A DNA stretch of 64,000 nucleotides, from assembly GCF_038957035.1 (NCBI RefSeq), contig NZ_CP152412.1:8676501-8740500 (forward strand), written 5' to 3'. The position numbers were made by a program, and so were the translations under genes. This stretch comes from Bradyrhizobium sp. B097 (lineage in GTDB: Bacteria > Pseudomonadota > Alphaproteobacteria > Rhizobiales > Xanthobacteraceae). This document shows, piece by piece, positions 1 through 64,000 of the stretch; the stretch's first letter is position 1, and each line of letters starts with the position of its first letter. A model generated the notes under the pieces. It did not search any database. It was not told where the DNA came from and saw nothing but the letters and a program-made list of their open reading frames with translations.

Positions 1-1005
1 ATGCCCAAGGACGCCAAGCTCAGCGAGGTGATGCTTTTGATCGTCGCGATCGTCGGCACCACGGTGGCGCCGTGGCAATTGTTCTTCCAGCAGAGCTACA
101 TCGTCGACAAGCGGATCACGCCGCGCTTCATCCGCTATGAGCGGATGGATCTGTGCATCGGCATCGTGCTGGTCGTGGTCGGCGCCGTCGCGATGATCTC
201 GTTCTGCGCCGAAGTGTTCGCCGGAAAGCCCGAATTCGGCAATTACACCGACGCGCTGGGGACCGCGGTCGGGCTTGAGAAATATGCCGGCCGGCTGCCG
301 GCGGTGCTGTTTGCCCTCGCACTGCTGGATGCCTGCATCATCGGCGCGGCCGCGGTCTCCCTCTCGACGGCCTATGCGATCGGTGACGTGTTCGCGGTCA
401 AGCACTCGCTGCACCGCAAGCCGTGGGACGCGAAAGGCTTCTACGGCGTCTATTGCGGGCTGATCGTGCTCGCCGCCGTGCTGGTGCTGACGCCGGGCAC
501 GCCGCTCGGACTGCTCACCAACGCGGTGCAGACGCTGGCCGGCGTGCTGCTGCCGAGCGCGACCGTGTTCCTGCTGTTGCTGTGCAACGACCGCCACATC
601 CTCGGGCCGTGGGTCAATTCTGTCAGGCTGAACCTGTTCACCGGCGCGGTGGTCGCGGGCCTCGTGATGCTGTCAGTGATCCTGACTGCCGCGGTGCTGT
701 TCCCGGATCTCAGCGAGCAATGGATCATCGGCATCCTGGCTGGTGGCAGCCTGCTCGCGCTCGCGGTCACCGCGGCCGTCAAGCTGTACGAGATGCTGTC
801 ACACGGTCGCGCGTCCTCCCGCCTCAAGCACAAGCCGCCGCTGTTCGACCGCGACACCTGGCGGATGCCGCCGCTCGACCGGCTGCCGCCGGCACGGCTC
901 AGCCCGCTGAGCCGGATCTGGATGCTGGTGCTGCGCGGCTACCTCGTCGTCGCTGCCGGCCTCGTGCTGCTGCGGATCGTCGAGCTCGCCACGGTGGGGG
1001 CGTGA
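1..1005 (+). CDS. NRAMP-family divalent metal transporter, C-terminal part (5' end outside window)
   Basis: Inner-membrane metal-ion/proton symporter of the NRAMP (SLC11) family. The gene begins before the window, so the ATG at base 1 is only an internal methionine. Residues 19-32 (GTTVAPWQLFFQQS) align with transmembrane helix 6 of NRAMP. Further hydrophobic helices follow, then a basic Pro-rich loop (about 268-305) and a last helix. The Met-Pro-His ion-binding motif of helix 6 reads Ala-Pro-Trp here (residues 23-25). Loss of that methionine is a feature of NRAMP-related magnesium transporters, so Mn2+ or Fe2+ should not be assumed as substrate; I infer a harder cation such as Mg2+ is possible. 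Helix 1, which carries the other ligands, is not in the window. A small ORF overlaps the stop codon, and a porin gene lies about 540 bases downstream. Family call sure, substrate open. Confidence 0.85.
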   Translation: MPKDAKLSEVMLLIVAIVGTTVAPWQLFFQQSYIVDKRITPRFIRYERMDLCIGIVLVVVGAVAMISFCAEVFAGKPEFGNYTDALGTAVGLEKYAGRLPAVLFALALLDACIIGAAAVSLSTAYAIGDVFAVKHSLHRKPWDAKGFYGVYCGLIVLAAVLVLTPGTPLGLLTNAVQTLAGVLLPSATVFLLLLCNDRHILGPWVNSVRLNLFTGAVVAGLVMLSVILTAAVLFPDLSEQWIIGILAGGSLLALAVTAAVKLYEMLSHGRASSRLKHKPPLFDRDTWRMPPLDRLPPARLSPLSRIWMLVLRGYLVVAAGLVLLRIVELATVGA

Positions 1006-1241
1006 CGACACTCGGCCGCGGCCGACGATGGGGCGCGATCGTGTTGTTCAGGCTGGCAAGCGCCATCCTGCGCAGCGCAACCGCGCTCTATCAGCGGCGT
1101 GTGATTTCAGGCGCCGACCTGCGGACGGCGCTGTCGATGGCGCAATGCGTCGAACGAGCCGGCGCGAGGGTCGTGCTGGGCAGCACCTCGCAGGCGGCAT
1201 TCATCAGGACAAGGGACGAAGACAATGGTGGCCTCGATTGA
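1002..1241 (+). CDS. Small hypothetical protein translationally coupled to the NRAMP gene
   Basis: A 79-residue open frame starts at a GTG that overlaps the NRAMP stop in the classic GTGA arrangement (bases 1002-1005), with a G-rich stretch just upstream that could serve as ribosome site. The product is basic at the N-terminus (MTTLGRGRRWG), followed by a modest hydrophobic/amphipathic stretch (about 12-30). It has no motif I recognise. Codon choice stays GC-rich in the third position through the middle of the frame, as expected for coding DNA in this genome. It could be a small partner of the transporter or a chance frame; the 4-base overlap is the main argument in favour. Confidence 0.4.
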   Translation: MTTLGRGRRWGAIVLFRLASAILRSATALYQRRVISGADLRTALSMAQCVERAGARVVLGSTSQAAFIRTRDEDNGGLD

Positions 1242-1548
1242 ACGGTCGGTTCTCGACCGATTTGCCACAGAGGCGCGGTCGATCGCAGCGGATGAGGCTC
1301 ACAGCCTCCGGGCGTTACGCGACTGTCATAGTGGCGTGCAAATCGGAGAGGTATCCCGCGCGCCTCAGTTGCTATTGCGAATTACTTGCAACAAGCCGCG
1401 GAGGATGGTAGGTGCTGATCTGGCTTTGGATGGGACGACACGGATCGGACCGGGGACGGCGGGCGATGAATTCAAATCTCGGGTGGCAAGTGGCCGCCAA
1501 ATCTGCAATGCCGGGCGAAACCGCCAACCGTTCGCGGAAAGCCGCGTC
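1242..1548. other. Intergenic region, no gene seen
   Basis: About 300 bases between the small ORF and the porin start. The porin frame stays open upstream to base 1225, but the upstream residues look non-coding and precede a clear signal peptide, so I treat this as leader and promoter DNA. I saw no convincing terminator or operator. Confidence 0.4.
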
Positions 1549-3543
1549 ATGACCTGCGTCCGTCTCTTCCGGGTTCGGATCGCCGCCGGCGCAGCGCTCG
1601 GTGCGGCGGCATTCGGCACACCGGCCTCCGCGGCCGACCTGCCCCTCAAGTCTCCCGCCGCCAGGGCGGTCTACAGCTGGACCGGATTCTATGTCGGCGC
1701 ACATGTCGGCTATGGCGACGGCACGCTGGGTCCGGGCACCAATCCGATCCTGGAACAGGGCGTGTTCTTTCCGCCCACGATCACCGGCGGGATCGGCGGC
1801 TTCCAGGCCGGATACAACAAGGAATTCGCCAACCGCTTCGTGCTCGGCGTCGAGGCGGATGCGACCTTCACCGGCCCGACCGATCAGCCGCGGCGCGTGC
1901 CGGGGCCCTTTAATTCGTCGATCGACTATGTCGGCACGCTGCGCGGCCGCGCCGGTTACAGCTTCGGCACCTGGATGCCCTATGTGACCGGCGGCTTCGC
2001 CTGGGGACACACCGAGGTCAGAGTCAATGATGCCGGCGACAATGTGATCTCGCAGCCCGGCCAGTACCAGACCGGCTGGACCGTCGGCGCCGGTGCCGAA
2101 TTCGCGGTGAGCGGCAATTGGACGGCCAAGGTCGAGTACGACTACATCGATCTGTCGCGGCGCACGCTCGGTCTCAACGATTTCGGCATGCCCGGCGTCA
2201 GCATCGACCCGCGCATTCACCTGCTGAAATTCGGCCTCAACTACCAGCTCGGCGACTCGCCCTGGTCGGCGACGCCGACGCGCGCCGCGCTGCCGGACTC
2301 GAGCGACTGGAGCGTGCACGGACAGACGACGCTGCTCGCGCAAGGCTATCCGTCGTTCCGCGCGCCCTATTCCGGCACCAACAGCCTTCCGGGCGCGGGG
2401 CAAGTGCAGGAGACCTGGACCACGACAGCGTTTCTCGGCGTGCGGCTCTGGGAAGGCGGCGAGTTCTATTTCAATCCGGAGACGGCGCAGGGCTTTGGCC
2501 TCAACGGCACGCTCGGCCTCGCCGGCTTCTCGAACGGCGAGGCGCAGAAGGCCGGCGCCGCGTTCCCGAAGATCCGGCCGCAGCGCTATTACTTCAAGCA
2601 GACCTTTGGCTTCGGCGGCGAGCAGGAGGACGTCCCCGACGGCCCCAACCAGATCGCAGGCAAGCGCGACATCGACCGCCTCACGATCGTGGTCGGCCGC
2701 TTTGCGGTGGGCGATTTCTTCGACGGCAATTCCTACGCCAAGGATCCGCGCGCCGACTTCATGAACTGGGCGATGTGGGCTTCCGCCGCCTACGACTTCC
2801 CGGCCGATCTGCCAGGGTACACCCGCGGCGCGGTGGTCGAGCTCAACCGCAAGGACTGGGCGGTGCGCGCCGGCGTGTTCCAGGTGCCCAATGCACCGAA
2901 CAGCGACGTGCTGGTCTTCAACGCCAACAATGGCGGCGCGGTGGTGGAATTCGAAGGCCGCTACTCGATCTTCGATCAACCCGGCAAGCTGCGCGTCGGC
3001 GTGTTCGGCAATCGCGGCAACACCGGCAATTATCGCCAGGCGCTCGCGATCGAGGACGCCAACCCCGGGCTCGACATCAACGACGTGATGGCCGGTATCC
3101 GCAAGGACAACACCAAGTACGGCTTCTACTTGAACGGCGAGCAGCAGATCGCAACCGATGTCGGCCTGTTCGGCCGCCTGAGTTGGAACGACGGCCAGAA
3201 CGAGATCCTGTCGTTCACCGACGTCGACCGCAGCGTCTCCGGCGGCGTGTCGATCAAGGGCAGCTATTGGGGCCGGGCGAACGACACGATCGGCATCGGC
3301 GGCGCGGTCAACGGACTGTCGTCAGCGCATCGCGACTACCTCGCCGCCGGCGGCCTGGGTCTTTTGATCGGCGACGGCGCGCTGAACTACAGCCCGGAGC
3401 GGATCTTCGAAACCTACTATGCCTACCAGGTGAACAAGAGCCTGACGCTGACCGCGGACTATCAGTTCATCACCAACCCCGCCTACAACGCCGATCGCGG
3501 CCCGGTGCACATCTTCTCCGGCCGCATCCACGGCGAGTTTTGA
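1549..3543 (+). CDS. Outer-membrane porin: Omp25/31-type barrel fused to OprB-type barrel
   Basis: A 664-residue outer-membrane protein. The start at 1549 is chosen because it directly precedes a signal peptide ending in Ala-Ser-Ala-Ala (about residue 25). The mature N-terminus (DLPLKSP...YSWTGFYVGAHVGY) and the next 200 residues are an Omp25/Omp31-like eight-strand barrel, ending near LLKFGLNYQLG (about residue 238). The rest is a carbohydrate-selective porin (OprB family) domain ending in the terminal phenylalanine typical of barrels recognised by the BAM complex. Its role is likely passive passage of sugars or small ions across the outer membrane. It follows the NRAMP gene in the same direction; Bradyrhizobium has an outer-membrane channel (MnoP) that works with an NRAMP transporter, but I cannot say this is that protein. 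A strong hairpin follows the stop. Fold sure, substrate unknown. Confidence 0.88.
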   Translation: MTCVRLFRVRIAAGAALGAAAFGTPASAADLPLKSPAARAVYSWTGFYVGAHVGYGDGTLGPGTNPILEQGVFFPPTITGGIGGFQAGYNKEFANRFVLGVEADATFTGPTDQPRRVPGPFNSSIDYVGTLRGRAGYSFGTWMPYVTGGFAWGHTEVRVNDAGDNVISQPGQYQTGWTVGAGAEFAVSGNWTAKVEYDYIDLSRRTLGLNDFGMPGVSIDPRIHLLKFGLNYQLGDSPWSATPTRAALPDSSDWSVHGQTTLLAQGYPSFRAPYSGTNSLPGAGQVQETWTTTAFLGVRLWEGGEFYFNPETAQGFGLNGTLGLAGFSNGEAQKAGAAFPKIRPQRYYFKQTFGFGGEQEDVPDGPNQIAGKRDIDRLTIVVGRFAVGDFFDGNSYAKDPRADFMNWAMWASAAYDFPADLPGYTRGAVVELNRKDWAVRAGVFQVPNAPNSDVLVFNANNGGAVVEFEGRYSIFDQPGKLRVGVFGNRGNTGNYRQALAIEDANPGLDINDVMAGIRKDNTKYGFYLNGEQQIATDVGLFGRLSWNDGQNEILSFTDVDRSVSGGVSIKGSYWGRANDTIGIGGAVNGLSSAHRDYLAAGGLGLLIGDGALNYSPERIFETYYAYQVNKSLTLTADYQFITNPAYNADRGPVHIFSGRIHGEF

Positions 3544-3556
3544 GGCGCGCCAACTT

Positions 3557-3584
3557 CGTCGTCCCGGCGAAAGCCGGGACGACG
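3557..3584 (+). terminator. Perfect hairpin just after the porin gene
   Basis: A 12-base perfect stem (CGTCGTCCCGGC / GCCGGGACGACG) with a GAAA loop starts 13 bases past the porin stop. There is no U-run. The sequence is the short form of the palindromic arm that recurs in the long repeat elements of this window, so it may act as terminator, mRNA stabiliser or both. Confidence 0.5.
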
Positions 3585-3673
3585 GCGAATTTGCCGCGCC
3601 GCTCTTCGCAATGATGTCTCGGGACTGGTTCGATGGAGCAAAAGCCCTCTCCCCACTCAGATATATGTAGACC

Positions 3674-3698
3674 CCCCGGGCTTGCCGCAAGCCCGGGG
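3674..3698. repeat. GC-rich inverted repeat upstream of the flavoprotein hydroxylase
   Basis: CCCCGGGCTTG (3674-3684) and its perfect reverse complement (3688-3698) with a 3-base loop. It lies about 43 bases before the hydroxylase start. No U-run follows. It may form a structure in the leader RNA or be another dispersed palindrome. Confidence 0.4.
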
Positions 3699-3741
3699 TC
3701 ATCCCGTAGAACGCGCGCCCAATCGAACGGAGGAGTGCGGG

Positions 3742-5211
3742 ATGCGGGAACATGCGGTGGTGATTGCCGGCGGAGGGCCGACCGGGCTGATGCTGGCGTG
3801 CGAGCTGGCGCTGGCCGGTGTCGATGTTGCGATTGTCGAGCGGCGCGAGAATCCGGACCTGATCGGCGCGCGGGCCGGCGGTCTGCACGCGCGCACCATT
3901 GAGGTGCTCGATCAGCGCGGCATCGGCGACCGCTTCGTCGCGCTGGGGACGCGCCATCCGGCGGTGCTGTTCCACTCGCATCTGGTTCCGCTCGAGATCG
4001 CCGACTTCCCGACCCGGCGCAATTTCACGCTGGGGCTGCGGCAGAACCATATCGAGCGCCTGCTCGGCGAATGGGCCGAACAACTGGCGATGCCGATCGA
4101 TCGCGGGCGCGAGGTGACCGGCTTCACGCAGGACGACGATGGCGTCGATGTCGCGCTGTCGGATGGCCAGTTGCTCCGCGCACAGTATCTGGTCGGCTGC
4201 GACGGTGGCCGCAGCATCGTCCGCAAGGCGGCCGGCATCGAATTCGCCGGATGGGATCCGACCAGGAGCTGGCTGATCGCCGAGGCCGAGATATCGGACG
4301 AACCGGAATGGGGCTTTCGCGAGGACGACGCCGGCATCTATGCCATCGGCAAGGTGGAAGACGGTGAACGGGTGCGGCTCGTGCTGACCGAGCTGCAACT
4401 CGGCACCGACAGAGAGCCGACCCTGGGTGACGTCAGCGAGCGGCTGGTCGCCGTGTACGGCACCGATTTCGGCATCCACAGCCCGGTCTGGATATCACGC
4501 TTCACCGACATGACCCGGCAGGCCGTGACCTATCGCAAGCAGCGCGTGCTGCTGGCCGGCGATGCCGCCCATGTGCATCCGCCGATGGGCGGACAGGGTC
4601 TCAATATCGGCGTGCAGGACGCGGTGAACCTGGGCTGGAAGCTCGCCCAGCTGGTCAAGCTGACATCGCCTGACGGCCTGCTCGACACCTATCAGGCCGA
4701 ACGGCATCCCGTGGCGGCCCGCGTGCTACGCAACACCATGGCGCATGTCGCGCTCAGCCGGACCGACGCGCGCAGCAAGGCGCTGCACGAGATCGTCTCC
4801 GAACTGCTGCGCATGGACGAGCCGCGCCGAAAATTCGCCGCGATGATGTCGGGCCTCGACCTGCACTACGATCTCGGCGACGGCCATCCGCTGCTCGGAC
4901 GCCGCATGCCCGATCTCGATCTGGTGACGACGAGCGGCCCGCTGCCGGTCTTCGCGCTGCTGCACGGCGCGCGGCCGGTGCTGCTCAACTTTGGCGAACC
5001 CGGCGGCTTCGACATCACGGGATGGGCTGACCGGGTTCGGCTGGTCGACGCCGATTACGCCGGCACGTGGGAGCTTCCCGCGCTCGGAACGGTTGCGGCG
5101 CCCCGCGCGGTGCTGGTCCGGCCCGACGGCTACGTGGCGTGGGTCGGAGACCGGAGTCAGTCGGGCCTCGCCGAGGCGCTGACCAAATGGTTCGGCGCGC
5201 CATCAGCTTGA
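3742..5211 (+). CDS. FAD-dependent aromatic-ring monooxygenase (group A flavoprotein hydroxylase)
   Basis: A 489-residue cytoplasmic NAD(P)H- and FAD-dependent hydroxylase of the PheA/MhpA/RdmE group. The start at 3742 is chosen for the purine-rich GGAGGAG a few bases upstream; an upstream start at 3682 would add residues with no homologous character. The FAD dinucleotide-binding motif GGGPTG is at about residues 9-14, the conserved C-D-G-G motif that contacts FAD and NAD(P)H is near residue 154, and the third FAD motif (GDAAHVHPPMGGQGLNIGVQD) starts near residue 273. The C-terminal 120 residues resemble the thioredoxin-like domain of this family. Substrate is probably a phenolic or polyketide-like compound, but no neighbour identifies it. 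The gene stands alone and is followed by a palindromic repeat. Confidence 0.85.
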   Translation: MREHAVVIAGGGPTGLMLACELALAGVDVAIVERRENPDLIGARAGGLHARTIEVLDQRGIGDRFVALGTRHPAVLFHSHLVPLEIADFPTRRNFTLGLRQNHIERLLGEWAEQLAMPIDRGREVTGFTQDDDGVDVALSDGQLLRAQYLVGCDGGRSIVRKAAGIEFAGWDPTRSWLIAEAEISDEPEWGFREDDAGIYAIGKVEDGERVRLVLTELQLGTDREPTLGDVSERLVAVYGTDFGIHSPVWISRFTDMTRQAVTYRKQRVLLAGDAAHVHPPMGGQGLNIGVQDAVNLGWKLAQLVKLTSPDGLLDTYQAERHPVAARVLRNTMAHVALSRTDARSKALHEIVSELLRMDEPRRKFAAMMSGLDLHYDLGDGHPLLGRRMPDLDLVTTSGPLPVFALLHGARPVLLNFGEPGGFDITGWADRVRLVDADYAGTWELPALGTVAAPRAVLVRPDGYVAWVGDRSQSGLAEALTKWFGAPSA

Positions 5212-5220
5212 CGAACATGC

Positions 5221-5306
5221 GTAGCCCGGATGGAGCGAAGCGTAATCCGGGATCGGTCGATCCGGAGAGAGCGGCCCCGGATTTCGCCACGCTTCATCCG
5301 GGCTAC
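5221..5306. repeat. Dispersed palindromic repeat, GTAGCCCGGAT family (copy 1)
   Basis: Begins GTAGCCCGGATGGAGCGAAG and ends with the matching reverse complement CTTCATCCGGGCTAC, giving a long imperfect hairpin. A second copy is at 38752-38839. It sits between two convergent genes and could act as a bidirectional terminator. This type of element is widespread in proteobacterial intergenic DNA. Confidence 0.75.
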
Positions 5307-5324
5307 GAAGCGACGCTTTCGTCC

Positions 5325-6950
5325 CTACCCCGCCGGCTGGAACGAATCCGCGCGCGCCATCGCCCAGGCGTCGCGGTAGCGGGGATCCTGGGTGCCTTCG
5401 AGCAGCTCGCCCGGGCGCAGCGCCGGATAAAGCTGTGCGAAGGTGCGGACGTCGGTGGTCGAGCTCCGCTGCGAGAAGTGGATCGGCCGCAGATCCTTGG
5501 TGTGCTCGAGGCCGGCGGCCGCGAGCAGCTCGGTCAGCGCGTGCAGGGTCGAGTGGTGGTAGTTGTACACGCGCTCGATCTTGTCCGGCACGTAGAGCGC
5601 GCGGTTGCGGATCGGGTCCTGCGAGGTGACGCCGGTCGGGCAGCGATCGGTGTGGCAGCTCAGGGACTGGATGCAGCCGAGCGCGAACATGAAGCCGCGC
5701 GCCGAATTGCACCAGTCGGCCCCGATCGCCATCGCGCGCGCCAAGTCGAAGGCGGTCGCGATCTTGCCGGAGGCGCCGATCTTGATGCGATCGCGCGCAC
5801 CGATGCCGATCAGCGCGTTGTGGACGAAACTGACGCCCTCGCGCATCGGCATGCCCAGATGGTCCATGAACTCGAGCGGCGCAGCGCCTGTGCCGCCTTC
5901 ATTGCCGTCGACCACGATGAAATCGGGATAGAGCCCGCTCTCCTTCATCGCCTTGCAGATCGCGAGGAATTCCCAGGGATGGCCGATGCACATCTTGAAG
6001 CCGGCCGGCTTGCCGCCGGACAGCTTGCGCATCTCGGCGACGAATTCCATCATCTGCAGCGGCGTCGAGAACGCCTTGTGATAGGCCGGCGAGATGCAGT
6101 CCTCGCCCATCGGCACGCCCCGGATCTTGGAAATCTCCTCGGAGACCTTCGCGGCCGGCAGCACGCCGCCATGGCCGGGCTTGGCGCCCTGGCTGATCTT
6201 GAGCTCGACCATCTTGATCTGGTCGTCGTCGGCAACGCTTGCGAACAGCTCCGGATTGAAGGTGCCGTCGCGGTTGCGGCAGCCGAAATAGCCGGAGCCG
6301 ACCTCCCAGATGATGTCGCCGCCCATCTCGCGGTGATAGGGGCTGACGCCGCCCTCGCCGGTGTCATGGGCGAAGCCGCCCTTCTTGGCGCCGGCATTCA
6401 GCGCCCGCACCGCGTTCGGGCTGAGCGCGCCGAAGCTCATCGCCGAGATGTTGAAGACCGAGGCCGAATACGGCTTGGTGCAGTCGGGGCCACCGATGGT
6501 GATGCGGAATTTCTGGTCGGCTTTCGGCTTCGGCGCCACCGAATGGTGCATCCACTCATAGCCCTCGCGATAGACGTCCTCCTGGGTGCCGAACGGCCGC
6601 TTGTCGAGCACCATCTTGGCGCGCTGATAGACCACCGCGCGGGTGTCGCGGGAGAACGGCATACCGTCCTTCTCGCTCTCGAAGAAATACTGCCGCATCT
6701 CCGGGCGGATTTCCTCGAGCAGGAAGCGGACATGCGCCGAAATCGGGTAGTTGCGCAGCACCGCATGGTTCTTCTGCGTCAGGTCGCGGATGCCGAGCAA
6801 TGTCAGCGCGCCGAAGATCGCCAGCGGGATCACAACGATCTTGAAGACCTTGTGGTCGAAAATCCCGACCAGCAGCAGGAGCGCGGTGACGACGGCGCAG
6901 ATTGTCAGCACGATGAAGCGCGGCGAGAACGGAAGCAGCATCGTATCCAT
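5325..6950 (-). CDS. Membrane-anchored FMN-binding glutamate synthase family protein
   Basis: A 541-residue protein with two N-terminal membrane helices (about 8-30 and 36-52), followed by the FMN-binding, (beta/alpha)8 glutamate-synthase domain seen in GltB and archaeal-type GltS. The start at 6950 is chosen for a GGAGGG site six bases upstream; a TTG one codon earlier is less likely. The 3Fe-4S cysteine motif of glutamate synthases is kept (Cys426-x5-Cys432-x4-Cys437, in CHTDRCPTG). The glutaminase and structural domains of true glutamate synthase are missing, so ammonia-dependent glutamate formation is only one possibility; a membrane-linked redox role is another. It has no operon partner. 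Confidence 0.85.
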   Translation of the reverse strand: MDTMLLPFSPRFIVLTICAVVTALLLLVGIFDHKVFKIVVIPLAIFGALTLLGIRDLTQKNHAVLRNYPISAHVRFLLEEIRPEMRQYFFESEKDGMPFSRDTRAVVYQRAKMVLDKRPFGTQEDVYREGYEWMHHSVAPKPKADQKFRITIGGPDCTKPYSASVFNISAMSFGALSPNAVRALNAGAKKGGFAHDTGEGGVSPYHREMGGDIIWEVGSGYFGCRNRDGTFNPELFASVADDDQIKMVELKISQGAKPGHGGVLPAAKVSEEISKIRGVPMGEDCISPAYHKAFSTPLQMMEFVAEMRKLSGGKPAGFKMCIGHPWEFLAICKAMKESGLYPDFIVVDGNEGGTGAAPLEFMDHLGMPMREGVSFVHNALIGIGARDRIKIGASGKIATAFDLARAMAIGADWCNSARGFMFALGCIQSLSCHTDRCPTGVTSQDPIRNRALYVPDKIERVYNYHHSTLHALTELLAAAGLEHTKDLRPIHFSQRSSTTDVRTFAQLYPALRPGELLEGTQDPRYRDAWAMARADSFQPAG

Positions 6951-7624
6951 CAAATCCCTCCGGTCTGCCTTGAATACCCCGTCGGCCGTAAGCTAATCCA
7001 ACTCGCGGAACAAGTGCACTACGGTTATACGGCCGAGCAGTCACAGATGTGACAACCGCCCGGATGGGCGGGTGCGGCTGCCGCAACCGGCCAAATTGAT
7101 TTGAAATCGACTTTTGCAATGCAGCGCAGTGGGGCTCCACAATGGCGCCCCGTCAAAATATCGAAAACAACCCCATGCACAGTAGCCGGCAACTACCGGC
7201 GTTCGACAGCGCAACTTGACATGTCGGGCAACTCACCGGCATTATTCCATTATTCCGAAATCGTAGAGACGAACGTCCTCACTCTGCGGCGATCGCCGTG
7301 GCGCTTGCGGGGGGCCATCGTGTATGGGGAAAACCCTGGCGCGGTACTTCCCTGCGGCCATCCGTCGAGACGCCCGCCGTTGTGTCCGCGGCCCCTCCAG
7401 GACGTCGTCCCTGCGAAAGCAGGGACCCATAACCACAACTGCCAATTGTTGGGCGATCCTGGAACGACGAGTCCCTGCAACAAGATCCGCCGCGGCGTAT
7501 GGGTCCCTGCTTTCGCAGGGACGACGATGAGGATGGTTCGCGATTCAAGGCATCAGACCACGCGGTGTGATCATCCGCGCATGCGGGTGCGCTTGCGGAG
7601 AGATGAGGAGAGAGCACCGTTCGC
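6951..7624. other. Long intergenic region with one repeat element
   Basis: About 670 bases between the glutamate-synthase-like gene and the patatin gene, both on the minus strand apart from this gap. The first part should hold the promoter of the glutamate-synthase-like gene. The stretch 7404-7525 is a dispersed inverted-repeat element, listed separately. The open frames here are short and have no recognisable product. Confidence 0.5.
7404..7525. repeat. Composite inverted-repeat element, GTCGTCC family (copy 1)
   Basis: Left arm GTCGTCCCTGCGAAAGCAGG followed by GACCCATAACCAC; the right arm is the reverse complement (ATGGGTCCCTGC...GGGACGAC). Each arm is itself a small hairpin, and the whole 122-base unit can fold as one long stem. 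Seven more copies occur in this window. Confidence 0.85.
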
Positions 7625-8494
7625 CTAATGGTCGTGCGGCCGCATTTCGTGGGGGATATGCCCCGCCTTCAGGCCGTCGCTGTCGAGCCACGCATTGGTG
7701 GTGTCGAGGGCACGGGCGATGTGATCGGATGTCCGGGAGAAATCGTAGGGCGAGCCGACCAGCGGGCACAGCGGCGGCACCACGAAATACTCGACGTCGG
7801 GACCGATGTTCTCGAGCTCGTTGACGAGCTGCCGCGCGATCAGGAGCGTCAGCGCATGCAGCGCATTGGCGAGCGCGCCGACCGGCGGCGCCTGGTTGGC
7901 GCAGGCATGTCCGGTGGGCAGCACGATCAGGCGCTTTGCTCCCTGCTTCACGGCGACGCGGACCGGCGTGTTGCTGGAGATCGCGCCGTCGGCGAGGTAA
8001 CGATCGCGGTAGTGCACCGGCGTGAACGCGCCGGGGATCGCGGTCGACGCGACGATCGCTTCGGCCGCCGAGCCTTCCGACAGCACCACGCTGTCGCCGC
8101 TGATGATGTCCGTCGTGACGATGTGGATCGGCAGCCGCGCGTCCTCGAGATTGCGGAACGGGATGTAATCGTCGATCAGCTTGCGAACGCCGTCATGCGA
8201 GATCAGGAAGTCGCGCCGCCACAGGAAGCCCACCAGCGTCCGCCAGCTCACCGGAAACACATCCTGCCGGTTCAGGCCGCGCCAGATCTCGGCGAGCCGC
8301 GCCACGCCCGAGACCGTCGGGTCGCCGGCATAGAACGCGCCGTTCAAGGCCCCGACGCTGGAGCCGACCACCATGTCGGCGGCCACGCCATGCGCGGCCA
8401 GCGCCTGTAGCATGCCGACCTGGACCGCGCCAAAGCTGCCGCCGCCGGCGAACACAAAGGCGGTCTTCGGGGCATCCGGATCGGTGATGGACAA
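7625..8494 (-). CDS. Patatin-like phospholipase family protein
   Basis: Serine acyl hydrolase of the patatin/RssA type, probably acting on membrane phospholipids or lysophospholipids. The start is taken as a TTG at 8494 with an AGGGAG site seven bases upstream, giving 289 residues; the frame stays open to 8581. The oxyanion loop GGGSFG is at about 17-22, the nucleophile elbow GSSVG at 44-48 with Ser46, and the catalytic Asp lies in the ADGAISSNTP segment further on, so the Ser-Asp dyad is intact. There is no signal peptide. It stands between two repeat elements with no operon partner; the terminal His-rich residues (HEMRPHDH) are odd but without known meaning. Confidence 0.85.
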   Translation of the reverse strand: MSITDPDAPKTAFVFAGGGSFGAVQVGMLQALAAHGVAADMVVGSSVGALNGAFYAGDPTVSGVARLAEIWRGLNRQDVFPVSWRTLVGFLWRRDFLISHDGVRKLIDDYIPFRNLEDARLPIHIVTTDIISGDSVVLSEGSAAEAIVASTAIPGAFTPVHYRDRYLADGAISSNTPVRVAVKQGAKRLIVLPTGHACANQAPPVGALANALHALTLLIARQLVNELENIGPDVEYFVVPPLCPLVGSPYDFSRTSDHIARALDTTNAWLDSDGLKAGHIPHEMRPHDH

Positions 8495-8589
8495 GGCGCT
8501 GCTCCCTGGATCGCCGCGTTCGGGAAACGGCTGCGCGGCGTTGAGGGCGTTATAGCAGCGAGGGAACGGACGGCGCCACATACACGGGC

Positions 8590-8709
8590 GTCGTCCTGGC
8601 GAAAGCCAGGACCCATAACCACAAATGCAAAAGGCTGGAGCCCGGTGGGGCCCCAGCCTTAGTCAAATGAGCAGTGGTGGTAATGGGTCCTGGCCTACGC
8701 CAGGACGAC
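8590..8709. repeat. Composite inverted-repeat element, GTCGTCC family (copy 2)
   Basis: Starts GTCGTCCTGGCGAAAGCCAG and ends in the reverse complement, with the inner ACCCATAACCAC / GGTAATGGGT boxes and a central AAGGCTGGAGCCC...GGGGCCCCAGCCTT palindrome. It fills most of the gap between fpr and the patatin gene, directly after the fpr stop. Confidence 0.85.
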
Positions 8710-8715
8710 AATTCG

Positions 8716-9489
8716 TTAGCGCTCGACGAACGCCTTCTCGATCACGAAGTGACCGGGGGTGTTGCCGCTGCCTTCCTTGAAGCCGCGGGTCTCGAACAGC
8801 TGCTTCAGCTCGTCCAGCATCGCCGGGCTGCCGCACATCATGATGCGGTCGGTCTCGATGTCGAGCGGACCCTGATGCAGGTCGGCGAACAGCTGGTTGG
8901 AGGTGATCAGGTCAGTGATGCGGCCGCGGTTGCGGAACGGCTCGCGCGTCACGGTCGGATAGTAGGAGAGCTTCTCGGAGAGCAGCGGCCCGAACAGCTC
9001 GTCGTCGCGCAGCTTGGCGACCAGCTCCTCGCCATAGGCGAGCTCGGAGACCTGGCGGCAGCCATGCACCAGCAGGATCTGATCGTAGCGATCATAGACC
9101 TCGGGGTCCTTGATCAGGCTCGCGAACGGCGCAAGGCCGGTGCCGGTCGACAGCAGCATCAGCCGCTTGCCGGGGATCAGATTGTCGGTGATCAGCGTGC
9201 CGGTCGCCTTGCGGCCGACCAGGATGGTGTCGCCCTCGCGGATCTTCTGCAGCTTGGAGGTGAGCGGGCCGTCCTGCACCTTGATCGAGAAGAACTCGAG
9301 CTCTTCCTCGTGATTGGCGCTCGCCATCGAATAGGCGCGCAGCAGCGGCCGGCCCTCGACCTCGAGGCCGATCATGGCAAACTGGCCATTCTGGAAGCGG
9401 AAACCGGAATCGCGGGTGGCCCGGAAGCTGAAAAGCGTATCGGTCCAGTGCTGGACAGAAAGAACTTTCTCTCGATAGAACGCGCTCAT
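8716..9489 (-). CDS. fpr: Ferredoxin--NADP(+) reductase
   Basis: A 257-residue flavoenzyme that moves electrons between NADPH and ferredoxin or flavodoxin in the cytoplasm. The FAD-binding motif RAYSMAS is at residues 51-57, the NADP-binding stretch LSTGTGLAPFASLI follows at about 113-126, and the C-terminus ends FVIEKAFVER, the tail type of the proteobacterial subclass I Fpr (Rhodobacter, Azotobacter), where the last residues cover the flavin. Length fits the family exactly. It is monocistronic, with about 300 bases of upstream DNA before a divergent gene. In these bacteria fpr often answers to oxidative stress; I saw no SoxR-type operator I could defend. Confidence 0.95.
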   Translation of the reverse strand: MSAFYREKVLSVQHWTDTLFSFRATRDSGFRFQNGQFAMIGLEVEGRPLLRAYSMASANHEEELEFFSIKVQDGPLTSKLQKIREGDTILVGRKATGTLITDNLIPGKRLMLLSTGTGLAPFASLIKDPEVYDRYDQILLVHGCRQVSELAYGEELVAKLRDDELFGPLLSEKLSYYPTVTREPFRNRGRITDLITSNQLFADLHQGPLDIETDRIMMCGSPAMLDELKQLFETRGFKEGSGNTPGHFVIEKAFVER

Positions 9490-9786
9490 GGGATTTCGTT
9501 TTCTCGACTGATCAGATTTAGAATGGTTTGATTTCTAGACTGCTCGCGACGGCGCTGAAGTGGCCGAAATCATTGAAGATCTCGCGTGTCCATTGCGCCA
9601 ATGCATGAGATAGTCAAGATCAACTGGCGTGCAATTGCGATCTCAGAATGGCAGTCGTTCGATTTCGCGCAGAGGTTCAACCGCGACATCGTTAACACGT
9701 GGTGCTGCAGGTAATTTACTTGCTGAGATCGGCGCCGATCTGGCAATTAATTGCTACGAAAACCGCGATGAAGGGAAAATGATCTC

Positions 9787-10722
9787 GTGGTCCTGATCAG
9801 CCAGCGAATCTTCCTGGAAACCATCAAAAAATATTGTTTGGCGCGCTCCATTGCCGTCGAGGTGCGGTCCGGCGGCTGGCTGGTCATCATGACCAAGGGC
9901 GACACGCGGCGGCTTGCGATCGGCTACGACATCGGGCTGAACAGCGCGGTCGCGCATCAGGTCGCCAACGACAAATCGGCCTGCGCCGAAGTGTTGGCAT
10001 CGGCCGGCATATCCGCCATTCCGCACAGCCTGTTTCTCGGCAGCAAGCTCAGCAAGCACATCCCCGGATCGGACTCGCTGGATGCGATGTTGCTTCTGCT
10101 CGCGCAACATCCGCACGGCCTCGTCGTCAAACCCAACGAGGGGACCTCCGGCGAGCTCGTCTTCCGCGTGACGACACCAACGCAGCTGGAGACGGCGGTC
10201 GCCCGCATCCTCGCCGCGCATCCGAGCCTTGCGATCTCGCCTTACGTCGAGATCAAGGACGAGGTGCGCGTCGTGCTACTCGATGATCGGGCGCTGATCG
10301 TCTACCGCAAGACACGGCCGTCGGTGATTGGCGACGGCGTCCGCTCGCTGCGCGCGCTGGCGCAGGCGACCGCGACGGCCGAACAGCTGAAGGCCCTCTG
10401 CGAGGATTTCGATGCCGCCGCGCTCGACGCCATTCCTGCGGCCGGCGAACGGCTTCTCCTCAACTGGCGGCACAACCTCGATGCCGGTGCCGAGCCGGTG
10501 CTGCTCACGGATGATGCGACGCGCGAGGCCTGCGTCGCGCTCGCGATCGAGGCCGCACAGGCGGTCGGCATCCGCTTCGCCTCCATCGACGTCGTGCACG
10601 TTGATGGCGCGTGGCAGGTGCTCGAGGTGAATTCAGGCGTGAAGATGGAAGCGCTGGGCCGGCGGCATCCGGCGCTGGTCGAGGCCGCATATTCGGCGGC
10701 GCTAGACGCCGTGTTCGCCTAA
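9787..10722 (+). CDS. Stand-alone ATP-grasp ligase of cyanophycin synthetase/GshF type
   Basis: A 311-residue protein made almost entirely of an ATP-grasp fold, which joins a carboxylate (through an acyl phosphate) to an amine or thiol. The nucleotide-binding strand and glycine loop are at 113-125 (VVKPNEGTSGELV); PSVIGDGVRSL at 178-188 and the NWRHNLDAG segment near 226-234 match the second block typical of cyanophycin synthetase and GshF; Mg-binding Glu and Asn lie in EVNSG at 280-284. The Mur-ligase half of cyanophycin synthetase is absent. The start is a GTG at 9787 that overlaps an ATG-initiated five-codon frame at 9779. Substrates are unknown; a small peptide or amino-acid ligase is my inference. 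No neighbour helps. Confidence 0.75.
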   Translation: MVLISQRIFLETIKKYCLARSIAVEVRSGGWLVIMTKGDTRRLAIGYDIGLNSAVAHQVANDKSACAEVLASAGISAIPHSLFLGSKLSKHIPGSDSLDAMLLLLAQHPHGLVVKPNEGTSGELVFRVTTPTQLETAVARILAAHPSLAISPYVEIKDEVRVVLLDDRALIVYRKTRPSVIGDGVRSLRALAQATATAEQLKALCEDFDAAALDAIPAAGERLLLNWRHNLDAGAEPVLLTDDATREACVALAIEAAQAVGIRFASIDVVHVDGAWQVLEVNSGVKMEALGRRHPALVEAAYSAALDAVFA

Positions 10723-10748
10723 GCGACGCGCTTGCCTCGAGTGCCCGA

Positions 10749-10949
10749 TCATTCTCGCGGGTGCTCTTTCTCATAACCGGCGACGATCAGTTCCGATTGC
10801 TCGACCTGTGCGATGAGACGGTCGATCTCGGCTTGCGTCTCCGGAAACACGTCAGCGCCTGCCGCATTTCCGGATTGCAACTCCGCGAGCAGTTCACGAT
10901 TCCTCGTGATCTGCTCGCGGTGCCAATCGATTTCGGGATCGTCTTGCAT
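10749..10949 (-). CDS. Small hypothetical protein, predicted helical
   Basis: A 66-residue acidic protein (MQDDPEIDWHREQITRN...) that looks mostly alpha-helical, with regularly spaced Leu/Ile between about 10 and 58, suggesting a short coiled coil. No signal peptide and no known domain. It lies 26 bases downstream of the receiver-only response regulator on the same strand, so the two are probably co-transcribed. Function unknown. Confidence 0.6.
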   Translation of the reverse strand: MQDDPEIDWHREQITRNRELLAELQSGNAAGADVFPETQAEIDRLIAQVEQSELIVAGYEKEHPRE

Positions 10950-10975
10950 GGGTCTGCGTCTCGATCGGCCGGGAA

Positions 10976-11332
10976 TTACGACGCCAGCTCGCGCAGCAGA
11001 GTGGATGGATAAACCGGTTTGGCAAAAAACTTGACGCCGTCAGGCAGATCGCTGGGCGGCGCCAGGCCCGAGATCACGAGCACGCGCACTCCCGGGTCGC
11101 AATCCAGCGCCCATTGTGCGAGTTCGATGCCGTTCATTCTGCCCGTGAGCTTGATGTCGGTGACCAGCAGTGACGGGTGACGCATCTTGATGGCCAGCGC
11201 AGCCGTCTCGCCGTCCTCGCATTGGATAACGTCGAAATGGCCCTCTTTCAACAACAGCGCAATCATGTCGCGCTGGATCGTGTCGTCTTCGACCACAATT
11301 GCGGTTTGGTGAATTGACCTCGTGTAGCCCAT
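10976..11332 (-). CDS. Single-domain response regulator (receiver only)
   Basis: A 118-residue CheY-like receiver with no output domain. The start at 11332 is set by a GGAGG site five to six bases upstream; a further in-frame ATG at 11365 lacks one. The acidic pocket is at Glu15-Asp16-Asp17, the phospho-accepting Asp59 is in VTDIKL, the switch Ser is at about 88, and the conserved Lys105 is in FFAKPV, so phosphorylation should work. Such single-domain regulators act by protein contact in phosphorelays or on motors. No histidine kinase is nearby. The small helical protein downstream could be a partner. Confidence 0.88.
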   Translation of the reverse strand: MGYTRSIHQTAIVVEDDTIQRDMIALLLKEGHFDVIQCEDGETAALAIKMRHPSLLVTDIKLTGRMNGIELAQWALDCDPGVRVLVISGLAPPSDLPDGVKFFAKPVYPSTLLRELAS

Positions 11333-11533
11333 GGCAACCTCCAAACGGTCAACCCCAGTGTTCAATGACTGAGGACGCTTAAAGTTCTGGTTCCGGACTC
11401 GATAACCGGCGGGTTCCGGCGGACGTTTGCAAGTTCCGAGCGGAACAACATCCGAGGTTGCCGCGTCATTGATGAGAGACGAGCCGGATGGTTCGGGCCT
11501 GGGGACAGGAAGTCGTGCCAGGAGGCAAAGCTG

Positions 11534-11800
11534 ATGAAGAACGCTGTACGCTCGGATCAGGATTTTTCTGAACCCTACAAAGCCGACGCGGCGGCCGGCG
11601 CGCCCGGCTATCTATCCTCTCGACGACGGGTCGAAGACCCGGTCCCGAATGCCAATGACATGCGGCATCAGGCGATGGAGCGAGAGACGACCGGTTCGCT
11701 CGGTGATCCCTTTGGTGCTCGCCTGCCGCGCGATATCGTTTCCGAGATGGAAGCGGAGCTCAAGCAGCAGGTCGATCGGCTTGTCGCGGAGCGACACTAG
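11534..11800 (+). CDS. Small hypothetical protein
   Basis: An 88-residue hydrophilic protein (MKNAVRSDQDFSEPYK...) with a good AGGAGG ribosome site seven to eight bases before the ATG, which is the main support. The C-terminal third (ISEMEAELKQQVDRL-like) looks helical; the rest is Pro/Gly/Ala-rich and probably disordered. No signal peptide or known domain. Divergent from the response-regulator gene. Confidence 0.6.
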   Translation: MKNAVRSDQDFSEPYKADAAAGAPGYLSSRRRVEDPVPNANDMRHQAMERETTGSLGDPFGARLPRDIVSEMEAELKQQVDRLVAERH

Positions 11801-11916
11801 CTGGTGAAGCGACGAGTTCGCAGACTTCAACAGCGGAATCTCGCCTGCCGATGATGCTCCAGAGATCGCGGCGCGGAAACTCGAAGCAAGATCCCCGCCG
11901 GATCAATGGAGTTTTG

Positions 11917-12063
11917 ATGGGAGCGATCCTTGGACGCGCGATCTTCCAGGTCATGGTTGTTCTGGCGGCGGTCGGCATCGTTGCCCTCGCTTCCATGGCG
12001 GTCCACGGCGGCTACGCGCGTGCGGCAGTCCAGCTTGCCGCAAAATTCTCGCCGCCATTTTGA
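11917..12063 (+). CDS. Small single-pass membrane protein
   Basis: A 48-residue product from the ATG at 11917 (MGAILGRAIFQVMVVL...), with one hydrophobic helix covering most of residues 8-32. A GGAG lies upstream. The frame is open from 11851, but the upstream residues are basic and uncharacteristic. It could be a small membrane protein or chance coding; only the clean transmembrane pattern supports it. Confidence 0.4.
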   Translation: MGAILGRAIFQVMVVLAAVGIVALASMAVHGGYARAAVQLAAKFSPPF

Positions 12064-12134
12064 TCCATTCAGCGGCTTGCTCATCCGGCTCAAGGGAGTA
12101 CGCTGATCCGCATTAATCGATCCGGATACAGATC

Positions 12135-12362
12135 ATGCGCAAACTTGTTTTGAGCTTCCTCGCAGTCACGGCGTTCGCCGCTGCCTTCAATCCACCGGCC
12201 GCTAACGCCGTATTCTGGCGCGGCGTCACCGCCCCGACGAACATCGACATCCACGGATATCCGATCATCAAGGAGCCGCCGCCGAGCACATGCCAGTTGA
12301 TCCATGTGAACGGCTACTGGGTCCGGCAGTGCCTGGATTTGTCGCATCGCTATTGGCGATGA
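12135..12362 (+). CDS. Small secreted protein with signal peptide
   Basis: A 75-residue protein with a clear Sec signal peptide (basic MRK, hydrophobic core, cleavage near ANA-VF at about residue 25). The mature part is about 50 residues with two cysteines (in STCQLIH and VRQCLDL) that could form a disulfide in the periplasm. Aromatic-rich ending HRYWR. Family not recognised; small secreted proteins of this kind are frequent in Bradyrhizobium. Confidence 0.65.
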   Translation: MRKLVLSFLAVTAFAAAFNPPAANAVFWRGVTAPTNIDIHGYPIIKEPPPSTCQLIHVNGYWVRQCLDLSHRYWR

Positions 12363-12425
12363 ACGAAATCGCGGTTCGTCGGCACAGTTCAGGATCGCTT
12401 GGAAAGCCCGCGCGCGTTGCGCAAG

Positions 12426-12500
12426 ACCCCTCACCCGGATTGCACTGGACGATGCTTCGCATCGCCGAGAGCAATCCGACCTCTCCCCGACGGGGAGAGG
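12426..12500. repeat. Small palindromic intergenic repeat, CTCTCCC family
   Basis: Contains CCCCTCACCCGGATTGC, a GATGCTTCGCATC mini-hairpin and GCAATCCGACCTCTCC, followed by the hairpin CTCTCCCCGACGGGGAGAGG (12481-12500). It lies between convergent genes and is a probable transcription stop for both. Confidence 0.6.
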
Positions 12501-12545
12501 TTAACCGAAAGCGCGGCGGGCCGATTCAACCAAACTCATTCCGCG

Positions 12546-13502
12546 CTAGTTCGCTCCGCCCGCAGAATCGTCGAGCGCCTTGAAGGCGTCTTCGAGCTGC
12601 GGTGACAGCGCGACGTTGAGCTTCTCGCCGGTCGGCAGGCGGGCGACGAACCACTTGTTGTAGAGCGGGATGATGTCGCGGTTCGAGGCGAGCTTGCGGA
12701 AGGCGCGCTCGACCACGTCCTTCATCTGCGGCTCGCCCTTGCGGTACATGATGCCGTAGGGATCGTAGGACAGATAGTCGCCGGTGACGCGGAACTTGTC
12801 CTGCGACTTATGCCGCGCGATCAGGCCGTAGAGCAGGATGTCGTCGGTCGCGAACGCATCCGCCTTGCCGTCCACCAGCATCTGGTAGGACAGCTCATGG
12901 TCGGGCGCGGTCACGATGTTGAGGCCGAGCTGTTGCTTGGCGTCGACATTGTGCATCGCCTGCTCGTTGGTGGTGCCCTTGGTCACCACCACCGTCTTGC
13001 CCTTCAAGCCGGCGACCTGGTTGACGCCGGAGGCCTTGGGCACCATCAGCTTGGTACCGGCCACGAACATCAGCGGCGAGAATGCGACCTGCTTGCCGCG
13101 CTCGGCATTCGCGGTGGTCGATCCGCATTCGAGATCGATCTTCTTGTCGACGACCGCCTGAATGCGGTCGTCGGAGGTGACCTTGACGTAGTCGATCTTG
13201 AGGTTGGCGTCGTCGACCTCGACCGCGATCTCGTCGACGATCGCATCGCACAGCTCGAGGCTGTAGCCGATCGGCCGGTTGGAGTGGTCGAGGAACGAGA
13301 ACGGCGGCGAGCTTTCGCGATAGCCGATCCGCACCGCGTGCGTGGCCTTGATGTTGGCGAGCGTGGGGCTGAGCCCCTCGCCCGCCGGCTGTGCGGACAC
13401 CGGTCCGATCAGCAGGCTCGCCGCCAGCAGACATGCTGACAGCAGGCATGTCGACAGTAAGGGCGCCTCAGCCCGTATCGGCTTCCAGCGGGCGCGATGC
13501 AT
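12546..13502 (-). CDS. Periplasmic amino-acid-binding protein (SBP family 3)
   Basis: A 318-residue solute-binding protein with an N-terminal signal sequence (cleavage near SAQP, about residue 39). The mature part has the family 3 pattern: IGYRESSPPFSF at the first strand, GYSLELCDAIVDEI, ECGSTTANAERGKQVAFSP, then GKTVVVTKGTT and YDPYGIMYRK, all close to glutamate/aspartate-binding proteins of GltI type. It starts 12 bases after the dctA stop and so is in one operon with a secondary transporter, while no ABC permease or ATPase is near. Either it feeds ABC partners coded elsewhere, or it works with or senses for DctA. Ligand glutamate or aspartate is likely. Confidence 0.88.
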   Translation of the reverse strand: MHRARWKPIRAEAPLLSTCLLSACLLAASLLIGPVSAQPAGEGLSPTLANIKATHAVRIGYRESSPPFSFLDHSNRPIGYSLELCDAIVDEIAVEVDDANLKIDYVKVTSDDRIQAVVDKKIDLECGSTTANAERGKQVAFSPLMFVAGTKLMVPKASGVNQVAGLKGKTVVVTKGTTNEQAMHNVDAKQQLGLNIVTAPDHELSYQMLVDGKADAFATDDILLYGLIARHKSQDKFRVTGDYLSYDPYGIMYRKGEPQMKDVVERAFRKLASNRDIIPLYNKWFVARLPTGEKLNVALSPQLEDAFKALDDSAGGAN

Positions 13503-13514
13503 GCATCCCTCCCG

Positions 13515-14804
13515 TCAATGACCGGCCATCACGGCGCCGGGCACCGCATCCTGCGGCACCGCGTCGTCGGGCCCGAGCTCGTGCTCGGCCTTCAGCTCGC
13601 CTTCCCACTTCGCGACCACGGCGGTGGCCAGCGAGTTGCCGATCACGTTGGTGGCGCTGCGGCCCATGTCGAGGAAGGTGTCGATGCCCATGATCATCAG
13701 CAGGCCGGCCTCCGGGATGCCGAACTGCGACAGCGTCGAGGCGATCACCACCAGCGACGCGCGCGGCACGCCGGCCACGCCCTTCGAGGTGATCATCAAC
13801 GTCGCCAGCATGGCGAACTGCGTGCCGAGCGACATCTCGATGTGGTAGGTCTGCGCGATGAAGATGCTCGCGAAGGTGCAGTACATCATCGTGCCGTCGA
13901 GGTTGAAGGAATAACCGAGCGGCAGCACGAAGGCCGAGATCCGCGAGGAGGCGCCGAACCTGTTCAGCCCTTCCAGCGTCTTCGGATAGGCCGCCTCCGA
14001 GGAGGCGGTCGAGAACGCGATCATCAGCGGCTCGCGGATCAGCCGCAGCAGATGGCTGTAACGCGGCCCGATCACCACGAAGCCGACCGCGACCAGAATG
14101 CCCCACAGGATCAGCAGCGACAGGTAGAAGCCGCCCATGAAGACGATCAGCTTCCAGAGCACGCCGAGGCCGTTCTTCGAGACGGTCGCCATGATGGCGG
14201 CCCACACCGCGATCGGTGCAAACAGCATCACATAGCTGGTGACCTTGAGCATGATGTGGGCGAGATCGTCGATCAGGCTCATGATCGGCTTGGCGCGCTC
14301 AGGCATGGCGCCGAGCGCCACCGCGAAGAACACCGCGAACACCACGATCTGCAGGATCTCGTTCTGCGCCATCGCATCCGCGATCGAGGTCGGGATCAGA
14401 TGGGTCAGGAATTTCTCGATCGAGAAGGCCGAGACCGGCAGGCCGGTGGACTGGGCCTTGTCGGGCAGCGTGCCGGGGAAATTGGCGCCGGGCTGCAACA
14501 AATTGACCATCACGAGGCCGAGCAGCAGCGAAACGAACGAGGCGGAGACGAACCAGCCCATGGTCTTGGCGAAGATGCGCCCAAGCTTGGCGCCGCTTCC
14601 CATATGGGCGATGCCACCGACGAGGGTCGCGAACACCAGCGGCGCGATGATCATCTTGATGAGGCGCAGGAACAGCATTGCGATCAGGTTGACGTCGGCT
14701 GCGATCTCGGCACGGCTGTCAGGAAAGTAGTTGAAGACAATCGTTCCCATTGCGATGCCAAGGACCATCGCAAGCAGGATGTACTGCGTAAACCTGTTCG
14801 ACAT
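13515..14804 (-). CDS. dctA: C4-dicarboxylate (or glutamate/aspartate):cation symporter
   Basis: A 429-residue inner-membrane carrier of the DAACS family, importing succinate, fumarate, malate or acidic amino acids with cations. Family features are the PDSRAEIAADVNLIAMLFLRLIKMIIAPLVF opening region, the serine-rich hairpin FSTASSEAAYPKTLEGL, SFNLDGTMMYCTFASIFIAQ and the VPRASLVVIASTL and INMGRSATNVIGN-like segments at the end. Length fits DctA. The downstream gene, 12 bases away, codes a family 3 binding protein, which tilts the substrate towards glutamate/aspartate. No dctBD two-component genes are nearby. Confidence 0.85.
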   Translation of the reverse strand: MSNRFTQYILLAMVLGIAMGTIVFNYFPDSRAEIAADVNLIAMLFLRLIKMIIAPLVFATLVGGIAHMGSGAKLGRIFAKTMGWFVSASFVSLLLGLVMVNLLQPGANFPGTLPDKAQSTGLPVSAFSIEKFLTHLIPTSIADAMAQNEILQIVVFAVFFAVALGAMPERAKPIMSLIDDLAHIMLKVTSYVMLFAPIAVWAAIMATVSKNGLGVLWKLIVFMGGFYLSLLILWGILVAVGFVVIGPRYSHLLRLIREPLMIAFSTASSEAAYPKTLEGLNRFGASSRISAFVLPLGYSFNLDGTMMYCTFASIFIAQTYHIEMSLGTQFAMLATLMITSKGVAGVPRASLVVIASTLSQFGIPEAGLLMIMGIDTFLDMGRSATNVIGNSLATAVVAKWEGELKAEHELGPDDAVPQDAVPGAVMAGH

Positions 14805-15034
14805 TCTCTTACCCCCGTAAGTTCCCGGCGAAGGGCAAGTGTGGCAGATTTACGCAGCTACGCAACACGCTTCGCGCCGCGCGGGACTGTGCCGATCTGT
14901 TCCCGTTGTGGAATGCCAGCGCGGGGATTAGCGTTCACGCAGCGCACAATCTGTGCAGCACGCTGCGCGCGCCGCAGTCAAACTGCATGTGAAACGACCA
15001 ACGCCAAGGGAAGCCAAGAGGGGAGACACCGCCA

Positions 15035-16036
15035 ATGAACGACACCGTCAATCGCCAGATCCTGCTTGTTGAAAAGCCGACCGGCAAGCTCGGCCCCGAG
15101 CATTTTCGCCTGACCAAGGGCACGGTCCCCGCGCCGAAGGACGGCGAGGCGCTGGTGCGGACGCGCTACATCTCGCTCGACGCCGCCAACCGCGCCTGGA
15201 TGCACGGCGCCACCTACCGCGCTGCGGTGGAGGCCAACACCGTGATGGCCGGCGGCGGCATCGCCGAAGTGGTGTCGTCGAATGACCCCGGCCTGAAGCC
15301 GGGCGATATCGTGTTCGGCGACACTGGCTGGCAGGACTATGCCGCCGTGCCCGCCAAGCACCTGGCCAAAATGCCGAAGCTCGAGCCGATGACGCATCTG
15401 CTTAGCGTCTATGGTATCGCCGGCCTGACCGCCTATTTCGGCCTGCTCCACGTCGGCAAGCCGAAGGAGGGCGAGACCGTGGTGGTGTCGGCAGCCGCCG
15501 GCTCGGTCGGCTCGATCGTCGGCCAGATCGCCAAGATCAAGGGCTGCCGCGTGGTCGGCATCGCCGGCGGCAAGGACAAGTGCCACTGGCTGACCTCGGA
15601 GCTCGGCTTCGATGCCGCGGTCGATTACAAGGACGGCGCCACCTACAAGGCGCTGCGCGCAGCGGCCCCGAAGGGGATCGACGTCTATTTCGACAATGTC
15701 GGCGGCGACATCCTGGAGGCCTGTCTGGCGCAGATGAACAACCGCGGCCGGATCGCCTGTTGCGGCGCGATCTCGCAGTATGACGGCGTGCCCTCCGCCC
15801 ACGGCCCGCGCGGCGTGCCCGGCCTGATCGTGGTGAAGCGGCTGGTCATGCAGGGCTTCATCGTGATGGACTACATGGACCAGCGCGATGCCGCGCTCGC
15901 CGACCTGCAATCCTGGGTCTCCTCGGGCAAGCTCAAGGTCCAGGAGGACGTCATCGACGGCATCGAGAACACCCCGCAGGCGCTGATCGGGCTCTTGGCC
16001 GGCGAGAACCGCGGCAAGCGCATGGTGAAGGTGTGA
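15035..16036 (+). CDS. NADP-dependent oxidoreductase, MDR/zinc-free alcohol dehydrogenase type
   Basis: A 333-residue medium-chain reductase of the leukotriene B4 12-hydroxydehydrogenase/CurA group, which reduces the C=C bond of alpha,beta-unsaturated carbonyls with NADPH. The nucleotide-binding segment is VVVSAAAGSVGSIVGQIAK (about 150-168), followed by GCRVVGIAGGKDKC with the Lys that binds the NADP phosphate; YFDNVGGDIL fits the same group. There are no catalytic zinc ligands. A GGGGAG site precedes the ATG. It is monocistronic, followed by two repeat elements. Substrate unknown. Confidence 0.88.
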   Translation: MNDTVNRQILLVEKPTGKLGPEHFRLTKGTVPAPKDGEALVRTRYISLDAANRAWMHGATYRAAVEANTVMAGGGIAEVVSSNDPGLKPGDIVFGDTGWQDYAAVPAKHLAKMPKLEPMTHLLSVYGIAGLTAYFGLLHVGKPKEGETVVVSAAAGSVGSIVGQIAKIKGCRVVGIAGGKDKCHWLTSELGFDAAVDYKDGATYKALRAAAPKGIDVYFDNVGGDILEACLAQMNNRGRIACCGAISQYDGVPSAHGPRGVPGLIVVKRLVMQGFIVMDYMDQRDAALADLQSWVSSGKLKVQEDVIDGIENTPQALIGLLAGENRGKRMVKV

Positions 16037-16052
16037 GGTTTTCGCTCGTTAG

Positions 16053-16175
16053 CCCGTCATCCCCGCGCAAAGGCTTCGCCTTTGTCGCTGGAGGTGCGAG
16101 CGGAGCGAGCCTCGAAGGATGCACGGCCCGGCCGTCGACCCTTCGAGGGAAAAAGCGGCCACCTCAGGGTGACGG
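16053..16175. repeat. Dispersed repeat, CCCGTCATCC...CTCAGGGTGACGG family (copy 1)
   Basis: The ends form an imperfect inverted repeat, with inner CTTCGAGG/CCTCGAAGG boxes and GGAGGTGCGAGCGGAGCGAG. The same building blocks appear in opposite order at 31271-31380. It sits directly after the oxidoreductase stop. Confidence 0.7.
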
Positions 16176-16208
16176 TGTGAGAGTTGCAGCGAGTGGCCTC
16201 CCCACGCC

Positions 16209-16329
16209 GTCGTCCTGGCGAAAGCCAGGACCCATAACCACCGAATTCGATTGAGAGTGCGATAGTGGCCCCAGCGTCACACAACAACAAGCAGTTGGGG
16301 TAATGGGTCCTGGCTTTCGCCAGGACGAC
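16209..16329. repeat. Composite inverted-repeat element, GTCGTCC family (copy 3)
   Basis: Same arms as copy 2 (GTCGTCCTGGCGAAAGCCAG... and GGGTCCTGGCTTTCGCCAGG...GACGAC) around a shorter, different centre. It lies between the convergent oxidoreductase and RND pump genes, together with the preceding repeat filling most of the 330-base gap. Confidence 0.85.
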
Positions 16330-16369
16330 GGTGAATACGGAGAGAGATTCGATTGCGCGGCACGGGCCC

Positions 16370-19300
16370 CTAATGCACCGTGCCCGACGCCTGCGGTGCG
16401 GCTTGCGGGGCGGGCGCCTTGCCCTTCTTCGCCTTGCGCCAGTTCTCGAAATTCTGCACCACGACGAAGAACGCCGGCACGAACAGCACCGCGAGGCAGG
16501 TCGAGGCGATCATGCCCGAGAACACGGTGATGCCGATCGATTTGCGGGCGCTGGCGCCGGCGCCGGTCGCGAGCACCAGCGGCAGCACGCCGAGGATGAA
16601 GGCTAACGACGTCATCAGGATCGGCCGGAACCGGGCGCGCGCCGCGTCGATCGCCGACTCCAGCACCGGCTTGCCGTCGCGCACATGGTGCTCGAGCGCG
16701 ACCTCCACGATCAGGATCGCGTTCTTGGCCGACAGCGCGATCAGCAGGATGGTGCCGATCTGGGTGTAGAGATTGTTCTCGATCCGAAGCGACGTCAGCA
16801 CCAGCATGGGCCCGAGCAGCGACAGCGGCACCGCCAGGATCACCGAGATCGGTGCGTACCAGCTCTCATATTGTCCGGCGAGCACGAGATAGACCAGCAG
16901 CAGCGCCAGCGCGAACACGAGGTAGATCTGGCTGCCGACCTCCTTCTCCTGGTACGACATCGCCGTCCACTCATAGCCGGTCCCCGCCGGCAGCGTCTTC
17001 GCGGCTATCTCCTCCATCAGCGTCATCGACTGGCCGGAGCTGTAGCCCTGCGACGGCAGGCCGATGATGGTCGCGGACGGATAGAGGTTGTAGAGACTGA
17101 TCAGCGACGGTCCGACCGACGGCGTGATCTTCGCCACGGTGCCGAGCGGGACCATGTCGCCATTGCTGTTGCGCACCATCATGTTCTCGATGTCGCGCAG
17201 CGTCAGGCGGTATTGCGCATCGGCCTGGGTGTAGACCTGGAAGGTGCGGCCGAACTTGGTGAACTGGTTGACGTAGCTCGCGCCGAGATAGGACGACAGC
17301 GTCGAGAAGATCTGGTCGGTGGTGACATGCAGCGTCTCGGTCTTGACGCGGTCGACCTGGACGTCGAACTGCGGCACCATCGAGCGGAACGACGACTGCA
17401 CCCGCTGCAGCGCGCTTTGGGTCTGCGCATTGCCGACGACGGCGCCGGTGACCGCCTGCAGCTTGCCGTAATCGGCGTTGCCGTCACGGAGCTGCACCTG
17501 CATGGCAAAGCCGGCGGCATTGCCGATGCCCTGGATCGGCGGCGGCGGGATCACCAGGATCCGCGCTTCCGGAATCACCGCAAGCTTGTCGTTGAGGCCG
17601 TAGACCAGCGAGCGCAGGTCCTCGCCGGGGCCGCGCGCGCCCCAATCCTTCAGGATCACATAGGCGACGCCGGCATTGGCGAGGCTCGACGAGTTGTCGA
17701 GCGCGGAGATGCCGGCGATCGCGACCACCTGCTCGACGCCCGGTGTCTTGCGGGCGATCTCGGTGACCTGATCGAGCACCCGCTGGGTGCGATCGATCGC
17801 GGCGCCGTCGGGCAACTGCACCGCGGCCAGCAGGTAGCCCTGGTCCTCGATCGGAATGAAGCCGGTCGGCACCCGCGACAGCCCGTAGCCGGCAATTCCG
17901 ATCAGGACCAGCGCGACGAGGACCGAGGTCTTGGCGTGGCCGGCAATGCCGCCGATCATCCGGGTGTAGCCGCGCTCTACCCGGTCATAGACCGCGTTGA
18001 AGCCGCGATAGAAGAAGTTTCGCTGCGCCAGTGGCACCGGCGGGCGCAGCCATAGCGCGCATTGCGTCGGCTTCAAGGTCGCGGCATTGACGGCGCTGAG
18101 CAGCGCGGTCGCCGCGATCACCAGGGCGAATTGCGCGTACATCCGGCCGGTCAGCCCCGGCAGGAAGGCCGCCGGCAGGAACACCGAGATCAGTACCAGC
18201 GTGATGCCGACGATCGGCGCGAACAATTCGTCCATCGCCTTGATCGCGGCATCGTGCCCGGACATGCCGCGCTCGATATTGTGCGCGGCGCCTTCGACCA
18301 CCACGATGGCGTCGTCGACCACGATGCCGATCGCCAGCACGATCGCAAACAGCGTCGACAGATTGATGGTGAAGCCGAGCGCGGCCATCGCCGCGAACGC
18401 ACCGATGATGGTGACCGGCACCGTGGTCGCAGGCACCAGCATCGCCCGCCAGTCCTGCAGGAACACCAGGATCACGACCAGCACCAGCAGGCCGGCCTCG
18501 ATCAGCGTCCGATAGACCTCGTCGATCGAGGCCTGGACGAATTTGGTGGTGTCGAACGGCGTGTCGTATTTGATGTCCTGCGGGAACTGCCTGGCGAGCT
18601 GCGCCACCTTCTTCTGCACTTCCTTCTCGACCTGCAGCGCGTTGGCGCCGGGCGACAGGAATACGCCGATGCCGGTGGCCGGCTTCTGGTTGAGCGAGAA
18701 CACCTGGCTGTAGGTCTGCGCGCCGAGCTCGACCGAGCCGAGATCGCGGACGCGGATGACGTCGCCGACATTGCCGGTCTTGACGATGATGTTCTCGAAC
18801 TGGCTCGCATCGTCGAGCCGGCCATTGACGTTCAGCGTGTACTGGAACGCCTGCCCCTGCGGCGCGGGCGGCGCGCCGACCTGGCCCGCGGTGACCTGCT
18901 GGCTCTGCTGCTGGATCGCCTGGATGACGTCCTGCGGCATCAGCCCGCGCGCCTGCAGCTTGTTCGGATCGAGCCACACCCGCATCGAATACTGCCCGGC
19001 GCCGAACACCGTGACGTTGCCGACACCCGGCAGGCGCGACAGCTCGTCGCGAATGTTGATGGTGGCATAGTTCGACAGGAACAGGCTGTCGTAGGTCTTG
19101 TTCGGCGAGGTCAGCGTCACGAACAGCAGGATCGAGGTCGACCGCTTCTGCACCGTGACGCCCTGGTTCTGCACCGCGGTCGGCAGCTGCGACAGTGCCG
19201 AGGAGACGCGGTTCTGCACCAGCACCTGCGCGAAGTTGAGGTCGGTGCCGATCTTGAAGGTCACCGTCAGCGTGTAGGTGCCGTCGGCGCCGCTGTAGGA

Positions 19301-19540
19301 CTGCATGTAGAGCATGTCCTCGACGCCGTTGACCTGCTGCTCGATCGGCAGCGCCACGGTGTCGATCACGGTTTTTGCCGACGCGCCGGGATAGCGTGTC
19401 GTCACCTGGACCGTCGGCGGCACCACATCGGGATATTGCGCGACCGCAAGATTGAACAGTGCGACGCCGCCGATCAGGATCATCAGGATCGCGATGACGT
19501 TGGAAAGGACCGGCCGCTCGATGAAGAATTTCGAGATCAT
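16370..19540 (-). CDS. RND multidrug efflux transporter, inner-membrane pump (AcrB/MexB type)
   Basis: A 1056-residue HAE1-family drug/proton antiporter, forming the trimeric pump of a tripartite efflux system. It starts MISKFFIERPVLSNVIAI like AcrB. The paired transmembrane-4 aspartates are in VDDAIVVVEG, and the proton-relay Lys is in LSAKNAILIVE in transmembrane helix 10. The porter-domain repeats and length match AcrB/MexB. The gene begins 10 bases after the stop of its adaptor, with a GAGGGG site, so the two form an operon. No outer-membrane TolC-type gene follows, so the pump probably shares one coded elsewhere. Substrates cannot be deduced. Confidence 0.93.
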   Translation of the reverse strand: MISKFFIERPVLSNVIAILMILIGGVALFNLAVAQYPDVVPPTVQVTTRYPGASAKTVIDTVALPIEQQVNGVEDMLYMQSYSGADGTYTLTVTFKIGTDLNFAQVLVQNRVSSALSQLPTAVQNQGVTVQKRSTSILLFVTLTSPNKTYDSLFLSNYATINIRDELSRLPGVGNVTVFGAGQYSMRVWLDPNKLQARGLMPQDVIQAIQQQSQQVTAGQVGAPPAPQGQAFQYTLNVNGRLDDASQFENIIVKTGNVGDVIRVRDLGSVELGAQTYSQVFSLNQKPATGIGVFLSPGANALQVEKEVQKKVAQLARQFPQDIKYDTPFDTTKFVQASIDEVYRTLIEAGLLVLVVILVFLQDWRAMLVPATTVPVTIIGAFAAMAALGFTINLSTLFAIVLAIGIVVDDAIVVVEGAAHNIERGMSGHDAAIKAMDELFAPIVGITLVLISVFLPAAFLPGLTGRMYAQFALVIAATALLSAVNAATLKPTQCALWLRPPVPLAQRNFFYRGFNAVYDRVERGYTRMIGGIAGHAKTSVLVALVLIGIAGYGLSRVPTGFIPIEDQGYLLAAVQLPDGAAIDRTQRVLDQVTEIARKTPGVEQVVAIAGISALDNSSSLANAGVAYVILKDWGARGPGEDLRSLVYGLNDKLAVIPEARILVIPPPPIQGIGNAAGFAMQVQLRDGNADYGKLQAVTGAVVGNAQTQSALQRVQSSFRSMVPQFDVQVDRVKTETLHVTTDQIFSTLSSYLGASYVNQFTKFGRTFQVYTQADAQYRLTLRDIENMMVRNSNGDMVPLGTVAKITPSVGPSLISLYNLYPSATIIGLPSQGYSSGQSMTLMEEIAAKTLPAGTGYEWTAMSYQEKEVGSQIYLVFALALLLVYLVLAGQYESWYAPISVILAVPLSLLGPMLVLTSLRIENNLYTQIGTILLIALSAKNAILIVEVALEHHVRDGKPVLESAIDAARARFRPILMTSLAFILGVLPLVLATGAGASARKSIGITVFSGMIASTCLAVLFVPAFFVVVQNFENWRKAKKGKAPAPQAAPQASGTVH

Positions 19541-19550
19541 GGCGCGCCCC

Positions 19551-20753
19551 TCACTTGGCCGGCGCCGGCGTCGCGTCGCCCTTCTGCATCTGCGGATCGA
19601 CCTTCTGCCCCGGGATCGCGCGCAACAATCCGGCGGTCACGACGCGGTCGTCGGCCTTCAGCCCGCTCTCGATGACGCGCAGCCCCTCGTCGAGCTGACC
19701 GGTCGTCACCTTGCGCTGCTCGACCACATTGTCGGCATTGACCACCAGCACGTAGCGGCCGGCCTGGTCGCTGCCGATCGCAACGTCAGGCACCAGCAGC
19801 GCATTGTCCTGCTTGTCGATCGGCACGCGAACGCGGACATAGAAGCCGGGCAGCAGTACGCGATCCGGATTGGGCACCAGGCCGCGGACGGCAAGCGTTC
19901 CGGTCGACTGATTGACGGTCGGCGAGATGTAATCAAGCTTGCCCTTGTGCGGAAAGCCGGTTTCGGTCTGCAAACCGACCTCGACCGGCAACTGCCTGAG
20001 CTCGTTGACCGTCATGCCGCGACGGCGCGCTTCATCCCGCACCCGCTGCACGTCCTGTTCGTTGACGTTGAAATTCACATAGATCGGGTCGAGCTGCACG
20101 ATGGTCGCAAGCTGGGTGGGCGAGGCCACGCCGACCAGTTCACCGACCGAGACCAGATGATTGCTGACGATGCCGTCGAACGGTGCGGCCACATTTGTGT
20201 AGCCGTAATTGACCGCGGCGATCTTGGTGTTGACCTGGGCCTGCTGCAGGCTGGCCTGGGCGTTGTCCCGCGCCGAGGTCGAGCTATCCAGCGTCGACTG
20301 CGAGACCGCCTGGCGCTGCACCAGATCGGTTTGCCGCTTGAAGTCGGCCTCGGCCTGCTTCAGCGTCGCCTGCGAACCGACCTCCGCGGCCTGCGCCTGC
20401 TCCAGCTTCAGCTTGTAGGTCTCGGGCTCGATCGTGAACAGGGTGGTCCCCTGCTTCACCGGCGAGCCGTCCTGATAGTTGATCGCCTGCAGAAAGCCCT
20501 GCACGCGCGCGACCAGATCGACGGTCTTGATCGGCGCGGTGTTTCCGGTGGCGTCCAGATAGCGCGTGATGGCGCGCTGCACCGGCGGCGCGACCTCAAC
20601 CTTGGGCGGCGGCGGCGCAACAAAACTGTTTTGCTCGCAGGCACTTAAACTGACAAAGGCCGCTACGACGAAGGCGATACGCACAAGCGGCGCATTTCGC
20701 AGCCGCACAAAATCGCTCTGACTGAAATGTGCCGACGCGCGCGCATGCCTCAT
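19551..20753 (-). CDS. RND efflux periplasmic adaptor (AcrA/MexA type) lipoprotein
   Basis: A 400-residue membrane fusion protein linking the RND pump to an outer-membrane channel. The signal sequence ends in a lipobox LSAC with the lipidated Cys at about residue 39. Next comes a Pro-rich linker, the split biotinyl-lipoyl-like domain (GFLQAINYQDGSPVKQGTTLF), a long helical hairpin (about 115-190), and the beta-barrel (LDPIYVNFNVNEQD) and membrane-proximal domains. Upstream of the pump gene in the same operon. No adjacent TetR repressor is present; the promoter should lie in the 200 bases before 20957. Confidence 0.92.
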   Translation of the reverse strand: MRHARASAHFSQSDFVRLRNAPLVRIAFVVAAFVSLSACEQNSFVAPPPPKVEVAPPVQRAITRYLDATGNTAPIKTVDLVARVQGFLQAINYQDGSPVKQGTTLFTIEPETYKLKLEQAQAAEVGSQATLKQAEADFKRQTDLVQRQAVSQSTLDSSTSARDNAQASLQQAQVNTKIAAVNYGYTNVAAPFDGIVSNHLVSVGELVGVASPTQLATIVQLDPIYVNFNVNEQDVQRVRDEARRRGMTVNELRQLPVEVGLQTETGFPHKGKLDYISPTVNQSTGTLAVRGLVPNPDRVLLPGFYVRVRVPIDKQDNALLVPDVAIGSDQAGRYVLVVNADNVVEQRKVTTGQLDEGLRVIESGLKADDRVVTAGLLRAIPGQKVDPQMQKGDATPAPAK

Positions 20754-20957
20754 TTCCGAGCCTCAATCCAAATGACTTAAGTCAAAGATGTCGAAGCGAG
20801 CAAAAAAATCAGCCGGCCTCTTCCATAGCAACAATCCGCTTGCGGCGGAACTCGAAAGCGAAAATGATGCCGCTCGCGAAGGTTGTTAGAGCAAAACTTT
20901 TTCAGACTCCGTTCAGTTGAGCCGGAGGCTTCCGGCGCGACGAGAGGATTTATTCAA

Positions 20958-21731
20958 ATGATCAACGCGTTGACACGTGCAACGAGGCTCTCCGCATGGC
21001 TCGCGCTTGCGGCACTGATGAGCACCGCACCAGCCTTGTCGCAGGCGCCGACCCAGGCGCAGCGCGACGCCATCAAGTCGCAATGCCGCAACGATTACAT
21101 CGCACACTGCTCCAGCGTTGCGCCCGGCGGCGAAGCGTCACTGCAATGCCTGCAGAAGAACATGGCGAGCCTTGCGCCCGGCTGCGCCAGCGCCGTGAAG
21201 GCCGTGGAAGCACCGGCCGCCGCGCCCGCAGCAGCCAAGACCGACGCGGCTCCGGCGGCGACGGCGGCCAAGCCCGCGGAGACGGCGGCACCGAAGGCCG
21301 CGGCAGCAAAGCCAAGCAGCGCACAGATCTCCGCGATCCGCAGCGCGTGCCGCGCCGATTATCCCAAGGTCTGCGCGGGCGTGCCGACCGGCGGTGCGCC
21401 GGCGCTGCAGTGCCTCGAGAAGAACAAGGAGAAGCTTTCGCCGGCCTGCGAGAAGGCCGTGGCGGCCGCCGGCGGCGGTGGCGCCGCGGGTGCCACGACA
21501 ACGGCAGCACCGGCCGCGGCTCCGGCGGCAGCGCCGTCGGTAATCGCGTTGCGGCCGTTGCGGCCGCGCGAGGAGATTTTCGTGCTGCGTTCGGCCTGCG
21601 GCGCCGACGTCCGCTCGATCTGCGGCGGTGTGCAGCCGGGCGGCGGGCGGATCGTGCAATGCCTGGCGACCAATGCCGGCTCGCTGTCGCCGGCGTGCCG
21701 CGACGTGCTGGCGCCGTTCGCGGCGCGGTGA
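20958..21731 (+). CDS. Secreted protein with three cysteine-rich (GLG1-like) repeats
   Basis: A 257-residue exported protein. The start at 20958 follows AGAGG and gives a clean signal peptide (cleavage near ALSQA, about residue 29). Three copies of a roughly 48-residue module with four cysteines follow: C..DY..HC...PGGEASLQCLQKN...LAPGC, C..DYPKVCAG...GG.PALQCLEKN...LSPAC, and C..DVRSICGG..PGGGRIVQCLATN...LSPAC. The module is of the cysteine-rich repeat type first known from the Golgi protein GLG1. Modules are joined by long Ala/Pro/Lys linkers that are probably disordered. The next gene codes a one-module version. Function unknown; the pattern suggests disulfide-bonded periplasmic or surface domains. 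Confidence 0.75.
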   Translation: MINALTRATRLSAWLALAALMSTAPALSQAPTQAQRDAIKSQCRNDYIAHCSSVAPGGEASLQCLQKNMASLAPGCASAVKAVEAPAAAPAAAKTDAAPAATAAKPAETAAPKAAAAKPSSAQISAIRSACRADYPKVCAGVPTGGAPALQCLEKNKEKLSPACEKAVAAAGGGGAAGATTTAAPAAAPAAAPSVIALRPLRPREEIFVLRSACGADVRSICGGVQPGGGRIVQCLATNAGSLSPACRDVLAPFAAR

Positions 21732-21771
21732 TCCCTGTTGTCACACGACTGATCGGAAAAGGGAGCGACCG

Positions 21772-21993
21772 ATGCTGCGTCTCGTCCTGACCGCCGTTCT
21801 GCTTTGCGGCTCAACCGCCGTCTACGCCCAGGAGCTGACATCGGCGCAACGCGACGCCTGCATGGGCGACTATCAGAAGTTCTGCAAAAGCGTGACGCCC
21901 GGCGGCGGGCGCATCATCGCCTGTCTTGCCAAGGAGAGCGACAAGCTGACGCCCGCCTGCAAGAAAGTGTTGGCGGCAGCGGAAAAGAAATAG
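21772..21993 (+). CDS. Secreted protein with one cysteine-rich (GLG1-like) repeat
   Basis: A 73-residue protein with a signal peptide (cleavage at VYAQ, about residue 19) and one module of the same type as the upstream gene (C..DYQKFCK...PGGGRIIACLAKE...LTPAC). The start at 21772 is set by a GGGAG site nine bases upstream and the signal peptide. It begins 40 bases after the three-module gene and is likely in the same operon. The pair looks like duplication and expansion of one domain. Confidence 0.75.
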   Translation: MLRLVLTAVLLCGSTAVYAQELTSAQRDACMGDYQKFCKSVTPGGGRIIACLAKESDKLTPACKKVLAAAEKK

Positions 21994-22102
21994 CCGCGCA
22001 GGCGGTGAGACGACAGGTGCCCGGCGATTTGCCGGGCACGGAGCCGCAGCACCTTGTTGTCACCGACAGGCCAACCAACCTCACTCCGGGAGAGGGAATA
22101 TC

Positions 22103-22315
22103 ATGCGCTCATTATTGCTGATCGCTGCGGCCCTGCTGTCCTTTGCCGCGACCATGACCTTCGAGTCCTCCGATGCCAACGCCGTGGTGTGCGGGCGCGG
22201 CCCCTATCGTGCCGGATGCGCGAGCACGCGCGGCGCGGTGGTCGTCCGCAAGCCCGTGGTCGCCGGCTGCCGCTGGGTTTGGGTCGGCGGGGTCAAGGTC
22301 CGCCGCTGCTACTGA
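22103..22315 (+). CDS. Small secreted cysteine-containing protein
   Basis: A 70-residue protein with a signal peptide ending near DANAVV (about residue 27) and a GGGAGAGG ribosome site. The mature 43 residues hold four cysteines (VVCGRGPYRAGCAS, GCRWVW, RRCY), enough for two disulfides, and the RGPYRAGC segment is typical of small Bradyrhizobium secreted proteins. Function unknown. It lies 109 bases after the cysteine-repeat pair and may belong to the same transcription unit. Confidence 0.65.
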   Translation: MRSLLLIAAALLSFAATMTFESSDANAVVCGRGPYRAGCASTRGAVVVRKPVVAGCRWVWVGGVKVRRCY

Positions 22316-22349
22316 GGTTAGATCGGACGTGACCGCGAGCAGGCTGCGC

Positions 22350-22450
22350 CCCCTCTCCCGCTTGCGGGGGAGGGTTGGGGTGGGGGTATCGCAGCGAACG
22401 GCTCTGTTCATTGTGTGGAGAGAGCCCCCACCCGCCGCAAGCGGGAGAGG
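22350..22450. repeat. Palindromic intergenic repeat, CTCTCCC family
   Basis: Left part CCCTCTCCCGCTTGCGGGGG (a hairpin by itself) and right part GCCGCAAGCGGGAGAGG pair with each other. It lies between the small secreted gene and the monooxygenase operon. A related element is at 25761-25920. Confidence 0.65.
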
Positions 22451-22524
22451 TGCAGCTTGCCCTGTCGCGACACCGCTTCGATCCGGCTCGCTGAGCTACT
22501 AGAGCCAGCACTCGGACGCATTTT

Positions 22525-22548
22525 CCCTCTGGCGTTCCCGCCAGAGGG
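22525..22548. repeat. Perfect 10-bp inverted repeat upstream of the CoA-route operon
   Basis: CCCTCTGGCG (22525-22534), TTCC loop, CGCCAGAGGG (22539-22548). No U-run follows on either strand, so it is not a standard terminator. It ends about 20 bases before the 18-bp palindrome of the promoter and could be a stop for upstream transcription or a second protein-binding site. Confidence 0.45.
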
Positions 22549-22567
22549 CGATTAGGCTGGACCCAAA

Positions 22568-22585
22568 TTGTAAGTACACTGTCAA
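22568..22585 (+). promoter_or_regulatory. Candidate MarR operator over the -10 box (site 1)
   Basis: TTGTAAGTACACTGTCAA, an imperfect 18-bp palindrome. Its TACACT (22575-22580) is a plausible -10 hexamer, with a weak -35 near 22553. Sixteen of 18 positions match the site at 28375-28392 before gentisate dioxygenase. It ends 15 bases before the operon start codon, so a bound repressor would block initiation. Confidence 0.6.
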
Positions 22586-22600
22586 TCTGGGAGGCAGACG

Positions 22601-23731
22601 TTGCGGATCGCCGTGATTGGCGGAGGGCCCGGCGGGCTCTATTTCGCCTATCTCTGGAAAAAGCGTCATCCCGACGCCGAGATCGATCTGTTCGAGCAGA
22701 ACGCCGCCGACGCCACCTGGGGCTTCGGCGTGGTGTTCTCCGAACAGGCGCTGGAGTTCCTGCGCGCCGACGACCCCGAGACGGTCGACGCCATCGCGCC
22801 GCGGATGGAGAGCTGGAAGAACATCACGCTCAATCTGCGCGGCGAGAGCGTCGAGATCGACGGCGTCGGGTTCTCCTCGATCGGCCGGCTGGCGCTGCTG
22901 ACGATCCTGCAGCAGCGCGTGCGCAGCACTGGCGTCACGCCGCGCTTCGACACCGTGGTGCAATCGGTCGACCAACTGAGGGGTTACGACCTGATCGTCG
23001 CCGCTGACGGGCTGAACTCGATGGTCCGCCGCGATTTTGAGGCCGCATTCGGCGCGTCGGTCTCGCATTCGACCAACAAATTCGCCTGGTACGGCACCAC
23101 CAAGACCTTCGCGACACTGTCGCAGACCTTCGTGGCGACCGACGTGGGCTGCTTCAACGCCCATCACTATCGCTATGCAAAGGACATGAGCACCTTCCTG
23201 GTCGAGTGCGACGCGGCGACCTGGGCGGCTTATGGCTTTGCCGACAAGACGATCGAGGAATCGCAGGTGATCTGCGAACAGGTGTTCGCCGCGACCTTGG
23301 ATGGTCACAAGCTGATCTCGAACAAATCGGTGTGGCGCAATTTCCCGTGGATCTGGAACGAGCGCTGGTCGCACGGCAACATGGTGCTGATCGGCGACGC
23401 GCTGCATTCGGCGCATTTTTCGATCGGCTCCGGCACCCGGCTGGCAATCGAGGATGCGATCGCGCTGACCAAGGCGCTGGAGTCCGAAAGCAGCATCGCC
23501 GCTGCGCTTGCCCGCTATGAGAGCGAGCGCAAGCCGATCGTGAAGAAGCTCGTCACCGCGGCGCGGACCAGCGCCGACTGGTACGAGCATTTCCCCGCGC
23601 ACATGAAGCACGACCTGATGGATTTCGCCTACAGCTACATCACCCGCTCCGGCCGGATCGACGACGCGCGGCTGCGCGCCATGTCGCCGGCCTTCATGGC
23701 CCGCTTTGAGGCCGCAAAGGGACGCTCATGA
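22601..23731 (+). CDS. FAD monooxygenase, salicylyl-CoA 5-hydroxylase-like
   Basis: A 376-residue group A flavin hydroxylase. It starts at a TTG at 22601 after a GGGAGG site. FAD motif GGGPGGL is at residues 8-14, with the typical first block WGFGVVFS, AADGLNS near 130 and the third FAD motif GDALHSAHFSIGSGTRLAIEDA. This pattern, especially HFSIGSGT, is that of the CoA-thioester hydroxylases (salicylyl-CoA 5-hydroxylase SdgC and the N-terminal half of anthraniloyl-CoA monooxygenase), not of free-acid hydroxylases. It overlaps a CoA ligase gene by 4 bases (ATGA), and gentisate genes lie nearby, so I infer ring hydroxylation of a hydroxybenzoyl-CoA towards gentisyl-CoA. Controlled from the palindromic site just upstream. 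Confidence 0.8.
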   Translation: MRIAVIGGGPGGLYFAYLWKKRHPDAEIDLFEQNAADATWGFGVVFSEQALEFLRADDPETVDAIAPRMESWKNITLNLRGESVEIDGVGFSSIGRLALLTILQQRVRSTGVTPRFDTVVQSVDQLRGYDLIVAADGLNSMVRRDFEAAFGASVSHSTNKFAWYGTTKTFATLSQTFVATDVGCFNAHHYRYAKDMSTFLVECDAATWAAYGFADKTIEESQVICEQVFAATLDGHKLISNKSVWRNFPWIWNERWSHGNMVLIGDALHSAHFSIGSGTRLAIEDAIALTKALESESSIAAALARYESERKPIVKKLVTAARTSADWYEHFPAHMKHDLMDFAYSYITRSGRIDDARLRAMSPAFMARFEAAKGRS

Positions 23732-25338
23732 CTGGGATCGCCGACCTGGTTCCGCAGGACAATCCCGGTGCGCGCGAGATCGGCTTTGCGATCCCCGAGC
23801 GCTACAATGCGAGCCGCATCCTGTTCGACAATCTCGGCAACGGCAATGCAGACCGCCTGGCGCTGACCGGCCCCGCCGGCACGCGAACCTATCGCGAGCT
23901 CTGCAATGATGCCGCACGCTGGGGCCACGCCTTCCATTCGCTTGGACTGAAACGCGGCGATCGCGTGTTGCTGTTCCTCGACGACACCCCGGCCTATCCG
24001 GCGGCATTCTTCGGCGCGGTGCGCGCCGGTTTCGTACCGCTGCTCATCAATACGCTGACGACGCCGGAGCTCCTGCAATTCTATCTGTCTGATGCCGGCG
24101 CGCAGGTCGCCGTCACCGACGCCGAATTCTGTTCGCGCTTCAACGCCGAGGCCTGCAAGGACACGCCGCTGCGCACGCTGGTCGTGGTCAATGGCACGGG
24201 CACCGGGCATGCCGTCGCGGAAACGCGCAACGCCGGCGACTGGCTGCATGCGTTTCCGACCGAGCTCGACTCGGCCGATACCCACCGCAACGAGATGGCG
24301 TTCTGGATGTATTCGTCCGGATCGACCGGCCGTCCCAAGGGCATCGTGCATCTGCAGCACGACATGGCCTATAGCGAGCTCGCCTTTGCCCGCAACGTGC
24401 TGAAGCTTCAGCCCGGCGACATCTGCTTCTCGGTGCCGAAGATCTTCTTCGCCTATGGTTTCGGCAATTCGATCACGTTTCCCTTTTCGGTCGGCGCCGC
24501 GACGCTGCTGCTGCCGGGCCAGCCGAAGCCCGCCGCGATCTTCGCGGCCATCGCGCAGTACCGGCCGACCGTGTTCTTCGGCCTGCCGACACTCTACATC
24601 ACCCTGACCAAGGCCGAGGGCGCCGAGCAAGCCGATTTCTCCTCGCTGCGGATGGCGGTCTCGGCCGCCGAGGTGCTGTCGGCCGATGTGTTCAACGGCT
24701 GGAAGCGGCTCACCGGGCTCGAGATCATCGAAGGGCTCGGCTCGACCGAGGTGCTGCACGTCTATCTCAGCAACCGCGCGGAGCAGAAGAAGCTCGGCGC
24801 CGCGGGCCTGCGCGTGCCCGGCTACGAGATCATGCTGCGCGACAGCGACGGCCGCGAGGTCGGCGACAATGAGGAAGGCATTTTGTGGGTGCGCGGCGAT
24901 TCCGCGACGCCGCTGTACTGGAACCGGCCGGACAAGACCGCCGAGACCGTGCGCGAGGACGGCTGGATCTACACCGGCGACCGCTTCATGCGCGACAGCG
25001 ACGGCTTTCACTTCTTCCGCGGCCGCGCCGACGATCTGATCAAGATCTCCGGCCAGTGGGTCTATCCGCTGGAGGTCGAGCTGTGCCTTGCCGATCATCC
25101 CGATGTCCGCGAATGCGCCGTCTACGCCGCCGCATTGCCTGATCGACGCATGACGCTGCGGGCCGTGGTGGTGATGAACAAGGCCGGCTTCGACACCGAT
25201 GAAGCGACGCGGCGGCTTCAGGATTACGTCAAGACAAAGCTGTTGCCGTACAAGTATCCGCGCGAGGTAAAATTCATCGACGAGCTGCCGAAGACCGGCA
25301 CCGGCAAGATCGATCGCCAGGCGGTGATGCGGATGTGA
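23728..25338 (+). CDS. Aryl-CoA ligase, benzoate-CoA ligase family
   Basis: A 536-residue AMP-forming ligase that activates an aromatic acid to its CoA thioester. The P-loop-like motif YSSGSTGRPKG is at residues 195-205, GSTEVLHVYLSN (about 335) is the benzoate-CoA-ligase form of the A5 motif, the hinge and C-terminal domain start near WIYTGDRF, and the catalytic Lys is in KTGTGKIDR near the end. It overlaps the monooxygenase gene by four bases, so the two products are made together: ligase first, then ring hydroxylation on the thioester. Substrate probably salicylate or another hydroxybenzoate. Alternative: benzoate itself. Followed by a dense repeat cluster. Confidence 0.85.
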   Translation: MTGIADLVPQDNPGAREIGFAIPERYNASRILFDNLGNGNADRLALTGPAGTRTYRELCNDAARWGHAFHSLGLKRGDRVLLFLDDTPAYPAAFFGAVRAGFVPLLINTLTTPELLQFYLSDAGAQVAVTDAEFCSRFNAEACKDTPLRTLVVVNGTGTGHAVAETRNAGDWLHAFPTELDSADTHRNEMAFWMYSSGSTGRPKGIVHLQHDMAYSELAFARNVLKLQPGDICFSVPKIFFAYGFGNSITFPFSVGAATLLLPGQPKPAAIFAAIAQYRPTVFFGLPTLYITLTKAEGAEQADFSSLRMAVSAAEVLSADVFNGWKRLTGLEIIEGLGSTEVLHVYLSNRAEQKKLGAAGLRVPGYEIMLRDSDGREVGDNEEGILWVRGDSATPLYWNRPDKTAETVREDGWIYTGDRFMRDSDGFHFFRGRADDLIKISGQWVYPLEVELCLADHPDVRECAVYAAALPDRRMTLRAVVVMNKAGFDTDEATRRLQDYVKTKLLPYKYPREVKFIDELPKTGTGKIDRQAVMRM

Positions 25339-25354
25339 CAGCCACACACTCGCC

Positions 25355-25492
25355 GTCGTCCCTGCGAAAGCAGGGACCCATAACCACGAATGTCTGTGGC
25401 GCGAAGGCTGGGGCCCCAGCCTGCCATCACAACAGCCATCGGTGGTTATGGGTCCCGGATCGCGCTCGCTCCGCTTGCTTGTCCGGGACGAC
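25355..25492. repeat. Composite inverted-repeat element, GTCGTCC family (copy 4, tandem unit A)
   Basis: Left arm as in copy 1; the right arm is a longer variant, GGGTCCCGGATCGCGCTCGC...GTCCGGGACGAC. It is the first of two nearly identical tandem units 176 bases apart, beginning 17 bases after the CoA-ligase stop. Confidence 0.85.
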
Positions 25493-25530
25493 GATAGTTA
25501 GCTGTCCCGCCATCCAGCCATGCTTTCGCT

Positions 25531-25667
25531 GTCGTCCCTGCGAAAGCAGGGACCCATAACCACGAATGTCTGTGGCGCGAAGGCTGGGGTCCCAGCCTGC
25601 CATAACAACAGCCATCGGTGGTTATGGGTCCCGGATCGCGCTCGCTCCGCTTGCTTGTCCGGGACGA
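25531..25667. repeat. Composite inverted-repeat element, GTCGTCC family (copy 5, tandem unit B)
   Basis: Almost identical to 25355-25492, including the spacer GAATGTCTGTGGCGCGAAGG and the variant right arm. Only a few substitutions and small indels separate the units, so the duplication is recent. A third, left-arm-only fragment starts at 25707. Confidence 0.85.
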
Positions 25668-25760
25668 AGAGTAGTTAGCTGTCCCGCCATCAGCCATACA
25701 TTCGGTGTCGTCCCGGCGAAGGCCGGACGTGCCCCTGCAATCGTCTCGCCCGGGGCTTTC

Positions 25761-25920
25761 CCCTCTCCCCACCCTCCCCCGCAAGGCGGGAGGGAGCCTA
25801 ACCTGCGTGCTCACCTCACTTGCTTGCATTTGCGATCGTGAATGCGTGCCAACGCGGCGTAAGGTAGGCACTCGCGGAAGGGTTCCCTCCCCCCTTGCGG
25901 GGGAGGGTTAGGGAGAGGGG
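25761..25920. repeat. Palindromic intergenic repeat, CTCTCCC family
   Basis: Starts CCCTCTCCCCACCCTCCCCC and ends with the reverse-complementary TTGCGGGGGAGGGTTAGGGA followed by GAGGGG, around about 100 bases of single-copy DNA. Together with the tandem elements before it, it fills the 610-base gap between the convergent CoA-ligase and hydroxylase genes; no gene is seen there. Confidence 0.65.
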
Positions 25921-25951
25921 TATCGCACGGGTGGTATCTCCAATGTGCGGA

Positions 25952-27136
25952 CTAACCGCCCAGCCCCGTCCCGCCATACAGCCACGCGATATCGTCGCAC
26001 CACTCGGCTTGCGACTTCGCGCTCATGATCGCGTTGCGGATGCGGGCGTGGTCGCCGGCGGGATGGTAGACGTGCTCGCCGATCGCGCGTGACATCAATT
26101 GCACGCGCGCGGTGCGCGGGAAGCGTTGCGCGCGGTAGGCTTCCAGCGCAGCCGCATGATCGTCGTGATTGGCCAGCATGTGCGACAGGCACACCGCGTC
26201 CTCCATCGCCTGGCAGGCGCCTTGCGCGAAATATTGCAGCATCGGGTGCGCGGCGTCGCCGAGCAGCACCGCGCGGCCGTCGATCCAGCGCTCGGTGGGG
26301 TCGCGGTCGCACAGCACCCAAAGCTTCCAGTTGGTGCCGTGGCGGATGATGGTCTGTGCCCGCTCATGGACGTGGGTGAAGCCCCTCATCACCTCGTCCT
26401 CGGAGACCGGCTTGCCGGCGACCGGCTCCGGCGCATCGTTGTGATAGGTGACGACGAGGTTGAACACCTTCCAGCCCGAGAGCGGATAATGCACGATGTG
26501 GCATTTCGGGCCGGCCCACAGCGTGGCCGCGTTCCAACGCAGATCTTCCGGCATCTGCTCAGTGGGAATCACGGAACGATAAGTAGTGTGGCCGGAGACG
26601 CGCGGCGGGCCATCCGCCGTCACCTGCTTGCGGATGTTGGACCACAACCCGTCGGCGCCGATCAGCAGGCGTCCGGTGATGCGCTCGCCACTGGCGAGCT
26701 TTGCGGTCACCGACGAACCATCCTGCTCATAACCTGTCACTTCGCTGGACACACGCAGTTCGATCAGCTCATGGCTCTGGCAGGCGCGCAGGAACACGCC
26801 GTGCAGGTCGCCGCGATGCACCACCGCATAGGGATTGCCGAACCGCGCGCGAAAGGCGTCGCCGAGATCGATATGGGTGATCTCATCGGCGGTCAGCGCA
26901 TCCATCAGCCGGAGCTGATCGATATAGACCGCCATGTTGCGCGCGGCTTCGCCGACGCCGAGATAGTCGAAGGCGTGGAACGCGTTCGGCCCAAGCTGGA
27001 TGCCGGCGCCGATCTCGCCGAGCGCGGAGGCCTTTTCCAGCAGGATCGAGCGAATGCCCTTCTGCGCGAGGCCAAGCGCCACGGCGAGACCGCCGATGCC
27101 GCCGCCCGCGATCAGGACCGGCTTGCCCTCCGCCAT
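25952..27136 (-). CDS. FAD-dependent 3-hydroxybenzoate 6-hydroxylase/salicylate hydroxylase-like
   Basis: A 394-residue flavin monooxygenase. The start ATG at 27136 overlaps the MarR stop (TGATG), showing translational coupling. FAD motif GGGIGG is at 11-16, GADGLWSNIR marks the second motif, and GDAAHPMLQYFAQGACQAMEDA the third; the last form is typical of salicylate 1-hydroxylase and 3-hydroxybenzoate 6-hydroxylase. In a cluster with gentisate dioxygenase and maleylpyruvate isomerase, 3-hydroxybenzoate to gentisate is the sensible reaction; salicylate to catechol would not fit as no catechol enzymes are present. Third gene of the GST-MarR-hydroxylase operon. Confidence 0.85.
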   Translation of the reverse strand: MAEGKPVLIAGGGIGGLAVALGLAQKGIRSILLEKASALGEIGAGIQLGPNAFHAFDYLGVGEAARNMAVYIDQLRLMDALTADEITHIDLGDAFRARFGNPYAVVHRGDLHGVFLRACQSHELIELRVSSEVTGYEQDGSSVTAKLASGERITGRLLIGADGLWSNIRKQVTADGPPRVSGHTTYRSVIPTEQMPEDLRWNAATLWAGPKCHIVHYPLSGWKVFNLVVTYHNDAPEPVAGKPVSEDEVMRGFTHVHERAQTIIRHGTNWKLWVLCDRDPTERWIDGRAVLLGDAAHPMLQYFAQGACQAMEDAVCLSHMLANHDDHAAALEAYRAQRFPRTARVQLMSRAIGEHVYHPAGDHARIRNAIMSAKSQAEWCDDIAWLYGGTGLGG

Positions 27137-27648
27137 CAGCCGGACCTCCCCAGATGTTCGAGCGCATCCTCGGCGCGCAGCGGCACGCGCGACGCCTCGT
27201 TGTTGAGGTCGACAAGTTGGGTCAAGAGCGCCAGCAGCGTCTTGCGGTCGGCCGGCTTCAGCGGCTGCAGCATCCGCGCCTGCGCCTTGTCGACCGAGGG
27301 CATGATGTCGTTGAGGACCGCGGCGCCGGCCTTGGTGAGGTAGAGCAGCTTGACGCGCTTGTCCTCCGGCGCCGGCTTGCGGACGATGTATTCCTTGGCC
27401 TGCAAGCGCTCGATCACATTGCCGAGCGTGGAGCGGTCGAACGCGATCACCGCCGAAAGCCGGGTGGCATCGATGCCAGGATGGGTGGAGATCGTGACCA
27501 GCGCGGCGTATTGCACCGGCGTCAGGTCGAACGCCTTGCACTCCTCGATGAACAGCGCGACCGCGATCTGCTGCATCCGGCGGAACAGATAGCCGGGCGC
27601 GGTGTAGACCGCGTCCATGGTGACGGGCGTCGGCTTGCTACTCGGCAT
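27136..27648 (-). CDS. MarR-family transcriptional regulator of the gentisate genes
   Basis: A 170-residue winged-helix regulator. The start at 27648 overlaps the end of the GST gene by 11 bases. The helix-turn-helix is about residues 55-80 (GIDATRLSAVIAFDRSTLGNVIERLQ) and the wing is VRKPAPEDKRVKLLYLT, ending in the Asp/Lys/Arg pattern typical of MarR. It lies in the middle of the degradation operon, so ligand-released repression by a hydroxybenzoate or its CoA ester is the simple model. The likely operator is the 18-bp palindrome found at 22568 and 28375. Confidence 0.9.
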   Translation of the reverse strand: MPSSKPTPVTMDAVYTAPGYLFRRMQQIAVALFIEECKAFDLTPVQYAALVTISTHPGIDATRLSAVIAFDRSTLGNVIERLQAKEYIVRKPAPEDKRVKLLYLTKAGAAVLNDIMPSVDKAQARMLQPLKPADRKTLLALLTQLVDLNNEASRVPLRAEDALEHLGRSG

Positions 27649-28270
27649 CGGGCTGCTTGTCCGGGGCGGCGTCGGCGAACGCCTTGACTTGTTTGGCCGT
27701 GGCCTCGGCCTTGAGCAGGCGCGGATAGGCCGACACGTCGACGCCGAAGCGCCGTGCATTGGCGAGCTGCGGCACCAGGCAGAGATCGGCGAGCGTCGGC
27801 ACATCGCCGAAGCAGAATGGCCCGGCCTCCCCGGCGATCAAGGTCTCGCAGGCCGCCAGGCCCTCGCGATTGGCCCAGGCCGCCCATTCGGTCACCTGCT
27901 CCTCGGGCAGGCCGAGCTTGCGCAGCCGCGCCAGCACTTTCAAATTCTGTACCGGGTGGGTGTCGCAGGCGATCGCCTGCGCGAACGCGCGCACCTTGGC
28001 GCGCCGCAGCGGATCCTTCGGCAGCAGCGGCGGATTGGGATGGGTCTCGTCGAGCCATTCGATGATCGCGAGCGACTGGGTGAGGATCGCGCCGGCATCG
28101 CTCTCCAGGGTCGGCACCAGCCCCTGCGGATTGATCGCGAGATAGGCCGGCGCGCATTGCTCGCCCTTGCGCAGATGATGCGGCAGATGCTCTGAGGTCA
28201 GCCCCTTCAGATTGAGGGCGATCCGGACCCGGTAGGACGCGCTGCTCCGGAAATAGCCATGCAGCTTCAT
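27638..28270 (-). CDS. Maleylpyruvate isomerase, zeta-class glutathione S-transferase
   Basis: A 210-residue zeta-class GST. The start at 28270 is set by a GGGAGG site; the frame is open to 28432 but that part is promoter. The active-site motif SSASYRVR is at residues 9-16, and NPQGLVPTL and the C-terminal TLADLCLVPQL helix fit maleylacetoacetate/maleylpyruvate isomerases (MaiA/NagL). It turns maleylpyruvate, the product of gentisate dioxygenase, into fumarylpyruvate using glutathione. First gene of the minus-strand operon and divergent from gentisate dioxygenase, sharing a 160-base control region. Confidence 0.88.
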   Translation of the reverse strand: MKLHGYFRSSASYRVRIALNLKGLTSEHLPHHLRKGEQCAPAYLAINPQGLVPTLESDAGAILTQSLAIIEWLDETHPNPPLLPKDPLRRAKVRAFAQAIACDTHPVQNLKVLARLRKLGLPEEQVTEWAAWANREGLAACETLIAGEAGPFCFGDVPTLADLCLVPQLANARRFGVDVSAYPRLLKAEATAKQVKAFADAAPDKQPDAE

Positions 28271-28359
28271 CGGAACCTCCCTTGCATCATTCTGGTTTTG
28301 ACGCGGTTCTTCACACAAACCGGCATCCACTTCGCTCGAAAACGCTATGGCTTGATTGA

Positions 28360-28392
28360 TTGACGCTAGCCATATTGTGAGTATACTGTCAA
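28360..28392 (+). promoter_or_regulatory. Promoter of gentisate dioxygenase with overlapping MarR operator (site 2)
   Basis: TTGACG (28360-28365), a 16-base spacer and TATACT (28382-28387) make a good sigma-70 promoter. The -10 lies within an 18-bp palindrome, TTGTGAGTATACTGTCAA (28375-28392), whose centre AGTATACT is perfectly symmetric. Read on the other strand, the site starts TTGACA, which could be a -35 for the GST operon. A repressor here would control both directions. Confidence 0.65.
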
Positions 28393-28430
28393 ATAATTGA
28401 ACCGACAAGAATGATGATGGGAGGCTTGCC

Positions 28431-29471
28431 ATGGAAGCCGTGCAGAAGACCCCCGAGCGCGAGGCGTTCTACAAGAAGATCGACGGCCAAAACCTGTCGG
28501 CGCTGTGGAACGTGATGAACGATCTGATCACGCCGGAGCCGAAGAGCGCCTGCCGTCCGCATCTGTGGAAGTTCGACCAGATCCGCGATTACATGAACGA
28601 GGCCGGCAGGCTGATCACGGCCAAGGAAGCCGAGCGCCGCGTGCTGGTGCTGGAAAATCCCGGCCTCCGCGGCCAGTCCAAGATCACGACCTCGCTGTTC
28701 GCCGGCGTGCAGATGGTGGTGCCAGGCGACATCGCGCCCGCCCATCGCCACGCCCAGTCCGCGCTGCGCTTCGTGCTCGAGGGCAAGGGCGCCTTCACCG
28801 CCGTCGACGGCGAGCGCACCGCGATGGCGCCGGGCGATTTCGTCATCACGCCGTCGATGACCTGGCACGACCATTCCAACGAAACCAGTGAGCCGATGTT
28901 CTGGCTCGACGGGCTCGACATCCCGATGGTGCAGTTCTTCGACTGCTCGTTTGCCGAAGGCGCCAAGGAGGATCAGCAGTCGATCTCGAAGCCAGCCGGC
29001 GCCAGCTTCGCGCGCTACGGCCACAACCTGCTGCCGATCGACCAGAAGCGGACCTCGAAGACCTCGCCGATCTTCAACTACCCCTATGAATACACCCGCG
29101 AGGCGCTGGAGAAGGCCCGGGCCGGCAACGAATGGGATGCCTGCCACGGCCTCAAGCTGAAATTCTCCAATCCCGAGACCGGCGATTTCGCGATGCCTAC
29201 CATCGGCACCTTCATCCAGCTGCTGCCGAAGGGTTTCAAGACCGCGCGCTATCGGTCAACCGATGCGACCGTGTTCGCCGCGATCGAGGGCAAGGGCCGC
29301 ACCCGGGTCGGCGACCAGATTTTCGAGTGGGGACCGCGCGACCTGTTCGTGGTGCCGAGCTGGCACTGGGTCACCCATGAGGCCGATGCCGACTCCGTGC
29401 TGTTCTCGTTCTCCGACCGCCCGGTGCAACAGAAGCTCGACCTGTTCCGCGAGGACAGGGGGAACGCGTAA
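28431..29471 (+). CDS. Gentisate 1,2-dioxygenase
   Basis: A 346-residue bicupin, Fe(II)-dependent ring-cleaving dioxygenase that opens gentisate to maleylpyruvate. Iron ligands are in the first cupin: the His-x-His of PAHRHAQSALRF (His105, His107) and the later MTWHDHSNE segment. The second cupin near the C-terminus has PSWHWVTHEA. Sequence and length match gentisate dioxygenases (NagI/XlnE/SdgD group) and not 1-hydroxy-2-naphthoate dioxygenase, though the latter cannot be fully excluded. A GGGAGG site is seven bases before the ATG. It is the central enzyme on which the two upper routes of this cluster converge. Confidence 0.92.
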   Translation: MEAVQKTPEREAFYKKIDGQNLSALWNVMNDLITPEPKSACRPHLWKFDQIRDYMNEAGRLITAKEAERRVLVLENPGLRGQSKITTSLFAGVQMVVPGDIAPAHRHAQSALRFVLEGKGAFTAVDGERTAMAPGDFVITPSMTWHDHSNETSEPMFWLDGLDIPMVQFFDCSFAEGAKEDQQSISKPAGASFARYGHNLLPIDQKRTSKTSPIFNYPYEYTREALEKARAGNEWDACHGLKLKFSNPETGDFAMPTIGTFIQLLPKGFKTARYRSTDATVFAAIEGKGRTRVGDQIFEWGPRDLFVVPSWHWVTHEADADSVLFSFSDRPVQQKLDLFREDRGNA

Positions 29472-29494
29472 CAGGCACTGCAAGGTGTAATGCT

Positions 29495-29625
29495 GTCGTC
29501 CCGGGCAAGCGAAGCGCGACCCGGGACCCATAACCACAGGGTTTTGTCGTTCGAGGTGCTGGAGCCCCAGCCTCTTCTAACAACGACATCCTGTGGTTAT
29601 GGGTCCCTGCTTTCGCAGGGACGAC
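29495..29625. repeat. Composite inverted-repeat element, GTCGTCC family (copy 6)
   Basis: Left arm is the GTCGTCCCGGGCAAGCGAAG variant, right arm the TGGTTATGGGTCCCTGCTTT form, so the two arm types seen elsewhere are combined in mirror order to copies 4 and 5. It lies between the convergent dioxygenase and ABC permease genes. Confidence 0.85.
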
Positions 29626-29653
29626 ACCGAGTGTGTGGTGAACAGCGTGGCCT

Positions 29654-30481
29654 TCACCGCCAGTGCAGCAGCCGCGTCTCCAGCAGGTTGATCAGTCTCC
29701 CCACCGCGAGCCCGAACAGCGACAGGATCACGACGCCGGCGAGCAGCTGATCGGTCTGCATCAGATTGCCGGCCTGCAGCACGAAGGCGCCGATGCCGTA
29801 TTGCGCGCCGATCATCTCGGCGCTGACGACGAGCAATAGTGCGACCGACGCGGTGATGCGGAAGCCGGCGAGGATCGAGGGCAACGCGCCCGGCCAGATC
29901 ACGCGGCGCACGATGGCGTGGAACGGCACGTTGAAGCTCTGCGCCATCCGGATCAGATTGCGCGGCACCGCATCGACGCCGCTATAGACCGAGATCGCGG
30001 TCGAGAAGAACACCCCGAGCGCAATGGTCGCGATCTTCGGCTCCTCGCCGATCCCGAGCCACAGGATGAGCAGCGGCAGCAGCGCGATCTTCGGAATCGG
30101 GAACAGCGCCGAGATGAAGGTGATGCCGACGCCGCGCGCCATGGTCGACAGCCCGATCGCGAAGCCGACAACGACGCCCGCTGCCGTGCCGATGATCCAG
30201 CCGGTGCCGATCCGCATGATCGACCACGACAAATGCTGCCACAGCGCCCCCGATATCGCGAGTTTATAGATCGCAACCGCGATCGCCGACGGCGCCGGCA
30301 GGAACAGCGGATTGACCAACCCTGCGCTGCCGGCAAGCTGCCAGACCGCGATGACCAGCGCGAGCGCGATCCAGCCGGCATAGCGGCTGCCGCCGGGCGT
30401 GAAGCCGGCGCCGCGAAACGCGACCGGCCGCGTCGCTTCCGCCGATTGGTCGTTCGTCTCCTGCGGGGAGCGGTCAAGCAT
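29654..30481 (-). CDS. ABC transporter permease (TauC/SsuC type)
   Basis: A 275-residue inner-membrane permease of the nitrate/sulfonate/taurine importer class with about six helices. The ABC-contact EAA loop is in SFNVPFHAIVRRVIWPGALPSILAG (about 190-215 of the product). The start at 30481 overlaps the ATPase stop (ATGCTTGA), so the two are translationally coupled; the frame is open further upstream but inside the ATPase gene. Last gene of the FAD oxidoreductase-binding protein-ATPase-permease operon. Substrate is not fixed by sequence; the setting next to gentisate genes points to an aromatic acid. Confidence 0.88.
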   Translation of the reverse strand: MLDRSPQETNDQSAEATRPVAFRGAGFTPGGSRYAGWIALALVIAVWQLAGSAGLVNPLFLPAPSAIAVAIYKLAISGALWQHLSWSIMRIGTGWIIGTAAGVVVGFAIGLSTMARGVGITFISALFPIPKIALLPLLILWLGIGEEPKIATIALGVFFSTAISVYSGVDAVPRNLIRMAQSFNVPFHAIVRRVIWPGALPSILAGFRITASVALLLVVSAEMIGAQYGIGAFVLQAGNLMQTDQLLAGVVILSLFGLAVGRLINLLETRLLHWR

Positions 30482-31247
30482 GCTGGACCTCGCGCTCGGC
30501 ATCGATCGCTTCTTTCCGAATGAGCGACCACAATTCGCCCTGCAAGGCGGCCAACTGCGCGCGGGCATCCGGTGCGCCGCGCTCGGCGCGCGTCATCGGG
30601 ATGGTCACGATCTCCCTGATGCGGCCGGGGCGGCGCGACAGCACCACGACGCGGTCGGCGAGCCGCACCGCTTCCTCGAGATTATGCGTGACATAGACCG
30701 CGCCCATCGCGCCGTCGGCGAGCAGGCCGACGAAATCCTCCATCAGGAGCTCGCGGGTCTGCGAATCCAGCGCCGACAGCGGCTCGTCCATCAGCAGGAT
30801 CGCCGGGCGAACCGCCAGCGCACGCGCGATGCCGACGCGCTGGCGCATGCCGCCGGATAGCTGCTTCGGGTAGGCCGCGCGAAAGTCCGACAACCCGGTG
30901 CGGCGCAGCGCGTCGTCGATCACGGCGCGGCGCTCGCCGGCGCTCAAGGCCGCGTGCAGCAGCGGAAACGCGACGTTCTCCTCGACCGTATTCCACGGCA
31001 GCAACGCAAAATCCTGGAACACGAAAGTCAACGGATTGAGGCTGCCGGCCGGCGGCATCCCGCGCAGCTCGGCCGCGCCCGCGGTTGGCCGCAGCAGACC
31101 GCCGAGGATCGACAGCAGCGTGCTCTTGCCGCAGCCGGACGGCCCGACGATGGCGACGATCTCGCCGGCCGAGACCTGGAAGGAGACATCGTCGAGCACG
31201 TCGAGTGCACCGAAGCGATGGCTGATACGGTCGGCGATCAGGTCCAT
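30474..31247 (-). CDS. ABC transporter ATP-binding protein (TauB/SsuB type)
   Basis: A 257-residue nucleotide-binding subunit. Walker A GPSGCGKST is at about residues 35-43, the Q-loop in FVFQDFALLPWNTV, the signature LSGGMRQRVGIARAL, Walker B ILLMDEPLSALD and the switch His in VTHNLEEA. All are intact. It powers import with the permease that overlaps it. A dispersed repeat separates it from the upstream binding-protein gene, which may allow the binding protein to be made in excess. Confidence 0.92.
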   Translation of the reverse strand: MDLIADRISHRFGALDVLDDVSFQVSAGEIVAIVGPSGCGKSTLLSILGGLLRPTAGAAELRGMPPAGSLNPLTFVFQDFALLPWNTVEENVAFPLLHAALSAGERRAVIDDALRRTGLSDFRAAYPKQLSGGMRQRVGIARALAVRPAILLMDEPLSALDSQTRELLMEDFVGLLADGAMGAVYVTHNLEEAVRLADRVVVLSRRPGRIREIVTIPMTRAERGAPDARAQLAALQGELWSLIRKEAIDAEREVQHA

Positions 31248-31270
31248 GTTGTTACAGCCTCACTGCCAAA

Positions 31271-31380
31271 CCCGTCACCCTGAGGAGCCGCGCAGCGGCG
31301 TCTCGAAGGGTCGACGGCCCGGATGTATCTCGGCCGTCCACCCTTCGAGGCTCGCTGCGCTCGCACCTCAGGATGACGGG
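31271..31380. repeat. Dispersed repeat, CCCGTCACCCTGAGG...GGATGACGGG family (copy 2)
   Basis: The ends are inverted repeats (CCCGTCACCCTGAGGAG and CACCTCAGGATGACGGG), and an inner pair CGAAGGGTCGACGGCC / GGCCGTCCACCCTTCG makes a second stem. It lies inside the ABC operon between the binding-protein and ATPase genes, where an mRNA hairpin could stop or stabilise the transcript. Confidence 0.75.
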
Positions 31381-31407
31381 TCGGAAGTGATGCGCGGCGC
31401 TGCATGA

Positions 31408-32412
31408 TCAATCCGCCTTCACATAATCCTTGGCGATGATCGTGCCGGCGTCGAAGCCCTTGTCCACAAAACCCTGCCCTTGCAGCCATTTGATCTGGTT
31501 GTCGACATTCTTCACGTCGAGCTTGCCGTCGGGATCGACATAGGCGCAGTTACCCACCACCTGCTCGACCGGCAGATTGGTGAATTTGGCGATGATCTCG
31601 AGCAGCGGTTTTGTTTTCTCGTTGATCGGCACCACGCCATCCTTGATCGCGGTCAGAATCACGTCGTGATATTCGTGGTCGGCGCGGGTGAGCGCGGTGA
31701 GCAGCCTGGTCACCAACGCGGCGTTGGTCAGCGTCTTCGGCGAGGCGAAGATCGCCCCCAACTGCCACGGCGTCTCGTCGCCGACCCAGCCGAGGAATTT
31801 CGCGCCGTTGGAATCCATCAGCGTCCGCGCGGTCGAGACCGGCAACAGCGCGGCATCGACGGTTTCGCCCTTCAGCGCGGCGGCGGCGTTCGACAGCGAT
31901 TGCAGCGGCACAATCTTCACGTCGGACAGCTTGAAGCCGTATTTGTCGGCGAGCAGGCCGAGCGAATAGTGGAAGCTGGAGCCGACCTGGGTCACCGCGA
32001 CGCGCTTGCCGGCCAGATCCTTCGGGGTCTTGAGGCCGGCCGCATAGGCATTGTTGCTGGCGAAATAGCCGATCAGCGGATAGCCGGCCTTCTCGCGGCT
32101 CATGCCGCCGATCACCTTGAGAGTGCCCTTGCCGGCGAGATTGTAGAGCCCGGCGGTGAAAGCCGTGATGCCGAAATCGACATCGCCCGACGTGGTCGCA
32201 ACCGCGATCGGCTGCGCCGCGTCAAAGAACTTCAGCTCGACATCGAGCCCGGCGTCGCGGAAATAGCCCTTGTCCTGCGCGATGAACACCGGCGCAGAGG
32301 ACGACAGACGCAACACACCAACCTTCGCCTTCAGGAGATCATCGGCCCGCGCGATGCCGCTCGCGGCCCACACCAGGAGACCCGCGAGTGCGAGCCGCGC
32401 CCAACCCTTCAT
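31408..32412 (-). CDS. ABC transporter substrate-binding protein (TauA/SsuA/NMT1 type)
   Basis: A 334-residue periplasmic protein with a signal peptide (cleavage near GIARA-DD, about residue 23) and a GGAGG site five bases before the ATG. The mature fold is the type-2 binding protein of nitrate/sulfonate/taurine/thiamin-precursor importers: LRLSSSAPVFIAQDKGYFRDAGLDVEL is the diagnostic opening. It starts 13 bases after the FAD oxidoreductase stop. Similar proteins in this position in other catabolic islands bind aromatic or heterocyclic acids; the ligand here is unknown. Confidence 0.88.
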   Translation of the reverse strand: MKGWARLALAGLLVWAASGIARADDLLKAKVGVLRLSSSAPVFIAQDKGYFRDAGLDVELKFFDAAQPIAVATTSGDVDFGITAFTAGLYNLAGKGTLKVIGGMSREKAGYPLIGYFASNNAYAAGLKTPKDLAGKRVAVTQVGSSFHYSLGLLADKYGFKLSDVKIVPLQSLSNAAAALKGETVDAALLPVSTARTLMDSNGAKFLGWVGDETPWQLGAIFASPKTLTNAALVTRLLTALTRADHEYHDVILTAIKDGVVPINEKTKPLLEIIAKFTNLPVEQVVGNCAYVDPDGKLDVKNVDNQIKWLQGQGFVDKGFDAGTIIAKDYVKAD

Positions 32413-32425
32413 TGCCGTCCTCCGC

Positions 32426-33781
32426 TTACAATCCCTCAGGCACGGCCTGATCGCGCCCGATGAACGCGCCCTGCGCCGCGAGCTGTTGTTGCAACTTTTC
32501 GACGGAAATGTCGCGCGGAATCGTATTGCCGGACAGCGCCAGCGCGGCCGCGGTTCCCGCCGCCTCGCCCATCACAAAGCAGGCACCGGAGACGCGCGCC
32601 GCCGATTGCCCTTCATGGGTCATCGAGGCGCAGCGACCGGCGACCAGGAGATTATCGACGCCATCAGGCACCAGCATGCGATACGGCAACTCGTTGTAGC
32701 CGCGGCTTTGCGGGATCGGCGGAAACTCGAAGATCACATCGCCCGGCACGTGGGATTCCTTCGGCCAGCCATTGACGCCGATCGAGTCGTCGAACGAGGC
32801 GCAGCCCAGCACATCCTCGCCGGACAGCATGTAGCCGCCGATCACGCGCCGCGTCTCGCGGATGCCGAGCTGCGGCGGCAGATCGACGATGTAGGAATTC
32901 TCGAAGCCGGGCACCGTGCGCAGGAACTTGAACGCCTCGACCGCCTGGCGGCGGCCCTCGATCTCACCGCGCGTCATGTCGTCGGGATCGATGCCGGAGA
33001 TGGCGCCGCCATCGCTTCGCGTCACCTGGGTGAAATTCACCCGCCATTCGATCTGCGATTTCTGCGGCCGCACGATCGCGGACTTGCGCGGGAATTTGTG
33101 CGTGCCGGCGGCCTCGGCCTCCGCCATCAGCGCCGGGATCGTGCGCCACGCATCGCCGGCTTTCGCCGGATCGATGCCGTTGAGGCGGAACATCATCGAG
33201 GGATAGAGCATGCCGCCTTGGTTGTCGCCGACCTCATAGGGCGCGCCGGCCCATACCGCGAGGTCGCCGTCCCCGGAGCAGTCGATGAAGATGCCGGCCC
33301 GCACGGCTTGCCGGCCGGCCTTGGTCTCCACCATCAGCGCGCGGATGTGCGCGCCGTCCATGACGACGCCGGCGCCGAGCGCGTGGAACAGGATATCGAC
33401 CTTGTGATGCGCCAAGAGATCGTCCGCCGCGATCTTGTACGCCGCGGTGTCATAGGCCTGCGCAAGGATCTTGCCGAGGATCAGATGCGGCGCGTTCAAG
33501 CCGCCGAGCCGGTCGATCCGCGCCAAGAGGTCGGAGGCGATGCCCTGCACCACCCGGTGCATCTCGCCGAAGATGTTGGCGTGCAGCCCGCAGAAATTCG
33601 TGACGCCCGCCGCGGTGCCCATGCCGCCGAGAAAGCCGTAGCGCTCGATCAGCAGGGTCCGCCGTCCGGCGCGCGCCGCGCCGACGGCTGCCGCGATGCC
33701 GGCCGGACCGCCGCCAAGCACCACCACGTCATATTCGCCATAGACCGGGACCTGCCGCGCAGGCTCTTCGATCGTGCTCAT
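32426..33781 (-). CDS. FAD-dependent oxidoreductase (FAD_oxidored family)
   Basis: A 451-residue flavoprotein. The start at 33781 is chosen for a GGGCGG at suitable distance; two ATGs a few codons upstream are too close to it. The dinucleotide motif VVVLGGGPAGIAAA lies near residues 19-32, followed by LLIERYGFLGGMGT, where the family often has a conserved Gly-Gly-Met/Ala stretch, then FIDCSGDGDLA, and RCASMTHEGQSAARVSGACFVMGEAAGTAAALA near the end. This family is close to fumarate-reductase-type dehydrogenases, and its members oxidise or reduce varied small molecules. First gene of the ABC importer operon, so it probably acts on the imported compound. Reaction unknown. Confidence 0.82.
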   Translation of the reverse strand: MSTIEEPARQVPVYGEYDVVVLGGGPAGIAAAVGAARAGRRTLLIERYGFLGGMGTAAGVTNFCGLHANIFGEMHRVVQGIASDLLARIDRLGGLNAPHLILGKILAQAYDTAAYKIAADDLLAHHKVDILFHALGAGVVMDGAHIRALMVETKAGRQAVRAGIFIDCSGDGDLAVWAGAPYEVGDNQGGMLYPSMMFRLNGIDPAKAGDAWRTIPALMAEAEAAGTHKFPRKSAIVRPQKSQIEWRVNFTQVTRSDGGAISGIDPDDMTRGEIEGRRQAVEAFKFLRTVPGFENSYIVDLPPQLGIRETRRVIGGYMLSGEDVLGCASFDDSIGVNGWPKESHVPGDVIFEFPPIPQSRGYNELPYRMLVPDGVDNLLVAGRCASMTHEGQSAARVSGACFVMGEAAGTAAALALSGNTIPRDISVEKLQQQLAAQGAFIGRDQAVPEGL

Positions 33782-33834
33782 CAGCATCATTTCCGCCCTG
33801 AACAAAGTTGATTGGGCGAACTATGAATTGATGC

Positions 33835-33851
33835 GGATTGCAGTACAATCC
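33835..33851. promoter_or_regulatory. Dyad in the LysR / FAD-oxidoreductase divergent promoter
   Basis: GGATTG-CAGTA-CAATCC, a perfect 6-bp dyad with 5-base spacing inside the 129-base gap between the divergent FAD-oxidoreductase operon and the LysR gene. Its position suits a LysR binding site controlling both directions, though the spacing differs from the usual T-N11-A box. Confidence 0.4.
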
Positions 33852-33910
33852 ACCAAATTATGTAATCAGCTTTCGCGAATCGAGAAAGGCAAGGGAGGAG
33901 AAAAGAGCGG

Positions 33911-34795
33911 ATGGACACGCTGGTCAACCTCGAAGCCTTCCTCGCCACCGCCGACGCCGGCGGCTTCTCCGCCGCGGCACGCAAGCTCAACGTCGCAACG
34001 TCGGTCGTTGCCAAGCGCGTCACCCAGCTCGAGGAACGGATCGGCACCGCGCTGTTCCACCGCTCGACCCGCCAATTACGGCTGACCGAGGCCGGGCAGC
34101 AATATGTCCACCGCGCCCGCGGCGTCGTTGCCGATGTCGGCGATCTCTTGTCGCGGATGGGCGAGAAGCAGCGCGATCTCACCGATCATCTGCGCGTCAA
34201 GGCGCCGACCTCGCTGACGGTGGCGCGGCTCGCCGATGCCTTCACGGTGTTCCAGAAGCAGAACCGAAGCGTGAAGCTCGAGATCGTGATGATCGACCGC
34301 CCGGTCGATCCGGTGACCGAAGGCTTTGACATCGCGATCGGCGCCTTCCCGCATTCCTTTGGCGGTGTCGTCGACGAGCCGCTGTGCCGGCTGCCGCGGC
34401 TGTTGTGCGCCTCGTCAGCGTATCTGAAGAAGCACGGCACGCCGAAGCATCCACGCGACCTGGTCGATCATCGCTGCCTCAGCTTCCTGCCGACCGGACC
34501 GGAATGGCCGTTCGAGGGACCGCGCGGCCGCATCAATGTCCAGGTGCGCCCGATTCTCTCGTCGAACGAGGGCCGCGTGCTGACGCAAAGCGCGATCGCC
34601 GGCAACGGCATCGCGCTGCTGTCGCACTATCTGGTCGCGGATGCGCTGCGCGACGGTGCGTTGCAGCCGATCCTCGCCGAGTTTCCGATCCCGGAACTAT
34701 GGGTGAAGGCCGCCGTTCCCGAGCGCCGCATCAATGCCGCCGCGGTGCAGGCACTGCTGAAGACATTGAAAAAGTCGCTGTCGCAATCGCTTTGA
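33911..34795 (+). CDS. LysR-family transcriptional regulator
   Basis: A 294-residue regulator with the N-terminal winged HTH (FLATADAGGFSAAARKLNVATSVVAKRVTQLEERIGTALFHRSTRQLRLTEAG covers about residues 9-62) and the periplasmic-binding-protein-like effector domain. An AGGGAGGAG site precedes the ATG. It is divergent from the FAD oxidoreductase-ABC importer operon and probably regulates it in answer to the transported compound. The effector domain is of the type found in aromatic and organic-acid regulators but not specific. Confidence 0.92.
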   Translation: MDTLVNLEAFLATADAGGFSAAARKLNVATSVVAKRVTQLEERIGTALFHRSTRQLRLTEAGQQYVHRARGVVADVGDLLSRMGEKQRDLTDHLRVKAPTSLTVARLADAFTVFQKQNRSVKLEIVMIDRPVDPVTEGFDIAIGAFPHSFGGVVDEPLCRLPRLLCASSAYLKKHGTPKHPRDLVDHRCLSFLPTGPEWPFEGPRGRINVQVRPILSSNEGRVLTQSAIAGNGIALLSHYLVADALRDGALQPILAEFPIPELWVKAAVPERRINAAAVQALLKTLKKSLSQSL

Positions 34796-34858
34796 CACGG
34801 CGGCAGTCTTGCCCCCTGCACGCCGACCTGAGACAAGGACGGATAAGGATCGCCCGCT

Positions 34859-35122
34859 TTGAAACTCCTGATGTCAGTGTCGCTTGGCCTGATCCTCGCC
34901 GCTGGGCCCGCGGCGGCGATCGAGACCTGCCGGTTCATCGAGGCCAAGCCGGAACGCGAGGCCTGCTACCATCGCCAGGAGCAGGAGCTGGCGGCCAAGC
35001 GCAAGCCCGAGCCGCCGATCACCCAGTCGAGCGAATCCAGGACATTCGATTCGCTGCAGCAGATGCGCCGCGACGACGAAGAGGTCTATCGCAGCATGCA
35101 CGGCATCTGCCGCGGTTGTTGA
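34859..35122 (+). CDS. Small secreted hypothetical protein
   Basis: An 87-residue protein starting at a TTG (34859; ATG four codons later is an alternative) with a signal peptide ending near PAAAI (about residue 20). The mature part has four cysteines (ETCRF, EACYH, GICRGC) in an otherwise charged, helical stretch. It resembles other small periplasmic proteins of rhizobia. No operon partner; 64 bases after the LysR stop. Function unknown. Confidence 0.55.
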   Translation: MKLLMSVSLGLILAAGPAAAIETCRFIEAKPEREACYHRQEQELAAKRKPEPPITQSSESRTFDSLQQMRRDDEEVYRSMHGICRGC

Positions 35123-35142
35123 GCAGCACGGCGAAGCGAGGC

Positions 35143-35943
35143 CTATGCTCCGCCGCCACCCCAGCGGCCCGCGCGCTTCTCGGCAAAGGATGCGAGCCCT
35201 TCGGCCGCCTCGGCAGTCTGCCGCTTCGCCGAGTGCAGATGGACGAGGCGCTTGTAGGCCTCATCGTCGACGGCCATGCCGCCGAACGAGCTCTCCATCG
35301 CCAGCTTCTTGGTCTCGGCCATCGCATCCGGCGCATTGCCGAGTAACTGCTCCACGACCTTGGCGCCGGCGCTTTCGAGATCGGCCAGCGGCACCACCTC
35401 GTGCACGAGGCCGATGCGGCGGGCGTCCTCGGCACCGAAACGCTCGCCGGTCAGCGCGTAGCGGCGCACCTGGCGGACGCCGATCGCATCGCAAAGCTGC
35501 GGGATGATGATCGCGGCGGTCAGGCCCCAGCGCACCTCGGTGATCGAGAACAGCGCGTTATCGGCCGCGATCACGATATCGCAGGCCGAGATCACGCCGG
35601 TGCCGCCGCCGAAACAGCCGCCCTGCACCAGCGCCACCGTCGGGACCGGCAGTGTGTTGAAACGCTGCACCGCCTCGAAGGTGGCGCGCGACGCCGCCTC
35701 GTTCTCCTCCAAAGATTTCGGCCGCACGCCGTTGATCCATTTCAGGTCGGCGCCGGCCTGAAAATGCTTGCCGTTGCCGTTCAACACGACGACGCGCACC
35801 GGCTTGGTCGAGAGATCGTCGATCGCGGCCAGCACGCCCGCAATCAGCGCGCCGTCATAGGCGTTGTTGACCTCGGGGCGATTCAGCGTGACGGTCGCGA
35901 CCCCGCGCGCATCGAGGCTCCACAGGACTGGGCTGGCCGACAT
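35143..35943 (-). CDS. Enoyl-CoA hydratase/isomerase family protein
   Basis: A 266-residue crotonase-fold enzyme. The start at 35943 has a GAGGGAG site. The oxyanion-hole segments are HFQAGADLKWI (about 61-71) and VQGGCFGGGTG, and the catalytic acidic residue of classic hydratases lies in the ITEVRWGL region. Closest in character to methylglutaconyl-CoA or short-chain enoyl-CoA hydratases, but family subdivisions cannot be called by eye. It is divergent from the ketopantoate-reductase-like gene, with about 170 bases between. It could serve beta-oxidation of branched or aromatic acids. Confidence 0.88.
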   Translation of the reverse strand: MSASPVLWSLDARGVATVTLNRPEVNNAYDGALIAGVLAAIDDLSTKPVRVVVLNGNGKHFQAGADLKWINGVRPKSLEENEAASRATFEAVQRFNTLPVPTVALVQGGCFGGGTGVISACDIVIAADNALFSITEVRWGLTAAIIIPQLCDAIGVRQVRRYALTGERFGAEDARRIGLVHEVVPLADLESAGAKVVEQLLGNAPDAMAETKKLAMESSFGGMAVDDEAYKRLVHLHSAKRQTAEAAEGLASFAEKRAGRWGGGGA

Positions 35944-36111
35944 GACGTTCTCCCTCGTTCGGCATTGCTCTTGTCCGGCCACTATGGCGAGAGGAGCTGG
36001 CTTGATCCATCACTTTCGAGCAGGCGCGGCCGCGCCGCATGCATGGCGGGTTGCGCAATGCCCTGCGCTTGTGGAAACTGACGCGGCACGTTGCAAGGAC
36101 TTGTTCCACCC

Positions 36112-37086
36112 ATGCGTATTTGCATTTTCGGCGCGGGCGCCGTCGGCAGCCATTTTGCCGTCCGGCTGGCACGCGCCGGCCACGATGTGTCCTGCGTGAT
36201 GCGCGGGCCGCATCTCGACGCGGTCAAATCCGGAGGCTTGACGCTGAAGGTCGGCGACAGCAGCGTCACCGCGCAGGTGAAGGCGTCGGCCGATCCGACC
36301 GATCTGGGGCCGCAGCACGTCGTCATCAGCACGCTGAAGGCCACCGGCGTCGGCGCGCTCGCAACCGGGCTCTTGCCGCTGCTTGAACGCGACACCGCAA
36401 TCGTGTTCGCGCAAAACGGCATTCCCTGGTGGTACGATCTCGGCCTGCCGCCGCGGCATCCCGCGATTCCCGATCTTGGCTTCCTCGATCCCGGCGGACG
36501 GCTGCGCGACGCCATCCCGAAAGAACGGATCATCGGCGGCGTGATCTTCTCCTCCAATGAAGTGATCGCGCCCGGGGTAGTGGCGAACCTGTCGCCGGAC
36601 CGCAACCGCCTCTTGATCGGCGAATGCGACGATCGCCGCAGCGAGCGCATCGCCACTCTGCGTGCGGCGCTCAATGACGCCGCGATCGAATCGCCCGAGG
36701 TCACGGAGATCCGCGAGACGATCTGGTCGAAGCTATTGACCAACATGTCGATGTCGGTGCTCTGCCTGTTGACGGGCCTGACCGCGCGCGGCGTCCGCGA
36801 CGATCCCGACATGCAGGACGTGATCCCGCGCCTGCTCGACGAGGCCAATGCGGTGGCGACGCACTACATTGCCGCGGTCAAGCGCGTCACTCGCAGCGGC
36901 CCGGCGCCCGACCACAAGCCGTCGATCCTGCAGGACTACGAGCTCGGCCGCGCCATGGAGATCGACGTGCTGGTGCGCGCACCGGCGGCGTTTGCGCGCG
37001 CGGCCGGCCTTCCGACCCCGATGCTCGACCTGATAGCCGCGCTCGCGATCCAGAAGGCACGTGACAAGGGGCTCTATCAGAGCTGA
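36112..37086 (+). CDS. Ketopantoate reductase (PanE/ApbA) family protein
   Basis: A 324-residue NADPH-dependent reductase-fold protein. Start at 36112, where GAGAVG (residues 7-12) falls at the normal distance from the N-terminus. QNGIPWW holds the conserved N-G of the active site, and the catalytic Lys is in ETIWSKLLTNM, with the C-terminal helical domain ending GLPTPMLDLIAALAIQKARDKG. A second homologue lies at 53996-55003. With two copies, and this one beside an SDR and an enoyl-CoA hydratase, a role other than pantothenate synthesis is likely. 40 bases separate it from the SDR downstream. Confidence 0.85.
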   Translation: MRICIFGAGAVGSHFAVRLARAGHDVSCVMRGPHLDAVKSGGLTLKVGDSSVTAQVKASADPTDLGPQHVVISTLKATGVGALATGLLPLLERDTAIVFAQNGIPWWYDLGLPPRHPAIPDLGFLDPGGRLRDAIPKERIIGGVIFSSNEVIAPGVVANLSPDRNRLLIGECDDRRSERIATLRAALNDAAIESPEVTEIRETIWSKLLTNMSMSVLCLLTGLTARGVRDDPDMQDVIPRLLDEANAVATHYIAAVKRVTRSGPAPDHKPSILQDYELGRAMEIDVLVRAPAAFARAAGLPTPMLDLIAALAIQKARDKGLYQS

Positions 37087-37126
37087 CAATCCGCCCCACG
37101 ACGCTAACAAGCAGGGATATCGAACC

Positions 37127-37909
37127 ATGCAAGTCAAGGACAAGGTCTGCATCGTCACCGGCGGCGCGAGCGGGATCGGCGAGGCGGTGGCGCGGGCCTA
37201 TGCCGACGCCGGCGCCCGCGGCGTCGTGGTCGCCGATCTCAAGACCTCGCGCGACCGGCTCGCGAGCGTCGCCGGCGACATCGACGGGCTTGCGGTCACC
37301 GCCGATGTCGGGCTCGAGGAGGACGTCAAGGCGTTGATCGCCGCGGCCGAGGACAAATATGGCCCGGTCGACGTGTTCTTCTCCAATGCCGGGCTGTCGC
37401 GCAAGGGACAGGAATCCGCGTCCGATGCCGACTGGGATGTGAGCTGGCGCGTGCATGTGATGAGTCACGTATTCGCGGCGCGCGCGCTGGTGCCCGGCAT
37501 GCTCGCGCGCGGCTCCGGCTATCTGCTCAATACGGCGTCCGCGGCGGGGCTATTGGCCTCGCTGAACTCGATGCCTTATGGCGTGACCAAGAACGCCGCG
37601 GTTGCGCTCGCCGAACATCTCGCCATCCAGTATGGCGATCGCGGCATCCGCGTCTCCGTGCTCTGCCCGCAATCGGTGCAGACGGGGATGACCACGCCGG
37701 GCCCGAGCGCGGCGCGCGTCGACGGCGTGCTGCAGCCCGGCGAAGTGGCACGGATGGTGATCGAGGCGATGGCCGAGGAACGCTTCCTGATACTCTCGCA
37801 TCCCCAGGTGCAGGAATACATGCAGCGCAAGGCCACCAATCGCGAGCGCTGGCTGGCCGGCATGCGCCGCCTGCGCGACCGGATCTATGGCGGCGCGGCG
37901 TCGCAGTGA
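37127..37909 (+). CDS. Short-chain dehydrogenase/reductase (classical SDR)
   Basis: A 260-residue NAD(P)-dependent oxidoreductase. Cofactor motif TGGASGIG is at residues 11-18, NAG at about 87-89, the catalytic Tyr151 and Lys155 in YGVTK, and Ser in TASAAG before it. An acidic residue after the second strand (VVADLK) points to NAD(H). The start at 37127 follows the ketopantoate-reductase-like gene by 40 bases, probably as an operon. Substrate unknown. Confidence 0.88.
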   Translation: MQVKDKVCIVTGGASGIGEAVARAYADAGARGVVVADLKTSRDRLASVAGDIDGLAVTADVGLEEDVKALIAAAEDKYGPVDVFFSNAGLSRKGQESASDADWDVSWRVHVMSHVFAARALVPGMLARGSGYLLNTASAAGLLASLNSMPYGVTKNAAVALAEHLAIQYGDRGIRVSVLCPQSVQTGMTTPGPSAARVDGVLQPGEVARMVIEAMAEERFLILSHPQVQEYMQRKATNRERWLAGMRRLRDRIYGGAASQ

Positions 37910-37916
37910 AATTGCG

Positions 37917-37999
37917 GTCATTGCGAGGAGCGATAGCGACGAAGCAATCGATGTCTCGGCATGCGGCGCCATGGATTGCTTCGCTTCGCTCGCAATGAC
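37917..37999. repeat. Dispersed palindromic repeat, GTCATTGCGAGGAGCGA family
   Basis: GTCATTGCGAGGAGCGATAG...GAAGCAATC pairs with GGATTGCTTCGCTTCGCTCG...CAATGAC. It lies exactly between the convergent SDR and racemase-like genes, starting 8 bases after the SDR stop. This element type is very common in proteobacterial genomes. Confidence 0.75.
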
Positions 38000-38004
38000 G
38001 GGAC

Positions 38005-38739
38005 TTACTCCTTTGAGGCTGGCGCGAATCCCTCGAGCAACCCCGTGTACTTTTTCGCCGCAGGCGAAGCGTAGGCGCCGCGGCGTGAGGTCGTGAGCTT
38101 GAGGCCGGCGAGCGCTTCCGCCTGCTTCACCGCGGCGGCCACGCCGTCCACGACAGGCACGCCGAATTGCGCCGATAGCTCATGGGCGAGATCGGCCATG
38201 CCGGCGCAGCCGAGCACGATGGCGTCGGCGCCCTTCTCCAGCGCGCGGGCGATCTCCGCCTCCAGCTTCTCCCTCGCACCTGAACCCGGTTTCTCCAGAT
38301 CGAGCACAGCGACGTCGCAGGCGGTGACCGTGGCGCGGTCGGCAAAGCCGTAGCGGCGGACCAGTTCCTCGAGCGGCACGATCGAACGCGGCAGCGTGGT
38401 GACGATGCCGATGCGCTTGGCGATCTGCCCGGCCGTGACCAGCGCCGCCTCGCAGATGCCGACCACCGGATAGCGCGCCACCGACCGCGCGGCATCGAGC
38501 CCGGTGTCGTCGAAGCAGGCGATGATGCCGGCATCGGCGTCGGGCGTCTTCAGCAATGCGTCGATCAGCCCGGGAACGGCGAACGCTTCGTCGTAGAAGC
38601 CCTCGATCGAGGCGGGTCCCATCGACGATGTGACGGCCACGATCTCGGTGCCATCAGCGGCGGCCGCCCGGGCCGCAGTGGCGATGGTCGCCGTCATCGA
38701 CGCGGTGGTATTGGGATTGACGATCAGGATTCTGGTCAT
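38005..38739 (-). CDS. Aspartate/glutamate/hydantoin racemase family protein
   Basis: A 244-residue cofactor-independent racemase-fold protein. The opening ILIVNPNTTASMT is typical of hydantoin racemase and related enzymes such as maleate isomerase and arylmalonate decarboxylase. The two cysteines expected for proton transfer are present: Cys75 in IIACFDDTG and Cys178 in VLGCAGM. Substrate could be a 5-substituted hydantoin or an amino acid; no hydantoinase is nearby. Flanked by repeats on both sides, so it is its own unit. Confidence 0.85.
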   Translation of the reverse strand: MTRILIVNPNTTASMTATIATAARAAAADGTEIVAVTSSMGPASIEGFYDEAFAVPGLIDALLKTPDADAGIIACFDDTGLDAARSVARYPVVGICEAALVTAGQIAKRIGIVTTLPRSIVPLEELVRRYGFADRATVTACDVAVLDLEKPGSGAREKLEAEIARALEKGADAIVLGCAGMADLAHELSAQFGVPVVDGVAAAVKQAEALAGLKLTTSRRGAYASPAAKKYTGLLEGFAPASKE

Positions 38740-38751
38740 GGGTCGAGATTA

Positions 38752-38839
38752 GTAGCCCGGATGCAGCGGAGCGCAATCCGGGACGGTGTCACAGGCGGAA
38801 AGGCCGGCCCCGGATTTCGCTTCGCTTCATCCGGGCTAC
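38752..38839. repeat. Dispersed palindromic repeat, GTAGCCCGGAT family (copy 2)
   Basis: GTAGCCCGGATGCAGCGGAG and the matching end TTCATCCGGGCTAC, about 80 percent alike to 5221-5306 by eye. It lies between the alpha/beta hydrolase gene and the start of the racemase-like gene. Confidence 0.75.
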
Positions 38840-38859
38840 AAGGCAAAGACTTCGCCTGC

Positions 38860-39600
38860 TTACGAATGCTTCACGACCCAGGCCGCGAAGCCATCGAGCA
38901 CCTCGGCCATCACCTCGCTGTCGTTGCGGCCGGAGCGTTTCAGGACATGGAAGGAGTGATCCGCCTCCTGCACCAACTGCAACGTCGCACGCGCGCCGAG
39001 CCCCTTTACCACCGGTTCGAGCAGATCGAGCTCCGCCAGCGCGTCGCGCGTGCCCTGCAGGAACAGCAAGGGGATCTTGACCTCGGCGAGATGCTTGGCG
39101 CGCTCGCTCGACGGCTGGCCGGCGGGGTGCAGGGGAAAGCCGAGGAACACCAGCCCGCGCACGCCGGCGAGTGGCGCTTTGGCCTGCGCCTGCGAGGTCA
39201 TGCGGCCGCCGAACGACTTGCCGCCGGCGAACAGCGGCAGTTCGCCGCAACGGCGCGCGGCCTCCGCCACCGCGGCGCGCACCGTCGCCTGCGCGACGGC
39301 GGGCGGATCGGGCCGCTTGCTGCCCTTCTCCATGTAGGGAAATTGATAGCGCAAGGTCGCGATGCCGCGCTCGGCGAGGCCGACCGCAATCGTCTCCATC
39401 GAGGCATGGGTCATGCCGGCGCCGGCGCCATGCGCGAACACATAGGCGCTACGGGCCTGCGCCGGGCGCAGCAGCAGTGCGGACACCGCGTGATCGTCCG
39501 AGACCGTGATGGTGAGCGGCTGTGCACTTGGCGCGTTCAAGATGACATCTCGAAGAATTGTTGCTCCGTCATTTCTAGCCGCCGCGGTCCATGCGCGCAA
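38860..39600 (-). CDS. Alpha/beta hydrolase, KANL3/Tex30-like
   Basis: A hydrolase-fold protein of up to 246 residues. The oxyanion region is YVFAHGAGAGMTHASM (the HGAGA motif of this subgroup), the nucleophile Ser is in the GGKSFGGRM elbow, the acidic residue is in FLQGTRDALAEL, and the His in EADHSFHV, so the triad is complete. The true start is unclear: the first 20-odd residues are weak and a TTG at about base 39537 (LNAPSAQ) fits homologues better. Substrate unknown; related proteins include dienelactone-hydrolase-like esterases. Confidence 0.8.
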   Translation of the reverse strand: MRAWTAAARNDGATILRDVILNAPSAQPLTITVSDDHAVSALLLRPAQARSAYVFAHGAGAGMTHASMETIAVGLAERGIATLRYQFPYMEKGSKRPDPPAVAQATVRAAVAEAARRCGELPLFAGGKSFGGRMTSQAQAKAPLAGVRGLVFLGFPLHPAGQPSSERAKHLAEVKIPLLFLQGTRDALAELDLLEPVVKGLGARATLQLVQEADHSFHVLKRSGRNDSEVMAEVLDGFAAWVVKHS

Positions 39601-39800
39601 ATGACGCCGGGGAGAACACGCCGCAAGTGAACTGGCTCACAGCCAATCGAGATTTCCTTTGCAACATTTCCGTTGGTAGACCCAGCGCCGCCACTGTAGG
39701 ATGGCGCACAGCACATCACACGCTTAACGCGAACCTGTTTCGGCGATTTTTAATATCTCATCAATATGACGCGCGGGTACCGCGAATTGGGGAATGGGGC

Positions 39801-41636
39801 ATGCCTCGCAAGACGATCTTCTTCATCGGGCTGCTGATTGTCGCCGGCGTCCTCTACCTCAAGGACGATATCGAGACCGTGGCGAGCGGCTTCCGTGTCA
39901 AGGTCGTCGACTACCAGCCGCCGGCAAAGACGGTGTGGCTGGATCAGAATGTCAGCGCCGAGCGGCTGCGCTGGTTCTACCACGCCGACCAGGGCACGCG
40001 GACTTTCGGCATTCCCCTTGAGTGGTTCATGGCGCTGGAGCAGCCGACGGTCTGGCCGGTGCTCACCGCGGCACCGCGGCTCAGCGAGACCAATTATCTC
40101 GGCCGCTTCGGCTTTATTCCCGACACCGTGATTCCAGGTAGCCCCGATGCGCTGCCGATCGGATTTGCGCCGAGCGGCCCGATGGCTGACGCCAACGGCG
40201 CGCCCTGGCGCAACCCGCATAGCAAGGCCGACATGAACGGGGTCGGGCTGACTTGCTCCGCCTGCCACACCGGAAGCTTCAGCTATCGCGGCACCGAGAT
40301 CGTGATCGACGGCGGGCCGGCCAACACCAATTTGTTCGAGTTCCAGAAGAGCGTCGGCGTTTCGCTGCTGTTGACCCGGTTCTGGCCGGGCCGCTTCTCG
40401 CGCTTCGCCGAGGAGATCCTCGGCAAGGATGCCAGCCTCGACGAGCGCATGGCCCTGCGCGGCCAGCTCGATCTCGTGCTGAAGCAATACGCCAACATCA
40501 ATTCGCTGGAGACCAAGGTCGCCGCCAACAGCGTCGAGGAAGGCTATGCGCGGCTCGACGCGCTCAACCGGATCGGCAACCAGGTGTTCTCGATCGATCT
40601 GAACAACCCGAACAACTACGCCGCGCATTCGGCGCCGGTGCATTTCCCGCGGATCTGGAACGCGCCGTGGTTCAGCTGGGTGCAGTATGACGGCTCGATC
40701 ATGCAGCCGATGGTGCGCAATGCCGGCGAGGCGCTCGGCGTCAGCGCCGAGCTCAATCTGCTCGATGAATCCAGGGGCCTGTTCAAGTCGAGCGCGCGGA
40801 TCGACGTGCTGCACGAGATGGAGCGGATGATCGCCGGCGAGCCACCCAGCGAGGACAAGGGCTTTGGCGGCCTGGCGTCGCCGAAATGGCCGGAGAGCAT
40901 CCTGGGGCAGATCAACATGGATCTCGCGAAGAAGGGCGGCGAACTCTACAAGACGCATTGCCAAGGCTGCCACGGCCCGGCGATCGACAGCAAGGCGCTG
41001 CCCGCCAGCGAAGCCTTTGCGCTGTTCAAGGACAAGAAGCGCTGGATCAAGAACGACGCCGGCCAGCCGCTGCTCGACGTCGAGATGATTCCGATCAGCC
41101 ATATCGGTACCGACAGCGCGCAGGCCGAAGGCCTTGCGAGCCGCACCGTCGAGACGCCGGCCAATCTGAAGATCAAGGACGGCGGTTTCGGACCGGCGCT
41201 CGGCGAATTGGTCGAGAAGACCGTCGACTACTGGTACGACCAGAACAAGACCCCGCCGGAGGACCGCAAGCGCATCAACGGCTACCGGCCGAACGAGATT
41301 CAGGCGCCGCTCGCCTACAAGGTCCGGCCGCTCAACGGCATCTGGGCGACCCCGCCCTACCTGCACAACGGATCGGTGCCGTCCATCTACGCGCTGCTGT
41401 CGCCGGTGAAGGATCGTCCCCCGACCTTCTATCTTGGCAACCGGGAGTATGACCCCAAGGATCTCGGCCATGTCTGGAAGGACAACATCAAGAACGCCTT
41501 CGTGCTCGACACCAGCAAGCGCGGCAACAGCAATTCCGGGCACGAATTCTCGAACGAGAAGCGCCTCGGCGTGATCGGGCCGGAGCTGAAGGAAGACGAG
41601 CGCCGCGCCTTGATCGAGTTCATCAAGACGCTTTGA
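39801..41636 (+). CDS. Di-haem cytochrome c of the RoxA/RoxB rubber oxygenase superfamily
   Basis: A 611-residue exported protein with an N-terminal hydrophobic anchor or signal (about 5-20). The start at 39801 is preferred over the open frame back to 39591 because it directly precedes that segment. Two c-type haem sites are present: CSACH at 152-156 and CQGCH at 387-391. Overall order (GLTCSACHTG, then RPLNGIWATPPYLHNGSVP near the C-terminus) matches RoxA-like proteins, in which the N-terminal haem binds O2 and the C-terminal one is for electron transfer, and distantly MauG/CcpA peroxidases. RoxA itself cleaves polyisoprene; activity here is unknown and could be on another olefin or as a peroxidase. 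Faces a convergent flavoprotein gene. Confidence 0.85.
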   Translation: MPRKTIFFIGLLIVAGVLYLKDDIETVASGFRVKVVDYQPPAKTVWLDQNVSAERLRWFYHADQGTRTFGIPLEWFMALEQPTVWPVLTAAPRLSETNYLGRFGFIPDTVIPGSPDALPIGFAPSGPMADANGAPWRNPHSKADMNGVGLTCSACHTGSFSYRGTEIVIDGGPANTNLFEFQKSVGVSLLLTRFWPGRFSRFAEEILGKDASLDERMALRGQLDLVLKQYANINSLETKVAANSVEEGYARLDALNRIGNQVFSIDLNNPNNYAAHSAPVHFPRIWNAPWFSWVQYDGSIMQPMVRNAGEALGVSAELNLLDESRGLFKSSARIDVLHEMERMIAGEPPSEDKGFGGLASPKWPESILGQINMDLAKKGGELYKTHCQGCHGPAIDSKALPASEAFALFKDKKRWIKNDAGQPLLDVEMIPISHIGTDSAQAEGLASRTVETPANLKIKDGGFGPALGELVEKTVDYWYDQNKTPPEDRKRINGYRPNEIQAPLAYKVRPLNGIWATPPYLHNGSVPSIYALLSPVKDRPPTFYLGNREYDPKDLGHVWKDNIKNAFVLDTSKRGNSNSGHEFSNEKRLGVIGPELKEDERRALIEFIKTL

Positions 41637-41651
41637 GCTTCGGCCTGCTCC

Positions 41652-43118
41652 TCATGCCGTCGGGACGCTGAGCGGCACGCTTTGGGCGTGGTGAAACAAA
41701 TCATCGGGATCATATTGCTGCTTCACCGCGACCAGGCGGGCGAGGTTGTCGCCCCAATAGGCTGACGCATAGTCGTCGAGGTCGAGGTCGCAATAATTGA
41801 CATAGGACGCGCCCGGCATGAAAGGGCGCATCGCCGCATAGACCCTTGCGACGTCAGCGAGATGCGCCGCTGTGTCGGCAGATCGGCTCCAGCTCGAGAA
41901 ATACTGGATACAGTACTGCGTGCCGGCGCGGCGCGGGAATGCAGTGGCGTCGGCGGCAACATCGGCGATCCGACCGCCATAGGAATCGCACAGCAGCACG
42001 ATGCCGCCCGGCACGATCGGCGCGACCGCCGCCATCATGGCTTCGATGCCGTCGGAGGCGAGCGGCGTCAGCACATAGTCCGACTTCGCCTTCATCAGCA
42101 CCGACTCATAGGCGAGCGGTCCGGCGAAGTGCTTGACCGCATCAAGGAAGGCGAGCGATTGCACCGACAGCGCCGATGACGGCGGCCGCACCGCCGTCAA
42201 TCGCCGGAGTTCGCTGCGCAGCTCGCTCTCGCTGCCGACCGATTGGCCAATGCAGCGCATCGTGATCAGGCCGTGGCCGGCCGGGCCGACCTTCATGATC
42301 GAGGTGATGTTCGACGGCGCATGCGGCGCCCAGTCCTGCCAGGCGGCGAACAACTGCGCGGCATGGGCCTGCGACAGTTTCCAGGAGACACCGAACACCC
42401 GCGTCGTCTTCAAGGGAAACACCTCGATCCTGAACTCGGTCGCGATGCCGAAGCTGCCACCGCCGCCGCCGCGGCAGGCCCACCAGAGGTCCGGCTCCGA
42501 TGTCGCATTGGCCTGCAGCACACGCGCCTGGGTGTCGACGACATTCGCCTGCAGCAGGCCGTCGCAGGTCAGTCCATGCGAGCGCGCGAGCAGGCCGTGG
42601 CCGCCGCCGGTGAGATGGCCGGAGATGCCGACGGTTGGGCAACTCCCTGCCTGCAGTGCGAGGCCCTGGGCGGCCAACGCGGAATAGAGCGCGTACAGCG
42701 ATACGCCGGAACCTGCCGTGACGAGGTTCGAGGCCTTGTCGACCACAATCTGCTTCAATCCGCGCACGTCGATCGCAACCCCGGACGATTGCGACAGGCC
42801 TTCGTAGGAATGCCCGCCGCAGCGAACGGCGAAGCTCAATCCGTTGCTGCGCACCCAGTCGACCATCACGGCAACCGCGTGCTCGGTCTTGCAGACCGCA
42901 CGCAGCGCCGGCGCCAATTGCTTGCGCTTGCTCGCGGCAGGCAGGTAATCCGCATAGTGCGCGTCCTGCGGCCGCAGGAATTGAACGTCGGTCGCCGGCA
43001 GGTTCGGCAATGGCGGCAGCGGTGCCACGGCCTCCGCCGGCGGCGCGGCGATCTCGGCGTCGGCGGCAACCGGCGCATCGGAGGGCACGAACTCGCCGAC
43101 GCGAAGCGGATGTTCCAT
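41652..43118 (-). CDS. BBE-type FAD-linked oxidase (PCMH/VAO family), likely bicovalent flavin
   Basis: A 488-residue oxidase of the vanillyl-alcohol oxidase/berberine-bridge group. After a 45-residue Ala/Pro-rich N-terminus with no clear signal, the FAD domain contains RCGGHSYEG with His103 and GSCPTVGISGHLTGGGHG with Cys160: the two residues that hold FAD covalently in bicovalent members such as glucooligosaccharide oxidase. The BBE domain ends with YASAYWGDNLARLVAVKQQYDPDDLF. These enzymes oxidise sugars, alcohols or polyketides with O2. Transcribed 9 bases after the permuted amino-acid oxidase gene, and both ORFs have nearly the same leader (GAGG...TTCGCC before ATG). Confidence 0.88.
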   Translation of the reverse strand: MEHPLRVGEFVPSDAPVAADAEIAAPPAEAVAPLPPLPNLPATDVQFLRPQDAHYADYLPAASKRKQLAPALRAVCKTEHAVAVMVDWVRSNGLSFAVRCGGHSYEGLSQSSGVAIDVRGLKQIVVDKASNLVTAGSGVSLYALYSALAAQGLALQAGSCPTVGISGHLTGGGHGLLARSHGLTCDGLLQANVVDTQARVLQANATSEPDLWWACRGGGGGSFGIATEFRIEVFPLKTTRVFGVSWKLSQAHAAQLFAAWQDWAPHAPSNITSIMKVGPAGHGLITMRCIGQSVGSESELRSELRRLTAVRPPSSALSVQSLAFLDAVKHFAGPLAYESVLMKAKSDYVLTPLASDGIEAMMAAVAPIVPGGIVLLCDSYGGRIADVAADATAFPRRAGTQYCIQYFSSWSRSADTAAHLADVARVYAAMRPFMPGASYVNYCDLDLDDYASAYWGDNLARLVAVKQQYDPDDLFHHAQSVPLSVPTA

Positions 43119-43127
43119 GGCGAACCC

Positions 43128-44216
43128 TCAGACCTCGGGAATTGCCGGGTTGACGATCGGCGCGTGGACGGGGTTGTGGATGTGGATGTCGGGCAGCGGC
43201 CTCGCCGGTGCCTTGCCGAACAGCGAGGCGACGTGATCGACGAGGCCCTGGCACACCGCCTTGTCCGGGGTCTCGTTGTTGACGCCGGGCTCGAAGGTGC
43301 CGCCGATCACGACGTGGTCGCTGCGCGGGAACAGGTAGCCGTTCTGGCCGTAGAGATATTGCAGCACCGGCTGCGGCCGCAGCAGCGCAAGCTGTCCCTT
43401 GATCGGCATCATCTTGGTGTCGCTCCACAGCGTCATCGATCCGAGCCCGGTGCAGTTGACGATGATCGGCTGCGGCACGCTGGCCAGGATATCCGAACGG
43501 TTGACGAACCGCTTCGACACGAAGCTGACGCCGCGCTGGTCGAGGTCAGCCTTCAGCCTGGCGAGCAGGACCGGCGGCTCAATCAGCAGGGTCTGGTAGA
43601 CGAAGCCGGGCTTGGTGTGGTGCGCGAACGGCAAGCGCTGCAGCGGCTGCCGCGGCGGGATCAGGCCGGGCGCGAGTTGCAGCACGATGTCGAGATTGTG
43701 CGCGCGCGTCGCGGTGTAGTTCGGCCGCTCGAACACGCCGAACCCCTGCCCGATCCGATCCTTGAACGCACGATAGGCGCTCTTGACGATGTCGGTGAGC
43801 TCGCGCTCCTTGCCGGCGAATTCCACCACCGAGACGGCCCACTGGCCGCCGGCCTTGGCGGAGGTGGTCTCGAGCGGCGCGCGATCGGAATAGACCGTAA
43901 CCTTGAGCCCGAGATCGAGCAGCAATGTCGCGGCGGTCAGACCCATCACGCCGGCGCCGAGCACGGCGGCTTCGGTGACCCCACGGCTTGCGGCCAGATG
44001 ATCGCTAACGATGTCGCGGACCTTCGCGGCGCAGCCAAAACTCAGCGTGATGCCGGCGCCGCCATGGCCGTAATTGTGCACGATGAAGCTCTGCGAGATG
44101 GTTTCGGCATCGAGCCGGTACGATCCGTTGCGATAAGGCCGGACGCCGGCAATGCAGGCGCCGGGCTGATCGGGATCGAAGGCGAAATCTGGCGTCGGCA
44201 GGTTGGGCGTGGCCAT
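43128..44216 (-). CDS. D-amino-acid-oxidase-like FAD protein, circularly permuted
   Basis: A 362-residue FAD oxidoreductase of the DAO family with its parts in unusual order. Residues 24-35 (GVRPYRNGSYRL) and 47-63 (HNYGHGGAGITLSFGCA) correspond to the C-terminus of D-amino-acid oxidases, carrying the carboxylate-binding Arg and the third FAD motif. They precede the Rossmann motif AAVLGAGVMGL (83-93), normally the first residues. The chain then runs through YSDRAPLETTSAKAGG, NCTGLGS, KGQLALLRPQP and YLFPRSDHVVIGGTF (294-308) and stops about where the canonical C-terminal block would begin. The start at 44216 has a GAGG site. Co-transcribed with the BBE oxidase. All main motifs are intact, so I expect an active oxidase; substrate unknown. 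Confidence 0.82.
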   Translation of the reverse strand: MATPNLPTPDFAFDPDQPGACIAGVRPYRNGSYRLDAETISQSFIVHNYGHGGAGITLSFGCAAKVRDIVSDHLAASRGVTEAAVLGAGVMGLTAATLLLDLGLKVTVYSDRAPLETTSAKAGGQWAVSVVEFAGKERELTDIVKSAYRAFKDRIGQGFGVFERPNYTATRAHNLDIVLQLAPGLIPPRQPLQRLPFAHHTKPGFVYQTLLIEPPVLLARLKADLDQRGVSFVSKRFVNRSDILASVPQPIIVNCTGLGSMTLWSDTKMMPIKGQLALLRPQPVLQYLYGQNGYLFPRSDHVVIGGTFEPGVNNETPDKAVCQGLVDHVASLFGKAPARPLPDIHIHNPVHAPIVNPAIPEV

Positions 44217-44413
44217 GGCGAACCTCGCAATCCCTGTGCCGCGAGCGCGGTACATCAGATATCTAAAGTTGCTCCATCGTATCATACATCTCCGATGGAC
44301 GTGTGACCGGCTTCACAAAGCGCCATCACGGACGCGTCGGCATGCGGCCGGCGGGTCCGTCCTGCAAGGGTCAAAATGGATGTTCGTCGGGGCGGGATCC
44401 GTAACGCCTGCTC

Positions 44414-45958
<1,545 letters not shown>

Positions 45959-46279
45959 CAGTCCCTCCGTTACCTGCTGCAAATCTCGTCGTCAGCGACA
46001 CCAGCCATGATGCGCCCGACAGGTATAGAAAGCCAATGCCTACCGGCAAAGTCTTGCACACCGGCGAACGAAAAGACGCGTCAAAACGGGATCGGCATGC
46101 GCGCCGCACGGGGAATTGAGCGCTTACCTTATCCGTCACGATAACAGCAACTTATAGCTCTACGCCGCGGCGCATCCTGCGCGAGATGCGGCTGCTTTCT
46201 CCGCCCCGTCATCGCGTGCTAGATCAGCATCGACTGGCGCAAGGGCGCTGCCGACACTGAACGAACCAAGGGCCAAACC
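45959..46279. other. Divergent intergenic region
   Basis: About 320 bases between aspA (minus) and the next gene (plus). It must hold both promoters. I found no repeat element, strong hairpin or clear operator in it, and the open frames are chance. Confidence 0.4.
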
Positions 46280-46993
46280 GTGTCCAACAACAACGAAGCG
46301 TTAGCCATCAAATTCCGCTGCCCAGCGGAGCTCGAGGGCAAAATTCCACCGCCGGTGCCTGCGTCATTGGGTCTTCCCGGATGGCTCAAGGCGATGCCGA
46401 CGCAGGCCTTCAATGCGATGAGCAACCGCGAGGAGGATACCGTCAAGCGCTGCCCGCCATTCATCGATGCGATGACATCGGGTTTCCTGATGCCGCTGAT
46501 CTGCGATCTCAAGATCGAGAATGGCGAGATGACATGGGACAACGACCTGCCGTCCGGAGGCGTGCTCGAATTCCCGCGCTCGCCGGTCGGATTCCACGAC
46601 GAAAGCCAGGTGATCGGCTCACCGCTGTTCGAACAGGACCGCTTCGTGATCAAGTTCGTCAATCTGTGGACCATCGAGGCGCCGGCGGGCTACTCGCTGT
46701 TCTTCACACATCCGGTCAATCGGTTCGACCTGCCGTTCACCACACTGACCGGCATGGTCGATTGCGATCAGTTTCACGACAGCTGGATTCATTTCCCGGC
46801 GCGCTGGCACGACACCAATTTCAGCGGCACCTTGCCCAAGGGCACGCCGGTTGCGCAATGCTTCCCGGTGAAGCGCGAAAACTGGGTCGCGCAGACCGCG
46901 GCGATGACGCCGGATGAAACGTCGCGCGCACAGGAACTGTCCAACAGGATGGCCCGCGAGCCCGGACTCTATCGCCGCCAGTTTCGGACGTAG
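46280..46993 (+). CDS. Conserved hypothetical protein (possibly DUF6065-like)
   Basis: A 237-residue soluble protein starting at a GTG with an AAGGG site. It has no signal peptide or membrane segment. The first part contains a Pro-rich opening (EGKIPPPVPASLGLPGWLKAMP), the middle a Trp/Phe-rich beta-type region (LEFPRSPVGFHDESQV, FTHPVNRFDLPFTTLTGMVDCDQF), and the end a charged tail (EPGLYRRQFRT). The HPVNR...TGMVDCD arrangement recalls the DUF6065 family, but I cannot confirm it. No operon partners; followed by a cluster of three repeats. Confidence 0.6.
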   Translation: MSNNNEALAIKFRCPAELEGKIPPPVPASLGLPGWLKAMPTQAFNAMSNREEDTVKRCPPFIDAMTSGFLMPLICDLKIENGEMTWDNDLPSGGVLEFPRSPVGFHDESQVIGSPLFEQDRFVIKFVNLWTIEAPAGYSLFFTHPVNRFDLPFTTLTGMVDCDQFHDSWIHFPARWHDTNFSGTLPKGTPVAQCFPVKRENWVAQTAAMTPDETSRAQELSNRMAREPGLYRRQFRT

Positions 46994-47051
46994 GGCGGAG
47001 CGCACGCGCAGGCCTGACGCCAGCGTGCGAGCCCCACAGCTCTTTCTGAGC

Positions 47052-47172
47052 GTCGTCCCGGCGCAGGCCGGGACCCATACGCCGCAGCAGATGTGCTTGA
47101 CGGGACTCGTCATTCCAACGTCAGGCAACAAGCAGCATTGTGGTTATGGGTCCCGGCCTTCGCCGGGACGAC
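47052..47172. repeat. Composite inverted-repeat element, GTCGTCC family (copy 7)
   Basis: Arms GTCGTCCCGGCGCAGGCCGG and TATGGGTCCCGGCCTTCGCC followed by GGGACGAC. First of three repeat elements that fill the 540-base gap between the hypothetical gene and the TPR gene; no gene is seen in the gap. Confidence 0.85.
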
Positions 47173-47208
47173 ACCGAACATGTGGCGCGATCTCGAACAT
47201 CGCTCGCC

Positions 47209-47310
47209 GTCATCACCCGCGCAAGCGGGTGATCCAGTATTCCAGAGGCGGAGCAGCTTGACCGCGAAGCCGCCGCGTACTGGATCGCCCGCTTTCTGCG
47301 GGGCAATGAC
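47209..47310. repeat. Dispersed palindromic repeat, GTCATCACCCGC family
   Basis: GTCATCACCCGCGCAAGCGG followed by GTGATCCAGTA pairs with TACTGGATCGCCCGCTTTCT followed by GCGGGGCAATGAC. A different family from its two neighbours, between copies 7 and 8 of the GTCGTCC element. Confidence 0.7.
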
Positions 47311-47342
47311 ACCGGAGTGAAGACGCAATTCTCTTCCCACGC

Positions 47343-47464
47343 GTCGTCCCTGCGAAAGCAGGGACCCATACTCCGCGGCCCGAATTGTGAACGGGACTCG
47401 TCATTCCACGATCGCGCGACAAGGACTAGCTGTGGTTATGGGTCCCTGCTTTCGCAGGGACGAC
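47343..47464. repeat. Composite inverted-repeat element, GTCGTCC family (copy 8)
   Basis: Arms identical to copy 1 (GTCGTCCCTGCGAAAGCAGG and the reverse complement) with a different centre. The centre keeps GGGACTCGTCATTCCACG, also present in copy 7 as GGGACTCGTCATTCCAACG, so copies 7 and 8 are closer to each other than to the rest. Confidence 0.85.
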
Positions 47465-47533
47465 ACCGAGTGTGTTGCGCCGCTTGTGAATCATACACCC
47501 ACAGTCTCGCGACATGATTTGCCCGAGCTTTGC

Positions 47534-48382
47534 CTAGCTGAGAAACTTTGCAGCCGCGCTGGGACGGAAGAAGAAGCGGCCATGCGATGCCATGGCCAGC
47601 GCCGACGTGGTGCGGCCGATCATTTGCGGACGGCCGCGCAACGCCAGACGCAGATTGGCTTCGCCGGCAGCGCGGTCGCCCATTTCCAGAAGACAGGCGG
47701 AGAAGCTGGTCCGTGTCAGGGGATCATCGGGGCGCTGCGCCAGCACCTGACGGTAGAGATCCGCCGCAGCCGCGTATTCGCCATCGAGCAGCAGCACGCG
47801 CGCGAGCGCGGCCAGAACATCAGGATGGCCCGGCGCCACCGTGCGCAGCTTCTCCAGAATCTCGCGCGCGCGGCCGCGCTCATTGCGATGGGGCAGGATC
47901 TGCGCGAGCAAAAGCTGCAATTCGAGGCTCGCGGGCGCGAAAGCAAGCGCGCTATCGATGACGGCAACCGCCTCGTCGAAGCGGCCGGCCGCGGCCAATT
48001 GCCCTGCCAGCTCCTGAAATGCGGGAAGGAACGGCGGCCGCCGCGCGGTGGTCCGCCGCAACAGATCGATCGCCTCGCTGCGGCGGCCGGCGCCGGCGAG
48101 TGCCGCGCCGAGCAGGGTTTCGAGGCCGGCATCCTCGACACGGCGCGTGGCGCGCTCGAGCGGCGCGATCGCCTCCTCGTTGCGCCTCTGGGCCATCAGC
48201 GCTCGTGCCAGGATCGAGGCCGCGCCGACATCGGTCCGGTTTGCCTTCAACACCTCCGCCGCCAGCCGCTCGGCTTCGACGACCTGCCCCATCTGCAACG
48301 CGACCATGGCGCGTTGCAGAGCCGGGGGTGGGCTGGGCCCGCGATGGGAAGGAGGCGGAGGTTTCGGCATGCGGCCCGTCAC
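47534..48382 (-). CDS. Tetratricopeptide-repeat protein
   Basis: A 282-residue protein (278 if the ATG at 48370 is used) with a Pro-rich N-terminus (about 5-21) and then six or so TPR-like helix pairs, for example AERLAAEVLKANRTDVGAAS, AIDLLRRTTARRPPFLPAFQ and AADLYRQVLAQRPDDPLTR. The proline/alanine spacing of TPR repeats is clear. There is no catalytic domain and no signal peptide. Such proteins are scaffolds for protein contact; no neighbour suggests the partner. Confidence 0.8.
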   Translation of the reverse strand: MTGRMPKPPPPSHRGPSPPPALQRAMVALQMGQVVEAERLAAEVLKANRTDVGAASILARALMAQRRNEEAIAPLERATRRVEDAGLETLLGAALAGAGRRSEAIDLLRRTTARRPPFLPAFQELAGQLAAAGRFDEAVAVIDSALAFAPASLELQLLLAQILPHRNERGRAREILEKLRTVAPGHPDVLAALARVLLLDGEYAAAADLYRQVLAQRPDDPLTRTSFSACLLEMGDRAAGEANLRLALRGRPQMIGRTTSALAMASHGRFFFRPSAAAKFLS

Positions 48383-48588
48383 GAGATGGTTTTCCCAGCC
48401 GTTATCACTGCCGCCGACGGAGCTCCAGCGAAAGTCTCAGCCGGGCGCCACACGCTTGCGACATTGCAGCGCTGCGCCGACCGCAACACCGCCGGCGATG
48501 GTCCGGAATCTCGGAATCAGCCGCCGATTGGCGCAAGGAAGCTCCGAACAGGCAGGATGGTGATCTGCGAAGCGGGCCAGGCGGAAAA

Positions 48589-48665
48589 TGGCGATCCCGG
48601 GAAGACTCGAACTTCCGACCTACGGTTTAGGAAACCGTCGCTCTATCCGGCTGAGCTACGGGACC
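48589..48665 (-). tRNA. tRNA-Arg (anticodon CCU)
   Basis: Read on the minus strand from 48665, the acceptor stem GGTCCCG pairs with CGGGATC, followed by a G discriminator and an encoded CCA. The D arm has AGCTCAGCCGGATAGAGC, the anticodon stem ACGGT/ACCGT encloses the loop TTCCTAA with anticodon CCT (positions 34-36), and the T arm has GTTCGAGTCT. It decodes AGG. Length 77 including CCA. No integrase or duplicated tRNA end was seen nearby. Confidence 0.95.
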
Positions 48666-48881
48666 GCACCGCCCGCAGCGAAGCATGTGGGCGTCTCCCT
48701 CCCATAGCAGAGGCGCCGAATGATCGCCAGTCCGCGCCACATCAGAGCGTGTTCGAGCGAAGTGGGCACCGGTTCGCGTGAAGAAAACGCGTCAAAACAA
48801 GAAGCTAGAGCAGCGGTTCGGATCCAATCAGAACCGCTGCTCGAGGCGCGCGCGAAGTTGCGCTGAGTTCGGCGCTTGGCG

Positions 48882-50387
48882 CTACGCCACCTGCCGGGCC
48901 GGATTCGCGGCAGCATTCGCCGCGCTGGCCCGGCGCGCCGGCAGAAACTCGATCGCCTCATCCTTCAGCGAGCCGAAGCGCAGCGTCATGATATCGAGCG
49001 CATAGTTCTGGTAGAGTCGCCACGGCCGGCGCGAGCCCTGCTTGGGGAACCTGGCGGCGGCGCGCTGGATGTAGCCCGAGGAGAAATCCACCCAGGGCAG
49101 CTCGGTCACGGTCGGATCGTTCCGCCGCGGCGTCACTTGCGCGTAGCCGTTCGCCTTCATGTGGTTGAGCATGCGGCAGACATATTCGCAGCTCAGGTCG
49201 CATTTCAGCGTCCAGGATGCGTTGGTGTAGCCGAATGCGGCGGCGAGATTCGGCACGCCCGAATACATTAGCCCCTTGTAGTTCATGGTCTTCGACAGAT
49301 CGACCGGCACGCCGTCGACCTTGATCTCGAGCCCGCCGAGCACCTGCAGATCGAGGCCGGTCGCGGTCACCACGACGTCGGCGTCGAGCACATTGCCGCT
49401 CTTGAGCTTGATGCCCCCACGCGTGAAGGTCTCGATCTGGTCGGTCACGACAGACGAGCCGCCGCTGCGCAGCGACTGAAAGAGATCGCCGTTCGGCACC
49501 AGGCAGAGCCGCTGGTCCCACGGATTGTAGCTCGGCGTGAAATGGGTGGCGACGTCGTAATCGGGGCCGAGCGCATGGCGCACGCCGCCGAGGATCAGCT
49601 TCTTCACGCGCTCCGGATCGCGCTTGCAAAGCCGGTAGAAATACATGCCGAGCAGCACGTTCTTCCAGCGCGTGAGGCTATAAGCGAGTTTTGCGGGTAG
49701 CCGCGCCCGCAGCCAGTTGGCGACCTTGTCCTCATCCGGCCGCGCGACGACATAGGTCGGCGAACGCTGCAGCATCGTGACATGGGCGGCGGTCTTGGCC
49801 ATTTCCGGCACCAGCGTCACCGCGGTCGCGCCGCTGCCGATCACCACCACGTTCTTGCCGGCATAGTCGATGTCATCGGTCCACTTCTGCGGATGGACGA
49901 CGCGGCCGGCGAAATCGGCGATACCGGGGAAGTCAGGCGTGTAGCCGTGCTCATATTTGTAGTAGCCGCTGCACATGAACAGGAAGCTGCAGGTGAGGCG
50001 CTCGATCGTCTTCTCCGGCCCGCGCTCGACTTCGACCGTCCATTGTGAGTCGGCCGACGACCAGTCGGCGCGCACGACGCGGTGGTTGAAGCGGATGTTC
50101 TTGTCGATGCCGTACATGCGCGCGGTCTCGCGCACATAATTCAGGATCGACGGGCCATCGGCGATCGCCTTCGGCTCGGTCCATGGCCGGAACGAATAGC
50201 CGAGCGTGTACATGTCGGAGTCGGAGCGGATGCCGGGATAGCGGAACAGGTCCCAGGTCCCGCCGATGCAATCGCGGCCTTCGAGAATGGCGTAACTGCG
50301 GTCCGGACAATTGGTCTGCAGATGATAGCCGGCACCGATGCCCGACAGCCCGGCACCCACGATCAACACGTCGAAATGAGCAGACAT
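48882..50387 (-). CDS. Flavin-containing Baeyer-Villiger monooxygenase
   Basis: A 501-residue NADPH- and FAD-dependent enzyme that inserts oxygen next to a ketone to give an ester or lactone. FAD motif GAGLSG is at 11-16, GGTWDLFRYPGIRSDSDMYTL follows, the Baeyer-Villiger fingerprint F-x-G-R-V-x-H-P-x-x-W is at 159-169, and the NADP motif GSGATA comes about 20 residues later. The start at 50387 has a GGAGATCAGGG upstream; the frame stays open far beyond but through the divergent gene. It belongs to the broad group with ethionamide-activating EtaA-type enzymes. Divergent from a TetR gene with a palindromic operator between, so it is likely inducible by its ketone or a related hydrophobic compound. 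Confidence 0.9.
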   Translation of the reverse strand: MSAHFDVLIVGAGLSGIGAGYHLQTNCPDRSYAILEGRDCIGGTWDLFRYPGIRSDSDMYTLGYSFRPWTEPKAIADGPSILNYVRETARMYGIDKNIRFNHRVVRADWSSADSQWTVEVERGPEKTIERLTCSFLFMCSGYYKYEHGYTPDFPGIADFAGRVVHPQKWTDDIDYAGKNVVVIGSGATAVTLVPEMAKTAAHVTMLQRSPTYVVARPDEDKVANWLRARLPAKLAYSLTRWKNVLLGMYFYRLCKRDPERVKKLILGGVRHALGPDYDVATHFTPSYNPWDQRLCLVPNGDLFQSLRSGGSSVVTDQIETFTRGGIKLKSGNVLDADVVVTATGLDLQVLGGLEIKVDGVPVDLSKTMNYKGLMYSGVPNLAAAFGYTNASWTLKCDLSCEYVCRMLNHMKANGYAQVTPRRNDPTVTELPWVDFSSGYIQRAAARFPKQGSRRPWRLYQNYALDIMTLRFGSLKDEAIEFLPARRASAANAAANPARQVA

Positions 50388-50410
50388 GCCCTGATCTCCC
50401 GTGGCAGAAT

Positions 50411-50449
50411 TGACAATCCGTATTGTCAGATAACTTGACATCTGACAAT
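50411..50449. promoter_or_regulatory. TetR operator with three TGACAAT/ATTGTCA half-sites
   Basis: ATTGTCAGAT (50422-50431), 8-base spacer, ATCTGACAAT (50440-50449) is a perfect 10-bp inverted repeat. A further TGACAAT at 50411-50417 forms a second dyad with ATTGTCA at 50422-50428. The sites fill the short gap between the divergent monooxygenase and TetR genes and would cover both promoters. Confidence 0.65.
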
Positions 50450-50471
50450 GGCTCGTGTCAATACACTTTTC

Positions 50472-51122
50472 ATGGCAAGCAGCCGGAAAGCCCGCCTCTA
50501 TGGCGGTATGGACGCCGAGGAACGCCGCGCCGAGCGGCGGCTGAAGCTGATCGACGCGGCGATCGAGGTCTATGGCGAGGTCGGCTATCGCGGCGCCACC
50601 GTGAAGGCGATCTGCGAGGCGGCCGAGCTCACTGAACGCTATTTCTACGAATCCTTTTCCAACAGCGAAGCCCTGCTGATCGCCGCCTACAACCATGTCG
50701 TCGGCCACCTCCACGAGGAGATGACGGCTGCCGCCGCGGCAACCGGCGACGATGCCGAGATGAGGCTGCGCGCCGCGCTGACGCTGTATTTCACGCGGTT
50801 GAAGGAGCATCCGAAGCCCGCGCGGGTCTTCCTGCTCGAGATTTCCGGCATCAGTCCGGCGGTCGATGCCGTCAAGCTCGACGCCCTGCGCGTCTTCAGC
50901 GACATCCTGGTGCCGCCGACGCTTGATCCGAAACACAGCGACAAGGCCGCGGCTGCCACGCTGCTCTCGATCGGCATGGTCGGCGCAGTCATCTCGATCG
51001 CGCTGCGCTGGGTCTCGAAGCAATATCCGCAGGCCGTCGAGGACGTCGTCGCGATCGCCGCCAGCTTCTGCCGCGTGGCGCTGACCGAGGCCGATCGCCG
51101 CCGGGATCTGCATTTGCTGTAG
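50472..51122 (+). CDS. TetR-family transcriptional repressor
   Basis: A 216-residue regulator. The N-terminal HTH is GYRGATVKAICEAAELTERYFYESFSNSEALL (about 31-62 of the product). The ATG at 50472 is preferred because the earlier in-frame ATG at 50448 lies within the perfect inverted repeat that I take as the operator. The C-terminal ligand domain is not specific. Divergent from the Baeyer-Villiger monooxygenase gene with 84 bases between starts; it most likely represses that gene and its own. Confidence 0.88.
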   Translation: MASSRKARLYGGMDAEERRAERRLKLIDAAIEVYGEVGYRGATVKAICEAAELTERYFYESFSNSEALLIAAYNHVVGHLHEEMTAAAAATGDDAEMRLRAALTLYFTRLKEHPKPARVFLLEISGISPAVDAVKLDALRVFSDILVPPTLDPKHSDKAAAATLLSIGMVGAVISIALRWVSKQYPQAVEDVVAIAASFCRVALTEADRRRDLHLL

Positions 51123-51277
51123 CGACGAGCTCGCGCCACTCGCCGATTTTCAATCATGTTTCGCCGGGGTTTGCGGGCCCGGCCCTGGCCGCGCCGCTGA
51201 TTTAACTTGCATATCTGGCGGTCCGGGCTTTCTTATGCACGGTACCGGGAGCAAACAGGTCCGGCCTGTTTCGTCCT

Positions 51278-52414
51278 GTGAAACAACAACAATCTGCATC
51301 AGGCGGAGCTGAGCCTTTGGTCGACGTGCACAGGCTGGACGACGTGACCGCGCGCCTTGGCGACGTGGTTCTCGATCCCGCGACCTGGCCGTCCTTCATG
51401 GACGAGGTCTGCGCGGCCGTCGGCGCGACCGGGGCTGCGATGCTTCAGAGCGATATCCGCACCGAAGATATTCCGCGCACGCAATCGATCACTGACTATT
51501 TCACCAAGACCTACTTCCCGCAGAATTTTCATCTCACCGACATTCGCGCTGCGCGCGGCGTGCCGCTGATGCTCGCCGGAACCAACGTCATCACCGACGC
51601 TGACCTGTTCGGCGGCGAAACCGAGATGCTGCGCGACCCGCTCTATGCCACGCTCGGCGAGTTCGGGCTGAAATGGTTCGCGGGAATCGGCTTCCGCGCC
51701 GGCCCGGCATTGTGGGCGCTGAGTATCCAGCGCACGCCAAAGGAAGGCATGTTCGACGCCGACGAGGTCAAGGCACTCTCGCGCGTGTCGGCGCGGCTCA
51801 CCGAAGCCGCGACGCTGTCCACCGTCGTCGGCCGGTCCGCGATCTCGGGCATCACCAGTGCGCTCGACCTGATCCAGATCGCGGCGATTGCCGTCGGCCG
51901 CTTCGGCGCCGTCATCGGCATGAACAGCCAGGCGGAAGCCTGCCTCGGCCATGACCTTGCGATCCGCAACAACCGCCTCACCCTGCTCGACCGGCAGGCC
52001 AATACCGATCTGACCAGGCTGATCGATCTGCTGGCCCACAGCTCGGACCTGCATCCGCTCCCGACATCGCCGATCCTGGTGCGCAGGATCGACAAGCGGC
52101 CGATCGTGATCCAGATGCAGCCGGTGCCTCCCGCCGCCCGCTCACCGTTCCTGGGTGCGCGCGCGATCCTGTTGATCCGCGACCTCGAGGGCAACGCCGC
52201 ATTCGATCAGGCGCTGCTGGCGGCGGCGTTCGAGCTGACCCCGGCGCAGGCGCGCCTCGCCACGCGACTCGCGGCCGGCGACTCGGTCGAGGCCGCCGCA
52301 CAGGAAGCCGGCATTGCCCTTGCCACCGCGCGCAATCAGCTCAAGACGATTTTCCAGAAGACCGGCACGCATCGGCAGGCGGAACTCGTCGCATTGCTGC
52401 ATAGAGTGAAATGA
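51278..52414 (+). CDS. LuxR-type transcriptional regulator
   Basis: A 378-residue protein starting at a GTG. The last 65 residues hold a LuxR/GerE helix-turn-helix (ELTPAQARLATRLAAGDSVEAAAQEAGIALATARNQLKTIFQKTG). The first 300 residues look like a sensory region with PAS/GAF-like character (LGDVVLDPATWPSFMDEVCAAVGATGAAMLQ at the start), but no receiver or acyl-homoserine-lactone domain is recognisable. Proteins of this build are frequent in Bradyrhizobium. Neither ligand nor targets can be deduced; the neighbours are a TetR gene upstream and a small secreted protein downstream. Confidence 0.85.
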   Translation: MKQQQSASGGAEPLVDVHRLDDVTARLGDVVLDPATWPSFMDEVCAAVGATGAAMLQSDIRTEDIPRTQSITDYFTKTYFPQNFHLTDIRAARGVPLMLAGTNVITDADLFGGETEMLRDPLYATLGEFGLKWFAGIGFRAGPALWALSIQRTPKEGMFDADEVKALSRVSARLTEAATLSTVVGRSAISGITSALDLIQIAAIAVGRFGAVIGMNSQAEACLGHDLAIRNNRLTLLDRQANTDLTRLIDLLAHSSDLHPLPTSPILVRRIDKRPIVIQMQPVPPAARSPFLGARAILLIRDLEGNAAFDQALLAAAFELTPAQARLATRLAAGDSVEAAAQEAGIALATARNQLKTIFQKTGTHRQAELVALLHRVK

Positions 52415-52620
52415 ACTATTCGAGGCGAATTGTTCCAACTTCCGCCGCGCCGTTACGGTAAGAATTCTTGAAACATTGCAATTGCGTACAGCGATTACTC
52501 GCTCAGGCCAAACGGCTGATCTGCGACTTAAATGATCAGGGAAATCGCCCGGTTCCAGGTGACAAGCGTCACTAAAATGGCGACAATCTGCTCACTCTGT
52601 GTCGTTCGGATTTGGTTGCA

Positions 52621-53298
52621 ATGTCCGTGATGCCGTCACGATCATCGACGTTGGCTGTTGGCGTTTTGGTCGCCGCGTTCGCGCTGGCGCCGTTGAGCGC
52701 GCACGCGCAATGGTGGCGCAGCGCGCCGAAGGATTTTGAGGATTGCGCCGACCTCGCCGAGAAGGCGAAGTCCAGGGAAGACAAGACCGCGCAACTCGCC
52801 GACTGCAATGCCAAGTTTGCCGGACGCCGCAAGCCCGGCGGCGGCTACACCTATTACGACTTCATGCAGGATCGCAGCTTCGACATCGCCGGCCCCAATC
52901 CGACGCCGGACGAGCAGAGGAAGATCGACCAGGAATATACCGGCTATCTCGAGAAGGAGCGCCGTTCGAGCATCGTCGCGGCGTTCAATGCCAAGCAGCT
53001 CGAGCGGCAGGACAAGCAGCAGCTGCAGCCGCCGCAGCTTCAACAGGCGTCGCTGCACAGCGAGCCAGTGCACAGCGAGCCGGCGAAAGTCCCGGCCCCG
53101 GTCGCACGGCCGGTCAAGCCGCGGGTTGCTGCCGCCCCTCTTCCCAGGGTGCGGCCGCAGGCGGCGAGTTGCGTGAAGGGCACGTTCTCCTGCGAATGGC
53201 CGCGGCTTTCCGAAGGATTGGACGGCCTGAAGAAACTGTTCACGCCGGCATCGCCGCCGCCGACCAAGGTTGCGAAGCGAACCGACGTCAGTCGGTAA
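52621..53298 (+). CDS. Secreted hypothetical protein
   Basis: A 225-residue exported protein with a signal peptide ending AHAQ (about residue 29). The mature N-terminal 80 residues are charged, with two cysteines (DCADLAEKAKSREDK, DCNAKFAG) and an aromatic GGGYTYYDFMQDRSFDIAGPNPT segment; the second half is Pro/Gln/Ala-rich and probably disordered, with two more cysteines near the end (SCVKGTFSCEW). The build recalls other rhizobial periplasmic proteins of unknown role. Its end overlaps the convergent CAP-domain gene by 11 bases. Confidence 0.7.
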   Translation: MSVMPSRSSTLAVGVLVAAFALAPLSAHAQWWRSAPKDFEDCADLAEKAKSREDKTAQLADCNAKFAGRRKPGGGYTYYDFMQDRSFDIAGPNPTPDEQRKIDQEYTGYLEKERRSSIVAAFNAKQLERQDKQQLQPPQLQQASLHSEPVHSEPAKVPAPVARPVKPRVAAAPLPRVRPQAASCVKGTFSCEWPRLSEGLDGLKKLFTPASPPPTKVAKRTDVSR

Positions 53299-53710
53299 TC
53301 ACCATCGCCCAGAACCTGCGGTACGGCGACTTCGGATTGTCGACGAAGGCCACACCGACGCGCTTCGCGCCCGGCATCAGCAGGTTCTCGCGATGCCCCG
53401 CCGAGTCCTCCCACTGCTTCAGCATCTCGGCGAAAGCGATGAAGCCGGCGCCGATATTTTCCGCGGCGCGCTGCTTCTTCAGCGGAGCGATGCGGGTGAA
53501 GAAGCTGCCGCCCGCGGAGTGGCTGACCGATCCGGTCGCCGACATCGCCTGCGCCTGCTTCAGCGCCATCGCATTCAGCTTCGCGTCGAGCTTCACCGCG
53601 GGCATATGATTGGCGCGCCGGTAGGCACTGATCGAACCAGCATAGTCGGCGGCGCTTGCCGCCGTCGTGATGCCGAGCACGAAGGTGAGCGCGAGGAACA
53701 GCAGCTTCAT
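53288..53710 (-). CDS. CAP-domain (SCP/PR1-like) secreted protein
   Basis: A 140-residue protein with a signal peptide (cleavage near SAADY, about residue 19) chosen from the ATG at 53710. The rest is a compact CAP domain: ISAYRRANHMPAVKLDAKLNAMALKQAQAMSATGSVSHS, AAENIGAG, LKQWEDSAGHRENLLMPGAKRVGVAF. The His and Glu residues of the CAP cavity are kept (SVSHS, AENIG, GHRENL). Bacterial members are periplasmic with unclear function, some sporulation- or stress-linked. Co-directional with the small gene upstream, 22 bases apart. Confidence 0.85.
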   Translation of the reverse strand: MKLLFLALTFVLGITTAASAADYAGSISAYRRANHMPAVKLDAKLNAMALKQAQAMSATGSVSHSAGGSFFTRIAPLKKQRAAENIGAGFIAFAEMLKQWEDSAGHRENLLMPGAKRVGVAFVDNPKSPYRRFWAMVITD

Positions 53711-53732
53711 CTGAGGTCTTCTCTGCAATGGA

Positions 53733-53939
53733 TCAGTGCGCGCGACCGCGCTTGTGGTGTCGAGGCGTAACCGGTTTGTGCACAGGCCCAGCCGATCGGC
53801 TCGACGCCGCGGCCGCCGCGCGCTGCTCCTGCAAACGCGCATCATAGCCCGGCGAAGGTGTCACGGTCGGCGGCGCGGCGCGGACCGTGACGGTGCCGAG
53901 CGCAACAAGCGTGAGCAGCATGATGCAGGATCGTTTCAT
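53733..53939 (-). CDS. Small secreted basic protein
   Basis: A 68-residue product with a near-perfect AGGAGGTGA ribosome site, a signal peptide ending VRAAP (about residue 22), and a short mature part rich in Ala, Arg, Pro and His (KPVTPRHHKRGRAH at the end). It is upstream of the CAP-domain gene by 22 bases and probably in the same operon. No known domain; the basic tail could bind nucleic acid or anionic polymers, but this is only a guess from composition. Confidence 0.65.
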   Translation of the reverse strand: MKRSCIMLLTLVALGTVTVRAAPPTVTPSPGYDARLQEQRAAAAASSRSAGPVHKPVTPRHHKRGRAH

Positions 53940-53995
53940 GATGTCACCTCCTCGGTTATCCGAACGCTATGCCAGACGATCGTCGGCGCTCACGG

Positions 53996-55003
53996 TCAGC
54001 GGCCATCGCGAATCTGCTCCGGCGTCAGCCCCGGCGAGCCCTTGCCGTCGGCCTCCGCCTTGCGGATCAGCGCGATGACGCGGCGCGACAGCGGCGCCTC
54101 CAGCCCGCGGCGATCCGCGATCGCGGTGATCACGCCCTGCAGATAGTCGATCTCGGTGCGCCGGCCACGCTGCAGATCTTCCCACATCGAGGAGCGCGCT
54201 TCGGGATCGATCTTCATGGTGCGGCCGAGCAGCATGTCGAACAGCGTGTCCGGCAGCCGCAGCAATGCCGGCATCCAGCTCGAAGGCAGCGGCGTCGGCG
54301 ACACCGGCACAATCCCTTCGGCGCGAATCGCCGCCAAACCCTCAGCCATCTGGTCGGCGAACAGTCGTCGCCAGCCGCGCTGTGCGAGCTGCTGCCGCAG
54401 CGGAACGTTGGACAGCGCATTGAGCGCGTTGTTGAGATTGACGATCAGCTTGCCCCACTGCACGCCGTCGATGTTGGCGGTGCCCTTCATCGCAAGACCT
54501 GGCACCGAGAGCCGTGCCGCGGTGCCAGCATCATCCTGGGCGATCACGATGTCGCCCGAGGTCGAGCGATGGAAGCGGCCGCCGCCGAGTGCGACCACAT
54601 TGAACGGCACCATGCCGCCGAGCACCTTGCGGCCCGGCAGGCGCTCGCGCAGCAGCGGCACATTGCCGACGCCATTCTGCAGGCTGATCACCGCGGCATC
54701 GGCGGCTGCGTGGCGCGCGATCAATTCAGCGATCTCGGCTGTATCGGCGCTCTTCACCGTCACCAGCGCCGTCTCGACGTCGCGCAGGATCGACGGATCG
54801 TCGGACAGAATGAGCCGGTCCGCGGATACCGCCCGCTCCGAGCCGTCGAAACTGCTGACCCGCAAGCCGTTGCCTGCAATCTCCTGGATCAACCGCGGCC
54901 GCGCCAGCAGCGCGACGCGGCGGCCGGACGCAGCCACCATGCCGCCGACGAAGCAACCGATGCTTCCGGCGCCCGCGATGCCGATCGGCCGGTCCGCGTT
55001 CAT
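53996..55003 (-). CDS. Ketopantoate reductase (2-dehydropantoate 2-reductase) family
   Basis: A 335-residue protein with the PanE fold. GAGSIG at about 10-15 is the NADPH site, LVTVKSADT the next, SLQNGVGN contains the conserved Asn-Gly, the catalytic Lys lies in GVQWGKLIVNLNNALNALSN (the typical K-x-x-x-N-x-x-x-N spacing), and the acidic residue near RRTEIDYLQG completes the site. These features fit true ketopantoate reductase better than the homologue at 36112. Ends 57 bases before the start of the small secreted gene on the same strand. Upstream of it lies an unusual triplet of 13-base repeats. Confidence 0.88.
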   Translation of the reverse strand: MNADRPIGIAGAGSIGCFVGGMVAASGRRVALLARPRLIQEIAGNGLRVSSFDGSERAVSADRLILSDDPSILRDVETALVTVKSADTAEIAELIARHAAADAAVISLQNGVGNVPLLRERLPGRKVLGGMVPFNVVALGGGRFHRSTSGDIVIAQDDAGTAARLSVPGLAMKGTANIDGVQWGKLIVNLNNALNALSNVPLRQQLAQRGWRRLFADQMAEGLAAIRAEGIVPVSPTPLPSSWMPALLRLPDTLFDMLLGRTMKIDPEARSSMWEDLQRGRRTEIDYLQGVITAIADRRGLEAPLSRRVIALIRKAEADGKGSPGLTPEQIRDGR

Positions 55004-55030
55004 TTGGCTAAACGTCCGTTCATCAGGGCT

Positions 55031-55069
55031 CGATAGCAGACCTCGATAGCAGACCGCGATAGCAGACCT
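55031..55069. repeat. Three tandem 13-bp direct repeats
   Basis: CGATAGCAGACCT, CGATAGCAGACCG and CGATAGCAGACCT follow each other without gaps 27 bases upstream of the ketopantoate reductase start. Thirteen is not a multiple of the helical turn nor of three. They may be a slippage product or binding sites in the promoter. Confidence 0.7.
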
Positions 55070-55179
55070 TGGGTTGCCTGCCTATTTCCACGCGCCGCCG
55101 CCCGGCTGGCCCGCCTTGTAACCGTCATGGCCCGAAGCTATGTTTCCGGCTCGGGGCACGGTTGCGGCAGGAGACGATC

Positions 55180-55788
55180 ATGGGTTTACTCGACGTACTC
55201 AACGGCATGCAGAACGGGCCCCGCGGTCCGAGCGCGCCAAGCACACCATCCGACAGCTCCAGCAGCGGCGGCAGCGGCATGTCGCCGATGACGATGGCCA
55301 TCCTGGCGTTGCTCGCCTGGAAGGCGGTCAAGCATTTCTCCGGCGGCCAGCCGGGCGCGACCGCCCCCCAGCCGACGCCCGCGCAGGCGCCGTCGCTCCC
55401 CGGCAACGTCACCGCGAGCCTGCCCGGCGGCGCCGGTGGTGGCGGGCTCGGTGATCTGCTCAAGGGCGGCCTTGGCGGCCTGCTCGCCGGCGGTGCAGCC
55501 GGCACCGTGCTCAGCGGCGGCCTCGGCGATCTGCTCAGCCAATTGCAGCAGAAGGGACATGGCGATACGGCCAATTCCTGGGTCAGCAACGGCCCCAACA
55601 AGCAGATCGCGCCCGGCGATCTCGCCAACGCGCTCGGCGCCGACCAGATCGACTCGCTGGCGTCGCAGAGCGGCATGTCGCGCGACCAATTGCTGCAGGG
55701 CCTGAGCCAGTATCTGCCCGACGCGATCAATCATCTGACGCCGGACGGCCGGCTGCCGAGCGGCGACGAGCTGAGCGGCCGGCTTTAG
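55180..55788 (+). CDS. YidB family protein (DUF937)
   Basis: A 202-residue protein. The start at 55180 (MGLLDVLNGMQNGPRG) has a GGAG site and matches the usual YidB opening. A hydrophobic segment (MSPMTMAILALLAWKAVKHF, about 31-50) follows a Ser/Gly linker; after a Pro/Ala stretch comes a Gly-rich block (GGLGDLLKGGLGGLLAGGAAG) and the conserved C-terminal domain (WVSNGPNKQIAPGDLANALG...LLQGLSQYLPDAINHLTPDG). The role of YidB proteins is not known. 36 bases before the GlsB-type gene, likely an operon. Confidence 0.88.
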   Translation: MGLLDVLNGMQNGPRGPSAPSTPSDSSSSGGSGMSPMTMAILALLAWKAVKHFSGGQPGATAPQPTPAQAPSLPGNVTASLPGGAGGGGLGDLLKGGLGGLLAGGAAGTVLSGGLGDLLSQLQQKGHGDTANSWVSNGPNKQIAPGDLANALGADQIDSLASQSGMSRDQLLQGLSQYLPDAINHLTPDGRLPSGDELSGRL

Positions 55789-55824
55789 CGCCAGCGTTGA
55801 TTCCATCTGAGGAGGACGACAGTC

Positions 55825-56103
55825 ATGGGCGGCATCATCTGGGTCATCATCGTCGGCTTTGTCGCGGGAATCATCGCGCGGCTCCTGTCGCCGGGACCGA
55901 ATAATCCAAGCGGCTTTATTCTCACCACCGTGCTCGGCATCGCCGGCGCGTTTCTCGCGACCTTCATCGGCCAGGCCATCGGCCATTACGGTCCTGAACA
56001 GGGCGCCGGCTTCATCACCGCCACGATCGGCGCGCTGGTGGTGCTGTTCATCTGGAACCGGCTGGTCGCGGCGCGCGTGATCCCGGATTTGGGAAACAAA
56101 TAG
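55825..56103 (+). CDS. GlsB/YeaQ/YmgE family stress-response membrane protein
   Basis: A 92-residue protein with three hydrophobic helices (GGIIWVIIVGFVAGIIARLL, FILTTVLGIAGAFLATFIGQAIG, GFITATIGALVVLFIWNRLV) and the Gly-rich pattern of the transglycosylase-associated (Pfam) family, here GIIARLLSPGPNNPSG after helix 1. A GGAGGA site precedes the ATG. Members are induced by general stress in several bacteria. Ends in a strong terminator. Confidence 0.9.
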   Translation: MGGIIWVIIVGFVAGIIARLLSPGPNNPSGFILTTVLGIAGAFLATFIGQAIGHYGPEQGAGFITATIGALVVLFIWNRLVAARVIPDLGNK

Positions 56104-56130
56104 AGCCAGCCGCGATACTGGTTCAAAATC

Positions 56131-56166
56131 AAAATGCCCGGGCCTGGCCCGGGCATTTTCGTTTCT
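56131..56166 (+). terminator. Rho-independent terminator, probably bidirectional
   Basis: AAAATGCCCGGGCC / GGCCCGGGCATTTT is a 14-base perfect palindrome with A-run before and T-run after, 28 bases past the GlsB-type stop and before the end of the convergent SDR gene. It should stop transcription from both sides. Confidence 0.85.
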
Positions 56167-56180
56167 GCAACGGCACTTCG

Positions 56181-56963
56181 TCACTGAATGAGGTGCATGC
56201 CGGCGTCCATGCGGACGAATTCGCCGGTCATGTTGCTCGACGCCGGGCTCGCCAGGAAGCAGACGAGATTGGCGATATCTTCGGCCGTTGACGCGACCTT
56301 CAGCGGCACACGCGCGACCACGGCGTCACGCACCTGCTTGGCGCCCGCCTCGCCACGGCCCTTGGTGAACCAGGGCGTATCGATATAGCCCGGACACACC
56401 GTGTTGACGCGGATCAACGGCGCCAGCGCGCGCGCCAGCGACTGCGTCATGGTGTTGAGCGCGCCCTTGCTCGCGGCATAGGCCACCGACGAACCGCCGC
56501 CGGAAATGCCGGCGATCGAGGAGACGTTGACCACCGCCGAGGGACGGCCGGAGGCCTTCGCGCCGGCTTCGAGCAGCGCACGCGCGGCACGAACCATCTG
56601 GAACGGGCCGATGGTGTTGACAGCATAGATGCGCTGGAAATCCTCCGCCGTCAGGCCGTCGAGATCGTGATGCGGCACATGCTTCGTGGTGCCGGCATTG
56701 TTGACGAGCACGTCGAGGCGGCCCCAGCCCTGCGCAGCGGCTGCGATCTTCTTGCAGTCCTCATCGCGCGAGACGTCGCCCTGCACCACCAGCACCTCGG
56801 CGCCCTGCTTGCGGCAGGCTTCCGCGGTCGCCTCGGCTTCCGCCTTGCTGTTGGAATAGTTGATGATGAGGCGCGCGCCCGGCGTGGCGAGGATTTGCGC
56901 GGTGGCGGCGCCGAGGCCCGATGCCGATCCCGTCACGATCGCGCACAAACCATCCTTGGACAT
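56181..56963 (-). CDS. Short-chain dehydrogenase/reductase (classical SDR)
   Basis: A 260-residue NAD(P)-dependent reductase of the FabG type. The start at 56963 lies a suitable distance from an AAGGA site; an ATG two codons earlier is too close. TGSASGLG is at 11-18, NNAGT near 90, the catalytic Ser in VVNVSSIAG and Tyr/Lys in YAASK. The sequence end (FVRMDAGMHLIQ) is typical. A neutral Asn-Tyr-Ser stretch after strand 2 (IINYSNSK) suggests NADPH. No close operon partner; substrate unknown. Confidence 0.88.
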   Translation of the reverse strand: MSKDGLCAIVTGSASGLGAATAQILATPGARLIINYSNSKAEAEATAEACRKQGAEVLVVQGDVSRDEDCKKIAAAAQGWGRLDVLVNNAGTTKHVPHHDLDGLTAEDFQRIYAVNTIGPFQMVRAARALLEAGAKASGRPSAVVNVSSIAGISGGGSSVAYAASKGALNTMTQSLARALAPLIRVNTVCPGYIDTPWFTKGRGEAGAKQVRDAVVARVPLKVASTAEDIANLVCFLASPASSNMTGEFVRMDAGMHLIQ

Positions 56964-57067
56964 CTGCATTTTCCTTGTTGTTGTAAGCCAGATGAACTCC
57001 GGCGGCGGCATACCATATCGCGCGGGATGCCATCTGCAAACTGCGCCAAGACCTCACCTACAGGGCC

Positions 57068-57829
57068 TCACATATACGCGTTCGGACCCTTTTGCAGGCT
57101 GGCCCACTGTGCATCGTCATGCCCGCAGATGATCTTGACGCCGGATGCCTCAAGCCGCGCGATCTCGTCGAGCGAGTGCAGGAACTGGTCGACGTCGAGG
57201 CTGTTCCTCGGTGAGGTCTGCTGATCGAGATTGGCGCGCACACTGAGCGCGTCGGACGCGAGCAGATATTCGCCGCTCTGATCCAGCTTGACCAGCGCGC
57301 CGGTCGTTCCCTTCGAATGTCCCGGCAGCGGCACCAGCGTCAACTTGCCATCGCCGAACATATCCATCTGCCGATCGAAGATCTCCATCTTCAGCGGATG
57401 ATCCCAATCCGCCTTGATGTATCCGCGATCGAACGCGTTGTCGGCATTCGCGGCCTCGACCTCGAGCGCGTGAACGAAGATGGTCGCCTTCTTGAAGAAG
57501 CCGTTGCAGCCGCAATGATCGGTGTGCAGGTGAGAGCAGATCACGACGTCGATATCGTCAGGGCCAAGGCCAACCGCCTTCAGGCTCGTCAGCACATGAT
57601 CGTCCGCCGGCATGATCGGCTGCATGTATTTGGCAAGCGTGCCGAGCCGCCCTTCGGGATCGGTCGCGACATCGGGATGGCATCCGGTGTCGAACAGCAC
57701 ATTGCCCTGCGTATGCCGCAACAGCACGCAGGCGACCGGCAGATCGATCATCTCGCCGCGCGCGGCATCAGGCAGATAGGTCCGCCTGGACATCCGCAAA
57801 CGTCCGCCCGACAGCATATGCATCTTCAT
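57068..57829 (-). CDS. Metallo-beta-lactamase-fold hydrolase, AHL-lactonase-like
   Basis: A 253-residue binuclear zinc hydrolase. The metal motif HLHTDH is at residues 100-105, the later ligands are in LPGHSKGTTG and ASDAL, and the final His in CGHDDAQW, so both zinc sites are complete. The length and the opening (YLPDAARGEMIDLPVACVLLRHTQGNVLFDTG) fit the AiiA/AttM N-acyl-homoserine-lactone lactonase group, but lactones from other sources (for example from a catabolic pathway) are equally possible. Divergent from the CoA-ligase operon, sharing a dyad. Confidence 0.85.
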   Translation of the reverse strand: MKMHMLSGGRLRMSRRTYLPDAARGEMIDLPVACVLLRHTQGNVLFDTGCHPDVATDPEGRLGTLAKYMQPIMPADDHVLTSLKAVGLGPDDIDVVICSHLHTDHCGCNGFFKKATIFVHALEVEAANADNAFDRGYIKADWDHPLKMEIFDRQMDMFGDGKLTLVPLPGHSKGTTGALVKLDQSGEYLLASDALSVRANLDQQTSPRNSLDVDQFLHSLDEIARLEASGVKIICGHDDAQWASLQKGPNAYM

Positions 57830-57861
57830 CTCGTTACCTCCCAGCTTGACTTAAAACTACA

Positions 57862-57884
57862 TATGAGTTTTTTGGAAACTCATA
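57862..57884. promoter_or_regulatory. Dyad in the lactonase / CoA-ligase divergent promoter
   Basis: TATGAGTTT (57862-57870), 5-base spacer, AAACTCATA (57876-57884): a perfect 9-bp inverted repeat in the AT-rich part of the 195-base gap between the divergent genes. Good candidate operator, probably for the IclR protein coded at 62066. Confidence 0.5.
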
Positions 57885-58023
57885 ATCAATTTGACAGCAC
57901 ATTACCCACCCTTATAGCTTCCGCGCAACGCCGCGATCGCGGCAACGCGCTCAACGAAGCAGCTCTCTATGGACCGGCATCGTTGACATCGACCTGCGGC
58001 CGCCAGAGGGAAGCTTCGCCACG

Positions 58024-59652
58024 ATGTACACCGTGTTCAGCGTGTTCGCTGCGACTGCAGATGCGGCAGCGTTCAAACCCTTCCTGCGCATTCCCGCGCG
58101 TCCCGACCGCGGCTATTTTCCCGATGGCGTCGAACTGTCCTATGGCGACATTGCGCGGCAGGTCTGCGCATTGCGCGAACACTACCGCGCGGCCGGCTTC
58201 GGGCATGGACACCGCGCCTGTCTATTGCTGGAGAACCGGCCTGATTTCATCGTGCATTGGCTGGCGCTCAACGGCCTCGGGGTCTCGATCGTTCCGATCA
58301 ACCCGGCCTATCGCGCGGCGGAGATCGCCTATCTCATTGCGCATGCCGAGCCCGACCTGATCGTCACGCTGCACGATCAGAAGGAGTTGCAGAAGGCGTT
58401 GACCGGCGCGGTGCCGGTGCTCGAGGTGTCCGGCGACGATCTCGGCGCGAGCGTGACGCAGATTTCGCAAGCCCTGAGGCCGCCACCGCGCGCCGGCGAG
58501 CCGGGAAGCGAGACCGAGGCGGCGCTGCTCTACACGTCAGGCACCACGGCGCGTCCGAAGGGCTGCATCCTCACCAACGAATACGTGGTCTCGACCGGCC
58601 GCTGGTACGTCAGCCACGGCGGCGAGGCGACCTATCATGCCGGAACGGAGCGCCTCTACAGCCCGCTGCCGCTGTTCCACATGGCCGGCCTGACGCTAAC
58701 CCCGATCGCGATGATGCTGACCGGCGGCTGCCTGATCCTGCCGGAGCGCTTCAACGCGAAATTGGCCTGGCGCGACATCGTCTCCTGCCGTGCAACCGTG
58801 CTGCACTATCTCGGCGTGATCGTCGCGGCCCTGCTCGCCCAGCCGGAGACGCCGGACGAGAAGGCCCATGCGCTGCGCTTCTCGATGGGCGTCGGTGCCA
58901 ATCCCGAGCAGCGCGCGCGAGCCCGCGAGCGCTTCGGCATCCCGTTCGTCGAGGGCTGGGGCATGACGGAGACCGGACGCAGCCCCTTCAACACGGTCGA
59001 GCCGCGCCATCTGGAGACGAACACGATCGGCCGCAGCGTGCCCGGCCTCGAAATGACCATCCTCGATGCCGACGGCAATGCGCTGCCGCCGGGCACGGTC
59101 GGCGAACTCTGCGTGCGTCATTCGGCAGCGACGCCGCGGCGCGGCTTCTTCTCGGGCTATCTGAAGGACCCCGAGGCCACCGAGCAGGCCTGGCGCGGCG
59201 GCTGGTTTCACACCGGCGACAGCGCTTGGCAGCATGAAGACGGCGCGTTCGTATTCGTCGACCGGCTGAAGCATCTGGTGCGGCGCGCCGGGGAAAATAT
59301 CTCGGCGGCGGAGATCGAGGCCGTGCTCGCGACGTCGCCGCTGGTCAAGCAGGCGGCGGTCGTTGCCGCGCGCGATCCGATCCGCGACGAGGAGGTCGCG
59401 GCCTTCATCGTCATCAACGATGGCACCAAAGCTTCGCGCGAACTTGCGCAGGAGATCTTCCACTTCTGCCGCGAGCGCCTCGCGCCGTTCAAGCTGCCGG
59501 CATGGATCGCCTTCGTCCGCGAGCTGCCGCTGACCTCGACCAACAAGATCCAGAAGCACACGCTGCTCGGCACGGACCGGGACCCGCAGGCGCATCCTGA
59601 CATGATCGACCTGCGGCAAGAAAAGACCAACGCCATAAGGCAATCGAACTAG
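58024..59652 (+). CDS. Acyl-CoA ligase (AMP-forming)
   Basis: A 542-residue adenylate-forming ligase. Core motif YTSGTTARPKG is at 170-180, GWGMTETG the A5 motif, WFHTGDSAW A7, DRLKHLVRRAGENISAAEIE A8, and the catalytic Lys in STNKIQKHTLL. It is of the fatty-acid/crotonobetaine-CoA ligase type rather than the benzoate type coded at 23728. It starts the operon that continues with a LivK-type binding protein, an Old Yellow Enzyme, an IclR regulator and an acyl-CoA dehydrogenase, so it probably activates the imported carboxylic acid. Substrate unknown. Confidence 0.87.
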   Translation: MYTVFSVFAATADAAAFKPFLRIPARPDRGYFPDGVELSYGDIARQVCALREHYRAAGFGHGHRACLLLENRPDFIVHWLALNGLGVSIVPINPAYRAAEIAYLIAHAEPDLIVTLHDQKELQKALTGAVPVLEVSGDDLGASVTQISQALRPPPRAGEPGSETEAALLYTSGTTARPKGCILTNEYVVSTGRWYVSHGGEATYHAGTERLYSPLPLFHMAGLTLTPIAMMLTGGCLILPERFNAKLAWRDIVSCRATVLHYLGVIVAALLAQPETPDEKAHALRFSMGVGANPEQRARARERFGIPFVEGWGMTETGRSPFNTVEPRHLETNTIGRSVPGLEMTILDADGNALPPGTVGELCVRHSAATPRRGFFSGYLKDPEATEQAWRGGWFHTGDSAWQHEDGAFVFVDRLKHLVRRAGENISAAEIEAVLATSPLVKQAAVVAARDPIRDEEVAAFIVINDGTKASRELAQEIFHFCRERLAPFKLPAWIAFVRELPLTSTNKIQKHTLLGTDRDPQAHPDMIDLRQEKTNAIRQSN

Positions 59653-59667
59653 AGGAAACCAGGGACA

Positions 59668-60885
59668 ATGACATCGAGTTACGGATGGCTCGCCGCGAGC
59701 GCTGCGTTGCTGACGGCCACCTTCGCAGCCGCGCCATCGCACGCGCAGATCTCCGACGACATGGTGAAGATCGGCGTGCTGACCGATCAGGCCGGCCTCT
59801 ATGCTGACGCCGCCGGCCCCGGCGCGGTCGAAGCGGTCCGGATGGCGATCGCGGATTTCGGCGGCAAGGTCCTGGGCAAACCGATCGCAATGGTCGATGC
59901 CGACCATCAGAACAAGGCCGACATCGGCGCCGGCATCGCGCGACGTTGGTACGAGCAGGAGAATGTCGACGTCATCGTCGATTTCGCCAATTCCGCCGTC
60001 GCGTTCGCCGTGCTCGAGCTCACCAAGCAGAAGAACAAGGCGATGCTGGTGTCGTCGGCCGGCTCCTCCGATCTGACCGGAAAGGGCTGCTCGGCCAATT
60101 CGGTGCAGTGGACCTACAACACCTATGCGCTCGCCAACAGCACGGTTCGGGCGCTGGCCAAGGAAGGCGCCAAGAGCTGGTACTTCGTCACGGTCGACTA
60201 CGCCTTCGGGCACGCGCTGCGCAACGACGCCGCCAAGACCGTGGAGAAGGTCGGCGGCAGCATCGCCGGCGAGGTGCGGCACCCGCTCAACAGCATGGAT
60301 TTCTCGTCCTATCTGTTGCAGGCCCAGAGCTCGAAGGCCGACGTGATCGCCTTTGCCAACACCGGCGGCGATCTCGCCAATTCGATCCGGCAGGCGCAGG
60401 AATTCGGGATGGCGCAAAAGCAGAAGCTCGCGGCCTTCCTGATGCAAACCAGCGACATCCACGCGATCGGCTTGCAGGCCGCCCAGGGGCTACAGCTCGC
60501 GACCGCGTTCTATTGGGATCTCGACGACAAGACCCGCGACTTCGCCGCGCGCTTTATGGCCAAGACCAACAAGCGGCCGACCATGGTGCAGGCTGGTCTC
60601 TACTCCGCTGTCATGAACTACCTCAAGGCAATCGAGAAGTCCGGCACCGACGACGGCCTCAAGGTGATCGCGCAGATGAAGGACATGCCGATCGATGACT
60701 TCTTTGCCCGCAATGCATTCCTGCGCGCGGACGGCCAGCTGATCCACGACATGTATCTCGTGCAGGTGAAATCGCCAGCGGAATCCAAGGGCGCCTGGGA
60801 TTACGAGAAACTGATTCAGGTCATCCCGGGCAAGGAGGCCTTTGCGACGCCAGAGGAGAGTGCATGCCCGCTGCTCAAGAAATGA
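59668..60885 (+). CDS. ABC transporter substrate-binding protein (LivK/aromatic-acid type)
   Basis: A 405-residue periplasmic protein with a signal peptide (cleavage near SHAQI, about residue 26) and the type-1 fold of branched-chain amino acid and aromatic-acid binders: DDMVKIGVLTDQAGLYADAAGPGAVEAVRMAI at the start and WYFVTVDYAFGHALRNDAA in the middle. It begins 15 bases after the CoA ligase. The four other subunits of a HAAT importer are not in the window. Proteins of this group in Rhodopseudomonas bind benzoate-like and fatty acids, which fits the catabolic operon. Confidence 0.88.
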   Translation: MTSSYGWLAASAALLTATFAAAPSHAQISDDMVKIGVLTDQAGLYADAAGPGAVEAVRMAIADFGGKVLGKPIAMVDADHQNKADIGAGIARRWYEQENVDVIVDFANSAVAFAVLELTKQKNKAMLVSSAGSSDLTGKGCSANSVQWTYNTYALANSTVRALAKEGAKSWYFVTVDYAFGHALRNDAAKTVEKVGGSIAGEVRHPLNSMDFSSYLLQAQSSKADVIAFANTGGDLANSIRQAQEFGMAQKQKLAAFLMQTSDIHAIGLQAAQGLQLATAFYWDLDDKTRDFAARFMAKTNKRPTMVQAGLYSAVMNYLKAIEKSGTDDGLKVIAQMKDMPIDDFFARNAFLRADGQLIHDMYLVQVKSPAESKGAWDYEKLIQVIPGKEAFATPEESACPLLKK

Positions 60886-60929
60886 TTGCTCGCACGAATC
60901 CGCAAACCACAAGCAAGGCTGGACATCGC

Positions 60930-62063
60930 ATGACCGAACTGCCGCTGCTCTTCACCCCGCTGCAACTCCGCGACCTCGAACTGAAGAACCGGATCATGGT
61001 CTCGCCGATGGCGACCTATTCGGCGCAGGACGGGCGCGCCACCGATTGGCACACCGCGCATATCGGCAAGCTCGCCGCCGGCGGCGCCGGTCTCGTATTC
61101 GTCGAGCAGAGCTCGGTGAACGTCCAGGGACGCATCACCCATGGCTGCCTCGGCATCTGGGACGATACGCACATCGCGGATCATGCCGCCCTCGCCGCGC
61201 TGATCCACCGCTTCAACGCCAAGGCCGCGATCCAGATCGCACATGGCGGCCGCAAGGGCTCGGCGCAGCGGCCGTGGGAAGGCGGCAATCCGCTTGGCGA
61301 AGCCGACATCAAGGCCCGCGGTGAAGGCCCGTGGCAGATCGCGGCTTCGAGCGGCATTCCCTTCGACGACGGCTGGCCCGCACCGCAGATGCTGACTTCA
61401 GAGCAGATCGATGCCCTGGTGGACGACTATCGCCAGGCGTTTCGCCGTGCCAGGGCTGCCGGTTACGACGTCATCGAGCTGCACTGCGCGCACGGCTACC
61501 TGATGCACTCGTTCCTGTCGCCGCTCGCCAACAACCGCAACGACGAGTACGGCGGGTCGCGCGAAAATCGCATGCGCCTGCCGCTGCGGGTCGCTGCGAT
61601 CATGCGCGAGGAATGGCCCGACCACCTGCCGGCCTTCGTCCGCATCTCGTCGGTCGACGGCGTCGACATCGGCTGGGGAATCGAGGACTCGATCGCGTTT
61701 GCGACCGAGCTGAAGGCGATCGGGATCGACATGGTGGACTGCTCATCGGGCGGCATGAAGCTGCCGCGCGGCAACTCGCTGGTGTCGCGCACGGCGGGCT
61801 TCCAGGTGCCCTTCGCCGAGCGCATCCAGAAGGAAGCCGGCATGCCGACGGTCGCGGTCGGGCTGATCCGCGAGCCGGACTACGCCGAAGCCATCTTGCG
61901 CGACGGCAAGGCGACGCTTATTGCACTCGGCCGCGAACTGCTGTGGAATCCGAATTGGCCCGCCCAGACGGCACTTGCGCTCGGATGCGATCCCGAGTGG
62001 ACGAGCTGGCCCGAGCAATATGGCTGGTGGCTGAAGCGGCGGGTGGCACAGCAGGGACGATAG
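60930..62063 (+). CDS. NADH:flavin oxidoreductase, Old Yellow Enzyme family (YqjM-like)
   Basis: A 377-residue FMN enzyme that reduces activated C=C bonds. The ATG at 60930 gives the family opening LPLLFTPLQLRDLELKNRIMVSPMATYSAQDG; an ATG at 60864 inside the previous gene has a better ribosome site and cannot be excluded. QIAHGGRKGS is the FMN/substrate block, the substrate-binding His pair is in LHCAHGYLMHSFLSP, and NRNDEYGGSRENRMRLP the conserved loop. The lack of Fe-S cysteines separates it from 2,4-dienoyl-CoA reductase. In this operon it may reduce a CoA-linked or free unsaturated intermediate. Confidence 0.87.
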   Translation: MTELPLLFTPLQLRDLELKNRIMVSPMATYSAQDGRATDWHTAHIGKLAAGGAGLVFVEQSSVNVQGRITHGCLGIWDDTHIADHAALAALIHRFNAKAAIQIAHGGRKGSAQRPWEGGNPLGEADIKARGEGPWQIAASSGIPFDDGWPAPQMLTSEQIDALVDDYRQAFRRARAAGYDVIELHCAHGYLMHSFLSPLANNRNDEYGGSRENRMRLPLRVAAIMREEWPDHLPAFVRISSVDGVDIGWGIEDSIAFATELKAIGIDMVDCSSGGMKLPRGNSLVSRTAGFQVPFAERIQKEAGMPTVAVGLIREPDYAEAILRDGKATLIALGRELLWNPNWPAQTALALGCDPEWTSWPEQYGWWLKRRVAQQGR

Positions 62064-62065
62064 CG

Positions 62066-62917
62066 ATGCCGGTGGCGAAGAAAGATGCAGCGAAAGCCGG
62101 CGCGGCCGCCGGCTTGCGGTCTTTCGACGGCCCCGATTTCCCCGGCGATACCTCGCGCGACCTGCCGAAGATGGACAATGCGGTCAAGTCGGCGCGGCGC
62201 GTGTTCGACGTGCTCGAATTCTTCGAGGAGCACCAGCGCGCCGCCTCCGCCATCGAGGTCGCCGCCGCCTTGAAATTCCCGCAGTCCAGCACCTCGGCGC
62301 TGATGCGGACGATGACTGCGTTCGGCTATCTGCATTACGACACCAGCCGCCGCACTTACATCCCGACACCGCGGATCTCGATGCTGGGACACTGGCTGAG
62401 CCCGGCGCTGTTCACGCGGGGGCGCCTGATCAATTTGATGAACGAACTCTCCGAGAAAACCGGGGAGACCATCATGCTCGCGGTGCGCAACGGGCTCAGC
62501 GCGCAATATGTCCATATCGTTCAGGCCAGACTGCCGATGCGGCTCTATGTCAAGGCCGGAACGCTGCGGCCGCTGGCGCGATCCGCATCGGGTTACGCGC
62601 TGCTGTCGGCCTATCCGGACAAGGAGGTCCGCCGCCTGGTGCGCCTGATCAACACCAACGAGCCGCGACCCGATCGGCAGATCGACATCAAGGCCTTGCT
62701 GCTGGAGCTGAAGAAAGTCCGCGCCAAGGGGCATGCCTTCTCGCTCGGTCTGGTCACGCCGGGCGCCGGCGCCGTTGCCATGAACCTGCCGCCATCAGCG
62801 GAATCGAACGAGCCCCTGGTACTGTGCGTGGCCGGATTGAACGATGCGCTGGTCACCCAGGAGACCGAGTTCGCCGACCTGATGCGGAAGGCCATCGCGT
62901 TTCATCTGGCGGACTGA
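62066..62917 (+). CDS. IclR-family transcriptional regulator
   Basis: A 283-residue regulator beginning two bases after the Old Yellow Enzyme stop. After a 35-residue charged N-terminus comes the winged HTH (SARRVFDVLEFFEEHQRAASAIEVAAALKFPQSSTSALMRTM) and the IclR effector domain (ETIMLAVRNGLSAQYVHIVQ, LRPLARSASGYALLSA). Its place inside the catabolic operon points to control of that operon, with the dyad at 57862-57884 as the likely binding site. Effector probably the substrate or its CoA ester. Confidence 0.9.
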   Translation: MPVAKKDAAKAGAAAGLRSFDGPDFPGDTSRDLPKMDNAVKSARRVFDVLEFFEEHQRAASAIEVAAALKFPQSSTSALMRTMTAFGYLHYDTSRRTYIPTPRISMLGHWLSPALFTRGRLINLMNELSEKTGETIMLAVRNGLSAQYVHIVQARLPMRLYVKAGTLRPLARSASGYALLSAYPDKEVRRLVRLINTNEPRPDRQIDIKALLLELKKVRAKGHAFSLGLVTPGAGAVAMNLPPSAESNEPLVLCVAGLNDALVTQETEFADLMRKAIAFHLAD

Positions 62918-63148
62918 ATGAGATGTCACCGCCCCATTTGCGGCCGCGCGTGGCATACAAACCGAGCTGGTCGAAAGTTCACTATGCGGAATTCATGCGA
63001 AGCGTCCGGCTTCATGCCATCCGCGCAAGTGGCCCTGCGGGCAACGCTTGTCACGGCTATGGCTTTTCCGCATCATTGAGCGCAAGACAACATCGCAAGC
63101 AGGGCCAGCCGAACGGCGAGCCCCAAGCCAATCAACACGAGGAACGCT

Positions 63149-64000
63149 GTGGCGGAGAGTGAGAACATCGTCGCCGAGACCGCGGAAAAGATTTTCGCCG
63201 ATCTCGCGGATGCCCAAACCATCAATCACGACAAGCAGGGCGCATGGAAGGCGCCGCTCTGGCAGGCGTTGACCGAAGCCGGCCTGCCGCTGTCCTGGGT
63301 GCCCGACGATCTCGGTGGTTCCGGCGCCAGTCTCGCGGAAGGTTTCAGCGTCCTCAACGTCGCCGGGCGGCATGCGATCGCTGTTCCGCTGGCCGAAACA
63401 ATGCTGGCCGGCTGGCTGCTGACGCAAGCCAGGATCAGCTCCCCGGAAGGCGAGATGACCGTGCTGCCGGCAAGCCCGAAGGACCGCGTCACAGTTGGCG
63501 TCGACGGCTCGCTCTCCGGCCGCGCCCGCGGCGTACCGTTCGCGAAAGACGCGAAACATTTCGCGGTGCTGGCGAGCGACAATGGCGGCATCTCGATCGC
63601 GCTGGTCGATGCCGCGAAGTGCCGGATCGAATCCGGCATCGGACTCGGCGGCGATCACAACGACACCGTCACGCTCGACAAGGTCCAGCCGATCACGACC
63701 AAATCGGCGCCGAAGGGCTTTGACCAGACCACGCTGATGCTGATGGGCGGCGTGGTGCGATCGCTCCAGATCGCAGGCGCCCTGGAATCGATGCTCGACA
63801 TCTCCGTGCGCTATTCCAACGAGCGCGTCGCGTTCGAGAAGAAAATCTCCAAGTTCCAGGCGGTGCAGCACAACCTCGCCCGCCTCGCCGGCGAGTCCGC
63901 AGCGGCGCTGGCTGCCGCGACTTCGGCCGCCGACACCATCGCCAGCGCCAATTCACTCGACAATGACGCAGTGTTCCTCGAAGCGGCCTCCGCGAAAATC
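63149..64000 (+). CDS. Acyl-CoA dehydrogenase, N-terminal part (runs off window)
   Basis: An open frame from a GTG at 63149, with a GAGGA site six bases upstream, continues to the window end (284 codons, no stop). The product begins VAESENIVAETAEKIFADL and has the typical features of a FAD acyl-CoA dehydrogenase: LTEAGLPLSWVPDDLGGSGAS, the AVPLAETMLAGWLL region, a beta domain with GVDGSLSGRARGVPFAK, and the start of the helical C-terminal domain (VRYSNERVAFEKKISKFQAVQHNLA, the conserved G/K-x-x-Q motif). Fits a heteromeric ACAD of aromatic or steroid type. It follows the IclR gene by 231 bases and probably extends the catabolic operon beyond the window. Confidence 0.85.
   Translation, partial: MAESENIVAETAEKIFADLADAQTINHDKQGAWKAPLWQALTEAGLPLSWVPDDLGGSGASLAEGFSVLNVAGRHAIAVPLAETMLAGWLLTQARISSPEGEMTVLPASPKDRVTVGVDGSLSGRARGVPFAKDAKHFAVLASDNGGISIALVDAAKCRIESGIGLGGDHNDTVTLDKVQPITTKSAPKGFDQTTLMLMGGVVRSLQIAGALESMLDISVRYSNERVAFEKKISKFQAVQHNLARLAGESAAALAAATSAADTIASANSLDNDAVFLEAASAKI

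Follow-up and report, generated by a model that had tools for sequence, protein, structure and literature searches.

A gene in the 64,000-nucleotide stretch of Bradyrhizobium DNA analysed here (the window) is best explained as encoding a member of the D-amino-acid/D-aspartate oxidase (DAO/DDO) family that has undergone circular permutation in nature, a reading that takes in an ancient rearrangement, later diversification, a DAO-like FAD fold, an oxidation reaction and partner genes, and to which we assign a probability of roughly 0.88. The permuted form is real, old, widespread and apparently undescribed; its core fold is known from prediction, and its activity and pathway are proposals. DAO (EC 1.4.3.3) is a textbook flavoenzyme, and DDO carries the number EC 1.4.3.1.

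The open reading frame begins with an ATG at 44216, preceded by GAGG 6 bases upstream, and its stop codon lies at 43128-43130 (Table 1). The Pfam model DAO (PF01266) matches the protein at 101.7 bits, the best stretch being residues 83-337. As the earlier note had it, GxRPxR and the HNYGHGG block come before the Rossmann motif and GGTF, and every motif is kept, including the substrate-carboxylate arginine: across 85 aligned rows there is no variation at G24, R26, P27 and R29, at Y49, G50, H51, G53 and G55, or at the FAD-motif glycines G87, G89 and G92. Tyr294, which aligns with the second active-site tyrosine of pig DAO, is at least 90% conserved in the same rows and is replaced in 4 of the 15 rows of a separate alignment (L022, L026, L030 and L031). 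The chain was also said to end just after GGTF, which proved wrong: 54 residues follow, comprising a helix (319-332), which lies in a region still alignable with DAO/DDO, and the C-terminal tail. The protein carries no recognisable export signal and is 94-99% identical to those of L013-L016. Two comparisons of the permuted gene gave dN/dS values of 0.28 and 0.13.

Table 1. Features of the permuted gene and its neighbour, in window coordinates.
Feature	Position	Strand	Remarks
Permuted DAO-family flavoenzyme gene	43128..44216	-	362 aa; stop codon counted in; from ORF and translation
Relocated block, residues 20-77	43986..44159	-	Equivalent of canonical DAO C-terminal block; from canonical HMM and human DDO 280-336
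GxRPxR (GVRPYR), residues 24-29	44130..44147	-	R26 aligned to substrate-carboxylate Arg of DAO
HNYGHGGAGIT, residues 47-57	44046..44078	-	YGHGGxG signature at residues 49-55
New junction, residues 77-81	43974..43988	-	Old C-terminal helix joined to first Rossmann strand; model helix 56-76, strand 82-86
First Rossmann strand and GxGxxG, residues 82-93	43938..43973	-	GAGVMG at 87-92; N-terminal in canonical DAO
Y294	43335..43337	-	Aligned to second active-site Tyr of pig DAO
GGTF, residues 305-308	43293..43304	-	From translation and alignment to solved DAO/DDO chains
C-terminal tail, residues 338-362	43131..43205	-	Full length solely in nearest rows of 15-row alignment; end has low pLDDT
BBE-type FAD oxidase gene, 488 aa	41652..43118	-	Nine bases after DAO stop; PF01565 84.9 bits, PF08031 63.8 bits; Shine-Dalgarno

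A canonical DAO HMM matched the window protein in two pieces with their order swapped, residues 77-332 at 135 bits and residues 23-72 (HMM positions 284-333) at 67.7 bits; the best score among 200 shuffles of the protein was 4.6 bits. When a family profile was compared with solved structures, its positions 108-363 aligned with residues 11-266 of human DDO and its positions 53-106 with residues 280-336. All four alignments shown contain this swapped two-piece match to DAO/DDO, and 16 of the 17 DAO/DDO sequences matched have two matched stretches (1c0i has a single one); no solved chain with the permuted order appeared among the 25 rows of the comparison.

As HMMER splits the two blocks into individual local matches, rotations of the chain were scanned with a global alignment instead. 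Against 15 canonical bacterial DAOs, the window protein rotated in steps of three gave a mean score that rose from 184 in the native order to 266 at cut 81, and the best cut fell at 63-84 against 15/15 of them. As controls, 30 shuffles averaged 10.6, and four canonical proteins peaked at their own ends. Best-domain HMM scores did not separate native from rotated order: with the canonical model, rotation raised the score of only 5 of 36 permuted proteins, and in the reverse test, with the permuted model, that of 11 of 15 canonical ones. Both segments are homologous to those of the canonical family, their order is swapped and the new junction is conserved, as in a natural circular permutant. The window protein lacks the linear order of DAO/DDO, with the Rossmann motif first and the GHGG block last, and we therefore place it in a permuted sister branch instead of among the ordinary members.

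In the predicted structure, the core fold (Rossmann plus substrate domain) matches DAO/DDO, and a sequential structure comparison, which is bound to chain order, covers about 250 of the model's 362 residues at a TM score of 0.6. The protein probably folds and binds FAD like DAO, and the relocated block may occupy the place of the DAO C-terminal block in three dimensions. The coevolution alignment was too shallow, with an Neff of 81. A viral structure library returned four matches with E ≤0.001, none of them named DAO.

Distribution and export-type clades

Three homologue searches returned 3460, 7668 and 7636 matches, of which the best 120 each were classified by motif order (the window's own cluster is 1 of the 360). 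How widely the permuted order is conserved, a point raised earlier, can be read from these sets: it was found in 233/240 proteins of the first two and 119/120 of the third, 352/360 homologues listed in all, and the canonical order in none of the 360. The unclassified remainder consists of 7/240 (five motif variants in which the block still comes first by eye, and two fragments) and 1/120. The motif starts on either side of the new junction are 33, 37 or 38 residues apart, a nearly fixed spacing. Source names among the homologues listed are D-amino-acid oxidase, glycine/D-amino acid oxidase-like, FAD-dependent (or FAD-binding) oxidoreductase and hypothetical protein.

At the genome level, a 104-position junction profile gave contiguous matches of 129-154 bits in at least 20 of 398 Pseudomonadota genomes, the window's included (12 candidates scored per genome), and at most 40.5 bits in all others. 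The permuted form is present in at least 15 of 385 Alphaproteobacteria, again including the window's genome and with 12 candidates each, the canonical gene being seen in one (G1073), and in at least 15 of 146 genomes of the window's genus (33 candidates each). Among 296 Actinomycetota genomes (16 candidates each, the count again a lower bound), the probe genome, Actinomadura, alone had a contiguous stop-free junction match. Weaker matches to part of the profile occurred in 32 further Actinomycetota genomes, 21 of which have both pieces about 800 bases apart in the canonical order; in G632 and G666 a stop codon had to be crossed for the match to extend beyond half of the profile. Other permuted members in this phylum are Nonomuraea L027 and two proteins named Streptomyces (P0136 and P0139). 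A very divergent permuted DAO, L113:4114-5295 (G979), scores 79 bits against the junction profile; it comes from a 1.9 Mb genome and by eye has an apparent ordinary Sec signal.

The window's genome contains a second permuted DAO, L022:6114-7298 (G000:C1:4578113-4579297), with a Tat-type signal and 28% identity to the window copy. Simple regular expressions, one for all sets and distinct from a signal-peptide predictor, found a twin-arginine pattern in 1/120, 92/120 and 114/120 and a lipobox pattern in 7/120, 14/120 and 119/120 of the best 120 proteins in set one (the window-like set), set two and set three, respectively. The permuted clade of L100:4022-5194 and P0241-P0360 thus resembles Tat-exported lipoproteins (lipobox in 119/120 and twin-arginine in 114/120 of those listed).

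Gene neighbourhood and putative function

The BBE-type oxidase gene downstream is likely to be co-transcribed with the permuted DAO gene. Its product contains the motifs GGHS and GSCPTVG, whose His and Cys we take to be the two flavin links. A gene for a RoxA-like cytochrome c at window positions 39591-41636 (PF21419; two CxxCH motifs counted by eye) is convergent with the BBE gene, and its synteny is kept in L013-L017.

The idea that a BBE oxidase always sits beside the permuted DAO does not hold. Among the 17 loci that represent the window's clade and its sister, a BBE gene is near 9/17, a gene for a pyruvate-decarboxylase-type ThDP enzyme near 6/17, one or the other near 12/17, and neither near five (L019, L020, L023, L116 and L117). 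The window and L013-L016 are almost identical and so do not count as independent loci, and the flank upstream of L020 is short. Within the stretch examined, neither partner was found at any of 22 other permuted loci, L031 and L110 being one place. The gene order is DAO-BBE in Bradyrhizobium, DAO-ThDP-BBE in Mesorhizobium L018, BBE-DAO-ThDP in L028 and L029, and DAO-ThDP in Actinomadura L021, Nonomuraea L027 and L037. For the three ThDP enzymes tested, the best model was indolepyruvate/phenylpyruvate decarboxylase at 207-213 bits, below its cut-off of 554.5. All six ThDP partners (L018:6123-7745, L021:6092-7714, L027:7117-8733, L028:7056-8756, L029:7059-8765 and L037:7088-8836) contain SDLEAGYAAD(G/A)YAR; related decarboxylases have a cofactor-activating Glu where these six have Asp.

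With Arg26 and the FAD motifs unchanged throughout the 85 rows, we infer DAO-like oxidation of an amino acid or an analogue as the best-fitting activity. The window protein would probably oxidise its substrate to an imine or keto acid, with Arg26 holding the substrate carboxylate. In some relatives the ThDP enzyme joins the DAO-BBE pair or replaces BBE, which suggests a pathway in which the keto acid may be converted to an aldehyde and then oxidised further.

Alternatively, the fold may be assigned correctly but the substrate may be another amine, or the protein may be a dehydrogenase passing electrons to a carrier, most plausibly in the export-signal clades. We regard this as a serious contender, albeit one we would bet against. 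The Tat-type signals of those clades, a cytochrome c gene after the Kozakia member and the replacement of Y294 in the four rows given above would fit it, but the invariant carboxylate arginine speaks against it, and the decarboxylase-type partner at 6/17 loci fits a keto-acid product.

Taken together, the data allow a broader scenario for the permuted proteins, which we consider doubtful as a whole: an unrecognised second DAO/DDO branch may have arisen via one ancient permutation that placed the N-terminus at the surface and so opened the way to Tat and lipoprotein export in much of the branch; one cytosolic subbranch, along with a bicovalent BBE oxidase and a ThDP decarboxylase, might have been recruited into an undescribed pathway from amino acid via keto acid to an oxidised aldehyde product.

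Origin of the permuted order

A first tree, calculated after re-ordering the blocks of 36 permuted and 15 canonical proteins, separates the two forms by one branch with support 99/94, and each of 200 bootstrap trees (100%) needs no more than a single change of order. The trees exclude six of the 31 loci L039-L058 and L069-L079, those with no ORF containing both motif patterns (L048, L049, L055, L056, L073 and L075). For a second tree, pieces of mammalian and fungal DAO/DDO were added, together with five flavoenzymes from the window's genome as outgroup; L081, one of six outgroup regions, had no usable ORF and was omitted, as was L019, a duplicate of L039. Here, the 35 permuted rows form one group (94/89, 95% of bootstrap trees) beside the 18 canonical rows (86% of bootstrap trees); the outgroup branches on which the rooting depends are very long, and support for the canonical side is only 82/76. 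Since the Rossmann motif also lies close to the start of the outgroup proteins used, we treated the usual order as the ancestral one. The trees are most simply explained by one early permutation. In one ancient rearrangement, the first Rossmann strand would have become fused to the old C-terminal helix, with new termini arising in the loop preceding the GxRPxR strand, and the permuted gene would later have diversified, mainly in Alphaproteobacteria as far as sampled.

Several independent origins are improbable. The permuted clade is deep, identity to the window protein being only 26-28% in some rows, and its support with the outgroup included leaves some room for them, but one change is enough in both trees and the distance between the motifs across the junction hardly varies. 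Hardly any weight falls on a different GR2-type flavoenzyme whose unrelated N-terminal domain merely resembles the DAO motif. The limited span of the sequential structure comparison would suit such a protein, yet the N-terminal block scores 67.7 bits against the canonical C-terminal block and yields no confident model when predicted by itself (pLDDT 43), the C-terminus is without any such block, and no protein with two GHGG copies occurs among the 360 homologues listed. The tree set likewise contains none, and no duplication intermediate is seen in either set. An assembly or sequencing artefact fusing two fragments, listed in the earlier note among the possible refutations, is negligible: broken copies exist (L020 and L037), but the same block order recurs in nine named genome records (one of them the frame-broken L020) and in the 352/360 homologues, and the dN/dS values also speak against it. 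The frame-split relatives are L037:5974-7037, on the plasmid of a nodule isolate and broken right after GxGxxG, and L020:2206-3280; mutation, sequencing error or a true split could account for them. A cut and rejoining of DAO-family termini, as originally proposed, is thus supported by the swapped HMM and profile matches, the rotation scan, conservation, the trees and the core model.

Relation to known oxidases

The permuted proteins look like a whole overlooked branch of the DAO family. That a permutant of a textbook enzyme has hundreds of listed homologues, with no displayed name mentioning permutation, indicates that annotation dependent on order can hide a family; beyond them lie thousands of further matches, unclassified by order. 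The branch offers a natural test of the tolerance of the DAO fold for new termini, and it provides D-amino-acid work with new enzymes that are perhaps exported. Direct comparison of permuted with canonical forms also makes it testable when permutation is useful.

The available text of a bioinformatic survey of bacterial DAOs (PMC9844085) gives GxRPxR and YGHGGxG as signatures and is our source for the substrate-carboxylate role of the GxRPxR arginine. Neither its main text nor the accessible text of PMC4699246 contains the string 'permut', and by term counts oxidase, oxidoreductase, flavin, FAD and Rossmann are absent from the main text, as available, of the permutation-detection papers PMC12667903 and PMC11757225. 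The claim of novelty accordingly stands as far as it goes: no described permuted DAO was found among the matches listed in open-licence literature on circular permutation and DAO or flavoproteins, an absence that is not proof.

Glycine oxidase ThiO (TIGR02352) resembles part of the core; at 58.6 bits, far below the model's cut-off of 250.8, an assignment of the window protein to ThiO was rejected. Canonical bacterial DAOs (L032-L036 and L038; in Actinomycetota L069-L072, L074 and L076-L079) share GxRPxR and YGHGGxG with the permuted form, but have the blocks in the usual order and fall on the other side of the tree. With DAO/DDO of solved structure (PDB 1kif, 2du8, 6rkf and 7ct4), the window protein has in common both conserved blocks, the carboxylate arginine and the predicted core fold. 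It differs from them in its rotated chain order, with new termini before GxRPxR, and many listed permuted members of two clades differ further in their export-type signals.
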